A stretch of DNA of 64,000 bases, taken from the NCBI RefSeq assembly GCF_007741475.1, contig NZ_CP036261.1, forward strand, positions 6,449,798 through 6,513,797, given 5' to 3'. Under the pieces are notes generated by a model that was not told where the DNA came from, did no database searches, and worked only from the letters and a program-made list of their open reading frames with translations. Below, in pieces: positions 1 to 64,000 of the stretch. Source of the DNA: Rosistilla ulvae. Lineage in GTDB: Bacteria; Planctomycetota; Planctomycetia; Pirellulales; Pirellulaceae. The first letter of the stretch is position 1. The number at the start of each line of letters is the position of its first letter. The translations under genes and the position numbers were made by a program.

Positions 1-2
1 CT

Positions 3-1055
3 TGCAGCCTGATTGGTGCTGCGTTGCTCGTCCCCCTGACGCCAGGTCAGCCGACGCTCGCCCAACCGGCGTTGCGCGAACAATATCCATCGGAAACGTT
101 GCTGCCCAGTTACTTGCGAGACAGGATGCTGCGTCGCGTCGCATCGCGTCGCGACAGTGCAGCGATGACGCTGCTGATGCAACCGTTGGCGGCAAAGGCG
201 GGAGCCAGCACCGTCGAGGTTCTCTTGGCGGGACAGCGTGTCGCCTTGGGGACCGTCGTAACCGCAAACGGTTATCTGGTAAGCAAGGCGAGCGAGTTAA
301 AAGGCGATGGGGAGCTTCGCGTTCGATTGGGCGACGACCGAATCTTGCCTGCGACGCGAGTCGATGAAAGGCGTTCGGTCGATCTGGCGTTGCTGAAAGT
401 CGACGTTCAGGGACTGAACCCGATCCAATGGAGCCAGCCCGAACCAGCAGTCGGCAGTTTCCTGTTCAGCGTCGGTCGCCAGGGGGATCCTGTAGGGATC
501 GGGGTCGTTGGCGTTGCGTCGCGTGAGGTGCGGGATGACGGAATGTTGGGGGTGATGTTGCGCACCGATAACGACGGCGCACGGGTGATCAGCGTGGTAC
601 CAGGCAGCGGGGCGGACGATGCCGGAATCGACGTTGGCGATGTGATCACCAAAGTCGATGGCGTTGCGATGACAACGCAAAAACAGGTCACCGGCGAATT
701 GCGGGCGTTATATCCAGGCGACTCGGTCGATCTGACGCTCCGCCGCGATGGTCGCGATGGAGAATTTAATGTGAGTGCCGAGATTCGCGAACTCTCGTCC
801 TTTTCCGAATCGCAAGACGATACGCGGGTCAATGGGCCGCGCAACAATCGGTTGACCGGCTTTAAGCTGGCACTGCAGCACGACACGGTGTTGGGGCCCG
901 ATCAATGTGGCGGACCGGTGATCGACACCAATGGTAATGTGATTGGTATCAATATTGCCCGCGCCGGCCGCGTCTGCAGCTATGCGATTCCCAGTGTTGC
1001 GATCAAACCGATCGTCGACGACATGCTATCGTCGCTAGGCGAGGATGGGCGTTAA
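3..1055 (+). CDS. HtrA-like protein with degenerate protease site and internal PDZ domain (5' partial)
   Basis: The gene enters from beyond the left edge. The frame is already open at base 3 and the first visible residues are the hydrophobic end of a signal peptide, so the true start is outside and the TTG at 24 is not a start. The fold resembles S1C (DegP/HtrA) proteases, but catalytic positions are changed. The usual N-A-H of the histidine loop reads K-A-S (His to Ser at bases 291-293). The Asp motif VDLALL is kept (378-395). The G-N-S-G-G-P loop reads D-Q-C-G-G-P (Ser to Cys at 906-908). A PDZ-like segment (about 545-760) lies between the two halves of the protease fold instead of after it. 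I infer an exported scaffold or peptide-binding protein and not a classical serine protease. Its stop overlaps the convergent small gene by 4 bases. Confidence 0.8.
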   Translation, partial: CSLIGAALLVPLTPGQPTLAQPALREQYPSETLLPSYLRDRMLRRVASRRDSAAMTLLMQPLAAKAGASTVEVLLAGQRVALGTVVTANGYLVSKASELKGDGELRVRLGDDRILPATRVDERRSVDLALLKVDVQGLNPIQWSQPEPAVGSFLFSVGRQGDPVGIGVVGVASREVRDDGMLGVMLRTDNDGARVISVVPGSGADDAGIDVGDVITKVDGVAMTTQKQVTGELRALYPGDSVDLTLRRDGRDGEFNVSAEIRELSSFSESQDDTRVNGPRNNRLTGFKLALQHDTVLGPDQCGGPVIDTNGNVIGINIARAGRVCSYAIPSVAIKPIVDDMLSSLGEDGR

Positions 1056-1306
1056 CGGCGTCGGATGCGTTGTTTCCAGTAGGAAACACCCATTTCGTTG
1101 ACGGTTTCGCCATTGAGGGTGACCTCGATTTTATCGGTCTCGTCGACGACCTGCTTGAGCTGTTTGGCGGCTGCTTCGCTGCTGACCGCTTCGACCTGTT
1201 TTTCAGACAACACGGTCTTCTGAGAATCGATTTGACGGATGGTGTAGACGTTGGTGGTTGCAAATTCCGAAGTCAATTTAGCTCCTTGTGGTTGTGAAAC
1301 GAACAT
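1052..1306 (-). CDS. Small hypothetical protein, 84 aa
   Basis: An 84-residue protein without a recognised domain, signal peptide or membrane segment. It is mostly hydrophilic, with an Ala/Glu/Lys-rich middle (EAVSSEAAAKQLKQVVDE) likely to be helical and a very basic C-terminus (WKQRIRRR). Its 3' end overlaps the 3' end of the upstream HtrA-like gene by 4 bases on the opposite strand. This tight convergent arrangement, with no competing long frame, supports it as real. The start is the ATG whose complement is at 1304-1306. No function can be assigned from sequence alone. Confidence 0.6.
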   Translation of the reverse strand: MFVSQPQGAKLTSEFATTNVYTIRQIDSQKTVLSEKQVEAVSSEAAAKQLKQVVDETDKIEVTLNGETVNEMGVSYWKQRIRRR

Positions 1307-1879
1307 CGATGGATCTTCTTACAACAAAGAGCATTCGGAGGCAGAAGTCAACCGCAAATCTTTTTGATGCCAAAGGAAACGCCCTTGCTATCGGCCCAGA
1401 TGCCGCGCTAGCAATCGAGCCGGCAGCGACTCCCCTTTGCCTGTCCGTTTGAGGCATGCCGATCGCGAAGCGGTCCCGAGTGATGCATCTTCATCGGTAG
1501 GAGGGCTTTGATTCGGTAACGGCTGCGTTGGGGGAGCCCCTTGTTCTCGACGCTCGCGCTCGCGGCTCCGATCAGGAGGGGGGCGGCGATGCTTCGCACG
1601 GCTTGGCGAGGTCCCATGCAAGCAGTGCTTCTAACGGTTTCTGTTGAAAACGGACAACTTCGGTTCTCGGTACCGGAATCGGTTGCAAGGCAGCAATTTG
1701 TGCCGCGTCGAGCAGGCTTCGTTCGCGGGTATGCCCCTTACCAGCAGGCCGGAAGTCGTGTTAACTTCTGCGTTTAAGTTCGGTTAACCCCGTGCTGCGT
1801 GCCGCGTGCAGGATGTGCCATTGGGCAGATGTTTGCGGTTGGCCGTTGGCTCCACTCCTGACTATCAACTTGGGCCGTG
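1307..1879. other. Intergenic region, no gene seen
   Basis: This divergent spacer separates the small minus-strand gene from the prenyl synthase. Short frames occur on both strands, but none has a credible start, coding character or recognisable protein. Promoters for both neighbours must lie here; I could not pick boxes with confidence. Confidence 0.5.
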
Positions 1880-2899
1880 ATGGAAACGCAAACAACACTC
1901 CCGACCAACCAATCCGCCGCTGAAATCCGAAGCGATAATGCCCATTCGAGCGTCGCGTGCATTGCTGGTGAAATGCAGCAGGTGGAGCAATTGTTGCGGG
2001 ACCAAATGCAGAGCAAATATGAGGACCTATCCCCTCTGTTGGCTCACGGTGCGCTGCTCGGCGGGAAACGCTTGCGTCCGGCCCTGGTGCTGCTGGCCGC
2101 GAAAGCTTCCGGCGAACTGAAACGCGATCACGTGGTCCTTGGTACAGTCGTCGAAATGATCCACACCGCAACGTTGATCCACGACGATGTTTTGGATGCT
2201 GCCGATCAGCGTCGCCATCTGCCGACGGTCAATGCAAAATGGAACGACCAGACCAGCATCCTCCTGGGGGACTATTTGTTCGCCCAAGCGTTTACGCTTT
2301 CGGCGACGCTCGGTTCGACTCAGGCTTGCCAATGGATCGGCGATGCGGCGCGACGGGTTTGTGAAGGAGAGTTGCGACAGATCTTCACCAGCGGTTTTGC
2401 GAATCTCAGCGAACAGGATTACTTCGACATCATCCGCGGCAAGACAGCGGAGTTATGTCGGGTCAGTTGTCAGTTGGGCGGTTGTTACAGCGGTGCCGAT
2501 GCGGCGGCCCAAACCGCATTGGCTGAGTTTGGCGAGAACCTGGGGATCGCCTTCCAGATCGCCGACGATTATTTGGATGTTTGGGGCAGCACCGATCGCG
2601 TCGGCAAAACGCTGGGGACCGATCTGTTGCAGGCCAAGCCGACGCTGCCATTGATCCGGCTGTTGCAAACCGATCCGGCGATGCAGACGCAGTTGGACGA
2701 ACTGCAGGATGCGTCGGACGATGAGCGTTGCCAAGCGATCATGTCGAACTTGGATCGATCCGATGCCAAAGAGTACACGCTGGCCCGAGCCAAGCAGTTT
2801 GCGGCCAACGCCATCGCTGCGATCGATTTCTTGCCAGCCTCGGCTGCGAAAAAAGCGTTGCAAGAGATCGCGATGTTCAGCGTCAATCGCAACTTCTAA
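1880..2899 (+). CDS. Polyprenyl (all-trans) diphosphate synthase
   Basis: A 339-residue trans-isoprenyl diphosphate synthase of the IspB/HepT/SdsA type. It elongates an allylic diphosphate with isopentenyl diphosphate to make the side chain of the respiratory quinone. The family motifs are in order: GGKRLRP (61-67), the first aspartate-rich motif DDVLD (102-106) followed by QRR, and the second aspartate-rich motif DDYLD (229-233), then GKTLGTDL. Length matches long-chain synthases. A GTG lies one codon before the ATG at 1880; I chose the ATG. Chain length cannot be read reliably, so no symbol is given, but octaprenyl/heptaprenyl synthase is the likeliest role. It stands alone, convergent with the kinase that follows. 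Confidence 0.92.
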   Translation: METQTTLPTNQSAAEIRSDNAHSSVACIAGEMQQVEQLLRDQMQSKYEDLSPLLAHGALLGGKRLRPALVLLAAKASGELKRDHVVLGTVVEMIHTATLIHDDVLDAADQRRHLPTVNAKWNDQTSILLGDYLFAQAFTLSATLGSTQACQWIGDAARRVCEGELRQIFTSGFANLSEQDYFDIIRGKTAELCRVSCQLGGCYSGADAAAQTALAEFGENLGIAFQIADDYLDVWGSTDRVGKTLGTDLLQAKPTLPLIRLLQTDPAMQTQLDELQDASDDERCQAIMSNLDRSDAKEYTLARAKQFAANAIAAIDFLPASAAKKALQEIAMFSVNRNF

Positions 2900-2942
2900 G
2901 CCCCTCGACTCTCTTGCAGCCATCAGCCTTCCGCCGGCTGGT

Positions 2943-4247
2943 CTATGTCACGCTGCGAGCGACGGCAAAAATGATGTTATCGCGATCGACCGACTTGGCC
3001 ATCCATTCAAGAACTTTAAAGTCGCCACTGGCGGTTCGATAGCGGTTCCGGAAACCAACGACCGACTGTCCCTTCTGCAACAGGCTCATCTGCTGGACCG
3101 TTTCGGAAACGTCATCGGGGTGGACGAAGTCGAGGAACGGTCGCGCTAACAACTCGGCATCGCTGTGCCCCAAGACTCTCGAAAAGTTGGCGTTGATGCG
3201 TTGGAAATAGCCATCGGCGTTGGCGATGCAGAATAGATCCAACGACAATTCGAAAAACCGATTCATATCGCTTTCCATCTGTTGGAAAGCCGATTCGTGA
3301 TAGGCAGCCATCGCCTGAGCAACTTCCACCGCCGATTGTGGGCGATCCTTGCTGCGGCGTGATAGGCACTGTTTAGCCAAACGGACCAAGGCGCAGTCTT
3401 GGGCCGATTCGTTCAACACGTCGATCGCCCCTTGCGTCGAACCTTTCATCGCGGATTTATGAATTTGGCGAACGTTATTTCCTTCGTAGGGTGCATGTCC
3501 AATCAGGATCTCGCACAGCATCGCCCCGAGGCTAAAGACGTCGGAGCGAGGATCCAGTTTCCGGCCGCGGGCCTGTTCTGGGGACATGTACCCTGGGGTT
3601 CCATTGACCGTCCCCTTTGTCGGTTGGTTCCCAAACGACTCCCCAGTCAGATCGGTTCCCTCGGGCGGTTCCCCTTCAAAACGTGCCAGTCCCCAGTCCA
3701 TCACATGGACTTCGCCAAACTCCCCCACCATCACATTGCCCGGTTTCAGATCCAGATGCATGACACCGCGGGAATGTGCGAACGCAACCGTCTGGCAGAC
3801 ATCGGCGAAGATGTAAACAAGATGCGACGTGCTGAAAGTCTGCGATGCCAACATGTCGGCTAGCGTCCTTCCATCGATCAACTTCATCACGTAGTACGGA
3901 CGCCCATCTTGGCACGTTCCGCATTCGTAAATCGGGGTCACCCCAGGGTGCGACAGGAAACTCATGATCCGGGCTTCGTCGACGAAGCCTTGCCGAGCCG
4001 GTGTATTGGCCGACCGGTCGGCGCGTAAGACCTTGATCGCCACCTTGCGCGACAACTGGAGATCGCGGGCGGAAAAGATTGCTCCCATCCCGCCTCGTTC
4101 GATCATCTCGCTGATCTGATACCGCGGATTGGCAAGCACTGGCAAGTCAGCCGTCGTCGCGGAATCGTTCGCCTCCGACCCCATCGACGTCGTCAACTGA
4201 CGCGTCTGGACACGCTTGCCCCAGTCGTCGCTTGGAGGTTCATTCAT
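2943..4247 (-). CDS. Cytoplasmic Ser/Thr protein kinase with C-terminal PAS domain
   Basis: A 434-residue PknB-like kinase. The domain starts near residue 43 with the Gly-rich loop (ERGGMGAIF) and catalytic Lys72 in VAIK. The catalytic loop is H-L-D-L-K-P-G-N (164-171), so the Arg of HRD is Leu and the kinase is of the non-RD kind. The metal-binding motif is D-W-G (184-186) instead of DFG, and the activation segment ends GTPGYMSPEQ. A PAS domain occupies about 330-434 (LFCIANADGYFQRIN, then FLDFVHPDD). No membrane segment is present, so sensing is probably cytoplasmic. A kinase followed by PAS suggests a ligand or redox input to phosphorylation. It diverges from the isomerase gene. Confidence 0.9.
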   Translation of the reverse strand: MNEPPSDDWGKRVQTRQLTTSMGSEANDSATTADLPVLANPRYQISEMIERGGMGAIFSARDLQLSRKVAIKVLRADRSANTPARQGFVDEARIMSFLSHPGVTPIYECGTCQDGRPYYVMKLIDGRTLADMLASQTFSTSHLVYIFADVCQTVAFAHSRGVMHLDLKPGNVMVGEFGEVHVMDWGLARFEGEPPEGTDLTGESFGNQPTKGTVNGTPGYMSPEQARGRKLDPRSDVFSLGAMLCEILIGHAPYEGNNVRQIHKSAMKGSTQGAIDVLNESAQDCALVRLAKQCLSRRSKDRPQSAVEVAQAMAAYHESAFQQMESDMNRFFELSLDLFCIANADGYFQRINANFSRVLGHSDAELLARPFLDFVHPDDVSETVQQMSLLQKGQSVVGFRNRYRTASGDFKVLEWMAKSVDRDNIIFAVARSVT

Positions 4248-4556
4248 TGCATCACTACCCTGCTTGCGGATCTTCCAGCGGTTATGCGTAGCGGATGACT
4301 AACATTCTATCCCATCGCCACTAGTGTAAAAAAGACCACGTCCAAAAAGAGTTGTGGCACGCGCGACCTAGGGGCTAACGGGCTGAGTTCGCCAGCCCGT
4401 CGCCGCACTGGTATACTTCCGCCGCGATCGGCAGCAGGCGCGCTGCCGTTAAAGCGTCCGGAGCCTCCAATTTGCCTTCGGATAATAGATTGCCACCTCG
4501 CGTTGCGTCTTCCACGCAACTTCCCCCACATTTAAAACTCCTGAGTCTGATTCACG
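4248..4556. other. Divergent intergenic region
   Basis: A 309-base spacer between the kinase start and the isomerase start. Small frames here are short and without coding character. It should hold both promoters. Confidence 0.5.
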
Positions 4557-5327
4557 ATGAACCCCCGATTAAAATTGCAGCCATCGGTTTGTATCGATGC
4601 GATTTTTGAAGGCCTGCCCGCCCCCCAGGCGATCCAAACGGTTGCGGATTGCGGAATCAAAGCCTTCGAATTCTGGGGCTGGTGGGATCGCGATCTCGAC
4701 GCGATCTTGTCCGCTCGCGATCTTCACGAACTAACGATTTCCGCTTGCTGCACCAAGTTCATCAGCCTCGTAGACCCCGCCTGGCAAGACGACTACTTGG
4801 CAGGGCTCGAAGCATCGCTCTCCACCGCCCAACGCCTGGGATGCCAGACGCTAATCTCACAAGTCGGCGATTTCCGACCGGGGATCGACCGCCAACAGCA
4901 ACTCGACTGCTTGGTCGACGGCCTCAAGCGGGCTGCTCCGATGTTGCAGGCGGCCGAGGTCACCTTGGTCATCGAGCCATTGAACGAATTGGTCGATCAT
5001 CCCGGCTATTTTTTAATCCGCAGCGACGAAGCGTTTGCTGTGGTCGATCGGGTCGACAGCGACCGGGTGAAGGTGGTCTTCGACATCTACCATCAACAGA
5101 TCAGCGAAGGGAATGTGATCGAAAACATCACCCGGAACATCGCCAAGATCGGTCACTTTCACGCCGCGGGAAATCCCGGCCGACACGAACTGACACGCGG
5201 CGAATTGCATTACCCATCGATCTTCACGGCGATTGTAGAAAGCGGCTTTGAGGGGTTCGTCGGGCTAGAGTATTGGCCCAAAGATGATCCAGCGACCGGA
5301 TTGCGGCAGGTCGCCAGTTGGTTCTAG
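4557..5327 (+). CDS. Hydroxypyruvate isomerase-like TIM-barrel protein
   Basis: A 256-residue sugar-isomerase-like protein of the xylose isomerase/AP endonuclease 2 superfamily, closest by motif to Hyi. Family enzymes interconvert hydroxypyruvate and tartronate semialdehyde. The barrel metal ligands appear to be present: Glu140 in VIEPLN, Asp176 and His179 in VFDIYH, His202 in GHFHAAG, and Glu238 in GLEYWP. No signal peptide is seen, so it is cytoplasmic. Length fits the family (about 255-260). The ATG start follows an intergenic region with no alternative in-frame start nearby. No glyoxylate-pathway gene is adjacent, so the exact substrate is inferred. Confidence 0.82.
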   Translation: MNPRLKLQPSVCIDAIFEGLPAPQAIQTVADCGIKAFEFWGWWDRDLDAILSARDLHELTISACCTKFISLVDPAWQDDYLAGLEASLSTAQRLGCQTLISQVGDFRPGIDRQQQLDCLVDGLKRAAPMLQAAEVTLVIEPLNELVDHPGYFLIRSDEAFAVVDRVDSDRVKVVFDIYHQQISEGNVIENITRNIAKIGHFHAAGNPGRHELTRGELHYPSIFTAIVESGFEGFVGLEYWPKDDPATGLRQVASWF

Positions 5328-5385
5328 CGGCCAACTGCTCCATCGGGACGCGGAAACACAGCCCCCCTTAGGCGAGCCTTGTGGG

Positions 5386-5409
5386 GAACTATTTCACGCA
5401 AAATAGTTC
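5386..5409 (+). terminator. 9-bp hairpin downstream of the isomerase gene
   Basis: GAACTATTT (5386-5394), a 6-base loop, then AAATAGTTC (5401-5409) form a perfect stem. There is no T-run after it, so it may be a transcript-end stabiliser or a leader element of the next gene and not a standard intrinsic terminator. Confidence 0.4.
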
Positions 5410-5506
5410 ATTACAGAATTGGCGCTGGCAGATTTGGAAGACTAAAATCCATCGGTCGATATCCGACAGTCTCAATTCCCCCCGTTCCTAGAGGAGCACT
5501 TCCACG

Positions 5507-6019
5507 ATGAGACGCAATACATTGGTGATGGTCATGCTTGCTGTTATCGCTCTCCCCGCAATTGCAGATGAGAAGAAAGCTGGGAAGGAAAAAGCGAAAA
5601 AAGGTGGCAGGAACGTTGCCACTCAAATTCTCAAGCAACTGGCCGATGTTGACTTGACCGAAGAACAGACCGAAAAGATCAAGGCGGCTGGAAAAGCTGC
5701 AAGCGTTGAGATGGCGAAGATTCGCGATGAAGCGGGGATCACCGGCGAACTGATGAAGAAGCGTGCGGAAGCTGCGAAGTCGCTTGCGGATTCCGACAAA
5801 AAGGGAAAGCAGCGGAACGAAGCGATCAATGAAGCGGCGGGGCTGACCAAACCGCAGGCCGAAGCGATGGGCAAGATGAATGCAGTCCGCGCGAAGTTCA
5901 CCAAAACGGTTTTGGCGACGCTGACCGATGCACAAAAGGAAAAGCTCCCCAAGCAACTGCAGCGCGCCGCTCGGCCCGAAAAAGGCAAAAAGCCGAACAA
6001 GAAGAAGGCCGCGGCGTAG
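5507..6019 (+). CDS. Exported Lys/Ala-rich protein with Spy/CpxP-like LTxxQ repeats
   Basis: A 170-residue protein with a signal peptide (about 1-20, ending PAIADE) and an otherwise helical body rich in Lys, Ala and Glu. Two motifs resemble the LTxxQ motif of Spy/CpxP-type periplasmic chaperones: LTEEQTEKI near residue 50 and LTDAQKEKL near residue 145, with a weaker LTKPQAEAM between them. The C-terminus is a Lys tract (KGKKPNKKKAAA). A Shine-Dalgarno-like GAGGAG lies about 10 bases before the ATG. The role is inferred as an exported helical chaperone-like or metal-responsive protein; sequence similarity to true Spy is limited to this motif pattern. It is followed by a strong terminator. Confidence 0.72.
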   Translation: MRRNTLVMVMLAVIALPAIADEKKAGKEKAKKGGRNVATQILKQLADVDLTEEQTEKIKAAGKAASVEMAKIRDEAGITGELMKKRAEAAKSLADSDKKGKQRNEAINEAAGLTKPQAEAMGKMNAVRAKFTKTVLATLTDAQKEKLPKQLQRAARPEKGKKPNKKKAAA

Positions 6020-6059
6020 GCGTTGGCTAACAAACGCATCTACGCGTCGAGAGATATCG

Positions 6060-6098
6060 AAAGTGGGTCCCGCAATCGATTGCGCGACCCACTTTTTT
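6060..6098 (+). terminator. Intrinsic terminator after the Spy-like gene
   Basis: AAAGTGGGTC (6060-6069) pairs with GACCCACTTT (6086-6095); the inside is itself a 14-base perfect palindrome (6071-6084) set off by a C-C mismatch. The stem runs into T7 on the plus strand. It sits between convergent genes. Confidence 0.88.
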
Positions 6099-6116
6099 TG
6101 TGCAACAAGGTCGTGC

Positions 6117-6524
6117 TTAAGACGACTGCAAATCAAAGTCGAACGTTTCGTCCGCCTCGGTGACAACCACCGACAACTCCGACTTGGCGTTGTAGTTCTC
6201 GGGAATGAACTGTTCGGTGATCTGAACCTTTTCACCGGGGTTCGATTCATCGAACTTTCCCGGTACCGGACGCGTTGCTGTGATCATCACCGTCTTCTCC
6301 CCCGGTAGCGATTCAAACTCAAAAACCCCATCGACGATGGGGCCAGCAGAGCTGACCGTCTTCCCATCTTTCGCCCGGAAGACGACATGCCCCGCGGTGA
6401 CAGGTTCACCGCCATAGCTGACCTTGCCCGAAACCTGCGACATCGCAGGCCCGCTGCTGCCACACCCGATCGAAGCTAGCGTCAGCAGGGCGACTGACAG
6501 GAGGGCGATTCGTTTGTTTTTCAT
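6117..6524 (-). CDS. Small lipoprotein accompanying DUF1559 gene
   Basis: A 135-residue lipoprotein. The start is the ATG with complement at 6522-6524, because it gives a clean lipoprotein signal ([21 protein letters not shown], lipobox ASIGC); the upstream extension in the same frame is not signal-like and overlaps the neighbouring gene. The mature part looks like a beta-sandwich of the carboxypeptidase-regulatory/transthyretin type ([19 protein letters not shown], later [16 protein letters not shown]). Such small lipoproteins commonly sit next to DUF1559 genes in planctomycetes, and the next gene upstream on this strand is one. The likely location is the membrane facing the periplasm; function is unknown. 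Confidence 0.82.
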
Positions 6525-6576
6525 ACGATAGAACTCATGAGAAATGATTGATTCGGTAACGCACGCCTCGGAATGC

Positions 6577-7498
6577 TTACTGCGCGTCGTTGACGACTTC
6601 GCCGTTGGAGATCGTGGCCATCGCATGGTAGACATCCAACTGGATCGTTTCCGACAGGAACTGGGTCGAACCGTCGATGCGGAAGCACAGCACGCCGCCA
6701 GGATGTCGGCTGCGCAACGAGTTCTGTGTCGTGTCGGCTCCCGTCAAACTGATGCAAGGCAAGTCCCGATAGGTGGTCGATTTGCAGCTGTAGTGTTGGT
6801 CGGGAACCGGCGTGTTGGGGGCTTCCAACGCGGTGAAACCGTAACCGCCCCAACGGGCCCCCCCAGTATCCTCCAGCGCCTCCCCAGCCTCCGGTGTCGC
6901 CACCGCCGCGAATCGATTCGCCCCCCATCAGCGAGGTCGACGTTCCGTCGGTCACCGACGAGAAGGAGGTATCGGAGTAAGCGTAGATCAGCCCGCGAGT
7001 CCGGGCGGTGTGATACATGTATTGATCGCCGGTGCACATCACATAGTTTCCTTGGAAACCAGCGCCGTCAGAGCGAACGCCACCGTTGGCACCCAGCCCG
7101 GGGGTCGCGGTGTCCGAGGGGCACAACAGCGACGCGACTTGCCGATCCTTGATCGATACGTCGACATCCATGATCCACTCGGGATTCTGTTGTTCGTATA
7201 ACTCTTGCATGTTTCCTTCCTCGAAGAAGGGCAACAGTCGCTGCATCCAGCAATCGCGTTTCCGCGTGACCATCCCACTGTCGACGTAGCCGTAGGGAAA
7301 CTTGCGAAACGTGTCGTGGTAATTGTGCATCGCCAAGCCCAGCTGTTTCATGTTGTTAGAACAGCTCATTCGGCGAGCCGCTTCGCGGGCGGCTTGGACC
7401 TCTGGCAGCAGCAGCCCGACCAGAATGCCGATGATTGCGATAACGACTAACAATTCGACGAGGGTGAACGCACGCCGCGTCGGGGCATAATTCTTCAT
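6577..7498 (-). pseudogene. DUF1559 protein gene interrupted by a one-base frameshift
   Basis: The 5' part encodes a typical DUF1559 protein: a prepilin-like N-terminus ([17 protein letters not shown]) followed by [19 protein letters not shown]. The frame then goes wrong after GGAGGYWG. The family C-terminus ([15 protein letters not shown]-x9-D-G) lies in another frame and ends at the TAA complementary to 6577-6579. The switch falls in a run of seven C on the plus strand (6858-6864). With six, the reading continues as [15 protein letters not shown] and gives about 306 residues, normal for the family. It is either a recent mutation, a slippage site or a sequence error. Family members are thought to be exported pseudopilin-like proteins of unknown role. 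Confidence 0.85.
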
Positions 7499-8424
7499 CA
7501 GATGGACTCTCAGAAGGGGAAGGAATCAGGAAAGCGGAGTAAACAGGCAGGCTCGGTAGGGGGGTCGAGCGACTGTGGCAATGCTGGGCGTCGAAAAAAG
7601 AGAAACGCCACAGCCAGGTGCTGACCTACCGATTTAGCAAACTTAATACCGCTACCCTCCCCCACAACCACCTAAGAAAGAACGCTCTCCAATTCCAGAG
7701 GTGCTGGCTGCGGATTTTGAGGTGCAGATCCCCACCTCAAATCTCTCTTAACGAGCCCCCGCTCACAAAAAGAATTCGACTTTTTGCGATTTAGTTCCGA
7801 CGCGCCGCCAACAATCGAAGCCAGTCGCCTGCATCGACCGACTCGCAGAGCATGCGTTGTGAGCACTGCCGCCTAAGATTTGACCATCTTGGACGGAACC
7901 AAAGGTCATGCGCCCTATGGATGCCAAACTGGCGAACGAAGATCCCCCACTTGTCGCTCGAGGACCAATTGACCGGCGCGCACGAAGGCTCGAGGATGCG
8001 GCCGCGCACGCCTGCTAAGAAGCTTGTTCTGGTGACTGTCGAGCCGTCGTTTTCTCCCGTCCTCATTGGGTTTGCAGCAACAGCCGCGTCGCGAAGTTGG
8101 AGGTCGATCCGAATCGAGGCTTCAGCAGAACACCTCTCGGTCAATCGCCAGGCTGCAGAACCATAGTGAAAGTCGGGTTTAGCGGCGGCACCGGTGGCCC
8201 AACGCGACACGAATCGAGCAGCCGCTGTCGGAGCGGTGTGTCGCATTTCAAGAAAAGATGGCAAAATTTGGAGGCGCCGGGGACGAACACTGCTTCGGGA
8301 CGTTGGTTACGGCCGCCCAAATGCCCTCTTCAAAGCAGCCGTGCTGGTAGCCAACGGTGGGAACGTCTACCATTCCGAACATCAGAACCTTAATAATATC
8401 TGCGATTTGAAGATTAATAGAACA
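7499..8424. other. Long intergenic region with no supported gene
   Basis: 926 bases between the DUF1559 start and homoserine dehydrogenase. A 157-codon minus-strand frame (7791-8264) and a 104-codon plus-strand frame (7852-8166) overlap each other. Neither shows a domain or a translation signal, so I did not call them. The dehydrogenase frame is open upstream to 8194, but that extension is not homologous to the family. Confidence 0.45.
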
Positions 8425-9735
8425 ATGGAAAAGACGAAGGTTGCAATCGTTGGTTTGGGAACCGTGGGTACCGGTGTGGCAAAGCTGCTGTTGGACCACG
8501 GCGATCGCACGGCGCGGCATGCGGGCCGCACGCTCTGGCTGCAACGCGCGGTGGTTCGCGACGCCAGCAAGCCCGAATACGCTGATTTGCCCGAGGGAGT
8601 TGTCACCGAAGACCTCGACGATGTCCTCAACGATCCGGAGATCAAAGTCGTCGCACAATTGATCGGCGGCTTGGAACCGGCCCGCACGATCATGCTGAAG
8701 CTGCTCGAAAGCGGCAAGGACGTCGTCACCGCCAACAAAGCCCTGCTGGCCGAACATGGCCCCGAACTGTTTGGTCGCGCCCGCGAACTGGGGCAGTGCA
8801 TCGCGTTCGAAGCGGCCGTTGCCGGTGGCATCCCGATCATCACGAACATCAGCCAGTGCCTGTCGGCCAATCAGATCCTATCGCTCGAAGGGATCCTCAA
8901 CGGGACCAGCAACTTCCTGGTCACGCAGATGGATCGCTTGGGGATGTCCTTCGACGACGCCGTCGCCCAGGCCCAGGAACTCGGATATGCCGAAGCCGAT
9001 CCGACGATGGACGTCGACGGCACCGATGCCGCTCAAAAACTGGCGATCCTCGCCCACCTCGCCTTTGGTGCCCATCCACGTTGGGCCGACATTCCGCGAC
9101 TGGGCGTCGACCAATTGGACCCGGCCGACCTACAGTACGCTCGCGAACTGGGATACCGCATCAAGCTGCTAGCCGTCGCCCGCTTGGGCAGCGAAGGGCT
9201 CGAACTCCACGTCTCTCCTACCTTGGTCAAAGCGGGGACGCCGCTGGCCGAAGTCCAAGACGCGTTTAACGCAATCGCGGTCTGCGGCGATGCCGTTGGC
9301 CCTGTCTTCTACCACGGTCTCGGCGCTGGCCAGATGCCAACCGCATCGGCTGTCGTCGCCGACATCATCGACACCGCAGTCGGTCGCACGCGGCTGACCT
9401 TCCAGACGCTAAAGCAGTTCAACGGCGACGAACAGCCGCGTGTCAGCTTGCGTCCGTTCAGCGAACTCCCCGGACGGTATTATCTGCGTCTGCACGTCAC
9501 CGATTCCCCCGGCGTGCTGGGCGAGATCACTGGAGTTCTGGGACGTCATCAGGTTTCGATCGCGTCGGTGATCCAACACGAACCTGCCAGCGATGGGACT
9601 AACGATGTCGTTCCATTGGTGATCATGACCCACAGCGCTCCCGAAGGAGCTGCCGGTCGCGCCGCCAACGAGATCGAAAACCTCGATTGCGTCGTCGGCA
9701 AGGTGATTCGCTTGCGAGTCAAAGTCGGCGAATAA
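8425..9735 (+). CDS. hom: Homoserine dehydrogenase with C-terminal ACT domain
   Basis: A 436-residue NAD(P)H-dependent homoserine dehydrogenase, which reduces aspartate semialdehyde to homoserine on the way to threonine and methionine. The Rossmann motif begins at once (VAIVGLGTVGTGVAKLL). The substrate region includes TANKALLAEHG and the GGIPIITNI/GILNGTSNF segments, then AEADPTMDVDGTDAAQKL. An ACT domain closes the protein (about 354-436, LHVTDSPGVLGEITGVL), the usual site of threonine feedback in this family. The ATG at 8425 is chosen because homology starts there; the frame is open further upstream. The gene stands alone and faces nadB across a duplicated repeat. Confidence 0.96.
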   Translation: MEKTKVAIVGLGTVGTGVAKLLLDHGDRTARHAGRTLWLQRAVVRDASKPEYADLPEGVVTEDLDDVLNDPEIKVVAQLIGGLEPARTIMLKLLESGKDVVTANKALLAEHGPELFGRARELGQCIAFEAAVAGGIPIITNISQCLSANQILSLEGILNGTSNFLVTQMDRLGMSFDDAVAQAQELGYAEADPTMDVDGTDAAQKLAILAHLAFGAHPRWADIPRLGVDQLDPADLQYARELGYRIKLLAVARLGSEGLELHVSPTLVKAGTPLAEVQDAFNAIAVCGDAVGPVFYHGLGAGQMPTASAVVADIIDTAVGRTRLTFQTLKQFNGDEQPRVSLRPFSELPGRYYLRLHVTDSPGVLGEITGVLGRHQVSIASVIQHEPASDGTNDVVPLVIMTHSAPEGAAGRAANEIENLDCVVGKVIRLRVKVGE

Positions 9736-9771
9736 GAACTCGCCCCAACGTGAGCCGGGCACTCCCCGCAC

Positions 9772-9914
9772 TTCACCCGCCCAGCGCAGCTGGGAGGGTC
9801 GAAAAACGAGCGTCTAGCAAGTTTTTCGGGGAGGGCCTACCGACGTCCGATCTGCCGAACTCCCCTCCCCGAACCACGCTTCGCGGGTTCGACCCTCCCT
9901 GGGGGAGGGTGAAG
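9772..9914. repeat. Palindromic repeat, copy 1 of 2 (143 bp)
   Basis: The unit begins TTCACCC and ends GGGTGAA, and nested inside are GGGAGGGTCGAA and its complement TTCGACCCTCCC, so the ends form an inverted repeat around a core. It is identical base for base to the copy at 9952-10094, separated by 37 bases. It lies between two convergent genes. Confidence 0.9.
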
Positions 9915-9951
9915 ACGAGCGTTACCGGCCAGCGTAAAACCAAGCCCGCGA

Positions 9952-10094
9952 TTCACCCGCCCAGCGCAGCTGGGAGGGTCGAAAAACGAGCGTCTAGCAA
10001 GTTTTTCGGGGAGGGCCTACCGACGTCCGATCTGCCGAACTCCCCTCCCCGAACCACGCTTCGCGGGTTCGACCCTCCCTGGGGGAGGGTGAAG
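9952..10094. repeat. Palindromic repeat, copy 2 of 2 (143 bp)
   Basis: The second identical copy, offset by exactly 180 bases from the first. It ends 7 bases before the nadB stop. Frames that run through both copies are not genes. Confidence 0.9.
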
Positions 10095-10101
10095 TTGAGT
10101 G

Positions 10102-11736
10102 CTACAGCATTGGCGTTTGACGCGGGCGGCCACCGTCGCGGTCGATCTGCACCGTCAGATGCCGCCGCCATTGCTCGTCGTTTGTCTCGGGGAAGTCGTT
10201 GCGGAAGTGAACCCCACGCGACTCTTCTCGGGCCAGCGCGCTAGCGGCCATCAAGCGGGCGGTCAGCAGCATGTTCTGCAGCTCCCAACCCTCGACCGAA
10301 TCGAACTGTCGCGGCAACGCATAACTGCAATAGGACTCCAGCGAATCGAGCGCCTGACGCAGCGACGCGGCATCGCGTTGCACGCCACACAACCGCCCCA
10401 TCAGGCTCTTCATCGCGTTGCGAATGTCACCAATATCAAGCGGTTCCACGGGGGCGGATGTCGCTGGCCCTTCGATCTTAAGCGCCTCATAGCGGTCGGG
10501 CATTTCAGCCGCCGCCCGCGCGGCCCCTTCGCCGGCATGCGCTCCGTAGACAAGCCCTTCCAACAAGCTGTTCGACGCCAACCGATTCGCGCCGTGCAGC
10601 CCGCTGCTGGTCACCTCTCCCGCCGCCCACAATCCCGGCAGCGAAGTCCGGCCTTCGATATCGACCGAGACACCGCCGATCATGTAGTGGGCACCGGGGC
10701 GAACCGGAATTCGATCCTGGGTGATATCCAAACCAAATTCTTGGCAGACCTTGGCGATCCCAGGGAATCGCGACTTCACCTCTTTCGGATCCAGATGGTT
10801 CAGGTCCAAGTAAACGCACGGATGCTGAGTCTTGCTCATCTGGCAGACGATCGATTGGCTGACCACATCGCGCGGTGCCAGTTCGCCGCGGGGATCGTAT
10901 TCGGGCATAAACCGATGCCCCGAGGCATCGACCAAATGCGCCCCTTCGCCTCGCACCGCTTCGGTGATCAGAAATCGGGAACTGCCGGCGATGTAGAGAA
11001 CCGTTGGATGGAACTGCATCATCTCCATGTCGCGCAATTCGACCCCGGCTCGGTAAGCCGCCGCGATCCCATCGGCAGTCGCTACCGGTGGGTTCGTCGA
11101 TTCGCGGAAGATCTGCCCACAGCCGCCGGTGCACAGGATCGTCTGCTTGGCCCAAACCAGTGTCGGCTTGTCGGTCCCAACGCCCAGGACGGCACCGTGG
11201 CAACGTCCCTCGTGGGTCAGCAAATCCATGGTGAAGGCGTTTTCCATGATCTGGATATTCTGCCGTTCGCGCGTCCGCTGGATCACCGCCCGCATCACCT
11301 CGCGCCCCGTGGCGTCTCCCAAGGCGTGGACGATCCGCTGGTGGCTGTGCCCTCCCTCGCGGCCGAGCATCAGCGAACCCTCTTGGTGCGAATCAAATCG
11401 CGTCCCCCAAGCGATCAGCTCCTCAATCCTGCGGGGGGCTTCGCGAATCACCGTGTCGACGACCGATCGATCGCACAGATTGCCGCCGGCGTTCAAAGTG
11501 TCCTGAACGTGATTCTCAAAAGAATCGGTTTCGTCGATCACGCCGGCGATACCGCCTTGAGCGTAATTGCTGTTCGATTCCTGGATCCGGTCCTTGGTCA
11601 CGACCAGGACCGATTGGTTCGCCGCCGCGGCATTGGCGGCCCGCAACCCCGAAAGCCCCCCACCAATAACCAAGAGGTCGGTGAAGCGATGCAGGGCCCG
11701 TTTTGGATGGAAGGCGACCAGATAGCGAGGTGTCAT
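10102..11736 (-). CDS. nadB: L-aspartate oxidase
   Basis: A 544-residue FAD enzyme that oxidises L-aspartate to iminoaspartate, the first step of de novo NAD synthesis. The FAD-binding motif is at the N-terminus (LLVIGGGLSGLRAA, about 21-34), followed by SNSNYAQGGIAGV, a hallmark of the family. Further motifs are MMQFHPTVL, RGEGAHLVDASG, PEYDPRGELAPRDVVS and the C-terminal GLHGANRLASNSLLEGLVYG. Length is normal. A ~19-residue extension precedes the FAD motif. No nadA or nadC is adjacent, so the pathway is dispersed here. It diverges from the pssA region and converges on hom. Confidence 0.97.
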   Translation of the reverse strand: MTPRYLVAFHPKRALHRFTDLLVIGGGLSGLRAANAAAANQSVLVVTKDRIQESNSNYAQGGIAGVIDETDSFENHVQDTLNAGGNLCDRSVVDTVIREAPRRIEELIAWGTRFDSHQEGSLMLGREGGHSHQRIVHALGDATGREVMRAVIQRTRERQNIQIMENAFTMDLLTHEGRCHGAVLGVGTDKPTLVWAKQTILCTGGCGQIFRESTNPPVATADGIAAAYRAGVELRDMEMMQFHPTVLYIAGSSRFLITEAVRGEGAHLVDASGHRFMPEYDPRGELAPRDVVSQSIVCQMSKTQHPCVYLDLNHLDPKEVKSRFPGIAKVCQEFGLDITQDRIPVRPGAHYMIGGVSVDIEGRTSLPGLWAAGEVTSSGLHGANRLASNSLLEGLVYGAHAGEGAARAAAEMPDRYEALKIEGPATSAPVEPLDIGDIRNAMKSLMGRLCGVQRDAASLRQALDSLESYCSYALPRQFDSVEGWELQNMLLTARLMAASALAREESRGVHFRNDFPETNDEQWRRHLTVQIDRDGGRPRQTPML

Positions 11737-12031
11737 AAATTCTGCGGCCGGCGCGAGAGGAGATTGTGGGTGCGAGGATCAAGGTGGCACGAAGTGGCGT
11801 GGGAAAAGCCCGTATCTGCGTTAATTCGCCTCACCGATCCGATTGGACCCTTGTGTCGAATACGTTAACATTTTGCTAAATATAGTCGAGTCTTGGGCCC
11901 CAATCATTGGTAGACTACGGCTGAAATGGCGGGAAAGGCCTACCTTTGCTCGGCATTTCGCGATTGCCGTCCCCGCAAATCGCTCAATTTGAATGGCCTT
12001 ACCAAGGTCAACGCTCTCCCTTCGAAGCACC
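11737..12031. other. Divergent promoter region of nadB and pssA
   Basis: 295 bases between nadB and the possible small gene. The pssA frame stays open through this stretch, but it carries no homology. Nothing else recognised. Confidence 0.4.
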
Positions 12032-12346
12032 ATGATTGCCACAGCGGATCAATTCTCCCAGCCCCCAGCCGACGATCGTTCTATCGAAACGATCCGCGCT
12101 CAGGTGGCGGCGGGATATCGTGCCGGTGGCAACGCAAAAGGGACCGAGCGATCCTTAACAGGAGTTCCCCGCCACGGCAGGCAGTCGCAGTTTCCCATTT
12201 CTGTACAAGAAATGGCTCAGCGGCGCGAAGAGGAACAGGGTTTGCGGTCTCAATTCCCATTGGGCCGTATTTTCCCGACTGGCAGCGCAACGACCGCGCC
12301 CAGCCAACGATCCTTCACTTCCACAGCGGAAACACCAAATACATGA
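12032..12346 (+). CDS. Possible small gene overlapping pssA start
   Basis: A 104-codon frame with an ATG at 12032 whose TGA stop overlaps the pssA ATG as ATGA (12343-12346), the arrangement expected for translational coupling. The N-terminal half looks protein-like (DDRSIETIRAQVAAGYRAGG), while the rest is rich in Arg, Gln and Ser with no domain. No convincing Shine-Dalgarno sequence precedes it. It may be a small regulatory or accessory protein, or simply leader sequence of pssA. I cannot decide from one sequence. Confidence 0.3.
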   Translation: MIATADQFSQPPADDRSIETIRAQVAAGYRAGGNAKGTERSLTGVPRHGRQSQFPISVQEMAQRREEEQGLRSQFPLGRIFPTGSATTAPSQRSFTSTAETPNT

Positions 12347-13170
12347 GTTATCGAGCCGCCCGCAAACGACGACGTCCACGCATGAGCCTCAGCTTTCTGC
12401 CGACGATGCTGACCCTTGGCAACGGTGCCTGTGGCATGGCAAGTATCGCCATGGCTTATAACTCCGAATTGAACTGGTCGACCGAAAACAAGCTGTTTGC
12501 CGCCGGATGCTTGATCTTCGCCGGAATGTTGTTCGACGCCTTTGATGGCTGGGCCGCCCGAGCGACCAAGCAGACCAGCGAATTTGGCGCACAACTGGAC
12601 AGCCTGTGTGATGCGATCACCTTTGGCGTCGCCCCCGCAGTGCTGGTTTGGCAGTACTCCAACGTCCTGCCGCTACGGGTGATCTACCCGATCGGCGTTC
12701 TCTTTACGCTCTGCACGATCCTGCGACTGGCCCGATTCAACGTCGAAACGCCAAGCGACGATGCCGAGGACCACGCTTATTTTGAGGGGCTGCCAAGCCC
12801 TGCCGCTGCGGGCACGATCGCTACCTTTGCGATCGCCACCCCCGAACTCTCGGGCATGCAGACATCCGTTGCCGATCCGCATACTCAAGAGCTGGCCGCC
12901 ACGGTCTTGGCCAGTTGCCAATACCTTTTGCCAGCTCTGGCGGTAATATTGGCTTACCTGATGGTCTCGCGATTTCGCTACGAGCATTTTGTCCCGAAGT
13001 GGCTCGGCGGACACTGGTCTCCATTCCAGATCGGCCTGGCCCTTTTTGCTATTATGACAGTTGTGGTCGTGAAGGAATTAGCTCTGCCGCTGATGTTCTG
13101 CTACTACGCGTTTGAATCCCCGATCCGGAATTGGATGCGTTTGCCCGAATCGGCACGCGCAAGCGGTTAG
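12343..13170 (+). CDS. pssA: CDP-diacylglycerol-serine O-phosphatidyltransferase
   Basis: A 275-residue membrane enzyme that makes phosphatidylserine from CDP-diacylglycerol and serine. The CDP-alcohol phosphotransferase motif D-x2-D-G-x2-A-R-x8-G-x3-D-x3-D is complete in the segment DAFDGWAARATKQTSEFG and the following AQLDSLCDA. Several hydrophobic helices surround it, including one before the motif (LFAAGCLIFAGMLF) and two near the C-terminus. Start at the ATG 12343 gives MSYRAARKRRRPRMSLSFLP, a basic N-terminus before the first helix; ATG 12382 is possible. It is followed closely by a phospholipid methyltransferase-like gene, which suggests a headgroup-synthesis pair. No phosphatidylserine decarboxylase gene is next to it. 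Confidence 0.92.
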   Translation: MSYRAARKRRRPRMSLSFLPTMLTLGNGACGMASIAMAYNSELNWSTENKLFAAGCLIFAGMLFDAFDGWAARATKQTSEFGAQLDSLCDAITFGVAPAVLVWQYSNVLPLRVIYPIGVLFTLCTILRLARFNVETPSDDAEDHAYFEGLPSPAAAGTIATFAIATPELSGMQTSVADPHTQELAATVLASCQYLLPALAVILAYLMVSRFRYEHFVPKWLGGHWSPFQIGLALFAIMTVVVVKELALPLMFCYYAFESPIRNWMRLPESARASG

Positions 13171-13227
13171 CATCCCCCCCTGCGAACCGCTCATTACCCA
13201 ACAATCCCCCAACGGAATTGAAGAACA

Positions 13228-13911
13228 ATGGAAATCGACGTCGCCCCGGCGGAAGACGAAAAATCTCAGCAGGATGCCCCATCGCGCTCCGGTTCAAAAG
13301 TGAAGGCCGAACGGGCCCAGTTGTACAAGCAACTGGCTCCCGCCTACGAAGTTCTTTTCCCGTTGGTGATCCGCAACCACATCCGCAGCAGCATTCAATC
13401 GCTGGACATCCCCGAGGGATCGAAAGTTCTCGAAGTCGGAATCGGGACGGGTGTCTCGATGCCGGTCTATCCGCAGCACGCCAAGATCACCGGGATCGAC
13501 CTCTCCGAACCGATGCTGGAAGTCGCTCAAAAACGGATCCAACGCGAGGGATGGGATCATTTTGATCTGCGAGCGATGAACGCCGAACAGCTCGATTTCC
13601 CCGACGAAAGCTTCGACTTCGTGACCGCGTTTCACGTCGTCACCGTCGTTTCAAAGCCGCAGAAGATGATGGCGGAGATCACGCGGGTCCTCAAACCGGG
13701 CGGACGACTGCTGGTCATCAACCACTTCCGCAGCCGCCGCAAGTGGATCGCCAACATGGTCGATCGCGCCGACAGCGTCACCCGGCACCTCGGCTGGCGG
13801 ACCAATCTCGAATGCCAATCGATCATCGAGAATCTGCCCCTGGAAGTCGAACGCCGCTACAAATCGTCTCCCTTCTCGCTCTTTACGATCGTCAAGGCGA
13901 AACGCTGCTAG
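13228..13911 (+). CDS. SAM-dependent methyltransferase, PmtA-like (phospholipid N-methylation)
   Basis: A 227-residue class I methyltransferase. SAM motif I is VLEVGIGTGVSMPVYP (about 69-84), motif II follows at ITGIDLSEPMLEVAQKR, and the post-motif region includes FDFVTAFHVVTVV and VLKPGGRLLVINH. The YEVLFPLVIRNHIR start and the GTG-(V/L)S-x-P-x-YP pattern match PmtA-type phosphatidylethanolamine N-methyltransferases. It lies 57 bases after pssA on the same strand. I infer headgroup methylation of phosphatidylethanolamine; assignment to a UbiE-like small-molecule methyltransferase cannot be excluded. No membrane segment is present, as expected for soluble PmtA. Confidence 0.8.
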   Translation: MEIDVAPAEDEKSQQDAPSRSGSKVKAERAQLYKQLAPAYEVLFPLVIRNHIRSSIQSLDIPEGSKVLEVGIGTGVSMPVYPQHAKITGIDLSEPMLEVAQKRIQREGWDHFDLRAMNAEQLDFPDESFDFVTAFHVVTVVSKPQKMMAEITRVLKPGGRLLVINHFRSRRKWIANMVDRADSVTRHLGWRTNLECQSIIENLPLEVERRYKSSPFSLFTIVKAKRC

Positions 13912-14236
13912 CAGCCTCGGCATTGGTTGGAAGCGTTTCCGATCTCCCCCCGACGCGAACCCTCGCGGCCGCTGCCGACTCCTAACCGACAGGACGCGAA
14001 GCCCGATGGAGTTCACCGACGGCCCTCTTGGAGCGGCCTGCCGCGTCGGCGTTTGCACGATCGCCGCGCGGGCTGAGGGCGACAAACTCCAGTCGTCTCC
14101 TTCGCAGGCCCCTTTATCATCCCCGCGGGCTTAGAATAATAGGCAGCAGGCAGAGGCGTTCTTAAATTCAACCCGCTGCCCGCTTGAGCCACCCTTCCTC
14201 GACGACCAGATTGGTCAAATCAGGTGTTTCCGATAT
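13912..14236. other. Intergenic region upstream of ribBA
   Basis: 325 bases. I looked for an FMN (RFN) riboswitch before ribBA and did not find its conserved segments. No gene is seen. Confidence 0.5.
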
Positions 14237-15469
14237 ATGAGTTCCCCGTTCAACAGCGTCCCCGAAGCCGTTGATGCGATCGCGCGTGGCGAAATCGTGA
14301 TCGTTCTCGACGCCGAGAATCGTGAAAACGAAGGCGACTACATCTGCGCGGCCGAAAAAGCGACGATCGAAAACGTCAACTTCATGCTCTCCGGACGCGG
14401 CCAACTGTGCGTCGCCGTCCTCCCCGACGTCTGCAATCGCTTGGATCTGCACCCGTTGGTCGAACGCAACGACGCACCTTTAAAGACAGCCTTCCAGACG
14501 CCCGTCGATCATCGCAACGCCAAGACCGGGATCACCGCAGCCGAACGTTCCGAAACGATCCAGGCGCTGATCCAACCCCACAGCCACGCCGAAGACTTTG
14601 TCCGCCCCGGGCACGTCTATCCGCTGCTGGCGAAAGAGGGAGGCGTGTTGCGCCGGGCCGGGCACACCGAAGCTGCTGTCGATCTCGCCCGCATGGCGGG
14701 GCTGGAACCAGCCGGCGCGCTCTGCGAAGTCCTCAACGAATCGGGAGACCGCGCCACGCGCGACGACCTGCTGGCGTTGGCCAAGAAACACGACCTGAAG
14801 ATCATCACGATCGAAGAACTGATCGCCCATCGCCGGGTGAATGAAAAGCTGGTTTCGCGAAACGCACAAGCGGATCTACCGACATCGTTTGGCGACTTCA
14901 AAATCATCGTCTACGACGTCCAGTTCGAAGACCAGGAACCGATCGCGTTGGTTTACGGAGACCTGACCTCTCCCGATGGCCCGCCGCCGTTGGTGCGGAT
15001 GCACAGCAGTTGCTTCACCGGCGACCTGGTCGATTCGCTTCGCTGCGATTGCGGCGACCAACTGAAGATGGCCCTGAAGGTGATCAGCGACGAGGGACGC
15101 GGCGCGTTGGTCTATCTGCCGCAAGAGGGCCGTGGTATCGGACTGGCCCAAAAGATCCACGCTTACGCATTGCAAGACCAAGGCCTCGACACAGTCGAAG
15201 CGAACCACGCGTTGGGCTTCAAAGCCGACATGCGCGACTACGGCATCGGGCTGCAGATCCTCAAAGACCTCGGGCTCCGCGAAGTCCGCCTGCTGACCAA
15301 CAACCCCAAGAAGACCGAAGCCTTCAATCTCCGCGGCTTCGATCTGCAGGTCGTCGATCAAGTGCCGATCATCTCCGAATCGAACGTTCACAACGCGCGT
15401 TACTTGCAAACCAAGCGAGACAAGATGGGGCACCAATTGCCCAGCGATCCGGTCGAGTCGGCCGAATGA
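14237..15469 (+). CDS. ribBA: Bifunctional DHBP synthase / GTP cyclohydrolase II
   Basis: A 410-residue fusion supplying both precursors of riboflavin. The N-terminal RibB domain (about 1-200) has the acidic loop DAENRENEGDY and later TGITAAERS and RPGHVYPLLAKEGGVL, RAGHTEAAVDLA. The C-terminal RibA domain (about 210-405) carries the zinc cysteines C-F-T-G-D and C-D-C-G, the GTP-binding YLPQEGRGIGL and LTNNPKK. Both halves look intact. The tyrA ATG overlaps its TGA, so translation is likely coupled, although the pathways are unrelated. The ATG at 14237 agrees with the family N-terminus. Confidence 0.97.
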   Translation: MSSPFNSVPEAVDAIARGEIVIVLDAENRENEGDYICAAEKATIENVNFMLSGRGQLCVAVLPDVCNRLDLHPLVERNDAPLKTAFQTPVDHRNAKTGITAAERSETIQALIQPHSHAEDFVRPGHVYPLLAKEGGVLRRAGHTEAAVDLARMAGLEPAGALCEVLNESGDRATRDDLLALAKKHDLKIITIEELIAHRRVNEKLVSRNAQADLPTSFGDFKIIVYDVQFEDQEPIALVYGDLTSPDGPPPLVRMHSSCFTGDLVDSLRCDCGDQLKMALKVISDEGRGALVYLPQEGRGIGLAQKIHAYALQDQGLDTVEANHALGFKADMRDYGIGLQILKDLGLREVRLLTNNPKKTEAFNLRGFDLQVVDQVPIISESNVHNARYLQTKRDKMGHQLPSDPVESAE

Positions 15470-16362
15470 ACCGCGAGGCGCAGGAAGCTTGGCGGCCGCG
15501 ACGGATCGCCGTAATTGGTGTCGGTTTATTAGGCGGTTCGGTCGCGTTGGCAGCAAAGCGTCGCTGGCCCGACGCAACGCTTGTCGGTTCGTCTCGCAAG
15601 CCCGAGACGCGGCAGACGATGCTCGACCTACAAGTCGTCGACCACGCATTTGCTGATGCGATCCAGTGCGTCGCCGATTGCGACCTGATCATCATCGCAG
15701 CCCCCGTTGGCCACATCGCCCGGTTGCTGCCCGAGATCGCCGATGCCAGCGATCACGGTGCGATCATCACCGATGTCGGCAGCACCAAACAGGAAATCGT
15801 TGCGGCAGCCGAAGCGCACCCCGCCGCGGCGCTGCGGTTTGTCGGATCGCACCCGATCGCCGGCAGCGAGCGAACGGGAGTCGAAAACGCTTCGGTCGAT
15901 CTGTTCCAAGGCAAGCTTTCGATCACCACACCGACCGACCAAACCGATCCGATCCGCCACGACCGCGTAAAGCAATTTTGGAGAGAGATCGGTTGCCGCG
16001 TGATCTCGATGAGTCCCGCCGATCACGACCTCGCATTGGCTTCTGCCAGCCATATGCCGCACATCGCATCAGCCGCTTTGGCCCTGGCGCTGCCACAAAA
16101 ATTTGCCCATCTGACCGGATCGGGATTCCGCGACGCGACGCGGATCGCGGCGGGAGATCCTTTGATGTGGCGGCAGATCGTCGAAGCGAACGCACCGGCC
16201 GTCTTGGCTCAGTTGCAGCAATACGAATCGGCGATCGGCCAGTTCCGCGGCGCGATCGCTAGCCAGGATTGGGCTGGAATCGAAAAGCTGTTTGCCGACG
16301 CGCAAACCGCAAAACAAACGATCGATGCCGCGACGTGTGGCCCCGAAGACGACTCAGAATAA
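15466..16362 (+). CDS. tyrA: Prephenate dehydrogenase
   Basis: A 298-residue NAD-dependent dehydrogenase converting prephenate to 4-hydroxyphenylpyruvate for tyrosine synthesis. The Rossmann motif IAVIGVGLLGGSVAL starts near residue 14. Family motifs follow: AAPVGHIARLLPEI, ITDVGSTKQEIV, GSHPIAGSERTGVENA (with the catalytic His region), and later SASHMPHIASAALA and GSGFRDATRIAAGDP. No chorismate mutase or ACT domain is fused. The start ATG overlaps the ribBA stop as ATGA. The 3' end overlaps the convergent hypothetical gene by 9 bases. Arogenate as substrate cannot be excluded. Confidence 0.93.
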   Translation: MNREAQEAWRPRRIAVIGVGLLGGSVALAAKRRWPDATLVGSSRKPETRQTMLDLQVVDHAFADAIQCVADCDLIIIAAPVGHIARLLPEIADASDHGAIITDVGSTKQEIVAAAEAHPAAALRFVGSHPIAGSERTGVENASVDLFQGKLSITTPTDQTDPIRHDRVKQFWREIGCRVISMSPADHDLALASASHMPHIASAALALALPQKFAHLTGSGFRDATRIAAGDPLMWRQIVEANAPAVLAQLQQYESAIGQFRGAIASQDWAGIEKLFADAQTAKQTIDAATCGPEDDSE

Positions 16363-16899
16363 CAGCGTCTTCTGGTGGGGCGGATCGTCGTCCCGGTTTT
16401 CCAGTTCGCGGCGGACCTCGCGCAAGCCGTAGGCGCAAAGTTCAAACTGATCGCTCAATCGCCGCAGCAGATCGCACGGCGGGCGATCGTCGCCCCCTTC
16501 GATCGAGCTTGCGATCGCGTAGGCTCGCTTGCCCTGCTGGCAATAATCGACGAAATGATCGGCGTGGTCGCGCGACTTCATCTGCCGCAGGCTCTCGGGA
16601 TACATCCCACTCCAGAACAGCGTGAAATCGCCGACGTGGCGGTGGACTTCACGGCGAGCGACGCCGATCCGCTTGTCCGCTTCGATCAGCATCTCGACAA
16701 CTTCGGTCGCTGGTCTGCCGGTCGCTCGGCGAACCGTATGCAGCATGTCGGTGCGCACGAACCGAATCAGCAGGCTGTTGATGTAGTCGACTAACTGGAC
16801 ATCGACCACGCCCAACTGACCATGAAAGATCGATTCGGAAACCCCAGAAAAGAATCGTTGCAGTAGCGAACTTGGCGCTGAATCACGTTTCTCAGTCAT
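16354..16899 (-). CDS. Hypothetical protein, 181 aa
   Basis: A 181-residue, probably cytoplasmic, helical protein with no domain I recognise. It has several His and aromatic residues (RREVHRHVGDFTLFWSG, later DHADHFVDYCQQGKRAYAIA). A strong Shine-Dalgarno sequence AGGAGG lies about 10 bases before the ATG (complement of 16910-16915), which supports the start. Its last codons overlap the end of tyrA on the other strand. The repeat-rich spacer begins just upstream. Confidence 0.78.
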   Translation of the reverse strand: MTEKRDSAPSSLLQRFFSGVSESIFHGQLGVVDVQLVDYINSLLIRFVRTDMLHTVRRATGRPATEVVEMLIEADKRIGVARREVHRHVGDFTLFWSGMYPESLRQMKSRDHADHFVDYCQQGKRAYAIASSIEGGDDRPPCDLLRRLSDQFELCAYGLREVRRELENRDDDPPHQKTLLF

Positions 16900-17107
16900 C
16901 GGTTGTCTTCCTCCTGTTGCAAGGAAGAGGAAATGAATCCTCTACCATTCAACCTAATTACGCCCCAATCGCCAGGTCAAGAGAGAAATCGAATCGGCAA
17001 AAAAATTGCGGATGCCGTAATCCGGCCTTTTGGGACGGCGATCGTATTGGCAAATCCAGCGTGCCGCATGTGCCAAGGGTTGCTGAAAAGGCAGGACTTC
17101 AGGAGGA

Positions 17108-17220
17108 CCGAAGGGCCGGCAATTTGCATCGCCCAGGCGGAACGCCTGGGAAACCGGCAAGGCGAACAAACACAACAAGAAGGGCCAACGGCCTGCCGAT
17201 CGACGTGCGACCGCGTTGCG
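17108..17220. repeat. Repeat module B, copy 1
   Basis: It starts CCGAAGGGCCGGCAATTTGC, carries the small hairpin CCCAGGCG-GAA-CGCCTGGG, then GAACAAACACAACAAGAAGG, then GGCC-AAC-GGCC, and ends near GACCGCGTTGCG. Close copies are at 17281-17393 and 17553-17655. Confidence 0.85.
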
Positions 17221-17223
17221 GCG

Positions 17224-17278
17224 GTGGCGTTGGCATCCGATGACATGCAACGCGGCGCAAACCACCGGGCCTCAAGAG
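17224..17278. repeat. Repeat module A, copy 1 (55 bp)
   Basis: A 55-base stretch starting GTGGCGTTGGCATCC and ending CCTCAAGAG, identical to 17496-17550. Each copy is followed at once by a module B. Confidence 0.85.
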
Positions 17279-17280
17279 AA

Positions 17281-17393
17281 CCGAAGGGCCGGCAATTTGC
17301 ATAGCCCAGGCGGAACGCCTGGGTAAACGGCGAGGCGAACAAACACAACAAGAAGGGCCAACGGCCCGCCGATCGACGTGCGACCGCGTTGCG
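17281..17393. repeat. Repeat module B, copy 2
   Basis: The same module as 17108-17220, with a handful of substitutions. It again carries the CCCAGGCG-GAA-CGCCTGGG hairpin. Confidence 0.85.
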
Positions 17394-17410
17394 GGCGGTG
17401 CGTGTTACGA

Positions 17411-17460
17411 CGATCGAACCCGGTGGTGTTCGCTACGCTCAAACCACCGGCTACCTTCTG
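17411..17460. repeat. CCGGTGGT hairpin element, copy 1
   Basis: It starts CGATCGAACC; CCGGTGGT pairs with ACCACCGG around a loop containing TTCGCTACGCTCA; it is followed by CTACCTTCT. A near-identical copy is at 17660-17709, and weaker relatives are at about 19632 and 20757. Confidence 0.75.
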
Positions 17461-17495
17461 GGACCCCTTCGGGAACCTACGGTGCGGTTACTGTC

Positions 17496-17550
17496 GTGGC
17501 GTTGGCATCCGATGACATGCAACGCGGCGCAAACCACCGGGCCTCAAGAG
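17496..17550. repeat. Repeat module A, copy 2 (55 bp)
   Basis: Identical to 17224-17278 and likewise followed by module B. Confidence 0.85.
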
Positions 17551-17552
17551 GA

Positions 17553-17655
17553 CCGAAGGGCCGGCGATTTGCATAGCCCAGGCGGAACGCCTGGGTAAAC
17601 GGCAAGGCGAACAAACACGACAAGAAGGGCCAACGGTTTGGCGTGCGACCGCGCT
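17553..17655. repeat. Repeat module B, copy 3
   Basis: The third copy, diverging after AAGGGCCAACGG at its 3' end. Confidence 0.8.
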
Positions 17656-17659
17656 ACGG

Positions 17660-17709
17660 CGATCGAACCCGGTGGTATTCGCTGCGCTCATACCACCGGC
17701 TACCTTCTT
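17660..17709. repeat. CCGGTGGT hairpin element, copy 2
   Basis: The loop reads TTCGCTGCGCTCA; the stem is preserved. Confidence 0.75.
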
Positions 17710-17971
17710 GGATCACCAGCGAATCGCTGCGGCAACTGAGATTCCGCAACGGATTGCCAGCGAGTAAATCGTTGACCTCGACGACGACGGATCGGTCGAC
17801 GTAATCGCTTGCGATGACCGAAGAGATCGGGGCGTTTTGTGTCGTCAGACTTGTTGGTTGCAATGGGGCACTGCAAATATCTCGCCGCTCCCCGGCCGGC
17901 GGCTTCCGTTCATGGGTAACCACCTGCCATTGCTCTGTCGACTTGTCCCGACATTTGTCGATCGGAGGGGG

Positions 17972-18355
17972 TTAGTTGAGGTCGATCGTCAGGTTATTTT
18001 CACCGTCAACGATGGTGACCTGTTGGCCGCTGGAGGTCTCGCTGTAAAACTTCTCGGGAATTCCAGAAACATTGCTGAGGTAGACCGTATATTCTCCGCT
18101 GGCAAGCGGGGTTTCTAGCTTAAACGCTCCTTTTTGATCAATTGCGGCCACTCCAACCTCTCCTGTTGTAAACGAGAAGAGATGAATTGTCCCTTGGCGT
18201 ATCGACTTCCCGGCTACGGCGATGGTTCCTGCCACTGAGGCAGTTGGCGCCACAATCACTGGTTCCGCTGAATTGCAACCGTTCATTGCAATAACGAGCA
18301 TAACGATCGCCGGAAATAGGTACCAACGCATCGTGGCTGCGATAGGACGTAGCAT
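17972..18355 (-). CDS. Small lipoprotein accompanying DUF1559 gene
   Basis: A 127-residue predicted lipoprotein with lipobox AMNGC after a hydrophobic segment (LFPAIVMLVIAMNG). The mature part is a beta-rich domain of the carboxypeptidase-regulatory type (VAGTIAVAGKSIRQGTIHLF, then GAFKLETPLASGEYTVYLS). The ATG at 18355 is chosen because AAGGAA lies about 11 bases upstream; an upstream in-frame ATG at 18406 and a downstream one at 18331 are alternatives. It lies just downstream of the second DUF1559 gene on the same strand, repeating the arrangement at 6.1-7.5 kb, so the two are probably co-transcribed. Confidence 0.8.
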   Translation of the reverse strand: MLRPIAATMRWYLFPAIVMLVIAMNGCNSAEPVIVAPTASVAGTIAVAGKSIRQGTIHLFSFTTGEVGVAAIDQKGAFKLETPLASGEYTVYLSNVSGIPEKFYSETSSGQQVTIVDGENNLTIDLN

Positions 18356-18541
18356 GGCTTCTTTGTTCCTTGTTGGGTTTGTCAAATTATTGCTTATTTG
18401 CCCCATTTTTTTCGCGCAATGCGAGGGGGCTTTAGGTTGTTCAGGCAGGCATGATGGGGTTGTCTCTCATGCTGTTGCGAGATGCCGCCACCACCGATCC
18501 GCAAGCGGAAACGGTGGAGAGGAGAGTTCGGTGCGATCTAA

Positions 18542-19420
18542 CTACTGGGCAGGGATTACATTGCCGTCCGCCTTGTCACCAAGGTACTGGTAGGTGAGAT
18601 ATTGGATAGTCTCGGCGATGAATGCCACGGATCCATCGGCCTTCAAAAATTGCGCTCCTCCGGGATGATGGGAGCCAAAATTAGCCCATCGATCGCTATA
18701 TTCCGTAGCGGACGTCCCCGCAACGACGGTGCCGTTGTTTGTAATGTGGGAGAAAGCCGCATCACCCACGATTTTTCGGTTCAGCGGGTAGCACATGTTT
18801 CGGTGCGAGTGATAGCCCCATCGCCAGATATGGTTGCTTAGATTGAAGTTCGAGTCCATCTCACCCGCTGCGATTGTGTTGCTCGTGCCATCGGTAATAT
18901 CACGAAATGCAACTCGCGAATTCTGATTGAATATTCCTCGCCATGAGTTCGTGTTACCATCGTTGGTGCTGCCAGTACCTGTGCTGAATGCGTAGTCGCC
19001 GTATGCCACGGTGCTACTTCCCTGCAAAGGACGCGGTTTGGATGGACAGAACATTGCATCCACGACCGTTGCCTTTGCAGCATTGTTCGCCGCGTTGTCA
19101 TAGTCGACTCGGAAATCCCAGAGATCGTAGACGTTTCCCATCTCCATAAATGGCAGAATCGCGACCCAACCGTTGATGCGGTTGCCGCCGATGTTGCCAG
19201 GTTCGGTGTTGTATCTGGAGCCGGCTGGAAACGTCTGGTGCGTATCGTGGTAATTATGGAGCGCAAGTCCAAATTGCTTAAAATTGTTGCTGCACTGCAT
19301 CCGCCGTGCCGCTTCGCGAGCCGCTTGTACAGCCGGCAACAATAGGCCGACGAGAATGCCAATGATCGCGATGACGACAAGAAGCTCCACGAGCGTAAAG
19401 CCTTGAGTGCGATTTCGCAT
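18542..19420 (-). CDS. DUF1559 protein, prepilin-like N-terminus
   Basis: A 292-residue intact DUF1559 protein. The N-terminus is prepilin-like: a short basic leader, then [19 protein letters not shown], where a prepilin peptidase would cut after Gly. It continues with [20 protein letters not shown], the planctomycete family signature, and near the C-terminus has the H-x9-D-G motif ([14 protein letters not shown]). The start at 19420 is supported by GAGGAA 7-8 bases upstream; an ATG five codons earlier has no such signal. Probably exported and membrane-anchored by its N-terminal helix. These proteins are numerous in planctomycetes, with unknown function. Confidence 0.92.
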
Positions 19421-19631
19421 GAAAGAATTCCTCAAAATCAGTTAGGAAAATAAGAACTGCCGACCAGATGTTTTGATCGCGACAATGTTCGCATGCGAAA
19501 CTAAGCCCCCGCACGCCCTGGGTTACGCAATTCATTATCCCCTTCGTGTGGGCAATGTCAACCGTGATATTGTGGACTTTGGGTGAGCGGATGAGTACTT
19601 TTCGTTTTGCTCGGTTCAGCTGAGCTCAGGT

Positions 19632-19668
19632 CCGGTGGTGTTCGCTACGCTCAGACCATCGGCTCCCC
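19632..19668. repeat. CCGGTGGT hairpin element, diverged copy
   Basis: CCGGTGGT, a loop with TTCGCTACGCTCA as in copy 1, then ACCATCGG. It lies between the DUF1559 gene and the PIG-L gene. Confidence 0.6.
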
Positions 19669-19697
19669 TATTCGATCCCTCCGTGGTCTCGCCTCAA

Positions 19698-20624
19698 CTA
19701 ATCCGAAGTACCAAAGAAGGGGAACATCTTTCGTATCTCTTCGTTGGACGGTTGTAGACCATACTCACAGATCTCGAAGGCTTCGGCATATTTGACCTGC
19801 TCGCCTCGTTCGGGTCCGTACCAGCGACTGAGCGCCTGACGATATTGCCGCGATTCCCCACCGGCCCGTTGATCCCAACGTTTGCGCAGCCATTCTCGAC
19901 GCAATTCGGGCTGCGACGCCGGCGGCACGTCTGCCATTTTTTCGGCGTTCCCCAACGCACCTCCTTCAAACGTTTGCGACTCCAACGCCATCAACGCGTC
20001 GACTTTCTGCTCGAAGACGTCATCGATGGCTACCGCGATATCGGGATCAAACGGATAGGGTTTCTTGAAACGGTCGCTCGAATAAAGAAACAACGGGTTC
20101 TTTTTCAGAGCCGGGACGTCGGGGCAGAAAAAAGGAACCGTGACCATAAACGCGGCATCCTGTACCAAGACACCGACGTAGCGATGGTCGGGGTGATAGT
20201 CCCAGGGACGGTGCGCGATCACGATGTCCGCTTCCCACTCGCGGATCAAACGGGTGATCGTGCGACGGTTTTCGAGCGTCGGCATCAACTCGCCGTCGTG
20301 GATGTCGAGGACTTGCGAAGTCACCCCCAACCGTTTTGCGACCTCTGCCGATTCCGCGATCCGTCGTTTTGCCAGAGCTCCGCCGGCCATCTGCCAATGG
20401 CCGATATCGCCATTGGTCACCGAAACTAGCTTGACATGATGCCCCTGCTTGGCCCACAGCGCCGCCGTCCCGCCACTCTTGTATTCCGCATCGTCGGGGT
20501 GCGCCCCAAAACAGATGATCCGCAGCTTTCCATCGCCGCTCTCCTCTTTGTTCTCAGCCCAAATCAAATTCGAACTTACAGACAGCATCATCGCCATCGT
20601 GAACAGCAGTTTGCAGTGCCTCAT
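19698..20624 (-). CDS. Exported PIG-L/LmbE family deacetylase
   Basis: A 308-residue protein with a signal peptide (about 1-23, ending LIWA). PIG-L enzymes are zinc-dependent N-acetylglucosaminyl deacetylases. The zinc motif A-H-P-D-D-A-E is at 41-47, and the second metal-binding site H-P-D-H at 144-147 in WDYHPDHRYVG. The catalytic Asp is probably the first Asp of HPDD. Length is normal. Export implies a glycan or glycoconjugate substrate outside the cytoplasm; the substrate is unknown. No sugar gene lies beside it. Confidence 0.88.
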   Translation of the reverse strand: MRHCKLLFTMAMMLSVSSNLIWAENKEESGDGKLRIICFGAHPDDAEYKSGGTAALWAKQGHHVKLVSVTNGDIGHWQMAGGALAKRRIAESAEVAKRLGVTSQVLDIHDGELMPTLENRRTITRLIREWEADIVIAHRPWDYHPDHRYVGVLVQDAAFMVTVPFFCPDVPALKKNPLFLYSSDRFKKPYPFDPDIAVAIDDVFEQKVDALMALESQTFEGGALGNAEKMADVPPASQPELRREWLRKRWDQRAGGESRQYRQALSRWYGPERGEQVKYAEAFEICEYGLQPSNEEIRKMFPFFGTSD

Positions 20625-21031
20625 GGTGTCGTTCCTTTACGGTGCAGTTAAAACAGTTGCAGCGTCGCTCACTTTTCGCTCGCCGCAACGAAGTCGCCAT
20701 TCTCACGGAACAATGACTCGACTTCAAGACAAACGATTGGCGAGTTGCGTTCGAATCCGATGGTCTCGCTGCGTTCAGGCCACCGGCGACCATTCTTAGC
20801 TTCCTTCGGGATCAGACCGAGTGATCGAGTCGGAGCGATTGAATCAATGATTTTGGGTGCCATGCGTGGTGGTTCACCGACACTATCAACTTCTTTCGGC
20901 CTGCACGGACCGAATGCGTTCTGTGTCGCAATGGGCGGGAAACTTACTGCGTCCTGCCCACACGGCGCTGCGGGACAACTATACTGCCCCTGTTGCCAAT
21001 CCATCTCTCTCCGTCCTGACCTGACGATGCC
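20625..21031. other. Divergent intergenic region
   Basis: 407 bases between the PIG-L gene and the DUF1080 gene. Near 20757-20787 is a diverged relative of the CCGGTGGT hairpin (CCGATGGT ... GGCCACCGG). No gene is seen. Confidence 0.5.
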
Positions 21032-24000
21032 ATGCGAATTGCACTCTGCAGCCTGTTGACCGCTTTGATTTGTTCGGTGGCTTGGTCTCAACCGACCACC
21101 TACGCCACGCCCGAGGCTGCGGCCGAAGATCCTGATTTTGCAACGCAAGGCGAATACGTCGGTCCCAAGCGGGCGATGCAGGTGATCGCGTTGGGAGACG
21201 GGGAATTTGAAGCGGTCATCTACGCAGGCGGTCTGCCCGGCGATGGCTGGGACAAGACACCACCACAACGCGTTCCGCTGGACGCCGATGCGGTTCTCGA
21301 TCTGGTCGACGCCAATCAAATGCAGCGCGTCGATCGGAAGAGTCCCACGTTGGGGCAGCAACCTCCGGCCGGCGCGATCGTGATGTTCGATGGCACCACC
21401 GAAACGATGGAGGCTCATTGGCAGTCGGGTCGGATGACCGATGATGGACTGTTGATCGAAGGGGTGACCAGCAAAGACCGCTTCGACGATTTTCGTTTGC
21501 ACCTGGAATTCCGCACTCCGTTTATGCCTGCAGCACGTGGACAAGCTCGCGGCAACAGCGGCGTCTATTATCAAGGCCGTTACGAAACGCAGGTCCTCGA
21601 TTCGTTTGGACTCGCCGGTGCAATGAACGAAACCGGCGGGATCTACACGATCCGCGATCCCGATCTGAACATGTGCTTCCCGCCGCTCGCTTGGCAAACC
21701 TACGACGCCGACTTCACCGCCGCTCGCTACGATGACGCCGGCAAGAAGACCGCCGATGCCAAACTGACCGTGCGATTAAACGGCGTGATCGTGCAACAGA
21801 ATGTGGCGCTGCCGCACAAGACGCGAGCGGCTCCCAACGACGAAGGGCCCCAACCGGGACCACTGTACCTGCAGAACCACGGCAATCCGGTTCGCTTTCG
21901 CAATATCTGGGTTCAGCCTCGCGATGCCGATAAAGAAGCTCGCCGTCCCCGCGTCCCCGGCTTTGAACGCTTTGCAACTTCCGCCGGCGGCGACGCCGCC
22001 TTGGGCGGGCATCTATTGATCAGCGAACTCGGCTGCGCAGCCTGCCATCTGCAAGCCAAGCCCGCGGTCGCCGCCAAACAGGCTCCGATTCTCGACAGCG
22101 TTGGCAGCCGCATCCGCCCCGATCATCTACTGGCGTTCATCGGCGACCCGCACGGGGAAAAGCCAGGGACGACGATGCCCGATCTGCTGGCGGGACTCGA
22201 ACCGCAACAGCGTGACGCGACGGTTCGTGCGCTTGCCAGTTACCTCGTTTCGACCGGCGTCGTCGTCGATCGCGTGGGGGATCCCGTAGCGGCTGGTCGC
22301 GGCAAAGAACTGTTCCACATGATCGGCTGCACCGCCTGCCACGCGCCGCAAGATGGCACGGTCGTCTCCGATGCGACAACGATCCCGTTGGGTAAGCTGG
22401 GGCAGAAGTACACGTTCGATTCGTTGGTCGGGTTCTTGAAGCAGCCGCATGCGACGCGCCCCAGCGGTCGGATGCCCAGCTTCGGTTTCCAAGATGGCGA
22501 AGCGGAAGATCTGGCGACCTACCTATTGCGCGAGGTAATCTTGGGCGAAGCGGGGGTCAACACCAAGGCGACCTTTTATGAAGGGAGCTGGAAGACGCTG
22601 CCCGATTTTGAAACGCTGACGGCGGAAAAGGAAGTCGAAACGTTTGGGCTGGACATCGAAGCCAGCGGTCGCACCGACCGCTTTGCCGCCCGTTTCGACA
22701 GCTACTTCATCGCGCCGAAGCGGGCCAAATACAAGTTCCATCTGGGATCGGACGATGGCAGCCGCGTGCTTGTCGACGGCAAGCAGGTCGTGCTGTACGA
22801 CGGCATCCATCCGCATGGCACGCGGACCGCAGAGGTTTTGCTGGAGCAAGGTGTTCACGAACTGCGAGTCGAATATTTTGAGTTCGCTGGCTACGAATCG
22901 TTAACGCTGGAGATCGAAGGGGGCGGGTTGAATCGGATCACGATCGATTCGATCCTGTCGCTCGATCCGTCGGGGCAGATGGCCGAGCCGCTGTTCAAGT
23001 CGACCTTCCAGCCCGATCTCAAGTTGGTCCAGCAGGGACGCGAGTTGTTCACAAGCGTCGGCTGTGCCGCTTGTCATCAATTGAAGTCGCTGCCGACCGA
23101 CGCCACGAAATCGCTGGTCGCCCCGGCGATGAAGTCGCTCGATACGTCTGCCGGTTGCTTGGCGGAGACGCCCGTTGCCGGCCTGCCGAACTTTGACCTC
23201 AACGTCGCGCAGCGTCAGGCGATCGGCCGCGCGATCGATGAATTGCGTGCGGGGCCTCAGGAAATCGACGCCGCGGGATTGGTTCATCAGACGATGGCAA
23301 CGATGAACTGTTACGCCTGTCACAGCCGCGACAAAATCGGCGGTCCCGAAGCGACTCGCGATGCTGTCTTTAAGACGACGATGCAGGAGATGGGAGATGA
23401 AGGACGTCTGCCGCCACCGCTGACCGGCGTGGGAGACAAATTGAAGTCTGACTACATCACGCAGATCCTGAACAAGGGAGCGGACGAGCGGCCCTACATG
23501 CTGGCCAATATGCCCGGCTTTGGAACCCACAACCTGCCCGGTTTCGTCGACGCTTTGGTTGCGTTGGATCAGAAAAGCGAAGCCGAAATCGCGGCGATCG
23601 ATCAGCCGCGGGACGAACTGCTTTCGGCCGGACGCATGCTGGCGGGCAACAAAGGACTCTCCTGCGTCAAGTGTCACACGTTTGGCGGTCAGGGAGCGCC
23701 CGGGATCGGCGCGATCGACATGCAACGGATGACGTCGCGTTTGCGAGAGGACTGGTTCCACCGGTATCTGATGTCGCCGCAAACCTATCGCCCGGGAACC
23801 CGGATGCCGGCCAGTTTCCCCGACGGCAAGTCGGTGGTTCCCGATCTCTATGAAGGCCATCCCAATACTCAGATCGGTGCCTTGTGGACCTATCTTGCCG
23901 ACGGTTCAAAGGCTCGCCCGCCGATCGGTGTCGAGAAGGAGCTGATCGAATTGATTCCCGAAGAGCGGCCGATCATCTACCGCAACTTTATCGAAGGGCT

Positions 24001-24604
24001 GACGCCGCGGGGGATCGCCGTTGGATATCCTCAACGCGTTCACATCGCATGGGACGCCGGCACGATGTCGCTGGCGTTGGCATGGAAGGGAGCGTTCATC
24101 GACGCCAGCAAGCACTGGGTCGGACGTGGCCCTGGGAAGCAGGGGCCGTTGGGCGACGCGATCCGATCGTTGGAGAAAGTTGCTCCGTTGGCCCGGCTCG
24201 ACGCGATCGATGCTCCCTGGCCGACCGAAGATCTGCGAGAACAGGGATATCGATTCCTTGGCTATCGCTTGAACCCCAGCGGTCAACCGACGTTCCGCTA
24301 TCGCGCCGGCGAAGTGACTGTCGAAGACACGCCGCTGCCCGAGGTCGACGATTCCGGAGCGGTCTCGCTGCGCCGCCAGTTGCAATTGACAGGCCCCGCC
24401 GACACTGCCGGGCTGACGCTTCGCGTGGCAGCGGGCAAGAAGATCGAAGCGGCCGACGACGGCTGGTATCGCGTCGACGGCGAATATTCGATCCGCATCG
24501 ACGGACCGGCCGAGCTGGTCTCTGTCGGCGATGGGCAAGAGTTGCGAGTGCCGGTTTCGCTGGAAAACGGTACAGCGACGATCGAAGAACAGATCCGTTG
24601 GTGA
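21032..24604 (+). CDS. Exported DUF1080 / PA14 / multi-cytochrome c protein, 1190 aa
   Basis: A large exported protein with a signal peptide (about 1-19). A DUF1080 (3-keto-disaccharide hydrolase/laminin-G-like) domain spans roughly 110-297 (GNSGVYYQGRYETQVLDSFG). Five c-type heme motifs follow: CAACH at 335, CTACH at 433, CAACH at 678, CYACH at 760 and CVKCH at 878. Between the second and third is a PA14-like domain (about 510-630, SDDGSRVLVDGKQ). The last 250 residues are a further beta-rich region. I infer carbohydrate binding or cleavage coupled to electron transfer at the cell surface or periplasm. The next gene on the same strand, a sugar-dehydrogenase-like propeller, is a plausible partner. 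Confidence 0.88.
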   Translation: MRIALCSLLTALICSVAWSQPTTYATPEAAAEDPDFATQGEYVGPKRAMQVIALGDGEFEAVIYAGGLPGDGWDKTPPQRVPLDADAVLDLVDANQMQRVDRKSPTLGQQPPAGAIVMFDGTTETMEAHWQSGRMTDDGLLIEGVTSKDRFDDFRLHLEFRTPFMPAARGQARGNSGVYYQGRYETQVLDSFGLAGAMNETGGIYTIRDPDLNMCFPPLAWQTYDADFTAARYDDAGKKTADAKLTVRLNGVIVQQNVALPHKTRAAPNDEGPQPGPLYLQNHGNPVRFRNIWVQPRDADKEARRPRVPGFERFATSAGGDAALGGHLLISELGCAACHLQAKPAVAAKQAPILDSVGSRIRPDHLLAFIGDPHGEKPGTTMPDLLAGLEPQQRDATVRALASYLVSTGVVVDRVGDPVAAGRGKELFHMIGCTACHAPQDGTVVSDATTIPLGKLGQKYTFDSLVGFLKQPHATRPSGRMPSFGFQDGEAEDLATYLLREVILGEAGVNTKATFYEGSWKTLPDFETLTAEKEVETFGLDIEASGRTDRFAARFDSYFIAPKRAKYKFHLGSDDGSRVLVDGKQVVLYDGIHPHGTRTAEVLLEQGVHELRVEYFEFAGYESLTLEIEGGGLNRITIDSILSLDPSGQMAEPLFKSTFQPDLKLVQQGRELFTSVGCAACHQLKSLPTDATKSLVAPAMKSLDTSAGCLAETPVAGLPNFDLNVAQRQAIGRAIDELRAGPQEIDAAGLVHQTMATMNCYACHSRDKIGGPEATRDAVFKTTMQEMGDEGRLPPPLTGVGDKLKSDYITQILNKGADERPYMLANMPGFGTHNLPGFVDALVALDQKSEAEIAAIDQPRDELLSAGRMLAGNKGLSCVKCHTFGGQGAPGIGAIDMQRMTSRLREDWFHRYLMSPQTYRPGTRMPASFPDGKSVVPDLYEGHPNTQIGALWTYLADGSKARPPIGVEKELIELIPEERPIIYRNFIEGLTPRGIAVGYPQRVHIAWDAGTMSLALAWKGAFIDASKHWVGRGPGKQGPLGDAIRSLEKVAPLARLDAIDAPWPTEDLREQGYRFLGYRLNPSGQPTFRYRAGEVTVEDTPLPEVDDSGAVSLRRQLQLTGPADTAGLTLRVAAGKKIEAADDGWYRVDGEYSIRIDGPAELVSVGDGQELRVPVSLENGTATIEEQIRW

Positions 24605-24679
24605 TAAGGGTTTGCCGATCCTGACGCCAACAACTTTACTTCAAAACGATAACTTTCCTGCTGCACAGCGGTGGCTCTT

Positions 24680-26161
24680 ATGAATCGATTCTCAATCGCG
24701 ACGACTCTCTTTTCCGGCCTGTTGATCGGACTGTGCGTTACCGCCACCGCGGTGGCTCAGCCGCCCACCGAAGACGAATACTATAAGCTGACCGATCTGC
24801 AGATTCCCGAAGGGGAGCTGTTGGAGGTGGGAGCGGTTCAGTTGATGTCCGACGGCCGGCTGGCCGCGGCAACGCGTCGCGGCGAGATCTGGATGATCGA
24901 TGATCCGTTGGCCGATGAAGTCCCCGCAAAGAACTTCCATCGCTACGCCCACGGGCTGCACGAACCGTTGGGGCTGACCGAAAAAAATGGATGGCTTTAT
25001 GTGACTCAGCGTCCCGATGTCAGCCGATTGCGCGATACCGATGGCGATGGCCGAGCCGACGAATTTGAAGTCGTCGCCGATGGCTGGGGCATCACCGGCG
25101 ATTACCACGAGTATGCGTTTGGGTCGAAGTTCGATGCCAACGGCGATATCTGGGTGACGCTGTGTCTGACCGGTTCGTTCAGCAGCAAAGCTCTCTACCG
25201 GGGCTGGTGTGTCCGCGTGACGCCCGACGGCAAGACGGTTCCGACGACCAGCGGGATCCGATCGCCCGGCGGGATGGGCAGCAACATCGCCGGCGACATC
25301 TTCTATACCGACAACCAAGGCCCTTGGAACGGGACGTGCCATCTGAAGCAATTGATCCCGGGAAAGTTCGTCGGCCATCCCGGCGGATTCGAGTGGTATG
25401 AACAGGCGGAAGAGGTGCTGGGCAAACGACCGCAAGAACCCGAGAGCAACACGCGCTCGTTGGATCAGGCGCGGAAGATTCCCGAGTTCGAAGTGCCGGT
25501 GGTGATGTTCCCGTACAACAAGATGGGAAAATCGGCGAGCGGCGTGACCTGTGATACCAGCGGCGGCAAGTTTGGTCCGTTTGCCGGGCAGATGTTTGTC
25601 AGCGACCAATCGGCCAGCACGGTGATGCGTGTCTATCTGGAAAAGGTTCAGGGGCATTACCAAGGCGTCTGCTTTCCGTTCCGCAAGGGCTTTGGTTCGG
25701 GGAACGTCGCCACCGAGATCACCCCCGACGGATCGATGTTTGTCGGCGGCACGAATCGCGGCTGGGGATCGGCCGGCCGCGATCCGGGCTCGCTGCAACG
25801 ACTGAATTGGACTGGCAAGCTGCCGTTTGAAATCCTGGAGATGCGAGCTGCCAAAGATGGCTTTGATCTGGTCTTCACCGAAGCTGTCGATCCCGAGACG
25901 GCGGGCAACGTCGACTCTTATAAGATGGAAACCTACACCTACATCTACCAAAGTTCGTACGGCAGTCCGGAAGTCGACCACACGACGCCGACGATCCTCT
26001 CGGCAACAGTCGCTGACGATGGCAAGACGGTCCATCTGAAGATCGATGGCTTGCAGGAAGGGCATGTGCACGAACTGCACAGCGACGGCGTCAAGAACAC
26101 CGCCGGCAACTCGCTGCTGCACTCCGAAGCCTATTACACGCTGAACTATCTGGTGCAGTAG
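24680..26161 (+). CDS. Exported glucose/sorbosone dehydrogenase-like beta-propeller protein
   Basis: A 493-residue protein with a signal peptide (ATG 24680; ends TAVAQ). The body has propeller-type repeats typical of planctomycete proteins related to PQQ-dependent glucose/sorbosone dehydrogenases: [63 protein letters not shown] and [29 protein letters not shown] resembles a Ca-binding loop. A C-terminal beta domain (about 375-493) ends the protein. A GTG three codons earlier is a less likely start. It lies 75 bases after the DUF1080-cytochrome gene on the same strand, which suggests joint expression. Whether it binds PQQ is not shown. Confidence 0.85.
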
Positions 26162-26194
26162 CGGATTGGCTGATCGGGTTTTTCGCACGAAGAA

Positions 26195-27190
26195 CTATTG
26201 TGCAAATACCGACTGCCGCGACACGACTGCGTTGAGGAACAGTCGCCGGATGGCGTCGTAGCCGCGATCGTTGGGATCTTCGATATTGCTGAAGTACCAA
26301 TAGTGTGGATCGCTGCTGTCGTAGGTCTCTCGCCAGAACTGCCGGCAATGCGATCCGTGCCCCAAAAAAGCTTCGTACATCGGCACAAGCGTCACGTTCG
26401 GCCGCCGTTTGGCGGCGTCCAGGATGATCGCGTTATAGCGAGCATGGATTGCCAGCCCGTCGGGCCACGGCGGCAGAAAGATACTTGGCGCGTCGCCGAC
26501 TCCATCGGTCGGATCGTAGATGTTGGCTAGAAACATCTCACAGCCGCCGGGAAAGCTTTCATCGATCTGGTCGAGCATCCGGTCCAGCCGGGCTGCAAAG
26601 TTTTTGATCCACGGTTCGGCCTGCTCCAGCGTCGCTCCATACATGGCCCCTTCGCGAGCCGGCGAGCGACCGTAGCTGTGGATCAGATCGTTCCCGCCGG
26701 TGGTGAGCACAACAATTCCAAAGGTCTCCGCGGAATGGGGTTCCAGACGCTGCACGACATCCCAGTGCATCGGCGATGTCGATCCGGAGACCGCCAGATT
26801 TTCGGCTTCGATGTTGGGCAGCACGGCCGATAAACAGAGGCCCTGCATTGCAGCAAACTCATCCTCGGGATTCCGCAGCATGCGTTGGAAGTAGGAATGC
26901 GCAGGACTCTTGGCTCCCAAGCCGGCCGTCACACTATCGCCAATCCCCAGCAGCTTGAATTGCCGCGACGACCACTGCTCGCGAAAAGCGGCTGCAGCAA
27001 CCTCCGGCCCCGCCGGACCGCTGCCGATCGGTCGACGCAGATTCAATTCGATGTAGGCCAGCGCAGCGATCGTCAAGGCGCCGCCGAAAAGCAGCAACCG
27101 ACGCAACCGCTTGCTCTTCACCTTGCGGATCTCCCCCGCATCGGTCGCAACCTGTCCAACGCTGGCATTCACAGAATCGACATCATTCAT
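26195..27190 (-). CDS. Membrane-anchored SGNH/GDSL hydrolase-like protein
   Basis: A 331-residue protein with one N-terminal membrane segment (RLLLFGGALTIAALAYIELN) and an SGNH hydrolase domain facing out. Block I is GIGDSVTAG (nucleophile Ser), the Gly block corresponds to NLAVSGSTS, and the Asn block is TTGGNDLIH. Block V, which should supply Asp and His, reads N-I-E-D-P-N-D-R-G-Y, with Asp where the catalytic His is normally found. The codon is GAT (His would be CAT). Start at 27190 is supported by GGAGAG upstream; an earlier in-frame ATG at 27232 also exists. It is convergent with the sugar-dehydrogenase-like gene, 33 bases apart. Activity is uncertain. Confidence 0.82.
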   Translation of the reverse strand: MNDVDSVNASVGQVATDAGEIRKVKSKRLRRLLLFGGALTIAALAYIELNLRRPIGSGPAGPEVAAAAFREQWSSRQFKLLGIGDSVTAGLGAKSPAHSYFQRMLRNPEDEFAAMQGLCLSAVLPNIEAENLAVSGSTSPMHWDVVQRLEPHSAETFGIVVLTTGGNDLIHSYGRSPAREGAMYGATLEQAEPWIKNFAARLDRMLDQIDESFPGGCEMFLANIYDPTDGVGDAPSIFLPPWPDGLAIHARYNAIILDAAKRRPNVTLVPMYEAFLGHGSHCRQFWRETYDSSDPHYWYFSNIEDPNDRGYDAIRRLFLNAVVSRQSVFAQ

Positions 27191-27524
27191 CGGACTCTCC
27201 GCTCGCTGGCGATTGGATCGGTCGACACTCATTACCGACTTGGCATCGTGCGTGTTGCCAGCGACCAGTGCATCTTACCTGCAACCGGGAACCCAATGGG
27301 CCCCGGGGGCCTGCGATATTGCGTGTTTGCGTGCCAACGGATACCTGATATCGAAACACGGCTTTGCGCTTTGCGCGGGGAGGCCATTGATTGCCAAACG
27401 CAGCTTGTCGCACTATCCTGGTTCGGCTCGCGAATGCTTCGTCGCGGTGGTGGTGACGATCGCCGCAACGGAGCGCAAACACTGCGTCTCGCCTCCCGCT
27501 CGATTCAAGTCAGGCTTCTAAAAA
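27191..27524. other. Divergent intergenic region
   Basis: 334 bases between the SGNH hydrolase and the oligopeptidase. No gene, repeat or recognisable regulatory element was seen. Confidence 0.45.
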
Positions 27525-29666
27525 ATGCATCCCACCTCAACGTTTGCCATCGCCACGGCGATCGGCCTGATCTCGTCCCTTGCGTCCACCACACTCGCTC
27601 AAAACGACACGCCTAAAATGCCTTCGATCCAATACCCGCCAGCTCCTCGCGACGCAATTATCGACGATTATCACGGCACTCCCGTCGCCGATCCCTATCG
27701 TTGGTTGGAGGATACCGAGAGCGAACAAACCGCCGCTTGGGTCGCTGCCGAAAACAAGATCACTCGCACCTTCCTGGATCAGATTCCCGAGCGAACAGCG
27801 ATCCGCGATCGCTTGACTGAACTCTGGAACTACGAGCGTTTTACGCAGCCGCGCAGTCGCCAATCGACTTACTTCTACACGCACAACTCGGGGCTGCAGA
27901 ACCAGAGTCTGTTGTATGTGGCCGAGGGCCTCGATGCGCCGCGGCGGGTTTTGATCGACCCCAATAAGTTGAGCGAAGATGGGACGATGGCCCTGGCCGG
28001 TTGGTCGCCGACCGACGACGGCAGCCTGTTGGCCTACAGCATCGCCGACGGCGGCAGCGATTGGCGCACGTGGCGCGTCCGCGACGTCGCCAGCGGCGAA
28101 GACCGCGACGATGTCGTCCGTTGGGTCAAGTTCAGCGGGATCGCTTGGATGCCCGACAACAGCGGTTTCTTCTATGGACGCTATGCCGAACCCTCCGATG
28201 GCGAAGAGCTGACCGGCACCAACTACAACCAACAACTCTACTTCCACAAACTGGGAACCGACCAGTCCGAAGATCGTTTGATCTACGAACGCCCCGACAA
28301 CAAGGAGTGGGGCTTCACGCCCGAGGTGACCGAGGATGGGCGGTACCTGATCATCACGAACTGGAAGGGCAGCGAGCCGCAGAATCAGATCTTCATCCAA
28401 CCGCTGGGCGATCCCAAGTTGCCGGTTACCGAATTGATCGGCGGCTTCGACGCGGAGTACTCGTTGATCGGCAACGATGAATCGATCCTCTACTTTTTGA
28501 CCGACAACGACGCGCCGCGGCGACGCGTGATCGCTGTCGACGCCGACGATCCCCGCCGCGACCAGTGGCGCGAAGTGATCCCGCAAAACGAAAACGTGAT
28601 CGAAGACTGCAGTCTGCTGGGAGAGGAGTTTTTCACGACTTCGATGAAAGATGCACTCAGCCAAATCGACGTCTACAACAAACAAGGCGAAGTTGTCAAA
28701 CAGATCGAACTGCCGGGTCTCGGTTCCGCGGGCGGATTTGGCGGCCAACGCGACGCGACGGAGACCTTCTACTCCTTCACCAACTACGTCACGCCTCCGA
28801 GCATCTTCCGGTACGACTTGAAGACCGGCGAGAGCACGCTTTGGCGCGCACCGGAGCTGAACTTCGACGCATCCCGCTTTGTGACGAAGCAGGTCTTTTA
28901 CGAGAGCAAAGATGGCACGCGTGTGCCGATGATCATCACGCACCGCGCCGACCTGAAGCTGGACGGCAGCAACCCGACGCTGCTGTACGCTTATGGCGGG
29001 TTCAACATCTCGCTGACGCCCGGCTTCTCACCCGCGATGGCTGTCTGGATGGATCGTGGCGGGATCTATGCGGTCCCCAACCTGCGAGGCGGCGGCGAAT
29101 ACGGGCGATCGTGGCACGAAGCGGGAATGCAGGAGAAGAAACAAAACGTCTTTGACGACTTCATCGCCGCAGCGGAGTATCTGATCCAACAGAACTACAC
29201 CTGCAGCGACAAGCTGGCGATTCGCGGCGGCAGCAACGGCGGCTTGCTTGTTGGTGCGGTGATGACGCAGCGTCCCGAGCTGTTTGGCGCCTGCTTGCCC
29301 GCGGTGGGCGTGATGGACATGTTGCGGTTCCACAAGTTCACGATCGGTTGGGCTTGGGTGACCGAATTTGGCAGCAGCGACGATCCGGAACAGTTTAAGA
29401 CGCTGTTGAACTATTCGCCGCTGCATCAGATCAAACCGGGGACCTGTTATCCGCCGACCTTGATCACAACCGCCGATCGCGACGACCGTGTCGTCCCCGG
29501 GCACAGCTTCAAATTTGCCGCGGCGCTGCAAGCTGCACAAAGCTGCGACAACCCAACGCTGATCCGAATCGAAACTCGCGCCGGCCACGGAGCGGGAACT
29601 CCGGTGACGAAATACATCGATCAATACGCCGACCTGTGGGCTTTCCTGACGCGCGTGCTGCAGTAA
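27525..29666 (+). CDS. Exported prolyl oligopeptidase (family S9A)
   Basis: A 713-residue serine peptidase with a signal peptide (about 1-25, ending TTLAQ). It has the N-terminal start of the hydrolase domain (PPAPRDAIIDDYHG, DPYRWLED), a seven-bladed propeller in the middle, and the C-terminal alpha/beta hydrolase. The catalytic triad is visible: Ser570 in GGSNGG, Asp654 in ADRDDRV and His688 in AGHGAG. Length and layout match S9A enzymes that cut after proline in short peptides. Location is periplasmic by its signal. It stands alone, followed by a palindromic element. Confidence 0.95.
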   Translation: MHPTSTFAIATAIGLISSLASTTLAQNDTPKMPSIQYPPAPRDAIIDDYHGTPVADPYRWLEDTESEQTAAWVAAENKITRTFLDQIPERTAIRDRLTELWNYERFTQPRSRQSTYFYTHNSGLQNQSLLYVAEGLDAPRRVLIDPNKLSEDGTMALAGWSPTDDGSLLAYSIADGGSDWRTWRVRDVASGEDRDDVVRWVKFSGIAWMPDNSGFFYGRYAEPSDGEELTGTNYNQQLYFHKLGTDQSEDRLIYERPDNKEWGFTPEVTEDGRYLIITNWKGSEPQNQIFIQPLGDPKLPVTELIGGFDAEYSLIGNDESILYFLTDNDAPRRRVIAVDADDPRRDQWREVIPQNENVIEDCSLLGEEFFTTSMKDALSQIDVYNKQGEVVKQIELPGLGSAGGFGGQRDATETFYSFTNYVTPPSIFRYDLKTGESTLWRAPELNFDASRFVTKQVFYESKDGTRVPMIITHRADLKLDGSNPTLLYAYGGFNISLTPGFSPAMAVWMDRGGIYAVPNLRGGGEYGRSWHEAGMQEKKQNVFDDFIAAAEYLIQQNYTCSDKLAIRGGSNGGLLVGAVMTQRPELFGACLPAVGVMDMLRFHKFTIGWAWVTEFGSSDDPEQFKTLLNYSPLHQIKPGTCYPPTLITTADRDDRVVPGHSFKFAAALQAAQSCDNPTLIRIETRAGHGAGTPVTKYIDQYADLWAFLTRVLQ

Positions 29667-29754
29667 CGGAACCGACAGACGCGGGATATAGACAGCCCGT
29701 CGCTGCGATGAGACATTTTTCATTTGCTGGGTGAGCCGAGCAGGTCGTCCAGTG

Positions 29755-29827
29755 TCGCCTTTCGCTCCGCGAAAGTGCGTTCGCAGAATGCAGGTTGAGC
29801 GCCGCACTTTCGCGGAGCGAAAGGCGA
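29755..29827. repeat. 25-bp inverted-repeat element, copy 1
   Basis: Arms 29755-29779 and 29803-29827 are perfectly complementary over 25 bases (left arm starts TCGCCTTTCGCTCCGCG), with a 23-base loop. Each arm also contains a small inner palindrome (CTTTCGC-TC-CGCGAAAG is nearly self-complementary). The same arms recur at 37030-37089. It may also end the oligopeptidase transcript. Confidence 0.9.
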
Positions 29828-29918
29828 CCATCGATGGCGCGAACCCATCGCGTGAATCAAAGTCTCTTCGCTTAAACCGACTACCTAAACAGTTAACGAA
29901 ATAAAGGACACAATCGAT

Positions 29919-30446
29919 ATGAGTAACTTCATTGGAAACATGATCGCCGATTCTTTGAGCCGCGGCATCAACTACGCCGACAGCCTGGTGAAGGATCTGC
30001 CCGCGGATCAATTCGCTCGCTTTGCCCCAGGCAAAGAGGGACCGATCGTTTCGAATCACCCCGCATTCATCGTGGGGCACTTGAGCATCTACGCTCCACG
30101 CGTCGTCGACCAACTGGGGCAAGACGCGACCGCATATCAACCGACCGAAGCGGAGAACGCGCTCTTTTCGCCAGCGGCCAAGTGCCAGGACGATCCCAAC
30201 GGCCTGATCTATCCTGGAAAGGAAGTGCTGCTGGACCGCTTCACCACGGTTTATCAAGCCGCGCTGACGACGCTGCGAAACGCGACCGACGATCAATTCA
30301 TGGTCCCCAACCCCGCCGAAGGGCGACTCCGCGAACTGTTCCCAACGCTCGGCGGAATGCACGCCTTTTACACCGGCGGTCACTTCATGCTGCACATGGG
30401 GCAATTGAGCGCCTGGCGTCGCATGATGGGCATGGCTCCGGCATAG
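29919..30446 (+). CDS. DinB-like four-helix metalloprotein
   Basis: A 175-residue DinB/YfiT-type protein. Family members are four-helix bundles with a metal held by three His, often used as thiol-S-transferases. Candidate ligands are His54 (in FIVGHLSIY), His155 and His159 (in GGHFMLHMGQL), in the usual spacing. No signal peptide is present, so it is cytoplasmic. Start at ATG 29919 follows an AAGGAC-like ribosome site. Neighbours give no hint of the substrate. It is probably not co-transcribed with the next gene because of the 143-base gap. Confidence 0.8.
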   Translation: MSNFIGNMIADSLSRGINYADSLVKDLPADQFARFAPGKEGPIVSNHPAFIVGHLSIYAPRVVDQLGQDATAYQPTEAENALFSPAAKCQDDPNGLIYPGKEVLLDRFTTVYQAALTTLRNATDDQFMVPNPAEGRLRELFPTLGGMHAFYTGGHFMLHMGQLSAWRRMMGMAPA

Positions 30447-30589
30447 CTTGCCCGATGGGTCCCAGAAGTCGCCTTAAGTGGCTTTCTGCGGTGCCAAACA
30501 GCAAAAAAGCTTGGTTGGGGCAGCGATATCTGCTTCAATAGGGGGGCCCGCTTTACAGCCCGCCCCATCCTGTTGCCCCGCCAAATCAC

Positions 30590-33403
30590 ATGCTGATTCG
30601 CCTGACATGCATCGGATTGATCGCAATCGCCGCCACCGCTCAGGCCGATCCGCTCTCCAAGGCGGACTATTTTGAACAGCACATTCGCCCGGTGCTGATC
30701 AAACATTGCTACGAATGCCACGCGGAAAACTCCGAAGAACTCGGCGGCAGCCTGCTGTTGGATTCGGCCGATGGTTGGCGTACCGGCGGCGATAGCGGTC
30801 CGGCAATCGTTCCTTCCAACGCTGCCGAGAGTCTGCTGATCTCGGCGCTCGAGTTCGAATCGGTCGAGATGCCACCGAGCGGTCGCTTGCCCGATGAAGT
30901 GATCGACCACTTCCGGCACTGGATCGATCAAGGCGCATTCGATCCGCGCGAAGAAACCGGCACGCATCCTGCCTCCAAAGGGATCGACCTCGATGCGGGA
31001 CGCGACTTCTGGTCGTTCCAGAATCCTCAAGAGGCCTCCCCGCCGGCGGTCCCCGGTTCCGACTGGGCGTGGTCGGACATCGATCGCTTCGTCGAAGCGC
31101 GTCGCCTGCAGGCGGAACTTCCCTATCCGGGAGACGCCGATCCGATCGTCAGCCTACGACGCTTGACCTTCGACCTGACCGGTCTGCCACCGTCCCCCGA
31201 ACTGATTCAACAATTCAGCGACGACCCGTCGCCGGAGCACTGGCGTCGGATCGTCGATCGCCAACTCGCGTCGTTCGGATTCGCGGAACACTGGGGACGG
31301 CATTGGTTGGACGTCGCCCGATACGCCGACTCCAACGGCGCCGACTTCAACGCGACCTTTCACGACGCTTGGCGTTACCGTCAGTTTGTCGTCGACGCGA
31401 TGGCGACCGATAAACCGTTTGATGAGTTTGTCCGCCAACAGATCGCCGGCGACCTGATGCCCAGCGACTCCGACGCCGATCGGATCGAAAACCTTGTCGC
31501 CACCGGGTTCTTGATGCTCGGATCGAAGATGCTCAGCGAACGCGACAAGGCGAAGCTGAAGATGGATATCGTCGACGATCAAATCGACACCGTCGGCCGC
31601 GCGTTCCTCGGGATGACACTGGGATGTGCCCGTTGCCATGATCACAAGTTCGATCCGATCCCAACCAAAGACTATTACGCTTTGGCGGGAATCTTCTCCA
31701 GCACCAAGGTGTTGGATGGCGAATCGCAGCGGTACGTCAGCACGTGGGTCAAACGCGATCTGCCGACACGCAGCGAACATCGCGCGGCGGTCGAACAGCA
31801 TGCGGCGGCGAAGAAGGAACTGACCAGCCAACTAGCCGCCACCAAGAAACAACTCGCCTCGCTCCGCAAAGCGGCTCCACGCAACTGGGGCGGAACGGTT
31901 GTCGACGATACCGAAGCCAAGCGAACGGGGCACTGGAAAGAGTCGCTGCTGACGCAACCGTTTTATGGTGCCGGCTACATTCACGACGACAACAAAAACA
32001 AGGGAGAGACGTCGGTCGCGTTCTCCACCAACCTGGCGGCGGGACGTTATGAGGTGCGGATCGCCTACACCGGGGCGGGCAGCCGTGCCGCCAACGTACC
32101 GATCGAAATCCACACCGCGTCGGGGATTCAACAGGCAACGCTCAACCAATCCAAACCAGGTTCGATCGCTGGCTTGTGGGAATCGATCGGCGAATACGAC
32201 TTTGCCGCCGACAGGCCGGCGACGGTGATCATGCGGAACACCGGGACACAAGGGTACGTGATCGCCGATGCGGTTCAGTTCCTGAAGCCGGGGGAAGAAG
32301 CTCAGCAACCAGCGGACAGCAAGAAGCAACAACAGATGATCGCGGCAGTCTCCGCCGAGATCAAATCGCTGGAAGCCGCGATCCGCGACCACGACAAGAC
32401 CGCTCCGCCGCCGCTGCCTCGAGCGATGGCGGTGGTCGATGAGAAACAAGTCGAAGACGCCTGCTTGTGCATCCGCGGCGAACCCCACAACAAGGGCCCG
32501 GTCGTGCCGCGCGGCTTCCTGCAAGTCGTCTCCAGCGGTTCGTCGATCGCGATCCCGGCGGACCAAAGCGGCCGGTTGCAGCTGGCCGATTGGATCACCG
32601 ACCCCGACAATCCGCTGACCGCACGCGTGATCGTCAACCGCGTCTGGATGCACTTGATCGGTCAGGGGCTGGTCCGAACCGTCGACAACTTTGGCCAACT
32701 GGGCGATCGCCCCAGCCATCCCGAGCTGCTCGACACGCTGGCGATTCAGTTTGTCCGCGAGGGCTGGTCGATCAAAACGCTGGTCCGCAAGATTGTGCTC
32801 AGCCGCGTTTATCGTCAGTCGTCGAACTATCATCCCGTTGCGTTTGAGTCCGATCCGGACAACCGCTTGTTGTGGCGTGGGCATCGCAAGCGCCTGCCAG
32901 CCGAAGCGCTGCGCGACACGATGCTGGTCGCCGCCGAACGCTTGGACCGCGTGCCAACGGTGCAACCGATGCAGAAGTTTGGCGTGTTGGTGAACAACAA
33001 CACCGCCAGTTCGGGAGCGGCTCAGTTGGCGCAAACCAATCGCCGCAGCATGTACCTGCAAATCATTCGCGGCCAGTTGCCGCCGATGCTGGCGACATTC
33101 GACTTTGCCGATCCCGACATCCTCGTCGGTCGCCGCCCCGCGACCAACGTCCCCTCCCAAGCGTTGGTGATGTTGAACAGCGACACGGTGATCGACATGT
33201 CTCAACAGATCGCCGCCCGGATCGCTGAAACATCCGAACCTCTGGATGCGCAGATCGAAGCGGCCTACCTCCGCTGCTTGCAACGTTATCCGCAGAGCGA
33301 CGAACGCGAACTCGCAGGAGAGTTCATCGGCGACGACCCGCAGCGTCTCGCCCAGTTCATTCAGATCCTAATGGCCAGCACCGAATACCGATTCCTGGAT
33401 TGA
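30590..33403 (+). CDS. PSCyt1-DUF1549-DUF1553 protein with inserted golvesin-like domain
   Basis: A 937-residue exported planctomycete protein. After a signal peptide (about 1-19) comes the PSCyt1 cytochrome-like domain with heme motif CYECH (40-44) and MPPSGRLPDEVI. A DUF1549 (PSCyt2) domain follows (LTFDLTGLPPSPE, HWLDVARYADSNG) with a second CxxCH, CARCH at 346-350. A segment at about 443-568 (SVAFSTNLAAGRYEVRIAY, ADAVQFLKPG) resembles the golvesin C-terminal/carbohydrate-binding fold. DUF1553 (PSD1) closes it (NRVWMHLIGQGLVRTVDNFG). These proteins occur with DUF1501 partners, as here, and are linked in the literature to polysaccharide or sulfated-glycan use, but their activity is not established. 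Confidence 0.92.
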   Translation: MLIRLTCIGLIAIAATAQADPLSKADYFEQHIRPVLIKHCYECHAENSEELGGSLLLDSADGWRTGGDSGPAIVPSNAAESLLISALEFESVEMPPSGRLPDEVIDHFRHWIDQGAFDPREETGTHPASKGIDLDAGRDFWSFQNPQEASPPAVPGSDWAWSDIDRFVEARRLQAELPYPGDADPIVSLRRLTFDLTGLPPSPELIQQFSDDPSPEHWRRIVDRQLASFGFAEHWGRHWLDVARYADSNGADFNATFHDAWRYRQFVVDAMATDKPFDEFVRQQIAGDLMPSDSDADRIENLVATGFLMLGSKMLSERDKAKLKMDIVDDQIDTVGRAFLGMTLGCARCHDHKFDPIPTKDYYALAGIFSSTKVLDGESQRYVSTWVKRDLPTRSEHRAAVEQHAAAKKELTSQLAATKKQLASLRKAAPRNWGGTVVDDTEAKRTGHWKESLLTQPFYGAGYIHDDNKNKGETSVAFSTNLAAGRYEVRIAYTGAGSRAANVPIEIHTASGIQQATLNQSKPGSIAGLWESIGEYDFAADRPATVIMRNTGTQGYVIADAVQFLKPGEEAQQPADSKKQQQMIAAVSAEIKSLEAAIRDHDKTAPPPLPRAMAVVDEKQVEDACLCIRGEPHNKGPVVPRGFLQVVSSGSSIAIPADQSGRLQLADWITDPDNPLTARVIVNRVWMHLIGQGLVRTVDNFGQLGDRPSHPELLDTLAIQFVREGWSIKTLVRKIVLSRVYRQSSNYHPVAFESDPDNRLLWRGHRKRLPAEALRDTMLVAAERLDRVPTVQPMQKFGVLVNNNTASSGAAQLAQTNRRSMYLQIIRGQLPPMLATFDFADPDILVGRRPATNVPSQALVMLNSDTVIDMSQQIAARIAETSEPLDAQIEAAYLRCLQRYPQSDERELAGEFIGDDPQRLAQFIQILMASTEYRFLD

Positions 33404-33409
33404 TCGACC

Positions 33410-34804
33410 ATGAAAAACGTAACCTCGCGACGACAGATGCTTTCGGCTTCGGCATGCGGCTTCGGTTCGCTGGCCCTCGCCGATTTGATGACACGTCAGG
33501 CGCAAGCGGCCGCTCCCAGCGGGCCGATGGCTCAACAGTTGACACATCATCTGCCCCGCGCCCGCCGCGTGATCTTCCTGTTCATGCACGGCGGCCCCAG
33601 CCACGTCGACACGTTTGATTACAAGCCGCGTCTGCAAGCCGACGACGGAAAGGACCTGCCGTACGATCTGCCGACGACAGCGATCGACGCCAAGCTGAAG
33701 CTGTTGGGCAGCCCGTGGAAATTCAAGCAGCATGGCCAGAGCGGACTGTGGTGCAGCGAATTAATGCCGCACACGGCCAAACATCTCGATGAGATGTGCA
33801 TCGTCAAATCGCTGCACAGCCGTGGGCAATCGCATGGCCAAGCGGTCAGCATGCTGAACACCGGCAGCGACAACCTCGTCCGGCCGTCGGTCGGATCGTG
33901 GCTCAGTTACGGACTGGGAAGCGAAAACGAAGACCTGCCGTCGTTTGTCGCCCTCGCCCCCAGTACCGGTCACGGCGGCCCGAGGAACTATGGAACCGCT
34001 TTCCTTCCCGCGATCCACCAAGCGACAGCGATCGGCAGCAACGGCAAGCTGGGGGACGCGCAGGTCAAATACCTGAATCGCGCCGATCTTTCCGCAACGG
34101 AACAGCACCGGCAGATGGACTTGCTGCAAACGCTCAACCGTCGCCACTTGGATCGGGCTGGCCAGGACCAGCAGATCGAAGGGGCAATCGAATCGTATGA
34201 GTTGGCGTTTCGGATGCAGCAGGCCGCGCCGCAGGTGCTGTCGCTTGACGAAGAACCTCAACACATATTGGACCTCTACGGCGTCGGCAAACAACCGACC
34301 GATAACTTCGGCCGCAGTTGTCTGTTAGCGCGGCGGCTGGCCGAAGCGGGAGTCCGTTTCATTCAGGTCTCGACCGGCAACGTCTGGGATCAACACAGCA
34401 ACCTGAAGAGCGGACACGAGAAGAACTCTCTGAAAACCGACCAACCGGTCGCCGGTTTGATTCAAGATCTCAAGCAGCGGGGAATGTTGGAGGAGACGCT
34501 GATCGTCTGGGGGGGCGAATTTGGCCGCACGCCGGTCGTGCAGGGCGCCAACGGCCGCGACCACAATCCGCAAGGCTTCACGATGTGGATGGCCGGTGGC
34601 GGCGTGAAAGGTGGGACCAGCTATGGCGAGACCGACGAATTCGGTTATTATTCACAGCAGGATCGGGTTCACATGCACGACTTGCACGCTACCATTTTGC
34701 ATTTAATGGGGCTCGATCATCAAAGGCTCACCTATCGATATGCCGGTCGCGACTTCCGCTTGACCGATGTCGCGGGCCGTGTTGTGACCGAGTTGTTTGC
34801 GTAA
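33410..34804 (+). CDS. Tat-exported DUF1501 (sulfatase-like) protein
   Basis: A 464-residue DUF1501 protein. The N-terminus has a twin-arginine signal ([19 protein letters not shown]), so it is exported folded. The fold belongs to the alkaline phosphatase/sulfatase superfamily: early metal-site region [15 protein letters not shown] and late motifs [11 protein letters not shown] and [18 protein letters not shown] supply typical Asp/His ligands. It begins 6 bases after the DUF1549/DUF1553 gene, and coaB begins 4 bases after its stop, so the three are one transcription unit. The substrate is unknown. Confidence 0.93.
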
Positions 34805-34808
34805 AAGA

Positions 34809-35438
34809 ATGGCCAAAATATTGATCACGTCGGGGCCGACCCGACAGTACCTGGACCCTGTCCGCTATCTGACCAATGCATCGAGCGGACGGATGGGGGC
34901 TGCGTTGGCCCAAGCCGCACTCGATTTAGGCCACCAGGTCGTGGTCGTCAGCGGGCCCGTTAGCGTCACCTATCCGGCAGCAGCCCAAGTGATCGACGTC
35001 CTGACCACGCAACAGATGCTGGAAGTCGCTCACCGCGAGTTCCAGCAGTGCGATGGTGCGATCGGCGCGGCGGCACCTTGCGATTACCAGCCTCAGCAGG
35101 TGGAAACGGAGAAGATCTCCAAAACGGGCAAGCCGCTGCAACTGAATCTGGTCGAGACTCCCGATGTCGTCGCCACCCTCGGCGAACGCAAGCGGAGCGA
35201 TCAATGGGTCGTGGGATTTGCGTTAGAGACGCAGGATCGGCACTTCCGGGCGATCGTGAAACTGGAAAAGAAGCACTGCGACCTGATGGTCAGCAATGGC
35301 CCCGAAGCGATCGATTCAGCTGAAAACCAAGTCGACCTGATCGACACCGAAGGTCAATTGCTCGAGCAGATTTCGGGCTCGAAGCTGGAAGTGGCTCGTG
35401 GGATCTTGGACGTGATCGACGCGCGCTTGATCCGTTAA
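34809..35438 (+). CDS. coaB: Stand-alone phosphopantothenate-cysteine ligase (CoaB)
   Basis: A 209-residue protein matching only the C-terminal half of the usual bifunctional CoaBC (Dfp). CoaB joins 4'-phosphopantothenate to cysteine in coenzyme A synthesis. Visible motifs are ITSGPTRQYLDPVRYLTNAS with SSGRMG next, AAAPCDYQP (the catalytic Asn of many homologues reads Cys-Asp here), then VGFALET and SNGPEAID, KKHCDLMVSN. The flavin-dependent CoaC domain is missing and is presumably a separate gene elsewhere. ATG 34809 is chosen; the frame is open from a TTG at 34797. It forms an operon with the DUF1549/1553 and DUF1501 genes, an odd setting for a housekeeping gene. Confidence 0.88.
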   Translation: MAKILITSGPTRQYLDPVRYLTNASSGRMGAALAQAALDLGHQVVVVSGPVSVTYPAAAQVIDVLTTQQMLEVAHREFQQCDGAIGAAAPCDYQPQQVETEKISKTGKPLQLNLVETPDVVATLGERKRSDQWVVGFALETQDRHFRAIVKLEKKHCDLMVSNGPEAIDSAENQVDLIDTEGQLLEQISGSKLEVARGILDVIDARLIR

Positions 35439-35467
35439 AACCGTTTTCGCGACGCTTGAACGGATCA
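35428..35467. terminator. Hairpin between convergent coaB and HD-GYP genes
   Basis: TGATCCGTT (35428-35436) pairs with AACGGATCA (35459-35467) around a 22-base loop. It overlaps the coaB stop. There is no long T-run; it could act in both directions. Confidence 0.4.
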
Positions 35468-35482
35468 GACGCAGTGTTCGGG

Positions 35483-36769
35483 TTAGCCTTCGACAGGCAT
35501 GTAGGAACCGTGTTGGCGCGCCTGTGGTTCGCGGCGGTTGTAGCTTTCGCGGATCGCGACCATCCGCGGCATGGCGTCGAAGAAGTGACCGATCAGGTCG
35601 GCATCCCACTGCGTTCCGGCGCCACTGCGAAGGATCTCTTCCGCCTTCTCCTGAGGCATCCCGCCTCGGTACGGTCGATCGCTGGTCATCGCGTCGTAGG
35701 CGTCGCTGATCGCCAAGATCCGTCCATCCAAAGGGATCTCTTCGCCGACAAGCCCGTCGGGATAACCTTTGCCATCGATCCGTTCGTGATGGAACAGAAC
35801 GCCGGGGAGAACTTCCGACAGCTGATTGACCAACGGATACAAAATCCGCCAGCCGACGTCGGGATGGGTTTCGATCACGCTCCGCTCTTCGGCGTTCAAC
35901 AGCCCCGGTTTCTGGAGGACCGCATCGGGAACGGCGATCTTACCAACATCGTGCAGCAGGCCGGTCAGGTAGATGCGATCGCAATCGGTCACGGTGAGAC
36001 CGGCTTCGCGTGCCAACTCCTTCGCAAAGAGAGCGACCCGTTCGCTGTGACCGCACGTGTAATCATCCCGTGCTTCGACGGCGTTGACCATTGCGCGGAC
36101 GACATCGGTGAACAGCTGCTCTTTCTGTCGCAACAACCGCGTGTTGTGCAATTGAGTTGCCAGGATCGATCCGGCGGTCAGGATCAGATTCGCTTCGATC
36201 GTCGTAAAGCCGTCGCGAACTCCGGGCAGAGTTCCCGCAGGTTTCACGTGATTGCACGCGATCAGCCAACCGGCCAAGCGATCGGCGTGCCGGATTTCGA
36301 CAAGGATGATATCGCGGATTCGCGAGTCGATCTGATCTGCGGCCAGGTCGTTGATCACGACCGGATCGACCTTCGCGTTTTCGCCGTAGGTGGCGATGAT
36401 CTTTCGGCAGACGTCGTCTTCGACCAACGGATCGCCGCTCCACAATGTAAACGCATTGCCTTCGTTCGGCTTGTGATCGGCAAACATTTCGATGTTCGGG
36501 ACCAAGGCAACCGCTTGGCACATCGTCGACAGTGGCAGCTTGGGCAAGAAGTCGAGCATCAGCGCCATCGGTTCGGGCGTCGACGTTCGCAGCTCCATCG
36601 AAACGGCTAGCGATTGCAGCAACGCCAATTCTTCAAAATCGCGGGTGACCTGTTCGGTCAACGACTGAACCTCCTGCTCCAGACTCTCGACTTGCTGGAT
36701 GAGTGCGTCGGGATCGAATTGTGGATCGTCGGTGCAACGTGTGCGCGAAGCGAGAGCTGAATCGGCCAT
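35483..36769 (-). CDS. HD-GYP domain protein with N-terminal coiled coil and GAF-like region
   Basis: A 428-residue cytoplasmic protein. A short coiled coil (about 22-45, QQVESLEQEVQSLTEQV) leads to a GAF-like sensory region (about 60-215) and then an HD-GYP domain (about 222-400). The metal motif His-Asp is at 273-274 (LLHDVGKI), preceded by GHSERV, followed by HHER (327) and the G-Y-P at 335-337 (DGKGYPDG). HD-GYP domains hydrolyse cyclic di-GMP or related dinucleotides. Motifs appear intact, so activity is plausible. No receiver domain is present; input is probably via the GAF-like part. It is convergent with coaB. Confidence 0.92.
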   Translation of the reverse strand: MADSALASRTRCTDDPQFDPDALIQQVESLEQEVQSLTEQVTRDFEELALLQSLAVSMELRTSTPEPMALMLDFLPKLPLSTMCQAVALVPNIEMFADHKPNEGNAFTLWSGDPLVEDDVCRKIIATYGENAKVDPVVINDLAADQIDSRIRDIILVEIRHADRLAGWLIACNHVKPAGTLPGVRDGFTTIEANLILTAGSILATQLHNTRLLRQKEQLFTDVVRAMVNAVEARDDYTCGHSERVALFAKELAREAGLTVTDCDRIYLTGLLHDVGKIAVPDAVLQKPGLLNAEERSVIETHPDVGWRILYPLVNQLSEVLPGVLFHHERIDGKGYPDGLVGEEIPLDGRILAISDAYDAMTSDRPYRGGMPQEKAEEILRSGAGTQWDADLIGHFFDAMPRMVAIRESYNRREPQARQHGSYMPVEG

Positions 36770-37135
36770 AGCGTGACTTATCTCAAAAGAGCCTTAAATC
36801 GGAATCTCGAACGGTCGGCGGGGGCATCGCAGGGAAAAGATTTCTCAACCGAAGTCTACAACCGGTTGTAACGCCGGGTCGTCAGCGTTCGGCGTCAAGC
36901 CGGAATTGCCCAGCTGTGGAGAGAAAAAATTAAGGAGTGCGCCGGACAAACCGATTGTGTCAGATCGAAGTATCGCAGCGAATTCGCAGATCGCGACGAG
37001 CAACGACCTGGACACAGCCGGCCCGTCAGTCGCCTTTCGCTCCGCGAAAGTGCGCCTTATCCGCACGCACTTTCGCGGAGCGAAAGGCGTCCATCAAGAC
37101 GTGCAGAGAACAGCCCGATTAAATCCGATCGGCGA
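36770..37135. other. Intergenic region with inverted-repeat element
   Basis: 366 bases between two minus-strand genes. It contains the second copy of the 25-bp inverted-repeat element; otherwise no gene was seen. Confidence 0.6.
37030..37089. repeat. 25-bp inverted-repeat element, copy 2
   Basis: Left arm 37030-37054 is identical to the left arm at 29755-29779; the right arm 37066-37089 is its complement over 24 bases. The loop is only 11 bases and differs in sequence, so the arms and not the loop are conserved. Confidence 0.9.
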
Positions 37136-38665
37136 TCACGTATTAAAGGTCCGCAGGATCTTTCGGCCCATGTAGATCTGCCAGACATCCTGAGCGGTCA
37201 GCGGACGCATCCGCCCCGATGTGGGATACCACACCAACTCAAGACCATCGTAGACACAGACACCGATCGCCCCGTCTTTCGAAGCTAATGCGACAACAGC
37301 GTGTTCGCCGAGGAAGAAGCCGAGGAATTCGGGAGTGACCGCTTCGTAGCCTTTCTCTTCCAGTTCTTTCACCGACACGTCGGCGACTCGCCGTTGAGCC
37401 GCGTTCCAATGCTCAGTCCCCACAACGTAGATGTCTTCGTGTTCGGCTTGCCATCCGGCAAATGCGGCATACGCCTCTTCGACAGGCAAGTGCGTGATGT
37501 CAGCTGAAAAAGCGTGAACCATCGGCCCGACGATCCCTAGGTTGCTGAAGTCGCCTTGGGCGAAGTGATAGTCGAATCGGAACAGGAAGCAGTCGATCGG
37601 ATCGTCGAATCCGGGCCAGAACTGCAAACGATGATCCAACAATTCGATGCGACTCGGCGGGACCGCCATCTGGCCAGGCTGAGCTAACCACAATGCAAGT
37701 TCCGATTCAGCGCGACTGGCAGCCGTTTGATACTGATCGTCGATCTTATCTTCCAGTCCCAACTCTTCCGCATAAGCCAACACGCGGAGTCGCGCCGACG
37801 GTTCGGCTGCCAATTCGATCAGCCGGTCGATCCCTTCTTCTTGTTCCAGCCGAGCCAATGCGCCAGCCGCTTCGGTTTGGATTCGCCGATGCGACAACTC
37901 CATCGCCAGCTTCAATTGCGGAATCGCGCGATCAACTCCGATCAACGCCAACGCGTCGCAGACCGAAACGATCAGCGCGATCGCTTCGCTGAGAACCTGA
38001 TTGACCTGTTCGGGCGTGTCGCCAAACGCCTTCGGATTCTTTTCGACTTGTTCCAACTGAGCGACCAACGCTCCGAGCAACGGGATCAGATCATCGCTGC
38101 GATCGACGCATCGATGCCGCTTCGTTTGTCCCGACCGAAACAGATGGTTTGCTAGATCCAAGATACCGCCAGCGACGGCGAGATTTTGAATCGCGTCCAA
38201 AACGCGAGGGAACATCGAATCGACATCCCAGCCAGCGTGTTGGAACAGCGGGCTGAGGACCAGACCCACTTGGATCCAGTTCTGCGGAGCATCCTCGACC
38301 AACAGTTCAGCCAACGCTTGCAGATGCTCGGGCCCGCGAGCGATCGCCAACGCGTGCAGCAACAAAAAACGAGTCCCCAATTCCTTGGGCAGGTTCTCGT
38401 ACAAGGCGACGATCAGATCCGAATCGAGCGTCTCCGCCTCTTCGCTCGGCTGACGCAGCAGATTCGATTGCAACAACCGCAGCAGGCCATCGATCACGCC
38501 CGGTTTGTCGGCGACGATCGGTTCCAGGTTGTTGATCAACGATCGCAGGATCATCTCGATCGATTCGACCGGCGCTTGGTGCAGCGATTGGATATACTGC
38601 GCCGACTCGGCAGGGTCGACGCCAGGGCCGATCAGAAATTCGATAAGTTCAGAGTTATCGGACAC
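37136..38665 (-). CDS. Hypothetical protein with HEAT-like helical repeats, 509 aa
   Basis: A 509-residue soluble protein. The frame is open further upstream to 38863, but that part is Arg/Cys-rich and unlike protein, so I take the GTG at 38665 (VSDNSELIEFLIG). The N-terminal two thirds are helical and contain HEAT-like signatures such as IPQLKLAMELSHRRIQTEAA followed by GALARLEQEEGIDRLIELA. The C-terminal third is mixed alpha/beta with Trp- and Tyr-rich stretches (YVVGTEHWNAAQRR, DGLELVWYPTSGRMRPL). No catalytic motif is seen. It is probably cytoplasmic and involved in protein interaction; function unknown. Confidence 0.75.
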   Translation of the reverse strand: MSDNSELIEFLIGPGVDPAESAQYIQSLHQAPVESIEMILRSLINNLEPIVADKPGVIDGLLRLLQSNLLRQPSEEAETLDSDLIVALYENLPKELGTRFLLLHALAIARGPEHLQALAELLVEDAPQNWIQVGLVLSPLFQHAGWDVDSMFPRVLDAIQNLAVAGGILDLANHLFRSGQTKRHRCVDRSDDLIPLLGALVAQLEQVEKNPKAFGDTPEQVNQVLSEAIALIVSVCDALALIGVDRAIPQLKLAMELSHRRIQTEAAGALARLEQEEGIDRLIELAAEPSARLRVLAYAEELGLEDKIDDQYQTAASRAESELALWLAQPGQMAVPPSRIELLDHRLQFWPGFDDPIDCFLFRFDYHFAQGDFSNLGIVGPMVHAFSADITHLPVEEAYAAFAGWQAEHEDIYVVGTEHWNAAQRRVADVSVKELEEKGYEAVTPEFLGFFLGEHAVVALASKDGAIGVCVYDGLELVWYPTSGRMRPLTAQDVWQIYMGRKILRTFNT

Positions 38666-38894
38666 GGGGCAACGCCACAAGCTAGAAGGATCGGAGGACA
38701 CAGATGTCTCGCGGACCGCCCGGCCCAAACCCCGTCGCATTTTGTGCCCAAAGGCATGTCGGGTTCGCCAGCAATCACGCAGGTCTAAGCATACCGCAGC
38801 CGATCCATTTCGTTTAGGACCCCTGCAGCGTCGGATCGCACGGAAAAATCCACGACAAACCATTGCTGCGTGGTTCCGCGACCGCTGGGCTTTT

Positions 38895-39644
38895 CTAGCC
38901 CCTGCCGACGTACGGCATCGCCGACGCCATGACGGTCATGTTCAGGACGTTGGCGTCCAGCGGAAGGCTGGCCATATAGAGAACCGCTCGGCCGATCTCG
39001 CGGACGTCCATCGTCGGTTCGGCCTTCAGGCTTCCGTCGGCTTGCGGAACGCCCTGTTCCATCCGGCGTGTCATCTCCGTCGCCGCGTTGCCGATATCGA
39101 TCTGACCACAGGCGATGTTGTGCGGCCGACCGTCGAGGGCCGTCGATTTTGTGATCCCCGCCACCGCATGTTTTGTCGCGGTGTAAGCGATCGATTGCGG
39201 ACGGGGAACGTGAGCCGAGATCGATCCGTTGTTGATGATCCGGCCTCCTTGAGGCGTCTGATTTTTCATCACGCGAAACGCTTCCCGAGTGCACAAGAAC
39301 ACGCCTGTCAGATTCACGTCGACCACCTGCTGCCATTGATCGATCGTCAATTCATCCATCGGCACGCTTGGAGCGTTGATGCCGGCGTTGTTGAACAACA
39401 GATCTAATCGCCCAAGTCGCTCGACCGTTTCGGCGAACAGACTGCCGACCGAATCGGCGTCGGACACATCGCACGGGATTACCGACGCAGATCCTTCGGG
39501 CCCCAAGCCCGCTGTCTCGTCGAGCGTCTCGCGATTGCGTCCCGCCAGAACGACGTGGTATCCGTTTTCCATCAAAGCGATGGCGACGTGGCGTCCGATC
39601 CCCGAACCGGCTCCCGTCACGATCGCGATCTTTTTCTCTGTCAT
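38895..39644 (-). CDS. Short-chain dehydrogenase/reductase
   Basis: A 249-residue classical SDR. The cofactor motif T-G-A-G-S-G-I-G is at about 10-17, NNAG at about 84-87, and the catalytic Ser in [10 protein letters not shown] with Y-T-A-T-K carrying Tyr and Lys. It starts at the ATG complementary to 39642-39644, with AGGA upstream; an in-frame ATG six codons earlier is less likely. Cytoplasmic NAD(P)-dependent oxidoreductase of unknown substrate. It is separated by 64 bases from the SecA-like gene on the same strand, so co-transcription is possible. Confidence 0.92.
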
Positions 39645-39708
39645 CCGTTTTCCTGTGTGCATCGGTTGCTAAGCTCTTCATCGATCTTCGCCTTGCTGGC
39701 CTTCGCGA

Positions 39709-41466
39709 TCACGCGTTTTCCAATTCGGGTGAATTGGCGGCGAACCGATCCAAGACCGGATCGAGTCCCAGCGATCGGTACATCGTCGCCAGTTGTTGAT
39801 TACGAGCGGCCAACGCGCTGCGATCTTCCACGCCGCGAGCTTGGACAAATTTCTGAGCTTTGCGAAAGAGGTTTGCGTTCATATTAGCAGACGCCGCCTG
39901 ATCGGCGATCGCCGCAGACCGCGTCGTTCCAAACGCAGCGTGCAGGATTTCGTCGTCGGCCGCCATGAACTGCCGGTACGATCCTGGATCGCCACAGCGC
40001 CCACTGCGGCCCGCCAATTGGCGATCGATCCGCGCGGCGGAGTGCAATTCGGTACCGATCACGTGCAGACCGCCGCCATCGCGGACCGAATCGGCCAGCC
40101 GGATATCGGTTCCGCGCCCCGCCATGTTCGTCGCCACCGTCACGCGTCCAGATTGCCCCGCCGCGGCGATGATCTCGGCTTCGCGTTCGGGGTTGGTCGC
40201 ATTGAGCACTTCCGATTCGATGCCGTCGCGTCGCAGCCGATCGGCCAATCGCTGCGACTGCTCGACCGTTCGCGTTCCGATCAGCACCGCTCGGCCGGCT
40301 CGCAACATCTGCTGCGTCTCGCCGGCCACCGCGTCCCACTTCTCCGTTTGGTTGCGGCAAACGATCTCCGGCAGCGTCTGGCGCTGCGAAGGAGAGTGCG
40401 AGGCAACTTTCGCGACCTGTAATCCATAGACTGTCTGGAACTCGCGACGCGATTCGATCGCCGTTCCCGTCATGCCACTCAATTTGGGGAACCGCTGCAC
40501 AAAGTCCTGAACCGTCACCTGAGCGATCGGCCGAGTCTCGTTCGTCAAAGCCAACTTCTCGCGTGCTTCGATCGCCTGCTGCACTCCGCCGCTCCAAGAA
40601 CGCCCGTCTGCCGTTCGACCGGTGTATTCATCGACGATCACGATCTTTCCATCACGGACCAGGTAGTGCTTGTCGCGGTGGAAGTGAACGTTTACATAAA
40701 TCGCACGTTCGATCGCATGCAAGACGTCGGTCATCGCCAGCGGATTCATCGCCGGCGGCATCGCTTGCCGATAGACTCGAGCGCGGCCTGCCGCTGTCAA
40801 CGCAACCAATCCAGTGTCGGGCATCACGCAGTAATCGCGAGTCGCTTCGAAGACTGGAGATGCGTCGGCGGCCCAGCGGTAGGCAGCTTCCGTGGCGGGT
40901 CCCGCGCCGGCTTGCGATCCGCTGATGATCAACGGCGACGTCGCTTCATCGATCAACAAGCTGTCCGCTTCATCGACCAGCAGCGTTTGCGGAGGCCGCT
41001 GCAGCAGATCGGCCGCGGGCTGCTGACGCTGCGTAAGGCAGTCGCGAAGGTAGTCGAAGCCGAATTCTCGGATCGTGCCGTAGGTGATGTCGCATCGGTA
41101 GGCGGCACGGCGATCGTCACCGCTGACGCCGGCGGCGACGACGCCGCAGGAAAGGCCCAACCGCTGAAAAACGGGACTCAACAGATTCGCATCGCGCTGC
41201 GCCAGATAGTCGTTCGCCGTGCAGACCAGCACGCCATCGCTGTGTCTTGCCAGCAGCGAGATCGCCGGGACCGCTGCCAGCGTCTTCCCTTCGCCGGTCG
41301 CCAGTTCGGTGATCGAACGGGTCAACAATTTTTCGCTGACCTGGAACTGGTTGGCTCGCAAACCAAATCCCAACTCCGCTCGGATCGCCTCATCCGCTCG
41401 ACTCAGCTGGCGCTGCACTTCGCTGCGGTCGAGCGCGATCAACGGCTGAGCCAACGGAGAGAACAC
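39709..41466 (-). CDS. Short SecA-like ATPase lacking the C-terminal scaffold
   Basis: A 585-residue paralogue of the SecA translocation motor; normal SecA is about 850-1000. Present are nucleotide-binding domain 1 with Walker A GEGKT (58-62) and DEAD at 165-168 followed by IDEATSPLIISG, a preprotein cross-linking-like region (DKHYLVRDGKIVIVDEYTGR), and domain 2 with TNMAGRGTDIRL and QLAGRSGRCGDPGS. The protein then ends after about 50 further residues. The long helical scaffold, wing and zinc-binding tail are missing. It starts at a GTG, since a stop lies two codons upstream. It is either a specialised exporter motor or a diverged helicase-like ATPase. Confidence 0.88.
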   Translation of the reverse strand: MFSPLAQPLIALDRSEVQRQLSRADEAIRAELGFGLRANQFQVSEKLLTRSITELATGEGKTLAAVPAISLLARHSDGVLVCTANDYLAQRDANLLSPVFQRLGLSCGVVAAGVSGDDRRAAYRCDITYGTIREFGFDYLRDCLTQRQQPAADLLQRPPQTLLVDEADSLLIDEATSPLIISGSQAGAGPATEAAYRWAADASPVFEATRDYCVMPDTGLVALTAAGRARVYRQAMPPAMNPLAMTDVLHAIERAIYVNVHFHRDKHYLVRDGKIVIVDEYTGRTADGRSWSGGVQQAIEAREKLALTNETRPIAQVTVQDFVQRFPKLSGMTGTAIESRREFQTVYGLQVAKVASHSPSQRQTLPEIVCRNQTEKWDAVAGETQQMLRAGRAVLIGTRTVEQSQRLADRLRRDGIESEVLNATNPEREAEIIAAAGQSGRVTVATNMAGRGTDIRLADSVRDGGGLHVIGTELHSAARIDRQLAGRSGRCGDPGSYRQFMAADDEILHAAFGTTRSAAIADQAASANMNANLFRKAQKFVQARGVEDRSALAARNQQLATMYRSLGLDPVLDRFAANSPELENA

Positions 41467-41663
41467 GATTTTTCAAGCCCGATCGAGATTGGGGAGGATC
41501 CAGAAACCTGCACTCACAGCAACGCTCCGATGAATGAAACAAACAGGTCTTCTCCATGATACCTGTCACACGCATGGGATGGAGCGAGCGGAACGTCCTG
41601 TCGGCAACTCGCCGATCGATTGTGCTGGTTGATTGGGTTGTGCGAAGAGAAGGGACTGGGTGC

Positions 41664-41681
41664 CACTGGCTCTTGCCAGTG
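41664..41681. repeat. Hairpin CACTGGC-TCTT-GCCAGTG
   Basis: A perfect 7-bp stem with a 4-base loop. Flanking bases (GGGTG before; CGAAGTCCC after) recur in inverted orientation around the hairpin at 41815-41832. Confidence 0.75.
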
Positions 41682-41814
41682 CATTCATGCCGAAGTCCCC
41701 AGACTCTACAGATCGAACCGTAATCCAACGCTGGAAACGTTTACCACTCACGTATTGTTGAATGGCGTTGGCAATACCATCGGTCGTGCCAACCCTGGGA
41801 CTTCGATTGGGAAG

Positions 41815-41832
41815 CACTGGCAGAAGCCAGTG
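41815..41832. repeat. Hairpin CACTGGC-AGAA-GCCAGTG
   Basis: The same stem as 41664-41681 with a different loop; the stem extends to 8 bp with the outer G-C. The two elements are inverted relative to each other. Confidence 0.75.
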
Positions 41833-41968
41833 CACCCGGCGCCAGTGAATTGCAAACGCTGGGCAATTTCAGGCCGGAGGCCGACACAAGAATTGCTGGC
41901 GGCGTCAGTCGCCGTAAGCCGGAAGCCACCGCGTCCGGGAAAGCCGCGGAGCCGGCGATCGCATAAAG

Positions 41969-41988
41969 CCTGCGGCGCAAGCCGCAGG
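41969..41988. repeat. Hairpin CCTGCGGC-GCAA-GCCGCAGG
   Basis: A perfect 8-bp stem closed by a GCAA (GNRA) tetraloop. Confidence 0.7.
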
Positions 41989-42011
41989 ATCGCAAGCCAC
42001 CAACGATACAA

Positions 42012-42060
42012 AGCCCCGGCAGGGGCGACAGCGTTCGGGTCTTCCGCCCCTCCCGGGGCT
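42012..42060. repeat. Long hairpin AGCCCCGG ... CCGGGGCT
   Basis: The outer stem AGCCCCGG/CCGGGGCT is extended by AGGGGCG/CGCCCCT inside, with single- or two-base interruptions and an 18-base loop. Confidence 0.65.
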
Positions 42061-42086
42061 CTGTGTTTCAGACGCCAACCACAACT

Positions 42087-42106
42087 CCTACGGCTGACGC
42101 CGTAGG
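42087..42106. repeat. Hairpin CCTACGGC-TGAC-GCCGTAGG
   Basis: A perfect 8-bp stem with a 4-base loop, again with the inner GGC-N4-GCC pattern. Downstream, GCTACCGCGGCTTCGTT occurs twice (about 42121 and 42199). Confidence 0.7.
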
Positions 42107-42252
42107 CTACCGACGACCGCCGCTACCGCGGCTTCGTTCCAGTCTGCGGCTATCGTTACCTACGGCCGCCGCGGCCGCGGCTTTACAGCTACTCCCGCTA
42201 CCGCGGCTTCGTTTAGGTTTGAACGGCCGACGTTTTGCACGATCCGGTGCAA

Positions 42253-44058
42253 TTACGGTGCGGCGACGATTTGTAGGGGGTTGATCGTTAGCTCGGGGCG
42301 TGCGGTGCGGAGCGATTCGATCGCGGCGGGGGTGACGGCGGTCCGTTGCATATCGACTTGGCGGAGCGATGGCAACCTAGCGATCACGTCGACCGAGGCG
42401 TCGGTGATTTGTGTTGCGGTGAGCCACAGCGTTTCCAGCTTTTCCAATCCAACCAACGCTGTGACGTGAGCGTCGGTGACCGGAGTCAGCGTCAGGTCCA
42501 GCTCCTCCAAGGCCAACAGGCCGGGGATCGCTGACATCGTCGCGTCGCTGACGGCGGTTCGTTCCAGCGACAATTGATCGAGACTCGGGTTGCTGCGAAC
42601 CAACGGTGCCAACGAGGCGTCGGTCAGCGGCAACCGCGAGAGGTCGAGCCAGGTGAGTTGCTGTTGATCGGCCAGCGATGCGGTGGCAGATTCGTCGACC
42701 TGCGTGTTGGTCAGACAGAGTTCTTGCAACTGGGTGCCGGGCCGCAACATGCGAACGTCGTCGCTGGTTACGTTCAGAAAATCGGCGAGGTCGACGTCGG
42801 GCAGGGTCCGCGATTTGGCTGGTTGTTCATAGACGCTGCGAACATAGTCCAAGAACGCCTCGCGGTGCGGGCCGTCCATCAAGAGATGCGAATAGGCGGC
42901 GGCATACGAATACCAACTGGCGATGTCGGGAGACTGTTGGACCGCGTCGCGACCGAGCCCGACCAATCGCTGCAGCGGCATCGATTCACCGAGTCCGCGA
43001 ACGCGATAGCGAGCGAACTGCAAACGCGACGATTCCCAACCACCCACGGTGGCGTAGCTGTCGTGCAGGTAGAGCGATTCCATGTAGCTGGCGATTCCCT
43101 CGACAACCCAGAAATCGCTCGGCAGCCCGACGTCGGGAGAGACGCGCATCCGCGACGCCTCGCCGATCAATTGATGTGTCAGCTCGTGGTACTGCGTCTG
43201 CAAATCGGCATCTTGGCCGGCATACAGGAACGTGATCTTTACATGATTGGAATAGAAGCCGGTCGACCGCTCGATCCCCGGAGTCTCCTTTGACAACGTG
43301 TCGATGTATTCCTGCCGATTAGCGAACAGGACCACACGATGGCGGCTGATCCGCGATTCAAACCGCCCCTGGCCGCGGAGCGTCTGTTGGATCGAACCCC
43401 GATTTTCCCACAGCGGATAAAAGACCTGAGTCCAGAGCCAATAAACCCGCTCCAGCCGCTGCGCCAATTCGATCGCTTGCTCGCGATCGCAGCGGGCATC
43501 TATCAAAAAGTGAGGCGTCAAAACCTGCAGGTACGATCGGGCGGGCCAGTTCAGTTGGCGATCGGCGTTGCGACCGGGACGGACCGTAATCGGAACTTCG
43601 CCGTCGGCGGGAAGCCCCAACGCTCGCAAGACGCTCGGATTGCGAGGGTCTTCGCGAGCGGCTTGCCAGAACATTTGATAACCCAGCTGCAGGTCATCCG
43701 CTTCGGCAGCCGCAGCGGCGTGCCGCAACAGATTCTCCGCTCGCTTCTGCCGCAGCGTCGTCAACGGCGATGGCGTCGGCGGCTCGCTAGATAGAAAGTA
43801 GACGACTTGCTGGTCGTCGCGGTGCGGCAACATCCAACCGGCGATCGCTTCGGCGTCCGCTGGATCCGCCGCCTGGGCGATCCGATCCAGATGCTTGCGG
43901 AAGTGAATCGCATCGGGATCGCGTTGTTCAAACTGCGGCGACGATGGCTGCCAAGCAACCGCCAGCGAGGGACTGCACAGCATCCAGGCAACAAGCAGCG
44001 TTCCGCAGGGAAACAGCTTGCGGAACGCGACAGCTTGCGGCCGGCGGGGCGATTGCAA
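42253..44058 (-). CDS. Exported zinc metalloprotease-like protein with C-terminal leucine-rich repeats
   Basis: A 601-residue protein. A signal peptide (LFPCGTLLVAWMLCSPSLAVA) requires the TTG start at 44058; a stop lies a few codons upstream and the next ATG would cut the signal. The middle has a gluzincin-type zinc motif H-E-L-T-H (291-295), with a likely third ligand Glu320 in WVVEGIASY, as in peptidase-MA-like/DUF1570 proteins. Catalytic Glu292 is present. The C-terminal ~180 residues are leucine-rich repeats (LTWLDLSRLPLTDASLAPLV, LEELDLTLTPVTDAHVTALV). I infer a periplasmic protease whose LRR part binds a partner or substrate. Confidence 0.88.
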   Translation of the reverse strand: MQSPRRPQAVAFRKLFPCGTLLVAWMLCSPSLAVAWQPSSPQFEQRDPDAIHFRKHLDRIAQAADPADAEAIAGWMLPHRDDQQVVYFLSSEPPTPSPLTTLRQKRAENLLRHAAAAAEADDLQLGYQMFWQAAREDPRNPSVLRALGLPADGEVPITVRPGRNADRQLNWPARSYLQVLTPHFLIDARCDREQAIELAQRLERVYWLWTQVFYPLWENRGSIQQTLRGQGRFESRISRHRVVLFANRQEYIDTLSKETPGIERSTGFYSNHVKITFLYAGQDADLQTQYHELTHQLIGEASRMRVSPDVGLPSDFWVVEGIASYMESLYLHDSYATVGGWESSRLQFARYRVRGLGESMPLQRLVGLGRDAVQQSPDIASWYSYAAAYSHLLMDGPHREAFLDYVRSVYEQPAKSRTLPDVDLADFLNVTSDDVRMLRPGTQLQELCLTNTQVDESATASLADQQQLTWLDLSRLPLTDASLAPLVRSNPSLDQLSLERTAVSDATMSAIPGLLALEELDLTLTPVTDAHVTALVGLEKLETLWLTATQITDASVDVIARLPSLRQVDMQRTAVTPAAIESLRTARPELTINPLQIVAAP

Positions 44059-44154
44059 ACGACAGATAACTCACCTCGGGGATTTGTCCGCACGGGAGAC
44101 TCGCAACCTCGATCACGACCGCGAGGCTACGAGTCATTCTAGCATACCGGTCCG

Positions 44155-45711
44155 CTACAGCGTCGGGCCGACGGTCCAAGGGATGAACTCGTAATCGCCG
44201 ATCCCAGCCAATTCGCTTTTCGTTTTTTCGCCGCTGGCGACCGCCAGGATCTTGTTGTAGATCTCTTCCCCGACCTGATCGACAGTCGATCCTTCGACGA
44301 CGGTGCCGGCATTGAGATCCATATCTTCGATCATCCGGTCGTACATCGCGGTATTGGTAGCGATCTTGATCGAGGGCGTCGGCTTGCAACCGAAACAGCT
44401 GCCGCGGCCAGTGGTGAACAGGATCATGTTCGCTCCGCCGGCGACCATCCCGGTCACGCTGGCCGGATCAAAACCGGGAGTGTCCATCACGACCAAGCCC
44501 CTTTGGTGAACCTGTTCGGCGTATTGATAGACAGCTTCGAGCGCCGTCGAGCCCGCTTTGGCAACCGCTCCCAACGACTTCTCCGCGATCGTTGTCAGCC
44601 CGCCCGCCTTGTTGCCGACCGAAGGATTGTTATCCAATTCCAGGCCGAACATGCCGACGTATTCCTTCCACCATTCGATCCGTTCGATCAACGCCAACGC
44701 AACTTCGGGACTGCGCGACCGCTGCACCAACAAGTGCTCTGCACCATAGATCTCACTCGTCTCAGCCAGCATCGCCGTCCCGCCGCTGGCAACGATTCGG
44801 TCGGCCGCACAACCAACGGCCGGATTGGCGGTGATTCCCGAATAACCATCCGAACCACCACACTCTAAACCGACACTCAATTCGCTGGCCGAAACCGTTT
44901 CGCGGCGGTTGGCGTTCACGACGGGCAACAGATCCTTGACGATCTGGACCGCGCGTTCGATCGTCTTTCGCGTGCCACCTTCGTCCTGCATCGTCAGCAC
45001 AGGGATCGCATCGCCTTTGTCGCGCGTCAGTTTTTCGCCGTCGGGAGCATGCAGCGGAACGATGCCATGCTTTTCGAACAGATAGCCCATCGATCCCTGT
45101 TCGCAACCGAGTCCGATCAAGACACAGGCGGCGACGTTGGGATGCCGCGCGGCACCGACCAACACGCGACTGAGCATCTCGTGACGAAGCGTCGCGTAGC
45201 CCATTCCGCACCCCGTCTCGTGCGTGACCGCAAAGACGCCGTCGACGTTGGGATAATCGGCCAACGCGTCTCCTTCGAAACGTCGAGCGACAAACTGCGA
45301 GACCGAAGCGGAACAGTTGACTGTCGAGATCACCGCGATGTAGTTCCGCGTGCCGACGCGTCCCGAAGGACGGACGTAACCCTCGAACGTCCGCTCCAAC
45401 TTCGCCGGTGCGGCGGGGGGATCGGTCGATGGCACCTCGGTGATCACATCGTGCTTGTGCTGCAAGTTGTGCGAATGAACGTGCTCGCCCGCGGCGATAT
45501 CCGCTGTCGCACTCCCAATCTGCGAACCAAACTTATAGACAGCTTCGCCCTGCTTGATCGCGCGGACGGCAACTTTGTGCCCCGCCGGAATCCGGTTAAC
45601 CGTTGCAACCGATTCGCCCCCCACTTCGAGGATGTGGCCAGGGGCAAGTTCCGAAATCGCAACGACGACATTGTCGCTGGGGCTGAGTTGTACGAAAGAT
45701 ACTTTGTTCAT
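44155..45711 (-). CDS. UxaA/GarD-family sugar-acid dehydratase
   Basis: A 518-residue enzyme of the altronate/galactarate dehydratase family. The N-terminal SAF-like domain (about 1-100) is followed by the large dehydratase domain starting GYVRPSGRVGTRNYIAV. Motifs include THETGCGMGYA, GLGCEQGS, LECGGSDGYSGITANPAVG and GRGSCFGCKPTPSIKIATN, whose cysteines are those of the family. Altronate would give 2-keto-3-deoxygluconate; galactarate is the alternative. Cytoplasmic. ATG at 45711 (MNKVSF) is preferred to an upstream in-frame start. No other uronate gene is adjacent. It diverges from the large DUF4175-like gene. Confidence 0.9.
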   Translation of the reverse strand: MNKVSFVQLSPSDNVVVAISELAPGHILEVGGESVATVNRIPAGHKVAVRAIKQGEAVYKFGSQIGSATADIAAGEHVHSHNLQHKHDVITEVPSTDPPAAPAKLERTFEGYVRPSGRVGTRNYIAVISTVNCSASVSQFVARRFEGDALADYPNVDGVFAVTHETGCGMGYATLRHEMLSRVLVGAARHPNVAACVLIGLGCEQGSMGYLFEKHGIVPLHAPDGEKLTRDKGDAIPVLTMQDEGGTRKTIERAVQIVKDLLPVVNANRRETVSASELSVGLECGGSDGYSGITANPAVGCAADRIVASGGTAMLAETSEIYGAEHLLVQRSRSPEVALALIERIEWWKEYVGMFGLELDNNPSVGNKAGGLTTIAEKSLGAVAKAGSTALEAVYQYAEQVHQRGLVVMDTPGFDPASVTGMVAGGANMILFTTGRGSCFGCKPTPSIKIATNTAMYDRMIEDMDLNAGTVVEGSTVDQVGEEIYNKILAVASGEKTKSELAGIGDYEFIPWTVGPTL

Positions 45712-45964
45712 GCAGTGTGCAGCTCCGGGATCGCGTTGCACAAGCAATTTGCTGGGACAACGGCGATCGACCGAGAATCGATGGTGAAGAATGAGGACTG
45801 TCCAGGCCGTTAGAATAAACCTTCGCGATCAGAATTCGGAGCCCCCAGGCCCGATTCTTGCCCCGTCGCCGGAACTGGCTCGCCCTCGGGCCAGGGGAAT
45901 CTATAATAAGGTAGCGTCGCCCGGCGTCCCTTTTCCCCAACGCATTCCCGAGACCATCGCCCCT

Positions 45965-48900
45965 ATGGCCACTGCCGCAGCAACGACCGATCGCGGCGAC
46001 GCGATCATTACCGAGCATATCGAGAACGCGCGGCGAGTGCTGTGGCGTCGCGAATTGCTGACGGCGGTGCTGATCTGGGCGGTCGGAATGTTGGCCGCTT
46101 TGATCGCGTGGGCGATCGCCGACCAATGGATCTTCCAAGCCGGAGCGGTCCTGCGAACGCTGGTCTGGCTGGTTCTCGCCGCCGCGTCGATCGCTTGGTT
46201 TACGATCCGAATCGTGCCCCTGCTTCGGCATTCGATCCACCCCGAATACGCAGCTCAGTCGCTGGAACGCCGCGTCCCGCAACTGCACCACAGCCTGCTC
46301 AGCTATCTGACATTGCGAACCGATCGCGAGATCCCCGGTCTGCGAGGCGTCGTCGTCCGCAGTGTCGCGTCGCACGCGGCTCGCCGCTTGGCCGATCCGC
46401 AATCCGATCCACTGGCTTCGGAAAAACAAATCACTCTGCTCAGCGGTTCGCTACTGGCATTGATCGCGATGCTGCTGATCTACGCGATCGCATCTCCCAA
46501 AAACACAGTCCAATCGGTCCAGCGGTTGATGATGCCGCTGGCGAGCATCGAAGCGCCGACAAGCGTTCGGATCGGAGCCGTCACGCCGGGAGACACCCAA
46601 GTTGCCGAAGGAACTTCGCTAACGATCACCGCCGAAATCGATGGACTCAAGCCGGACCAACAGGCCTGGGTCGAAACGACTCAAGGCTCGATCGCTCATC
46701 GCGAAGTCATGCAGGCGACAGAGACAGAATTCACAGCCACCGTAGGGGCTAGTGGCGACGGAATCCGGCACGACACCCAGTACTGGATCGTCGCCGGCGA
46801 CGCGCGGCGTGGCCCTTTCGAAATCAAAGTCGAAGCGGTTCCCATCGTCTCGATCGGATCGGTTCAATATCAACCGGCTGCCTACACGCGTCTGCCGTCG
46901 CGCAGCAACAACCGCGGCGCGATCGATGGTTTAGAAGGGACCGCGGTCACCGTCGTGGCTCAGTCGAACCTGCCGATCGCCAAAGCGAAGATCGAATTCA
47001 ATCCAAAACGGATCGGATCGATCTGGCAAGCGACCGGCGGCGTCAAAGCGATGGAGATCGCCGACGACCAGATGTCGATGAGCACATCGTGGGTCTTGCG
47101 TCGAGCGGAGGAAGAGCGGGGCGTCGTGGCGATCGAGAGCTACCGGATCGTCGTCGAAGATGCTCAAGGGCTGACCAACGCGGCCCCGGTGATCTACCCA
47201 GTTAAGGTTGCGGCCGATCTGAGCCCCGAGGTCTCGATCATCGTCCCGCATCAATCTCCTAAAGACCTGCCGATCGGAATGGAACAGCTGATCGAGGTCC
47301 ATGCCTTGGACCCCGATTTTGGCCTGTCGCGAATGGAGTTCGAAATTCGCAAGGGAGATCGCCTGCTGGGAACTCGCAAGATCTTTGAATCGACCGAAGC
47401 GTTGATCGGCCAACAGGTATCGATCTCCGCCTTCCGCAGCGAGGACTGGAACCTGATCGCCGGCGACAAGGTGACCGTCCGATGCCGCGCGTTCGATAAC
47501 CGCGACATGCCGGGCAACCAAACGACCGATCCCAATAGCACGGTTTCCGAACCGATCGAATTGCACATCGTCGCTCCTCCTGAGGATGCCGAAGACGAAG
47601 CCGATGGCGACGGCTTGCAGAAGAAGAGCGACCGCGAGTCCGACGATCCGAGCGGATCGGGCAAGCAGGATGGAGAAGGTGGCGGCAGCGGCGGCCAAGG
47701 AGATTCGACCGGAGAACAAGCCGAAGGGAAAGGCAAAGGTGAATCGGGTGGAGGCGAAGCCGGAGGGGAGAACCAAGAACCATCGGAAGATTCCGAATCG
47801 GGGTCCGACGGCGCTGGGGGCAAGCCCTCGGACAAGCCTTCCGAAGAGGGGACTGAACCAAATCAAGGCGGCGGCGACGCTGCGGGGGATTCGGAAAACA
47901 AGGGCTCCAACAAACCGGGCGATTCGCCAGCGGGAGACGATCCGTCGCAATCGAAGTCCGATCCCTCGGCGTCGGATATGACGCAGGAGAGCGGTCCCGA
48001 ATCGGGTGGCAAACCTGGGGACCAAGCGGGCAGTCCCGACGCGTCGGCTAGTCGATCGGAATCGGGCGAGGAGCCCGGACAGGGCGAGGCAACCGATGCC
48101 GAAGCCGACGGTTCCGAACCGCCTGCGGGGAACGCGGGTGATTCCAAATCTGGCGGCTCCGGTTCGCAGCGCGATGCGGGCGAGGGGGCCGAAGAACCGC
48201 AGGACGACGGGCCGCTGCACGATGGCGAGATCATGGAACGGATCCGCGAACACATGCAGAAACAGCAAGCTGAACAAGAGCAGGGCTCTCAGAAACCAAG
48301 CGATCAAGAGAGCGATGATTCCGGCGACGGCAAACCTGAACAAGGTGCCGACGGAGCGGAAGGGGCTGGCGGCAAAAAGGACAAACAGCCTCAACCGGCC
48401 GACGCGAAGCCTGCCGGCGATGCCGCATCCAAAGGTGAACCGGGCGAGCGCGGCGACCAAGGGGAAGGAGCCAAACCAAACCAAGGCAACGACTCCGGCC
48501 AGATGCCCCAAGACGGAACGAAGCCAAAACCCAGCGGCGGCAACAACAACCCGGAGACTGGAAACAACGGCAAATCGGATAAGGGTGATCAAGGCTCCGG
48601 CGAGGGCAAAGCGCCCGACGACAAGCCATCGGCAACCGATCCCGCGACCGATGGCAAGAACGACGCTAACGACACGGCGGGCCAAGAGGCTGAAAACCAG
48701 ACTGGCTCCGATGGCAAACCGGCTGGCGACGACCAAGCGAAAGGAAAAGCTGCCGATCCGGCCGGTTCCGACCCGGCCGACGGAACCGATGCAGGTCCAC
48801 AAGACGATGCCGGCGCCGACCCGAACTCCGACTCCAAACCTTCCCAAGGGAAGGGCGATCAAAAAGGGAAGGGAAAGGGCGAAGCAAGCGACCCGGCCGA

Positions 48901-49513
48901 CCAGACCGATACTCCATCGGGAGACGAAGCAGGGGAGAGCGGCGACGATTCGATGACCACCGAATCGAAGGCGGGTTCGTCCGATTCGAAGTCCAACCCC
49001 CAAGGCAAGCCGGGCAAACGTCCCGACGGGAAACAGGGAGAGCCAGGAAAATCGGCCGACTCACCGCCGTCGGAAGCTGCAGCTCAAGGCGACCAGATGG
49101 GCGATGGCGCAGGTGCCGACGCCGCCTTGCCGCCTGAAAAGATCAATCAGGAATACGCCAAGAAAGCGACCGATCTGGTGCTGGACTACTTGAAGAAAAA
49201 GCAGTCCGAACCGGACGCCGAACTGTTGGACAAATTGAACTGGACCGAACAGGACTTGCAAAACTTCCTCAACCGCTGGCAGCAAGCTCAGGAAATGGGG
49301 CGGGTCGGCGACGAGAAAGCGAAACAAGAATACTTGGAACAGATCGAAAGCCTGGGCATCCGCCCGCCGGCGAGTTCCAAGTCGCGGCAGACGATCCAAC
49401 GCGAAGACTCACTGCGAGACGTGCGGGAATCGGGACAGCGAGTCGCTCCGCCGGCGCTCTATCGCGACGCCTTCGAAGCCTTCCGGCGATCGATCTCCCG
49501 AGGCGACAACTAA
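45965..49513 (+). CDS. Large membrane protein, DUF4175-like, with ~517-residue low-complexity linker
   Basis: A 1182-residue protein. Three N-terminal membrane segments are visible: two at about 31-54 and 58-82, and a third at about 157-176. An exported beta-rich region follows (about 200-535; for example VTPGDTQVAEGTSLTITAEI). Residues about 539-1056 are a hydrophilic low-complexity tract of Gly, Ser, Asp, Glu, Lys, Pro and Gln. A conserved-looking helical C-terminus follows (about 1056-1182, ATDLVLDYLKKKQSEPDAEL, LNWTEQDLQNFLNRWQQ). The layout resembles DUF4175-type proteins. ATG 45965 is chosen; the frame is open to 45791. The tract opens a long antisense frame that is not a gene. Function is unknown; envelope is the likely site. 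Confidence 0.82.
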   Translation: MATAAATTDRGDAIITEHIENARRVLWRRELLTAVLIWAVGMLAALIAWAIADQWIFQAGAVLRTLVWLVLAAASIAWFTIRIVPLLRHSIHPEYAAQSLERRVPQLHHSLLSYLTLRTDREIPGLRGVVVRSVASHAARRLADPQSDPLASEKQITLLSGSLLALIAMLLIYAIASPKNTVQSVQRLMMPLASIEAPTSVRIGAVTPGDTQVAEGTSLTITAEIDGLKPDQQAWVETTQGSIAHREVMQATETEFTATVGASGDGIRHDTQYWIVAGDARRGPFEIKVEAVPIVSIGSVQYQPAAYTRLPSRSNNRGAIDGLEGTAVTVVAQSNLPIAKAKIEFNPKRIGSIWQATGGVKAMEIADDQMSMSTSWVLRRAEEERGVVAIESYRIVVEDAQGLTNAAPVIYPVKVAADLSPEVSIIVPHQSPKDLPIGMEQLIEVHALDPDFGLSRMEFEIRKGDRLLGTRKIFESTEALIGQQVSISAFRSEDWNLIAGDKVTVRCRAFDNRDMPGNQTTDPNSTVSEPIELHIVAPPEDAEDEADGDGLQKKSDRESDDPSGSGKQDGEGGGSGGQGDSTGEQAEGKGKGESGGGEAGGENQEPSEDSESGSDGAGGKPSDKPSEEGTEPNQGGGDAAGDSENKGSNKPGDSPAGDDPSQSKSDPSASDMTQESGPESGGKPGDQAGSPDASASRSESGEEPGQGEATDAEADGSEPPAGNAGDSKSGGSGSQRDAGEGAEEPQDDGPLHDGEIMERIREHMQKQQAEQEQGSQKPSDQESDDSGDGKPEQGADGAEGAGGKKDKQPQPADAKPAGDAASKGEPGERGDQGEGAKPNQGNDSGQMPQDGTKPKPSGGNNNPETGNNGKSDKGDQGSGEGKAPDDKPSATDPATDGKNDANDTAGQEAENQTGSDGKPAGDDQAKGKAADPAGSDPADGTDAGPQDDAGADPNSDSKPSQGKGDQKGKGKGEASDPADQTDTPSGDEAGESGDDSMTTESKAGSSDSKSNPQGKPGKRPDGKQGEPGKSADSPPSEAAAQGDQMGDGAGADAALPPEKINQEYAKKATDLVLDYLKKKQSEPDAELLDKLNWTEQDLQNFLNRWQQAQEMGRVGDEKAKQEYLEQIESLGIRPPASSKSRQTIQREDSLRDVRESGQRVAPPALYRDAFEAFRRSISRGDN

Positions 49514-49589
49514 CGCCACCCAAATGGTTTTCGTGTTACAATCCGGTCAGTATTCTTGAAACCGCTGACCGATTCCGAAGGCCCGACCG

Positions 49590-50831
49590 ATGTCCACACG
49601 CTGCCTGACAACGTGCATTTTGCTTGCGATTCTCTGCAACAACCGTCCGGTCGTCGCTCAGGAGGGAAGCTTTCTCGACGCGATCCGCCAGCGGATTCAA
49701 TCGGCTGCGGATAACCAAACCGAAGAGAAAAAAGAGCAGACGCGGAAGAAGCTGGAGAGCCTGTTTTCGATCGTCACCGAAGGGGCTCGGGAAATCTACC
49801 GCACCCTTCCCGACGACTCTCAAAAAGCGATCGACCAACGCCGACAAGCGTGGATGGACGCGATGGCTTCGGGAGTCGACGACCTCACCGGGGACGACAT
49901 CGAACGTTGGCTGGACAATTCCGACAACGTGATCCTACGATCGCTGTCGCGCGGCGGCGACGCCCCAAGCGTGAACGCCCAATCGCGAACCGACCTGCTG
50001 CCCGAGCAGTGGTGGTATGGCAAACAGAATCGAACGCTAGCTCAATTGTTGACGCAGCCTCCCGAGACGATCATCCGTCGCGAGGACCTTCCCGGTCCGC
50101 CGATCTGGTTCGTTAACGGGATCACGACGAAGAAGGCCGAAGCGATCATGATGGCCGACGAAATCGCCGAACAACTGGGCCGCCGCGTCCATTTGCTGCA
50201 TAACCCCACATTCATGGAACCGCCAAACCATTCGGGCTTAGATGTCGAAGGCTACGGAACCGACGACCTCAGCGAATGCCTGCACGACCGATTATGGCCG
50301 GCAACGGTGTTCAACAAGCTGAACCGGATGGACGCCGAGCAATTGCAGGCGATGCTCGACGACGGCCAGACATTACAAGGAAATCCAACGACACGTCAAT
50401 TGGCCTACGTTTTGCTGACAGCGCGCGAACCGATCAGCTTGATCACGCATTCGCAGGGCTGCATCATCGCCCGCAACGCGATGTTCACGATGGCGATGCT
50501 GGGGCGACGCGAGCAGGCGGAACAACAGATCGCGTGGATCGCCGCGGGGATCCCGCTGAACGACAAAGAGCTGTCGCCGCTACCGCTGCAAACGACGATC
50601 CTGGATGTCGGCGACGATCCGATCGCCAAGATCGTTGGGATGCGAGGCGGATCGCGTGAGTATCGTGGCACCGATCATTCCTTCTCGGATCACTATTGCC
50701 GACAGATCCAAGCGGAACAGCTGTGGCACGACGCGTTGCCCGCGACCGACAAACCGGCGGTTCCACCGGCACCCGAAACCTCGACCGAGACGAAGCCCGA
50801 CGCGAAATCGCCCAAGCGGGTAAAGCTGTAG
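49590..50831 (+). CDS. Exported alpha/beta-hydrolase-like protein, 413 aa
   Basis: A 413-residue exported protein with a signal peptide (about 1-24, ending VVAQE). After a helical region (about 27-110) comes a region resembling alpha/beta hydrolases: IWFVNGITTKKAEA near the expected oxyanion region, a nucleophile-elbow-like LITHSQGCIIARNA (Ser in T-H-S-Q-G), and later ILDVGDDPIAKIVG and YRGTDHSFSDHYC, which could supply Asp and His. A Pro/Lys tail (about 385-413) ends it. It may be a lipase- or esterase-like enzyme; family unknown. It lies 76 bases after the DUF4175-like gene and just before the repeat array. Confidence 0.75.
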   Translation: MSTRCLTTCILLAILCNNRPVVAQEGSFLDAIRQRIQSAADNQTEEKKEQTRKKLESLFSIVTEGAREIYRTLPDDSQKAIDQRRQAWMDAMASGVDDLTGDDIERWLDNSDNVILRSLSRGGDAPSVNAQSRTDLLPEQWWYGKQNRTLAQLLTQPPETIIRREDLPGPPIWFVNGITTKKAEAIMMADEIAEQLGRRVHLLHNPTFMEPPNHSGLDVEGYGTDDLSECLHDRLWPATVFNKLNRMDAEQLQAMLDDGQTLQGNPTTRQLAYVLLTAREPISLITHSQGCIIARNAMFTMAMLGRREQAEQQIAWIAAGIPLNDKELSPLPLQTTILDVGDDPIAKIVGMRGGSREYRGTDHSFSDHYCRQIQAEQLWHDALPATDKPAVPPAPETSTETKPDAKSPKRVKL

Positions 50832-51791
50832 CAGGGCAGGCGGGCCGCTTCGTTTAACCGCGGCACCAACGCCCCGCGCGTCACACACTCTCGAGACTCG
50901 CCCCCAAAGCGTGGCCCGTTGGGCACGCGGTTAAACAATCCGCACGACCTCGTTTAACCGCGGCGGCAGCGCCCCGCGCGCCGCACATTCTCGAGACTCG
51001 CATGCAACGCGCGGCCCGATGGGCACGCGGTTAAACGATCTGCACGACTTCGTTTAACCGCGGCGGCAACGCCCCGCGCGTCGCGCATTCCCGAGACTCT
51101 CACGCAAAGCGCGGCCCGATGGGCACGCGGTTAAACAATCCGCACGACTTCGTTTAACCGCGGCGGCAACGCCCCGCGCGTCGCGCATTCTCGAGACTCT
51201 CACGCAAAACGCGGCCCGTTGGGCACGCGGTTAAACGATCTGCACGACCTCGTTTAACCGCGGCGGCAACGCCCCGCGCGTCGCACACTCTCGAGACTCA
51301 CACGCAAAGCGCGGCCCGATGGGCACGCGGCTAAACGATCTGCACGACCTCGTTTCACCGCGGCGGCAGCGCCCCGCGCGTCGCACACTCTCGAGACTCA
51401 CACGCAAAGCGCGGCCCGATGGGCACGCGGTTAAACGATCCGCACGACTTCGTTTAACCGCGGCGACAACGCCCCGCGCGTCGCACACTCTCGAGACTCA
51501 CACGCAAAGCGCGGCCCGATGGGCACGCGGTTAAACGATCTGCACCACTTCGTTTCACCGCGGCGGCAACGCCCCGCGCGTCGCGCATTCTCGAGACTCA
51601 CACGCAAAGCGCGGCCCGATGGGCACGCGGCTAAACGAAGCGATCGCACGCCGTCGCCTTCGCCGCCCGTTAACATTTCATGAAATTCGTTGCGATTCAC
51701 CCTTTACGGCTTGCCGTTTGCGATGTTAACTGAAACTTAACACACACAACGACTCCGACGGTAACGGGGTAGACGCAATAGGGGTTTTGAA
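50832..51791. other. Intergenic region filled by 100-bp repeat array
   Basis: 960 bases between two plus-strand genes; about 790 of them are the tandem array. The remaining 153 bases before the C39-like gene contain its likely promoter and a GTTAACATTTCATG stretch. Confidence 0.8.
50851..51638. repeat. Tandem array of eight 100-bp palindromic units
   Basis: Units start at 50851, 50951, 51051, 51151, 51251, 51351, 51451 and 51551, each exactly 100 bases; the last is cut after about 88. Each starts CGTTTAACCGCG and at unit positions 76-87 has the complement CGCGGTTAAACG, then a 13-base spacer like ATCTGCACGACTT. A CTCGAG lies in the middle of most units, and the halves are imperfectly complementary along the whole unit. 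Adjacent units also form a compact junction hairpin: 12-bp stem, 13-base loop. 100 is not a multiple of three, so the frame changes every unit, arguing against coding. Units differ by a few substitutions and no indels. Confidence 0.95.
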
Positions 51792-52694
51792 ATGCAGGAC
51801 TTAACCACAGCATTGGCAACGATGACGCTGGTTTCCCTTGCTATCTCCCTGGCCAGCTACCGCGCGACTCGCAACACGCCAGCCGCCCACTGGCTCTTCG
51901 GCGGACTGCTCCTATCCGCTCTACTGTTCGAGCGACTGTTGGCCGATCGGCTATTTTGGGCGCAACTGCTGCCCGATTCCTCAGCAACGATCGTCTGGTC
52001 CAACGCGACACCGTTACTGCTAGCTGCCGCGTTTGGCGTCGCGATGCGAATCTGCGACCTTCCGCAAACCGGCCATCGGGTTGCCGCTGGATTGACGGCC
52101 ATCTTAGCGGTTGCCGCCATGGTGGCTCCGGTCGTCCGCCCCTACGCTCGGCCGGTCGAGACCGCGCAGACCGAGCCACTGTGGTCCGACGGCGTCTGCC
52201 TGCAGACGCAGGATTCGACGTGCGGTCCGGCGGCGGCAGCGACTCTGCTGCGGTTCCACCATCTGTGGGCGACCGAAGCGACAATGAACCCGCTGTGCCT
52301 TACAGGTCGCGACGGCACCTCGTCGCTGGGTGTCTATCGCGGTGTCTACAACGTGGCCAACACGACGGGCTATCAACCGCGGGCGATTTGCGGTTCGTAT
52401 GATGAATTTGTTCAGAGTGGCCAATTTCCCGCGATCGTGATGGTCCGCTACCCCGAACAACGCCGCGATTGGAAATCGAAATTGCTGGGGACGATCGGTC
52501 GACGCAGCGGCGAAGGGCACGTGATCGTCGTCTTCGGCCCGAATGCAGAGGGGCAACTCGATGTCGGCGATCCGGCGGTCGGCCGTTCGTCGTGGGATGT
52601 GGAAACCTTAAAAGAACTCTGGGACGGCGAGGCGATCTACCTGCAGGGCGGCCAGCGTTATGCGGCCAACGCAGTTAACCCATCGGCGACGTGA
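51792..52694 (+). CDS. Membrane protein with C39-like cysteine peptidase domain
   Basis: A 300-residue protein. The first ~118 residues form about four membrane helices (for example LFGGLLLSALLFERLL and VAAGLTAILAVAAMVAPVV). The rest is a papain-like C39-type domain: Cys144 in DSTCGPAAAATLL, with Gln140 four residues earlier as in C39, His243 in GEGHVIVVFG and Asp260 in DVGDPAVG. The triad looks complete. C39 peptidases trim double-Gly leader peptides, usually in ABC exporters; here no ABC domain is fused. Its last 20 bases overlap the end of an orphan ABC ATPase on the other strand. The substrate is unknown. Confidence 0.85.
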   Translation: MQDLTTALATMTLVSLAISLASYRATRNTPAAHWLFGGLLLSALLFERLLADRLFWAQLLPDSSATIVWSNATPLLLAAAFGVAMRICDLPQTGHRVAAGLTAILAVAAMVAPVVRPYARPVETAQTEPLWSDGVCLQTQDSTCGPAAAATLLRFHHLWATEATMNPLCLTGRDGTSSLGVYRGVYNVANTTGYQPRAICGSYDEFVQSGQFPAIVMVRYPEQRRDWKSKLLGTIGRRSGEGHVIVVFGPNAEGQLDVGDPAVGRSSWDVETLKELWDGEAIYLQGGQRYAANAVNPSAT

Positions 52695-53682
52695 GCCGCG
52701 CGCCGTCGCTTGTCGCAAAGCGATGCAACCTGCAACGGGCAACACAAGCCGTCAACTGCTGCCCAACCTCCAGCTGCTGCTGTCGGTCGACGATGACCGC
52801 GATACGCCCCCCCGCTGACCGCAGATGGACCACGTTGTGCGAACCGAGGCACTGAACGGCATCGACGACTCCAGCGATCTCCAAGTCGTCGTCGCCAGCC
52901 GATCGAAAGGAGAGATCCTCGGGGCGGATGCCCAACAGTCCTACTCGCCCGTCGGGAATAAAATTCATCGGCGGGGAACCGACAAATTGGGCGACAAAGC
53001 GATTCGCTGGTTGATCGTAGATCACGTCCGGCGGAGCCACCTGCTGGATCACACCGCGATCGATCACCGCGATCTGGTCCCCCAACAGCATCGCTTCGGT
53101 CTGGTCGTGCGTAACGTAAAGGACCGTCAACGCAAACTCTTGCTGCAGACTGCGAAGCTCGTTCCGCATCGCATCGCGTCGCCGGACATCGACATTCGAC
53201 AACGGTTCGTCCATCAACAACAACTGGGAATCGCGGACGAGGGCACGAGCGACGGCCAACCGCTGCTGCTGGCCGCCGGAGATCTGATCGGGTCGGCGAT
53301 CGAGCAACGCCTCAAGCCCCAGTTTTTCCGCGACGTCGGCGACTTTGGTGGCGATCTGCGCGCTCGAAAACTTGCGGCCCCGCAGCGGAAAGGCGATGTT
53401 CTCGCCGACGCTCATGTGGGGATAGAGGGCAAAATCCTGAAAGACCATCGAAACGTTGCGTTGCCGAGGTGACAACCGACCGACTGCGCGGCCGCCGATC
53501 GCGATCTCCCCCGCGTCGGGCGTTTCGAGCCCCGCGATCAGCCGCAACAACGTCGTCTTGCCACTGCCGCTGGCCCCCAGAAGCACCAACAGCTGCCCCG
53601 CATCGACCGAGAGGTCCAAATGATCCAGGACGATCCGGCCGGCAAACGACTTGCAAAGCTTGCGAATTGCGAGACCCGCCAT
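52675..53682 (-). CDS. Orphan ABC transporter ATPase, MalK/UgpC type
   Basis: A 335-residue ATPase. Walker A is GASGSGKTT (36-44), the Q-loop is in MVFQDFALYPHMSVGENIAF, the signature is ISGGQQQRLAVARAL, Walker B LLLMDEPLSNVD, and the switch His is in THDQTEAM. The C-terminal ~110 residues form the TOBE/MalK regulatory part (GLLGIRPEDLSF). This type powers importers of sugars, glycerol phosphate or other solutes. No permease or binding protein is nearby. The frame extends upstream to 54375, but that part overlaps msrB antisense and is noise; ATG 53682 fits the family start. Confidence 0.93.
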   Translation of the reverse strand: MAGLAIRKLCKSFAGRIVLDHLDLSVDAGQLLVLLGASGSGKTTLLRLIAGLETPDAGEIAIGGRAVGRLSPRQRNVSMVFQDFALYPHMSVGENIAFPLRGRKFSSAQIATKVADVAEKLGLEALLDRRPDQISGGQQQRLAVARALVRDSQLLLMDEPLSNVDVRRRDAMRNELRSLQQEFALTVLYVTHDQTEAMLLGDQIAVIDRGVIQQVAPPDVIYDQPANRFVAQFVGSPPMNFIPDGRVGLLGIRPEDLSFRSAGDDDLEIAGVVDAVQCLGSHNVVHLRSAGGRIAVIVDRQQQLEVGQQLTACVARCRLHRFATSDGARLTSPMG

Positions 53683-53784
53683 AGAAGAATGCCCTTGTTT
53701 CGTTTGGAACCACTTGATGCTGACAATAGAATAAGAGAAAGCCCTATTCTGCGTGGAGCATTTGTTTAAACGGGAGACCGCGAC

Positions 53785-54387
53785 ATGATCGTATCGAAAA
53801 ATCGCTGGCGGTGGGTGACAGGCACAACCACAGTGGCCATCACCCTCTGGACCCTCAGCATGGTCAATTTGACAAGTCGCGCCGACGACGGTCAGTCCAA
53901 GTCGCCGGCATCCGCCGCTGAATCGAGCGACAGCAAATGGGGCCCCCACGCACCACCCTATACTCCTAAAACCAAGCGGGAACTCCGCAAAACACTGACG
54001 CGGATGCAATACAGCGTCACACAGCAGGCCGACACCGAACGGGCCTTCACAGGCCCCTATTGGGACAGCAAGCAGGATGGCATCTACACCTGCGTCGTCT
54101 GCGGGCTGCCACTGTTCGACTCTTCCACCAAGTTCAAATCGGGAACCGGCTGGCCCAGCTACTGGCAACCGATCCGCGAGGGGAACGTCGGCACCAAGAC
54201 CGACTGGAAGATGCTGTATCCGCGAACCGAGGTTCACTGCAAACGCTGCAAGGCACACCTCGGACACGTCTTTAACGACGGCCCGCAACCAACGGGACTG
54301 CGGTTCTGCATGAATGGCGCGGCGTTGAAATTTCACGAGCGGAGCAGCCTGGAGGAAACGGCTGCTGAACCGCAACCGGATCGATAG
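53785..54387 (+). CDS. msrB: Exported peptide-methionine (R)-S-oxide reductase
   Basis: A 200-residue MsrB with an N-terminal membrane/signal segment (VTGTTTVAITLWTLSMVNL), so it probably works in the periplasm, repairing oxidised methionine in exported proteins. Zinc cysteines are Cys103/Cys106 (CVVC) and Cys152/Cys155 (CKRC). The catalytic Cys175 is in LRFCMNGAAL, with SGTGWPSYW and HLGHVFNDGP as further family motifs. No MsrA is fused or adjacent. The electron donor for an exported MsrB is not obvious from the neighbourhood. It diverges from the ABC ATPase. Confidence 0.95.
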   Translation: MIVSKNRWRWVTGTTTVAITLWTLSMVNLTSRADDGQSKSPASAAESSDSKWGPHAPPYTPKTKRELRKTLTRMQYSVTQQADTERAFTGPYWDSKQDGIYTCVVCGLPLFDSSTKFKSGTGWPSYWQPIREGNVGTKTDWKMLYPRTEVHCKRCKAHLGHVFNDGPQPTGLRFCMNGAALKFHERSSLEETAAEPQPDR

Positions 54388-54582
54388 CCGCCACCGAGGC
54401 GAACGCTACGAAAAGCGGGAGTCCAGACAGGCAAAGTTTGCCGCATGTGCAGGCCCATGCGTTGCAACTGATCCAGCTCGGGCGAGCGACCCGATGAGAA
54501 CATTCGGGATCACAGGTGCAAGCGCACCCATTGATAGCGAGCGGGAGTGCTCGCATGCTTCGTTCGGAAAGGATTCTGAGAA

Positions 54583-55308
54583 ATGGTTGTTCACCCGTTC
54601 ACAAAAGCCGCCAGAAACTGCTGCCTGCTGGCAGCGGTTGTTACGTCGACCGCCGGTGCCGCCGGGCCTTTCCGAATGCTGGTCCAGGAGGCTCCCGAAA
54701 CGAAAGCTCCGCTGAGCGCCGACGCAAAAGACCCAGCAGATCCGCTGCCCAAAGACCTTCGCACGAAGGCGGATCGGATCAAAAACGTGAAGGAACTGGC
54801 CGGAGATTCGATCTTCGGCGAACACCGCTTTCCCACGGTCGAAGGGAATCAATTGAAGCTGCCGTCACTGGTCGCTCCCACCACCCAGCAGACCGACATC
54901 GGCAACGGGCAGACCCCCAAAAACAAAGCGGATCTGGTGATGACCACCACCATCCCGCTGCCCGATGGGTATGACCGTGGAGGCAACTGGACGTATTCGA
55001 AGTACGACTGGCAAGCTGCCAACACCTTTTCGCATCCGCTGTACTTCCAGGACGCGATGCTTGAACGCAACGGACATGAGCTGAAATATGGCCTGCAACC
55101 GGCACTCTCGGCGGCACGCTTTTTCACGACCCTGCCCGCCTTGCCTTACCTGATGACGGTTCAACGCCCGTGCGAATACAACCACACTTTGGGTTACTAC
55201 CGCCCTGGAACCCGGGCACCGAACCTGCTGCAACGCCCTCCCTACCAACGCGACGCGGTGCTAAACCAAGCCGCGTGGACAACCGGAGCGATCTTCTTGT
55301 TCCCGTAG
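54583..55308 (+). CDS. Exported hypothetical protein, 241 aa
   Basis: A 241-residue protein with a signal peptide (about 1-26, ending STAGAAG). The first third of the mature chain is Pro/Lys/Asp-rich and probably flexible. The rest has many Tyr, Trp and Pro (GNWTYSKYDWQAANTFSHPL, YYRPGTRAPNLLQRPPYQRD). No domain or catalytic motif is recognised. AGGA lies about 10 bases before the ATG. It is probably periplasmic or an outer-envelope structural protein. Confidence 0.75.
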   Translation: MVVHPFTKAARNCCLLAAVVTSTAGAAGPFRMLVQEAPETKAPLSADAKDPADPLPKDLRTKADRIKNVKELAGDSIFGEHRFPTVEGNQLKLPSLVAPTTQQTDIGNGQTPKNKADLVMTTTIPLPDGYDRGGNWTYSKYDWQAANTFSHPLYFQDAMLERNGHELKYGLQPALSAARFFTTLPALPYLMTVQRPCEYNHTLGYYRPGTRAPNLLQRPPYQRDAVLNQAAWTTGAIFLFP

Positions 55309-55463
55309 GCCGGCGTCCAAAGTACCTGCAGGCTCAAACGCGACCGATTCGGTGCTGAATCCTACCGAATCGGTCGTTTCCAGCGTTGCTCAAACGCTCG
55401 CCAGAAGATAGCCTGGGAGGTTACGTAACGAAACATAATACTGCAGCCCTCGGATTTTGAGCC

Positions 55464-56027
55464 ATGTTTTACATCCTCTTTCTGATCGCCACTGCGACAC
55501 GTCTGATGCCGCACCCGCCAAACCTCGTTTGCGTTGGCGCGATCGGCTTATTTGCAGGGTGTTATTTACGTGGCCGATCGGCATGGCTGCTTCCGATCGG
55601 AGCGATGTTGGCAAGCGATGTGATCGGACACGTCTTCCGCCTGCCCGGCATGGGCTTCTACAACCCAGCCGTCTTCTGCATGGTCTACGCGGGAATCGCC
55701 GCGTCGGCGTTGATCGGCCGAGGACTAGCAAAAAACCGCACAGCAGCCCGGATCGGCGGCGCGGCAGTCGCCAGCTCGATCGTCTTCTTCCTGGCCAGCA
55801 ACCTTGGCGTATGGTTCGCCGGTCAATATCCGCCGACCGCAGCGGGGCTGATCGCCTGCTACACGATGGCGATCCCCTTCCTGACAAACACCCTGATTGG
55901 AAATCTGCTCTATTCGGCCGTCCTGTTTGGAACGTACGAATTCTCGCAATCCCAGTGGCCAGCGCGACTGACCCGCTTGGTCAGCACGCAGCCAGCACTG
56001 CAACCGGTATTTGCTCGCAAGTATTGA
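55464..56027 (+). CDS. DUF6580-like integral membrane protein
   Basis: A 187-residue membrane protein with about five hydrophobic segments, beginning FYILFLIATATRLMPHPPN. The start pattern (RLMPHPPN, then GAIGLFAGCYL) and later AIPFLTNTLIGNLLYSAVLFG resemble DUF6580 proteins, which look like substrate-binding (S) components of ECF transporters. Thus vitamin or cofactor uptake is a possible role, but no ECF ATPase or T-component is close. ATG 55464 gives a normal N-terminus for the family. Confidence 0.75.
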   Translation: MFYILFLIATATRLMPHPPNLVCVGAIGLFAGCYLRGRSAWLLPIGAMLASDVIGHVFRLPGMGFYNPAVFCMVYAGIAASALIGRGLAKNRTAARIGGAAVASSIVFFLASNLGVWFAGQYPPTAAGLIACYTMAIPFLTNTLIGNLLYSAVLFGTYEFSQSQWPARLTRLVSTQPALQPVFARKY

Positions 56028-56347
56028 GCGTCAAATGCCAATACTGAATTAGTCCCCTGAGTCGCTGCGGCGCGCGACCGATCAACGATTCCACCGGCAG
56101 TTCGACTTGCAGGCTGCAAGTTACGGCAAATCGGTTCCGAATCGCCGTTGCAAAACGGCGCAAGATCGGTACACTTAGGGGCCAGAATCAAAACGTGACA
56201 GAACAATTTGATAATAATGGAATCGCTAGCGACGGAGTCAATGCGCTAGCAATTGATTGACGCGGCCGGAGCCTTCGATGGCTGTAGCGACCTGATTCGA
56301 CCGGTGCCCATCAAGCAAATTCCGCCGTTAAATTCATGTAGGCCCCA
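56028..56347. other. rpsO leader region
   Basis: 320 bases before rpsO. An inverted repeat GCTAGCG (56225-56231) / CGCTAGC (56244-56250) lies in the likely leader, and a 21-codon GTG frame (56195-56260) spans it. Either could take part in S15 autoregulation, but nothing proves it. Confidence 0.35.
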
Positions 56348-56617
56348 ATGACAATTACGATAGAACGAAAAGCAGAACTGATTGAAGAGCACAAGCACTC
56401 CGCAGGCGACAACGGGTCGTCGGAAGTGCAAATTGCGATTCTCACCGAACGGATTAACGGCCTAACCGACCACATGCGGACGCATAAAAAAGATTATGCC
56501 AGCCGCCGTGGCCTGCTGGGCTTGGTCAGCCGACGCCGTCGGCTGCTGGATTATCTACGGAACACCGATCCACAGCGATACATCGAGATCATCGCACGCC
56601 TCGGCATCCGAAAATAA
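56348..56617 (+). CDS. rpsO: 30S ribosomal protein S15
   Basis: The 89-residue ribosomal protein S15, which binds 16S rRNA early in 30S assembly. The family signature is clear: [20 protein letters not shown] near the start, then [18 protein letters not shown] and [12 protein letters not shown], ending [13 protein letters not shown]. Full length. It stands directly before pnp as in many bacteria. A long leader precedes it. Confidence 0.98.
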
Positions 56618-56649
56618 CAAGCGACTCGCCTTCTTTTTGCGGTCGCTTC

Positions 56650-56674
56650 GACGGCCCCAAGGGAAGGGGCCGTC
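56650..56674 (+). terminator. rpsO-pnp intergenic hairpin
   Basis: GACGGCCCC (56650-56658), a 7-base loop, GGGGCCGTC (56666-56674). The stem is strong but not followed by a T-run. It may be a partial terminator or an RNase processing site between rpsO and pnp. Confidence 0.6.
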
Positions 56675-56938
56675 CTGTCGGTGAACATGCGCCAGCAACT
56701 GGGCTGGCGCTGTCTTCTCATCGATTCTCTTTGTCCACTCTGTCATTCTTGTCACAGGGTGTATCGACATCGACCGGTCGTCGCTCTCCCGTTCCTCGTA
56801 CTGCGTCCCAAGGGGCTCAGCACGTCTTTCCAACCATTCTGTTCGCACGGGAACGCGGCAACATTTAGAAGACCGAGCATAAAGTGAACAGACAAAACAG
56901 AAGTAATTTGTAGGCTTAACGAGAAGGAAGAGAAGAAA
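56675..56938. other. pnp leader region
   Basis: Spacer after the hairpin. The last ~60 bases are A/G-rich, including GAAGGAAGAGAAGAAA just before the GTG start, a strong ribosome site. No gene is seen. Confidence 0.5.
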
Positions 56939-59179
56939 GTGAATAAATTTCGAGTTGAAAAGAAGATTGGCAAAAACACCCTGATCCTTGAAACAGGGCA
57001 ATTGGCAAAACAAGCTGCGGGCTGCGTTACCATCCAATACGGCGAGACCGTCGTCTTGACCGCTGCAGCAACTAGCGCACCGCGCCCCGGTTTGGACTTC
57101 TTCCCGCTGACATGCGATTATCGCGAGCGGATGGCTGCGGCCGGTAAGTTCCCAGGCGGCTTCCTCAAACGAGAGGGACGCCCGACCATGAAAGAAACCC
57201 TGACCGCGCGATTGACCGATCGCCCGATCCGCCCGCTGTGGCCAAAGGGCTACAAGGAAGAGGTTCAAGTTCAATCGTTTGTCCTTAGCAGCGATGGCCA
57301 AAATGATGGCGACGTGCTGGCGATGAACGGTGCAGGTTGTGCGCTGTTGATCAGCCCACTGCCATTCCAAGGCCCCGTCGCTTCGGTTCGTGTTGGCAAG
57401 ATCGACGGCGAACTGGTCGCCTTCCCAACCGTTGACGACCTCGACGAAAGCGAACTGGACCTGATCGTCAGCGGCACCCAAGACGCCGTCACGATGATCG
57501 AAGGCTTCGCTCAAGAGATGCCCGAAGACGAGATGGTCGACGCGATCCTCTTCGCACACGGCGTAATCCGCGAGATCATCGCACTTCAAAAAGAACTCTA
57601 CGATCTGGTCAAGCCAGAGAAGATCGAATACACGCCGCCAGAAGACGACGGCCTGTTCGATCGCCTGAAGAGCGCTTATTACCAAGAATTCAAGTCGCTC
57701 AAGCAAACCGCTGGCAAGCAAGACCGCGCCGAAGCGTGCAAGGCACTCAAGGAACGGGCCAAGGCTGAGATCATCCCTGATCCCAATGCCGAAGGCGCTG
57801 TTTGCCCGAACCGCTTCTCGCACGAATGGCACGAACTCGATTCGCTGATCGTCCGCGAATTGATCCTCGCCGGCACCCGTCCCGACGGACGCGACCACAC
57901 CAGCCTGCGTCCGATCTACTGCGAAACCGACCTGCTGCCACGCACCCACGGTTCTTCGCTGTTCCAACGCGGTGAAACTCAAGCGTTGATCACCATCACC
58001 CTTGGAACGAAGCGCGACGAACAACGCGTCGACGGACTGCACGACGAATTCAGCAAGAAATTCATGCTGGATTACAACTTCCCATCGTTCTCGGTCGGCG
58101 AATGCCGCCCGATCCGTGGCCCTGGACGTCGCGAAATCGGCCACGGTGCTCTGGCTGAACGCAGCATCGCACCGGTACTGCCCGATGCGGACACGTTCCC
58201 CTACACGATCCGCGTAATCAGCGACATCCTGGAAAGCAACGGATCGAGCTCGATGGCTTCGGTCTGCGGTGCCACCCTAGGCCTGATGGCGGCTGGTGTC
58301 CCAATCACCAACCCCGTCGCTGGCATCTCGGTCGGTCTGGTTAAAGAGAACGACAAGTGGGTCCTGATCACCGACATCCTGGGCGACGAAGATCACTTCG
58401 GCGACATGGACTTCAAGATCTCGGGAACACAAAACGGTATCACCGGCATCCAATTGGATCTGAAGATCTGGGGCATCAGCGAAGACATCATTCGCGCCAC
58501 CCTGAAGCAATCGCGCGAAGCTCGCATCGAGATCCTTCGCAAGATGCTGACGACGATCTCTCGCCCTCGCCGCGAGATCGCAGCCACCGCACCACGCCTG
58601 CTGCGTACGAAGATCGAACCTTCGAAGATCGGCATGCTGATCGGCCCTGGCGGCAAGAACATCCGCGGCATCCAAGAATCGACCGGAACCGTCGTGGAAG
58701 TGGACGACGAAGGCAACGTCTTGGTCGCCAGCGACAACCTGGAATCGGCACAAGAAGCGATGAAGTTGATCGAAGCTTGCACCGCGACCGTTCAGATCGG
58801 CAAGATCTACGACGGTACGGTCAGCAGCATCAAGGACTTCGGTGCGTTTGTTGAAATCCTGCCCGGACGCGACGGACTGGTTCACATCAGCGAATTGTCC
58901 AGCGGATTCATCAGCGCGATCGACAGCGTCGTTAAGGTTGGCGACCCGATGAAGGTCTTGGTCATCGACATCGACGAACACGACCGCGTCAAACTGAGCC
59001 GTCGTCAAGCGATCGACGAACTGGGCATCGAAGACGAGATGGCTTCGGCCGTCGAAGAAGGTGGAGAAGACCGTGGCGGCAGCCGCGAAGGTGGCGACGA
59101 CGATCGCCCTCGCTCGCGTGGACGTCGCAGCGGCGGCGGTGGTGGCGGCGGCCGTGGTCGCGGCCCACGCCGGGACTAA
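56939..59179 (+). CDS. pnp: Polyribonucleotide nucleotidyltransferase
   Basis: A 746-residue PNPase, the phosphorolytic 3'-5' exoribonuclease of the RNA degradosome. Two RNase PH domains (about 1-230 and 310-545) are joined by a helical domain. The second holds the active-site region RTHGSSLFQRGETQALITITLG and LDYNFPSFSVGE. A KH domain (GMLIGPGGKNIRGIQESTG) and an S1 domain (GTVSSIKDFGAFVEILPG) follow. The C-terminus is an extra Arg/Gly-rich tail after a Glu-rich stretch (SRGRRSGGGGGGGRGRG), probably an added RNA-binding tail. It starts at GTG 56939. A perfect terminator follows. Confidence 0.97.
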   Translation: MNKFRVEKKIGKNTLILETGQLAKQAAGCVTIQYGETVVLTAAATSAPRPGLDFFPLTCDYRERMAAAGKFPGGFLKREGRPTMKETLTARLTDRPIRPLWPKGYKEEVQVQSFVLSSDGQNDGDVLAMNGAGCALLISPLPFQGPVASVRVGKIDGELVAFPTVDDLDESELDLIVSGTQDAVTMIEGFAQEMPEDEMVDAILFAHGVIREIIALQKELYDLVKPEKIEYTPPEDDGLFDRLKSAYYQEFKSLKQTAGKQDRAEACKALKERAKAEIIPDPNAEGAVCPNRFSHEWHELDSLIVRELILAGTRPDGRDHTSLRPIYCETDLLPRTHGSSLFQRGETQALITITLGTKRDEQRVDGLHDEFSKKFMLDYNFPSFSVGECRPIRGPGRREIGHGALAERSIAPVLPDADTFPYTIRVISDILESNGSSSMASVCGATLGLMAAGVPITNPVAGISVGLVKENDKWVLITDILGDEDHFGDMDFKISGTQNGITGIQLDLKIWGISEDIIRATLKQSREARIEILRKMLTTISRPRREIAATAPRLLRTKIEPSKIGMLIGPGGKNIRGIQESTGTVVEVDDEGNVLVASDNLESAQEAMKLIEACTATVQIGKIYDGTVSSIKDFGAFVEILPGRDGLVHISELSSGFISAIDSVVKVGDPMKVLVIDIDEHDRVKLSRRQAIDELGIEDEMASAVEEGGEDRGGSREGGDDDRPRSRGRRSGGGGGGGRGRGPRRD

Positions 59180-59229
59180 ACTCCCCAACCAGCCTTCATG
59201 CTTGAAAGCTGAAAAACTTGAAACTGCAT

Positions 59230-59260
59230 ACCGCCACCTGAATTCAGGTGGCGGTTTTTT
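59230..59260 (+). terminator. Intrinsic terminator of pnp
   Basis: ACCGCCACCTGAA and its exact complement form a 26-base perfect palindrome (59230-59255) ending in T6. Confidence 0.92.
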
Positions 59261-59424
59261 ATTGCCCCCCCCAAGGCGGCAACAGCACGCTGCAACCACC
59301 CCCTCCCCAACTCGCCACGTCGGACCAGCAAGCAACGACTACTACGGAGCCGCAGCACCGGCTAAGATGGTGCGCATGCCACCTCCACATTGAAGGCAAG
59401 TTTGGCTTCGCACGCGGCCCCACC

Positions 59425-61290
59425 TTGGACGCAAATAATCACCAGCCATCGAAAAACATCGCTAGCGCGGTTAGCACCGTCGAACAGCTGTGCCAGCGGT
59501 TTACCCAACATTGGCAGGCCGGAGAAACGGTTCCAGAAATCGATGCATTCGTACGCGAAGTGCCAGCCGGCGATTCCTCGCTACGAGCGATGACGATTCT
59601 CGAATTGGTCTGCATCGACCTGCAACACCGCTGGCAAGCGGCGGCCGAAAAAGCGGTCCCCGCCGATGACTGGGGTAAGCTCGGCAGACGCCCTACAGCC
59701 GACGATTACGCCAAACGCTTCCTCGACCAACAGAACCCCCAAGCACCGCTAAAGTGGATTGAAGCGGAATATCACGCAAGATCGGAGACAGGTGACGCCG
59801 AGAGCCTCGCCAACCTACTGAACCGGTATCCCGAACGCCCTGCAGTCACCAACCGATTGTCGGCACTGCACGCCAACCACTCGCCAGCCGACACGCTGCC
59901 CGGCACTCGCGCGGGAACGTTTCGCCCGACCGCCAACACGCCCCCATGCCCCAATTGCGGACTCGAAAACGCACCCTCAGCTCTTGGGGATTCGGCCGAC
60001 TTGCGATGCGTCGGCTGCAATACGCGTCTACGCTTCATCACACAACAGATCGATTTAACGGCACCCTTCCAGTCGAATCGGTTTCAATTTCGCAAGAAGC
60101 TTGGCAACGGAAGCTTTGGCGTCGTCTGGAAAGCACTCGATCTACAATTGAAGCGTTTGGTGGCGATCAAGTTTCCCCACCAGTCCACCGTCAACGATGC
60201 GATTCGCGAGCGATTCCTCCGAGAGTCCCAGGCAGTTGCGAAGCTTCACCACGAAGGAATCGTTTCGGTCTACGACGTCTGCGTGATGGAGAACAATCTC
60301 CCCGTCATCGTTTCAGAATATATCGATGGACAAAACCTGGCGGAGCTGATCGCCCAAGAAAAGATGCAGGGGATTCGGAAGTCGGCACAAGCTGGCGTGG
60401 CGATAGCCGACGCGCTGCTGCATGCCCACAACCAAGGAATCGTCCATCGCGATCTCAAGCCAGCAAACATCTTGGTCGACACAACAGGCAACCCCCATAT
60501 CACTGATTTCGGCCTGGCCAAAAACCACCAGAACAAAGTCACGATGACCTGCGATGGCGACGTGCTGGGCACCGCTGCCTACATGTCGCCCGAACAGGCC
60601 CGAGGCGAAGGAAGCACAGCCGATCTACGCAGCGATCTATACGCCCTGGGGGTGATCTTGTTCGAAATGGTAACCGGCGAGCGACCGTTCCGTGGCACGA
60701 TCCAAATGCTGCTGCACCAAGTCATTCACGACCAACATCCCTCGCCACGACAACTCAATTCGTCGGTACCAATCGATCTCGAAACGATCATCATGAAATG
60801 CCTGGAGAAAAAACCAGAGAACCGCTATCGATCGGCGAGCGAATTGCGTGACGACCTGAAACGCTTCCTGAACTACGAACCGATCCACGCAACCCCGCCG
60901 ACAGCGATCGATCGTCTGATGCGATGGTACCCGTCACACGCAACCCAGATGCTGGGGACTTACTTTATCATCGCGCCACTGACATGGGTCTTCTTCATCA
61001 CCGGCGGCCTGTGGGACGCCAACCGCACCGAATCGCTGACACTTTCATCCCCCGCGTTCCTGCCCTGGGCGATCGCATGGATCGTCGTCGGCAGCTACAT
61101 CCTGAAGAACAGCCGCGTGGCCGAAGCGATCAGCGGCTGCTTTCTGATCGGCTTCATGGCGCTCCCCTTTTTCATCGACGACAACTCACAATCGATCACG
61201 CTGATCTGCCTGATCTCGTTCTTCGGCACCCTGCTCCACACCGGATCACTGATCAGCCGCTGGCTTCGCCGCGATTCGATGGCAGAATAA
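59425..61290 (+). CDS. Membrane Ser/Thr protein kinase with zinc ribbon
   Basis: About 621 residues. An N-terminal helical region (STVEQLCQRFTQHWQAGE, typical of planctomycete kinases) is followed by a zinc ribbon with Cys175/Cys178 and Cys195/Cys198. The PknB-like kinase domain follows: GNGSFGVVWKA, VAIKFPH, H-R-D-L-K-P-A-N at 341-348, DFG in ITDFGLAKN, GTAAYMSPEQARG. The C-terminus has about four membrane helices. The start is uncertain. The frame is open to 59248, but that overlaps the pnp terminator, so the TTG at 59425 is my choice. Signals probably enter through the membrane part or the ribbon. Confidence 0.88.
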   Translation: MDANNHQPSKNIASAVSTVEQLCQRFTQHWQAGETVPEIDAFVREVPAGDSSLRAMTILELVCIDLQHRWQAAAEKAVPADDWGKLGRRPTADDYAKRFLDQQNPQAPLKWIEAEYHARSETGDAESLANLLNRYPERPAVTNRLSALHANHSPADTLPGTRAGTFRPTANTPPCPNCGLENAPSALGDSADLRCVGCNTRLRFITQQIDLTAPFQSNRFQFRKKLGNGSFGVVWKALDLQLKRLVAIKFPHQSTVNDAIRERFLRESQAVAKLHHEGIVSVYDVCVMENNLPVIVSEYIDGQNLAELIAQEKMQGIRKSAQAGVAIADALLHAHNQGIVHRDLKPANILVDTTGNPHITDFGLAKNHQNKVTMTCDGDVLGTAAYMSPEQARGEGSTADLRSDLYALGVILFEMVTGERPFRGTIQMLLHQVIHDQHPSPRQLNSSVPIDLETIIMKCLEKKPENRYRSASELRDDLKRFLNYEPIHATPPTAIDRLMRWYPSHATQMLGTYFIIAPLTWVFFITGGLWDANRTESLTLSSPAFLPWAIAWIVVGSYILKNSRVAEAISGCFLIGFMALPFFIDDNSQSITLICLISFFGTLLHTGSLISRWLRRDSMAE

Positions 61291-61589
61291 CACCTCCAAC
61301 CACAAACACTCCATCGCACCGAAAGCTGCTGCTGCCACCGCGGCCAAGTGCACGAGATCCAGCGTCCCCCCTCAAACCTCCGTGAGCCAGAAGCGCTCTG
61401 CGGCTAAAGCCACACCCGAATGTGGAACTTGCAAACAGAGGAGCTTGACACCAAACGGCAAAGATTACGTTAGGGTTTGCGGCGGAGCGCCACGACACGT
61501 CGCTTCGCCCACCGCCAGCATGGCCCAGCGGACCATGCCTCAAAACCACGCTGCGACAGCAGACAAGCGACGTCACACGGATCGGCGCG
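61291..61589. other. Intergenic region between convergent genes
   Basis: 299 bases between the kinase and the esterase. A 75-codon frame here is Arg/Thr-rich and without signals, so it is not called. Confidence 0.45.
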
Positions 61590-63704
61590 CTACGGCAGCA
61601 ACGTCTTGATCAAGAAGTCGCCCGCCGCTTGATCGGACTCTTTGCCTGTCGCGAGCTGCGCGCCGAACTCCGCAGCTGTCGCGCGGTACGCGGCCAACAC
61701 CGGATCGAACAGCACCTTGCCCTCGGCGTCCGACAGCGAACTCTTTTTGCCATCGACCGGATTGGCCAACAGCAGAGGTCGTGGCGCACAGAGTGCAGCC
61801 AGCTGAGAAACATCGGCCACCTTGAGAAGGTTCGGGGCATAAACCCACATCGGTTGCGGCAGCGGATCGGCAATCGCATCGACGAAACTACCGATCGTCC
61901 ACTGTGTCGCCACGGCATCGATCTCATCGGAAAGGGCGGCGGCGAGCATCGCGATCAGACCGGTACTTCCACGACCGTAAACGGCGACCTTGTCAAATTC
62001 TTCCTGCCCCGAAAGCGTACGGGCAGTGGAGATCACATCCCACGCCTGTTGAGCCAACAGCGGACGTCCGAGCACGATCGCGTCGCTGGCACACTGATTC
62101 GGATTGACCTTCCCTTCTCCCAGCGACCGCACGTCGAGCGCCAAAACGGCGATCGGTTGGTCGAGCAAACGTCCCACCGTCTCCGACTTCATCGCGGCCT
62201 GCTTGCCACCGGCGTCGAGAACGATCACCAACGGCAGCGGCCCTTGGGCATCTTCGGGCTGGATCAACAGAGCCGGAACTTCCAGATCGCGTTCGGTTCG
62301 AATCGAGAGTCGCTTGACGCTGCGCCCTTCCCAATCAAACGCTCCGTGATCGGCCGGAGCCGATTCGAATTCGACCGGCTTGCCACCCAAGGTCTCCCAG
62401 AGCTTGCCGCGTAGGTCTTTCGCCCAAGCAGCATATTCGTCGGCGTCGCTCGGCACGTCTGCATAACCTTGCACCAATCGGTCCGCTTCTTCACGCACCA
62501 GATCGACGTAGGTCTTCGCATCGGCCGGCAATTTGCCGTCCTTAAAAACATACAGATCCTTCGAACTTCGGTCTTCCAACGGAATCTCCGGTTCGGCAAC
62601 GGGAGATCCATCGCCACGGCCCTGCAGAAAACGATTGAACCAGCCATACCCTGCCTCGCGCAGCGGCTTCGACCAGCCGTGACCAGCCGGTGCTTCGCTC
62701 AACGCTACTTGGTCGGCCGAATCGTAGAGACCATAAATCTGTTGAGCACGACGAATCGTATCGCGAGTACCACCGATCGGGAAAATGGGATCCTTCTGGC
62801 CATTGCCCGCCATAAAGGGACGCGGCGCGGCGAGGCCAACAAACTGGAACTGCTCCATGTGCTGCGCGATCCCCGGCAGGTGGTTGCAGATGCAGTGATT
62901 GCCTCCATCTTTGATCCAAGCTTCATAAGAACACAGACAACAGAACGACGCTCCCGCAGCAAACCGACTCTCGACCGGCATCGCATACATCGTGTTCAGT
63001 CCGCCGCCGGAATTCCCCGCGATTCCAATCCGCTTCGGATCGACATCCGCACGCGTCTCCAAATAGTCGACCGACCGGATGCTGTCCCACAACATGTAAC
63101 GCAGGTTGGTGTGCCCAACCAGCATCGCAGGGTAGCTGACCGCGTGCCCGTTGCCCCGCAACCTTCGCTCTCCTTGCCCAACCGGGTCATAAGCCAACAC
63201 CACGTATCCCTGCCGGACCAATCCCAGCTGGGCGGTGCGGTAGAGATCGTAATTCTTCCCCTCTTCCATCGCATGCCCCGCGGTCACAACGATTGCCGGC
63301 ATCGGCTCTTCGATACCCTTGGGAACATATAGATTCGCCGTCACATAAAAGCCGGGAAAGCTTTGAAAGGCGAGGTTCTCGATCGTGTAGCCATCCCGAT
63401 CGGCTCGCCCCGTCACCTGAACGTTCAGCGGCGTCTTCTCGGGCCACGGCAACAAACCGATCGCATCTCGCAACTCATTCGCAAGCGGCTCTTTTGCGTT
63501 TTCCCAAGCCTGCTTTCCCGCGGGATCGACATGCTGCCGACTGATCTCCACACAGGCGTCGATATTAAATCGCAACGCACTAGCACTGCTGGGCAAACCG
63601 TCTTGATAGACGTTCCACGGATCGGGTTCGGCGGCGAGCGCCGAGCCTGTGATAGCGGCGCTGACGAGAAGCGCCATCGCGATGGCTGACTGCAAGAATT
63701 TCAT
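61590..63704 (-). CDS. Exported two-domain esterase/peptidase-like alpha/beta hydrolase
   Basis: A 704-residue protein with a signal peptide (about 1-25). The first alpha/beta hydrolase domain resembles acetyl xylan esterase/S9-type enzymes: AYDPVGQGERR, then the nucleophile Ser232 in G-N-S-G-G, and later APAGHGWSK with a candidate His. The second half (about 480-704) is another hydrolase-like domain (PLVIVLDAGGKQAA, VLALDVRSLGEG) in which the elbow reads Y-G-R-G-S-T-G, probably degenerate. ATG 63704 is chosen since it yields a clean signal; the frame is open to 63842. The substrate is likely an extracellular polysaccharide ester, inferred. Confidence 0.87.
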   Translation of the reverse strand: MKFLQSAIAMALLVSAAITGSALAAEPDPWNVYQDGLPSSASALRFNIDACVEISRQHVDPAGKQAWENAKEPLANELRDAIGLLPWPEKTPLNVQVTGRADRDGYTIENLAFQSFPGFYVTANLYVPKGIEEPMPAIVVTAGHAMEEGKNYDLYRTAQLGLVRQGYVVLAYDPVGQGERRLRGNGHAVSYPAMLVGHTNLRYMLWDSIRSVDYLETRADVDPKRIGIAGNSGGGLNTMYAMPVESRFAAGASFCCLCSYEAWIKDGGNHCICNHLPGIAQHMEQFQFVGLAAPRPFMAGNGQKDPIFPIGGTRDTIRRAQQIYGLYDSADQVALSEAPAGHGWSKPLREAGYGWFNRFLQGRGDGSPVAEPEIPLEDRSSKDLYVFKDGKLPADAKTYVDLVREEADRLVQGYADVPSDADEYAAWAKDLRGKLWETLGGKPVEFESAPADHGAFDWEGRSVKRLSIRTERDLEVPALLIQPEDAQGPLPLVIVLDAGGKQAAMKSETVGRLLDQPIAVLALDVRSLGEGKVNPNQCASDAIVLGRPLLAQQAWDVISTARTLSGQEEFDKVAVYGRGSTGLIAMLAAALSDEIDAVATQWTIGSFVDAIADPLPQPMWVYAPNLLKVADVSQLAALCAPRPLLLANPVDGKKSSLSDAEGKVLFDPVLAAYRATAAEFGAQLATGKESDQAAGDFLIKTLLP

Positions 63705-63859
63705 GGTGCAATTTCTCTTAGGGTAGGGCAGGTGTAATGGGGGGATGGAAGCTTGAAGCGTCTTGCCGGAAGCAAAACAAAAAAATGAATCGCTCAGCCT
63801 CACAGCGAGCGATTCAGCAAAGTTTAATGAGCGAGCGAACACGCGGAAAACGGAAGCGA

Positions 63860-64000
63860 TCAGAACTTGTCGACCATCTGCTTCGCGGTCGCTTTGATCT
63901 TCGCAACGTTTCCGCGGGGAATCGCCATCAACGTTTCGTAATCGGCCAACAGCTCATCGGCCTTGGCGGGATCGGTCGCACGGACCGCATCCAAGCGATC
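63860..64000 (-). CDS. 3' end of a gene cut by the right edge
   Basis: 46 C-terminal codons and a TGA stop, reading ADELLADYETLMAIPRGNVA and ending KQMVDKF. The frame is open to the window edge, is helical and charged, and lies 155 bases upstream of the esterase gene on the same strand. No family can be assigned from this fragment. Confidence 0.6.
   Translation of the reverse strand, partial: DRLDAVRATDPAKADELLADYETLMAIPRGNVAKIKATAKQMVDKF

Follow-up and report, generated by a model that had tools for sequence, protein, structure and literature searches.

The window, a stretch of 64,000 nucleotides from Rosistilla ulvae, contains a tandem array with a period of 100 bp at positions 50848–51638. 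This array is very probably a BIME made of eight REP doublets. The doublets belong to a genome-wide family linked to a REP-associated tyrosine transposase (RAYT); one of them would have come to lie 3′ of a gene through RAYT activity and then have multiplied locally. Its membership in the REP/BIME–RAYT kind is well supported.

Tandem Repeats Finder reported 7.9 copies of the 100-bp unit with 92% matches, 0% indels and a score of 1302. The start-to-start distance is 100 for every unit, confirming the eight units of strict period without indels in the original prediction; the unit ends are complementary, as it also claimed. Compared pairwise over 88 nt, the eight units have a mean identity of 0.921 (range 0.852–0.977). 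The most divergent is unit 1, which is 9 positions off the consensus. Each unit holds two REPs. In unit 1, REP type a lies on the plus strand (50850–50882; limits from the per-position information content of 45 loci) and consists of TC, the tag GTTTAAC and a bulged hairpin. It recurs each 100 bp up to a final copy at 51550–51582; the inner stem is GGC-NNN-GCC in the majority of units, and units 6 and 8 have the tag GTTTCAC. REP type b is inverted (minus strand, 50906–50938 in unit 1; information content of 44 loci) and has the same tag as type a and the inner stem GCCC-NNN-GGGC. It recurs with the same period, the final copy being at 51606–51638, and here units 5 and 8 have the tag GTTTAGC. 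Twelve of the 16 tags in the array are intact. The first doublet (REPIN) measures 85 nt from tag to tag (50852–50936) with TCTCGAGA at the centre of its linker, and an outer spacer (50939–50949) separates it from doublet 2. Counted on both strands, GTTTAAC occurs 13 times in the window (4.0 expected), and 12 of these are inside the array.

The array starts 17–21 bp past the stop codon of an upstream gene of 413 aa (49590–50831, plus strand). The only Pfam match of its product is sub-threshold (Tle3, E=0.012), and its N-terminus resembles a signal peptide by appearance. Approximately 155 bp beyond the array a downstream gene begins (51792–52694, also plus strand), and its Peptidase_C39 domain (E=2.3e-8) agrees with the C39-like gene foreseen there. 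Two further features of the window were observed. A second dispersed tandem repeat at 9765–10094 comprises 1.8 copies of a 180-bp unit with 98% matches; it has 67 matches in the genome, with neighbours often about 180–195 bp apart. A 1240-aa ORF at 45791–49513 has a middle of several hundred low-complexity residues rich in G/D/S/E/K/P.

RNA folding of 50832–51791 gave z = −8.2 against 20 shuffles. Two alternative folds had been proposed, one within the unit and one across the unit junction. Both are indeed predicted, but they are little better than shuffled sequences (z −1.35 and −1.11, respectively). The single hairpins of the window are of ordinary stability relative to shuffles (z −0.9 and −1.5). 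As the energy of single hairpins is not unusual, structure was judged by covariation instead. There is no excess of intrinsic terminators at the array (2 vs 2.1 in shuffles), and a search of window positions 49500–53000 against Rfam gave two chance-level matches alone (E 0.45 and 1). A CRISPR is ruled out because the entire 100-bp unit repeats, spacer included, and there are no unique spacers. The earlier views that the array is neither coding nor CRISPR both hold up.

The genome was searched as a single contig of 7,475,804 bp. BLAST with the window array yielded 117 matches, and a 16-mer core taken from the unit (≤2 mismatches) yielded 242, compared with 7 for a reversed-pattern control. The core matches are grouped in intergenic clusters, of which there are at least about 50; tandem arrays with periods other than that of the window array (81 to about 350 bp) are common among them. 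For the study of individual loci, 48 stretches (L018–L065) were chosen from the BLAST and core matches listed, and an extra stretch (L066) was taken around another Y1 gene. The sampled stretches hold 186 of the 242 core matches, the window holds 8 more, and 48 lie outside the sample. The fetched stretches and the window contain 21 arrays with at least 3 cores. Spacing is constant in seven of these, at 81, 100 (three arrays), 116, 132 and 154 bp, and is variable in the other 14, with distances of up to about 350 bp or greater. Arrays that keep five different constant lengths or none lend no backing to the earlier suggestion that exactly 100 bp is selected for. Such a pattern is what amplification of a single unit in place would produce. 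The three arrays that share an exact 100-bp spacing are those of the window, L031 and L036.

Gene context was derived from simple longest-ORF models. By these, 53 of 56 clusters lie in intergenic gaps, two lie within an ORF and one could not be placed. The 53 clusters occupy 27 convergent, 19 tandem and 7 divergent gaps, compared with 18, 68 and 30, respectively, for the 116 REP-free gaps longer than 80 bp in the same stretches. Clusters are enriched in convergent gaps (convergent vs the rest, p = 3.5e-6; divergent vs the rest, p = 0.07). This placement by gene orientation resembles that of known REPs.

We aligned the elements on their tags, with each locus represented by its commonest copy (type a, 45 loci; type b, 44). 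The search pattern was the tag plus the next three bases with one mismatch allowed, and all other positions were free. Information content runs from 2 bases before the tag (TC) to approximately 30 bases into the hairpin, with almost none beyond. The REP is a unit of approximately 33 nt with sharp limits. The type a consensus is TC-GTTTAAC-CGCG-(bulge)-GGGC-loop-GCCC-CGCGCG; in type b the inner stem is reversed. The element is a short imperfect palindrome with a fixed foot, present in high copy number and extragenic, as is characteristic of REPs. The conserved parts of the doublet are two separate inverted hairpins. We counted 117 doublets across the fetched stretches and the window; their length varies by locus from 66 to 126 nt. 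These inverted pairs, which also occur as tandem modules in the 21 arrays, have the arrangement of REPINs and BIMEs.

One type a stands opposite one type b in all 41 classifiable loci of this genome (6 of 47 were unclassifiable), and the pairing holds in 98 of the 99 copies classified among the 117 doublets. We considered the a/b doublet as a rule for the family as a whole and rejected it, since mixed pairs, compared over the first five bases past the tag, predominate in only 16 of 36 loci (30 of 70 pairs). The two-type doublet is documented for this genome only.

The inner linkers are 0.83 identical within arrays and 0.39 identical between loci (sampled pairs), the latter compared with 0.38 when shuffled. 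Type a arms are 0.92 identical between loci. Linkers match between some neighbours, namely the two arrays at the RAYT gene (0.80–0.92) and two doublets 3.5 kb apart. Among distant linkers, 25 pairs in all reach 0.7, the best being L025/L040 with 0.86 over 21 nt. This pattern indicates that the ends belong to the family and that most arrays grew locally from a doublet at the site, in keeping with the earlier idea that a single palindromic element gave rise to a satellite. As linkers seldom match between loci, there is little evidence for the movement of entire doublets.

Two congeners, G167 and G168, were compared at the same sites. At the site orthologous to the window array, G168 has an array that begins after the same sequence as in the window and consists of two complete units plus a third, degenerate one; the C39 gene is missing beside this shortened array. 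In G167 the orthologous gap has no array. It carries approximately 150 bp of other sequence, so a clean empty site was not obtained at this locus. The RAYT site of G168 carries one doublet but lacks both the RAYT gene and the arrays, a state that could be either a loss or a precursor; in G167 the two flanks are at separate places. Loss of the RAYT gene by recombination between its flanking arrays is one possibility. At L054 the doublet is absent in both congeners, and the extra DNA in R. ulvae is approximately 240 bp, more than the doublet. At L049, the corresponding site of G167 holds a doublet-like match (91% over 82 nt), and the two flanks are approximately 2.5 kb apart in G168. The states of the congeners fit turnover of the elements. 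A repeat-like stretch around GCGGCGGGATGTAGT was seen adjoining REPs at two unrelated sites, L097 (about 3019–3130; G168) and L054 (about 3040–3120; R. ulvae).

A search of the genome with Y1_Tnp found seven places. The weakest of these, L029, sits between two arrays of the REP family. GTTTAAC occurs 20 times in the 3.2-kb L029 locus and 0–1 times at the six other Y1_Tnp loci, so that the gene at L029 is flanked by its cognate REPs. The encoded protein, P0001, matches the NCBIfam model REP_Tyr_transpos (NF047646) with E = 1.2e-10 and 41.5 bits, below the curated cut-off of 80, and Pfam PF01797 with 21.2 bits, below the cut-off of 23. When the members of an alignment of this protein with its relatives (A1) were compared with the same models, 25 of 25 matched REP_Tyr_transpos at E ≤ 0.01 and 21 of 25 matched Y1_Tnp. 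Residues H102, H104, Y172, N176 and P177 are invariant in the 25 aligned rows and make up the HxH and YxxxNP motifs; a W residue is also conserved. An AlphaFold model of L121, a 62%-identical relative, has a mean pLDDT of 80.4 and a pTM of 0.78, with low confidence at residues 16–26 and 38–47. The top structural match of this model is the ISDra2 transposase (E about 1e-5), and other IS200/IS605 transposases were also matched. Its match to the RAYT–REP hairpin complex (PDB ID: 4er8) has E = 4.3e-4, a probability of 1.00 and a TM score of 0.44 by query length; over the IS200/IS605 transposases and 4er8 the TM scores range from 0.38 to 0.44 by query length, with probability 1.00. Judged from this predicted model and the motifs, the protein between the arrays appears to be RAYT-like with an HUH/Y1 fold.

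Two other Y1 loci of the genome deserve mention. L015 (G000:C1:3022199-3022486) encodes a Y1 protein with NHVH and YVREAQ, by eye nearer to published class 3 than the L029 RAYT is. L011 (G000:C1:1051840-1052184) is the best Y1_Tnp match of the genome and contains one in-frame TGA; a REP doublet lies approximately 2 kb away, and there are three copies of GTTTAGC at the locus.

P0001 has matches at E ≤ 1e-8 in 33 of the 241 genomes of its family. A search of genome contigs with alignment A1 gave 255 relatives. Judged by their titles, all but one (a Vicinamibacteraceae MAG) of the best 80 of these 255, which were kept, are from Planctomycetota, to which we take Kuenenia and similar relatives to belong. 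All 7-mers were counted beside 108 RAYT loci, made up of two sets in which genomes possibly overlap. GTTTAAC was the most often enriched (55 of 108 loci), and GTTTAGC was enriched at 18 of 108. A list of five tags was derived from these prior counts on RAYT loci, and the threshold of at least two copies within 600 bp was set after viewing the data; some flanks are shorter than this. At this threshold 72 of the 82 loci used for the tree have one of the five tags, and 64 of these have GTTTAAC or GTTTAGC. GTTTAAC alone reaches it at 35 of 82 loci, compared with a mean of 0.4 and a maximum of 13 in 60 tag permutations, a maximum that may represent a shifted version of the tag itself. GTTTAGC reaches it at 31 of 82 loci (permutation mean 0.6, maximum 3). 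The minor tags GTTTCGC, GTGTAGC and GCGTAGC (5, 2 and 1 loci) are within their permutation controls (maxima 11, 6 and 12).

The RAYT tree, calculated by a quick method, has 82 rows (the 80 kept loci, L067 and L068). One branch with an SH-aLRT of 97 splits 41 rows from the other 41. The first clade comprises 35 rows with GTTTAAC, two with GTTTAGC and four with other labels; the second has none with GTTTAAC, 27 with GTTTAGC, five with GTTTCGC, two with GTGTAGC, one with GCGTAGC and six others. The tag label changes 14 times on the tree, whereas shuffled labels change 38.8 times on average and were as low in 0 of 200 shuffles; kinship of the rows clusters labels to some degree anyway in this test. 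The sequence after the tag is specific to lineages (AGT..ACT, CGT..ACG, CCG..CGG, CCGCC..GGCGG, CGCG..CGCG and others). The outer stem is complementary in 40 of 85 distinct REPs, compared with 19.7 (sd 3.2, maximum 30) when the partners are shuffled, as expected of a REP hairpin kept by compensatory change. The tag and the RAYT co-diverge, and the stems differ by lineage but covary. Two RAYT loci also carry repeats that are unrelated to the tag: L090 has 16 palindromic CTCGCGAGCGAA-like 12-mers, and L148 has 16 copies of the 11-mer CGGATTGAAAC, possibly a CRISPR.

Across the 241 genomes, at least 10 copies of a generic tag–hairpin pattern were found in 16 of the 33 genomes with a P0001 match and in 17 of the 208 without one (Fisher p = 1e-7). 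The remaining 17 RAYT-positive genomes have fewer than 10; among them are R. ulvae and G170, whose hairpin types are missed by the generic pattern. The core from the window unit has its 242 matches in R. ulvae and 777 in G170, and of the 32 other genomes tested 30 have 0–11 or, in the case of G147, 42. The congeners G167 and G168, each a single contig, have 44 and 210 core matches, and the RAYT is absent from both, also by profile search. This counts against the RAYT association, as do the RAYT-positive genomes with few copies and the RAYT-negative ones with many; we tentatively read the state of the two congeners as loss of the RAYT after the REPs had spread. In 19 REP-positive genomes without a close RAYT, weak partial profile matches were found in nine (best E 1.2e-10). 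Seventeen of the 19 are in at least 150 contigs and may have lost the RAYT gene in assembly, which does not apply to the single-contig G167 and G168.

REP doublets, BIME arrays, RAYTs with BIME flanks and unrelated inter-REP segments are described mainly for gammaproteobacteria, as far as the available parts of the sources go (PMC2817692, PMC3116915, PMC8266576). In E. coli, BIME-2 lies on both sides of the RAYT gene tnpA_REP (yafM). The present family shares with that system bulged hairpins, a fixed foot, two REP types and a RAYT between arrays, but the foot is GTAG there and GTTTAAC here, according to the excerpts available (PMC2817692, PMC8266576). The motifs xH[TV]H (x mostly E or Q), W followed by A/T/N/G, and YVxxNP also set the present RAYTs apart from that of E. 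coli. The Stenotrophomonas BIMEs of Nunvar et al. (2010), as quoted in the accessible text of PMC2817692, likewise have head-to-tail modules and non-homologous inter-REP segments; the phylum and the tag are different. The REPINs of P. fluorescens SBW25 are inverted doublets with a less conserved spacer, in tandem clusters and in some cases beside RAYTs, as here; the portion of PMC3116915 at hand gives next-neighbour distances peaking at 71 and 110 bp, compared with the locus-dependent doublet lengths found here. The class 3 TnpA_Y1 transposases occur in Planctomycetes, Acidobacteria and Proteobacteria, mainly in Planctomycetes, and also have repeated hairpins on their flanks, but their NHVH, YV[VI][AENY]EQ and foot CnGA differ from the YVxxNP and GTTTAAC/GTTTAGC seen here, in the sections available (PMC6006769). 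This excludes class 3, and the foot GTTTAAC of the window and family likewise excludes the superfamilies with the feet GT[AG]G and CGTC.

Going by the descriptions in the available parts of these papers, none of the published classes (GTAG, CGTC and CnGA) accommodates the tag together with the motifs of the RAYT. Papers found to link a REP-associated tyrosine transposase with Planctomycetes include PMC3733652, which in its available part reports GTAG repeats in the PVC superphylum, and PMC6006769. The main texts searched contain no description of a GTTTAAC-tagged REP with a transposase; supplementary tables may hold an earlier sighting. Among the papers listed for CGTTTAAC with repeat and hairpin, none looks related by its title. 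The available parts of PMC6749651 and PMC2864571 mention Rhodopirellula and no such REP family, the main text of PMC12306157 contains neither "planctomycet" nor TTTAAC, and PMC11588811 gave a false word match only. Thus, the kind is already known, and the tag GTTTAAC/GTTTAGC with its motif set is new within the main texts searched.

A mechanism can be proposed. The resident RAYT at L029, as a HUH single-strand nuclease, would recognise the tag and hairpin on single-stranded DNA and cut beside the tag, with the conserved TC dinucleotide as a possible cut site. REPs may then be moved or copied to intergenic positions, in many cases immediately 3′ of a gene. At the window site, a single doublet would have multiplied locally, together with its own linker, until there were eight copies; unequal exchange, slippage or rolling-circle copying driven by the RAYT could have achieved this. 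Any effect on the 3′ end of the upstream transcript would be secondary.

Three other explanations were weighed. The array could be a cis-regulatory element specific to this locus, that is, an attenuator, a terminator or a 3′ structure that stabilises the mRNA of the upstream gene, its copy number being under selection. The strong folding of the region, the short distance from the stop codon and the equivalent start of the G168 array speak for this, but the same elements are present at dozens of sites, G167 lacks the array at this one, and terminator-like sites are as frequent as in shuffled sequence. We consider it improbable. The original prediction had itself named the occurrence of the array at other intergenic sites as an argument against a local function, and this is what was found; an origin as an attenuator or local protein-binding array is opposed by the dispersed family and by the congeners alike. 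A function particular to the window locus is unlikely. REPs elsewhere can have regulatory side effects, so cis-regulation may be a secondary role.

Less probable still is a plain satellite, formed by tandem duplication through replication slippage with no transposase involved. Growth of the array is accounted for in this way: the period is constant, the linkers are mostly private, and their identity within arrays is well above the between-locus level. Dispersal is not accounted for, nor are the fixed tag with its covarying hairpins, the RAYT between arrays and the co-divergence of tag and RAYT. The inverted ends, variable interior and dispersed copies would also suit a MITE of a classical transposon with terminal inverted repeats; however, the ends are covarying two-tier hairpins beside an HUH transposase, and the linked gene has the HxH and YxxxNP motifs. 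This makes a MITE very improbable, and a BIME of RAYT-associated REP doublets is the reading we prefer.

A broader proposal can be put forward tentatively, although we think it somewhat doubtful. The Planctomycetota may have a large REP–RAYT superfamily of their own, in which each RAYT clade reads the 7-nt tag GTTTARC as an addressing code and the stems can diverge freely. In R. ulvae, two fixed and different ends (a and b) would then enclose DNA that is largely arbitrary, much as if an insertion sequence kept its left and right ends around an exchangeable interior.

With the REP family described here, the REP–RAYT partnership extends to a clade of planctomycetes that has a guide tag of its own. 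The natural single-base swap of the tag from GTTTAAC to GTTTAGC follows the transposase tree, and the choice of hairpins by the RAYT is thus directly testable. Other intergenic tandem repeats in such genomes may have the same explanation.
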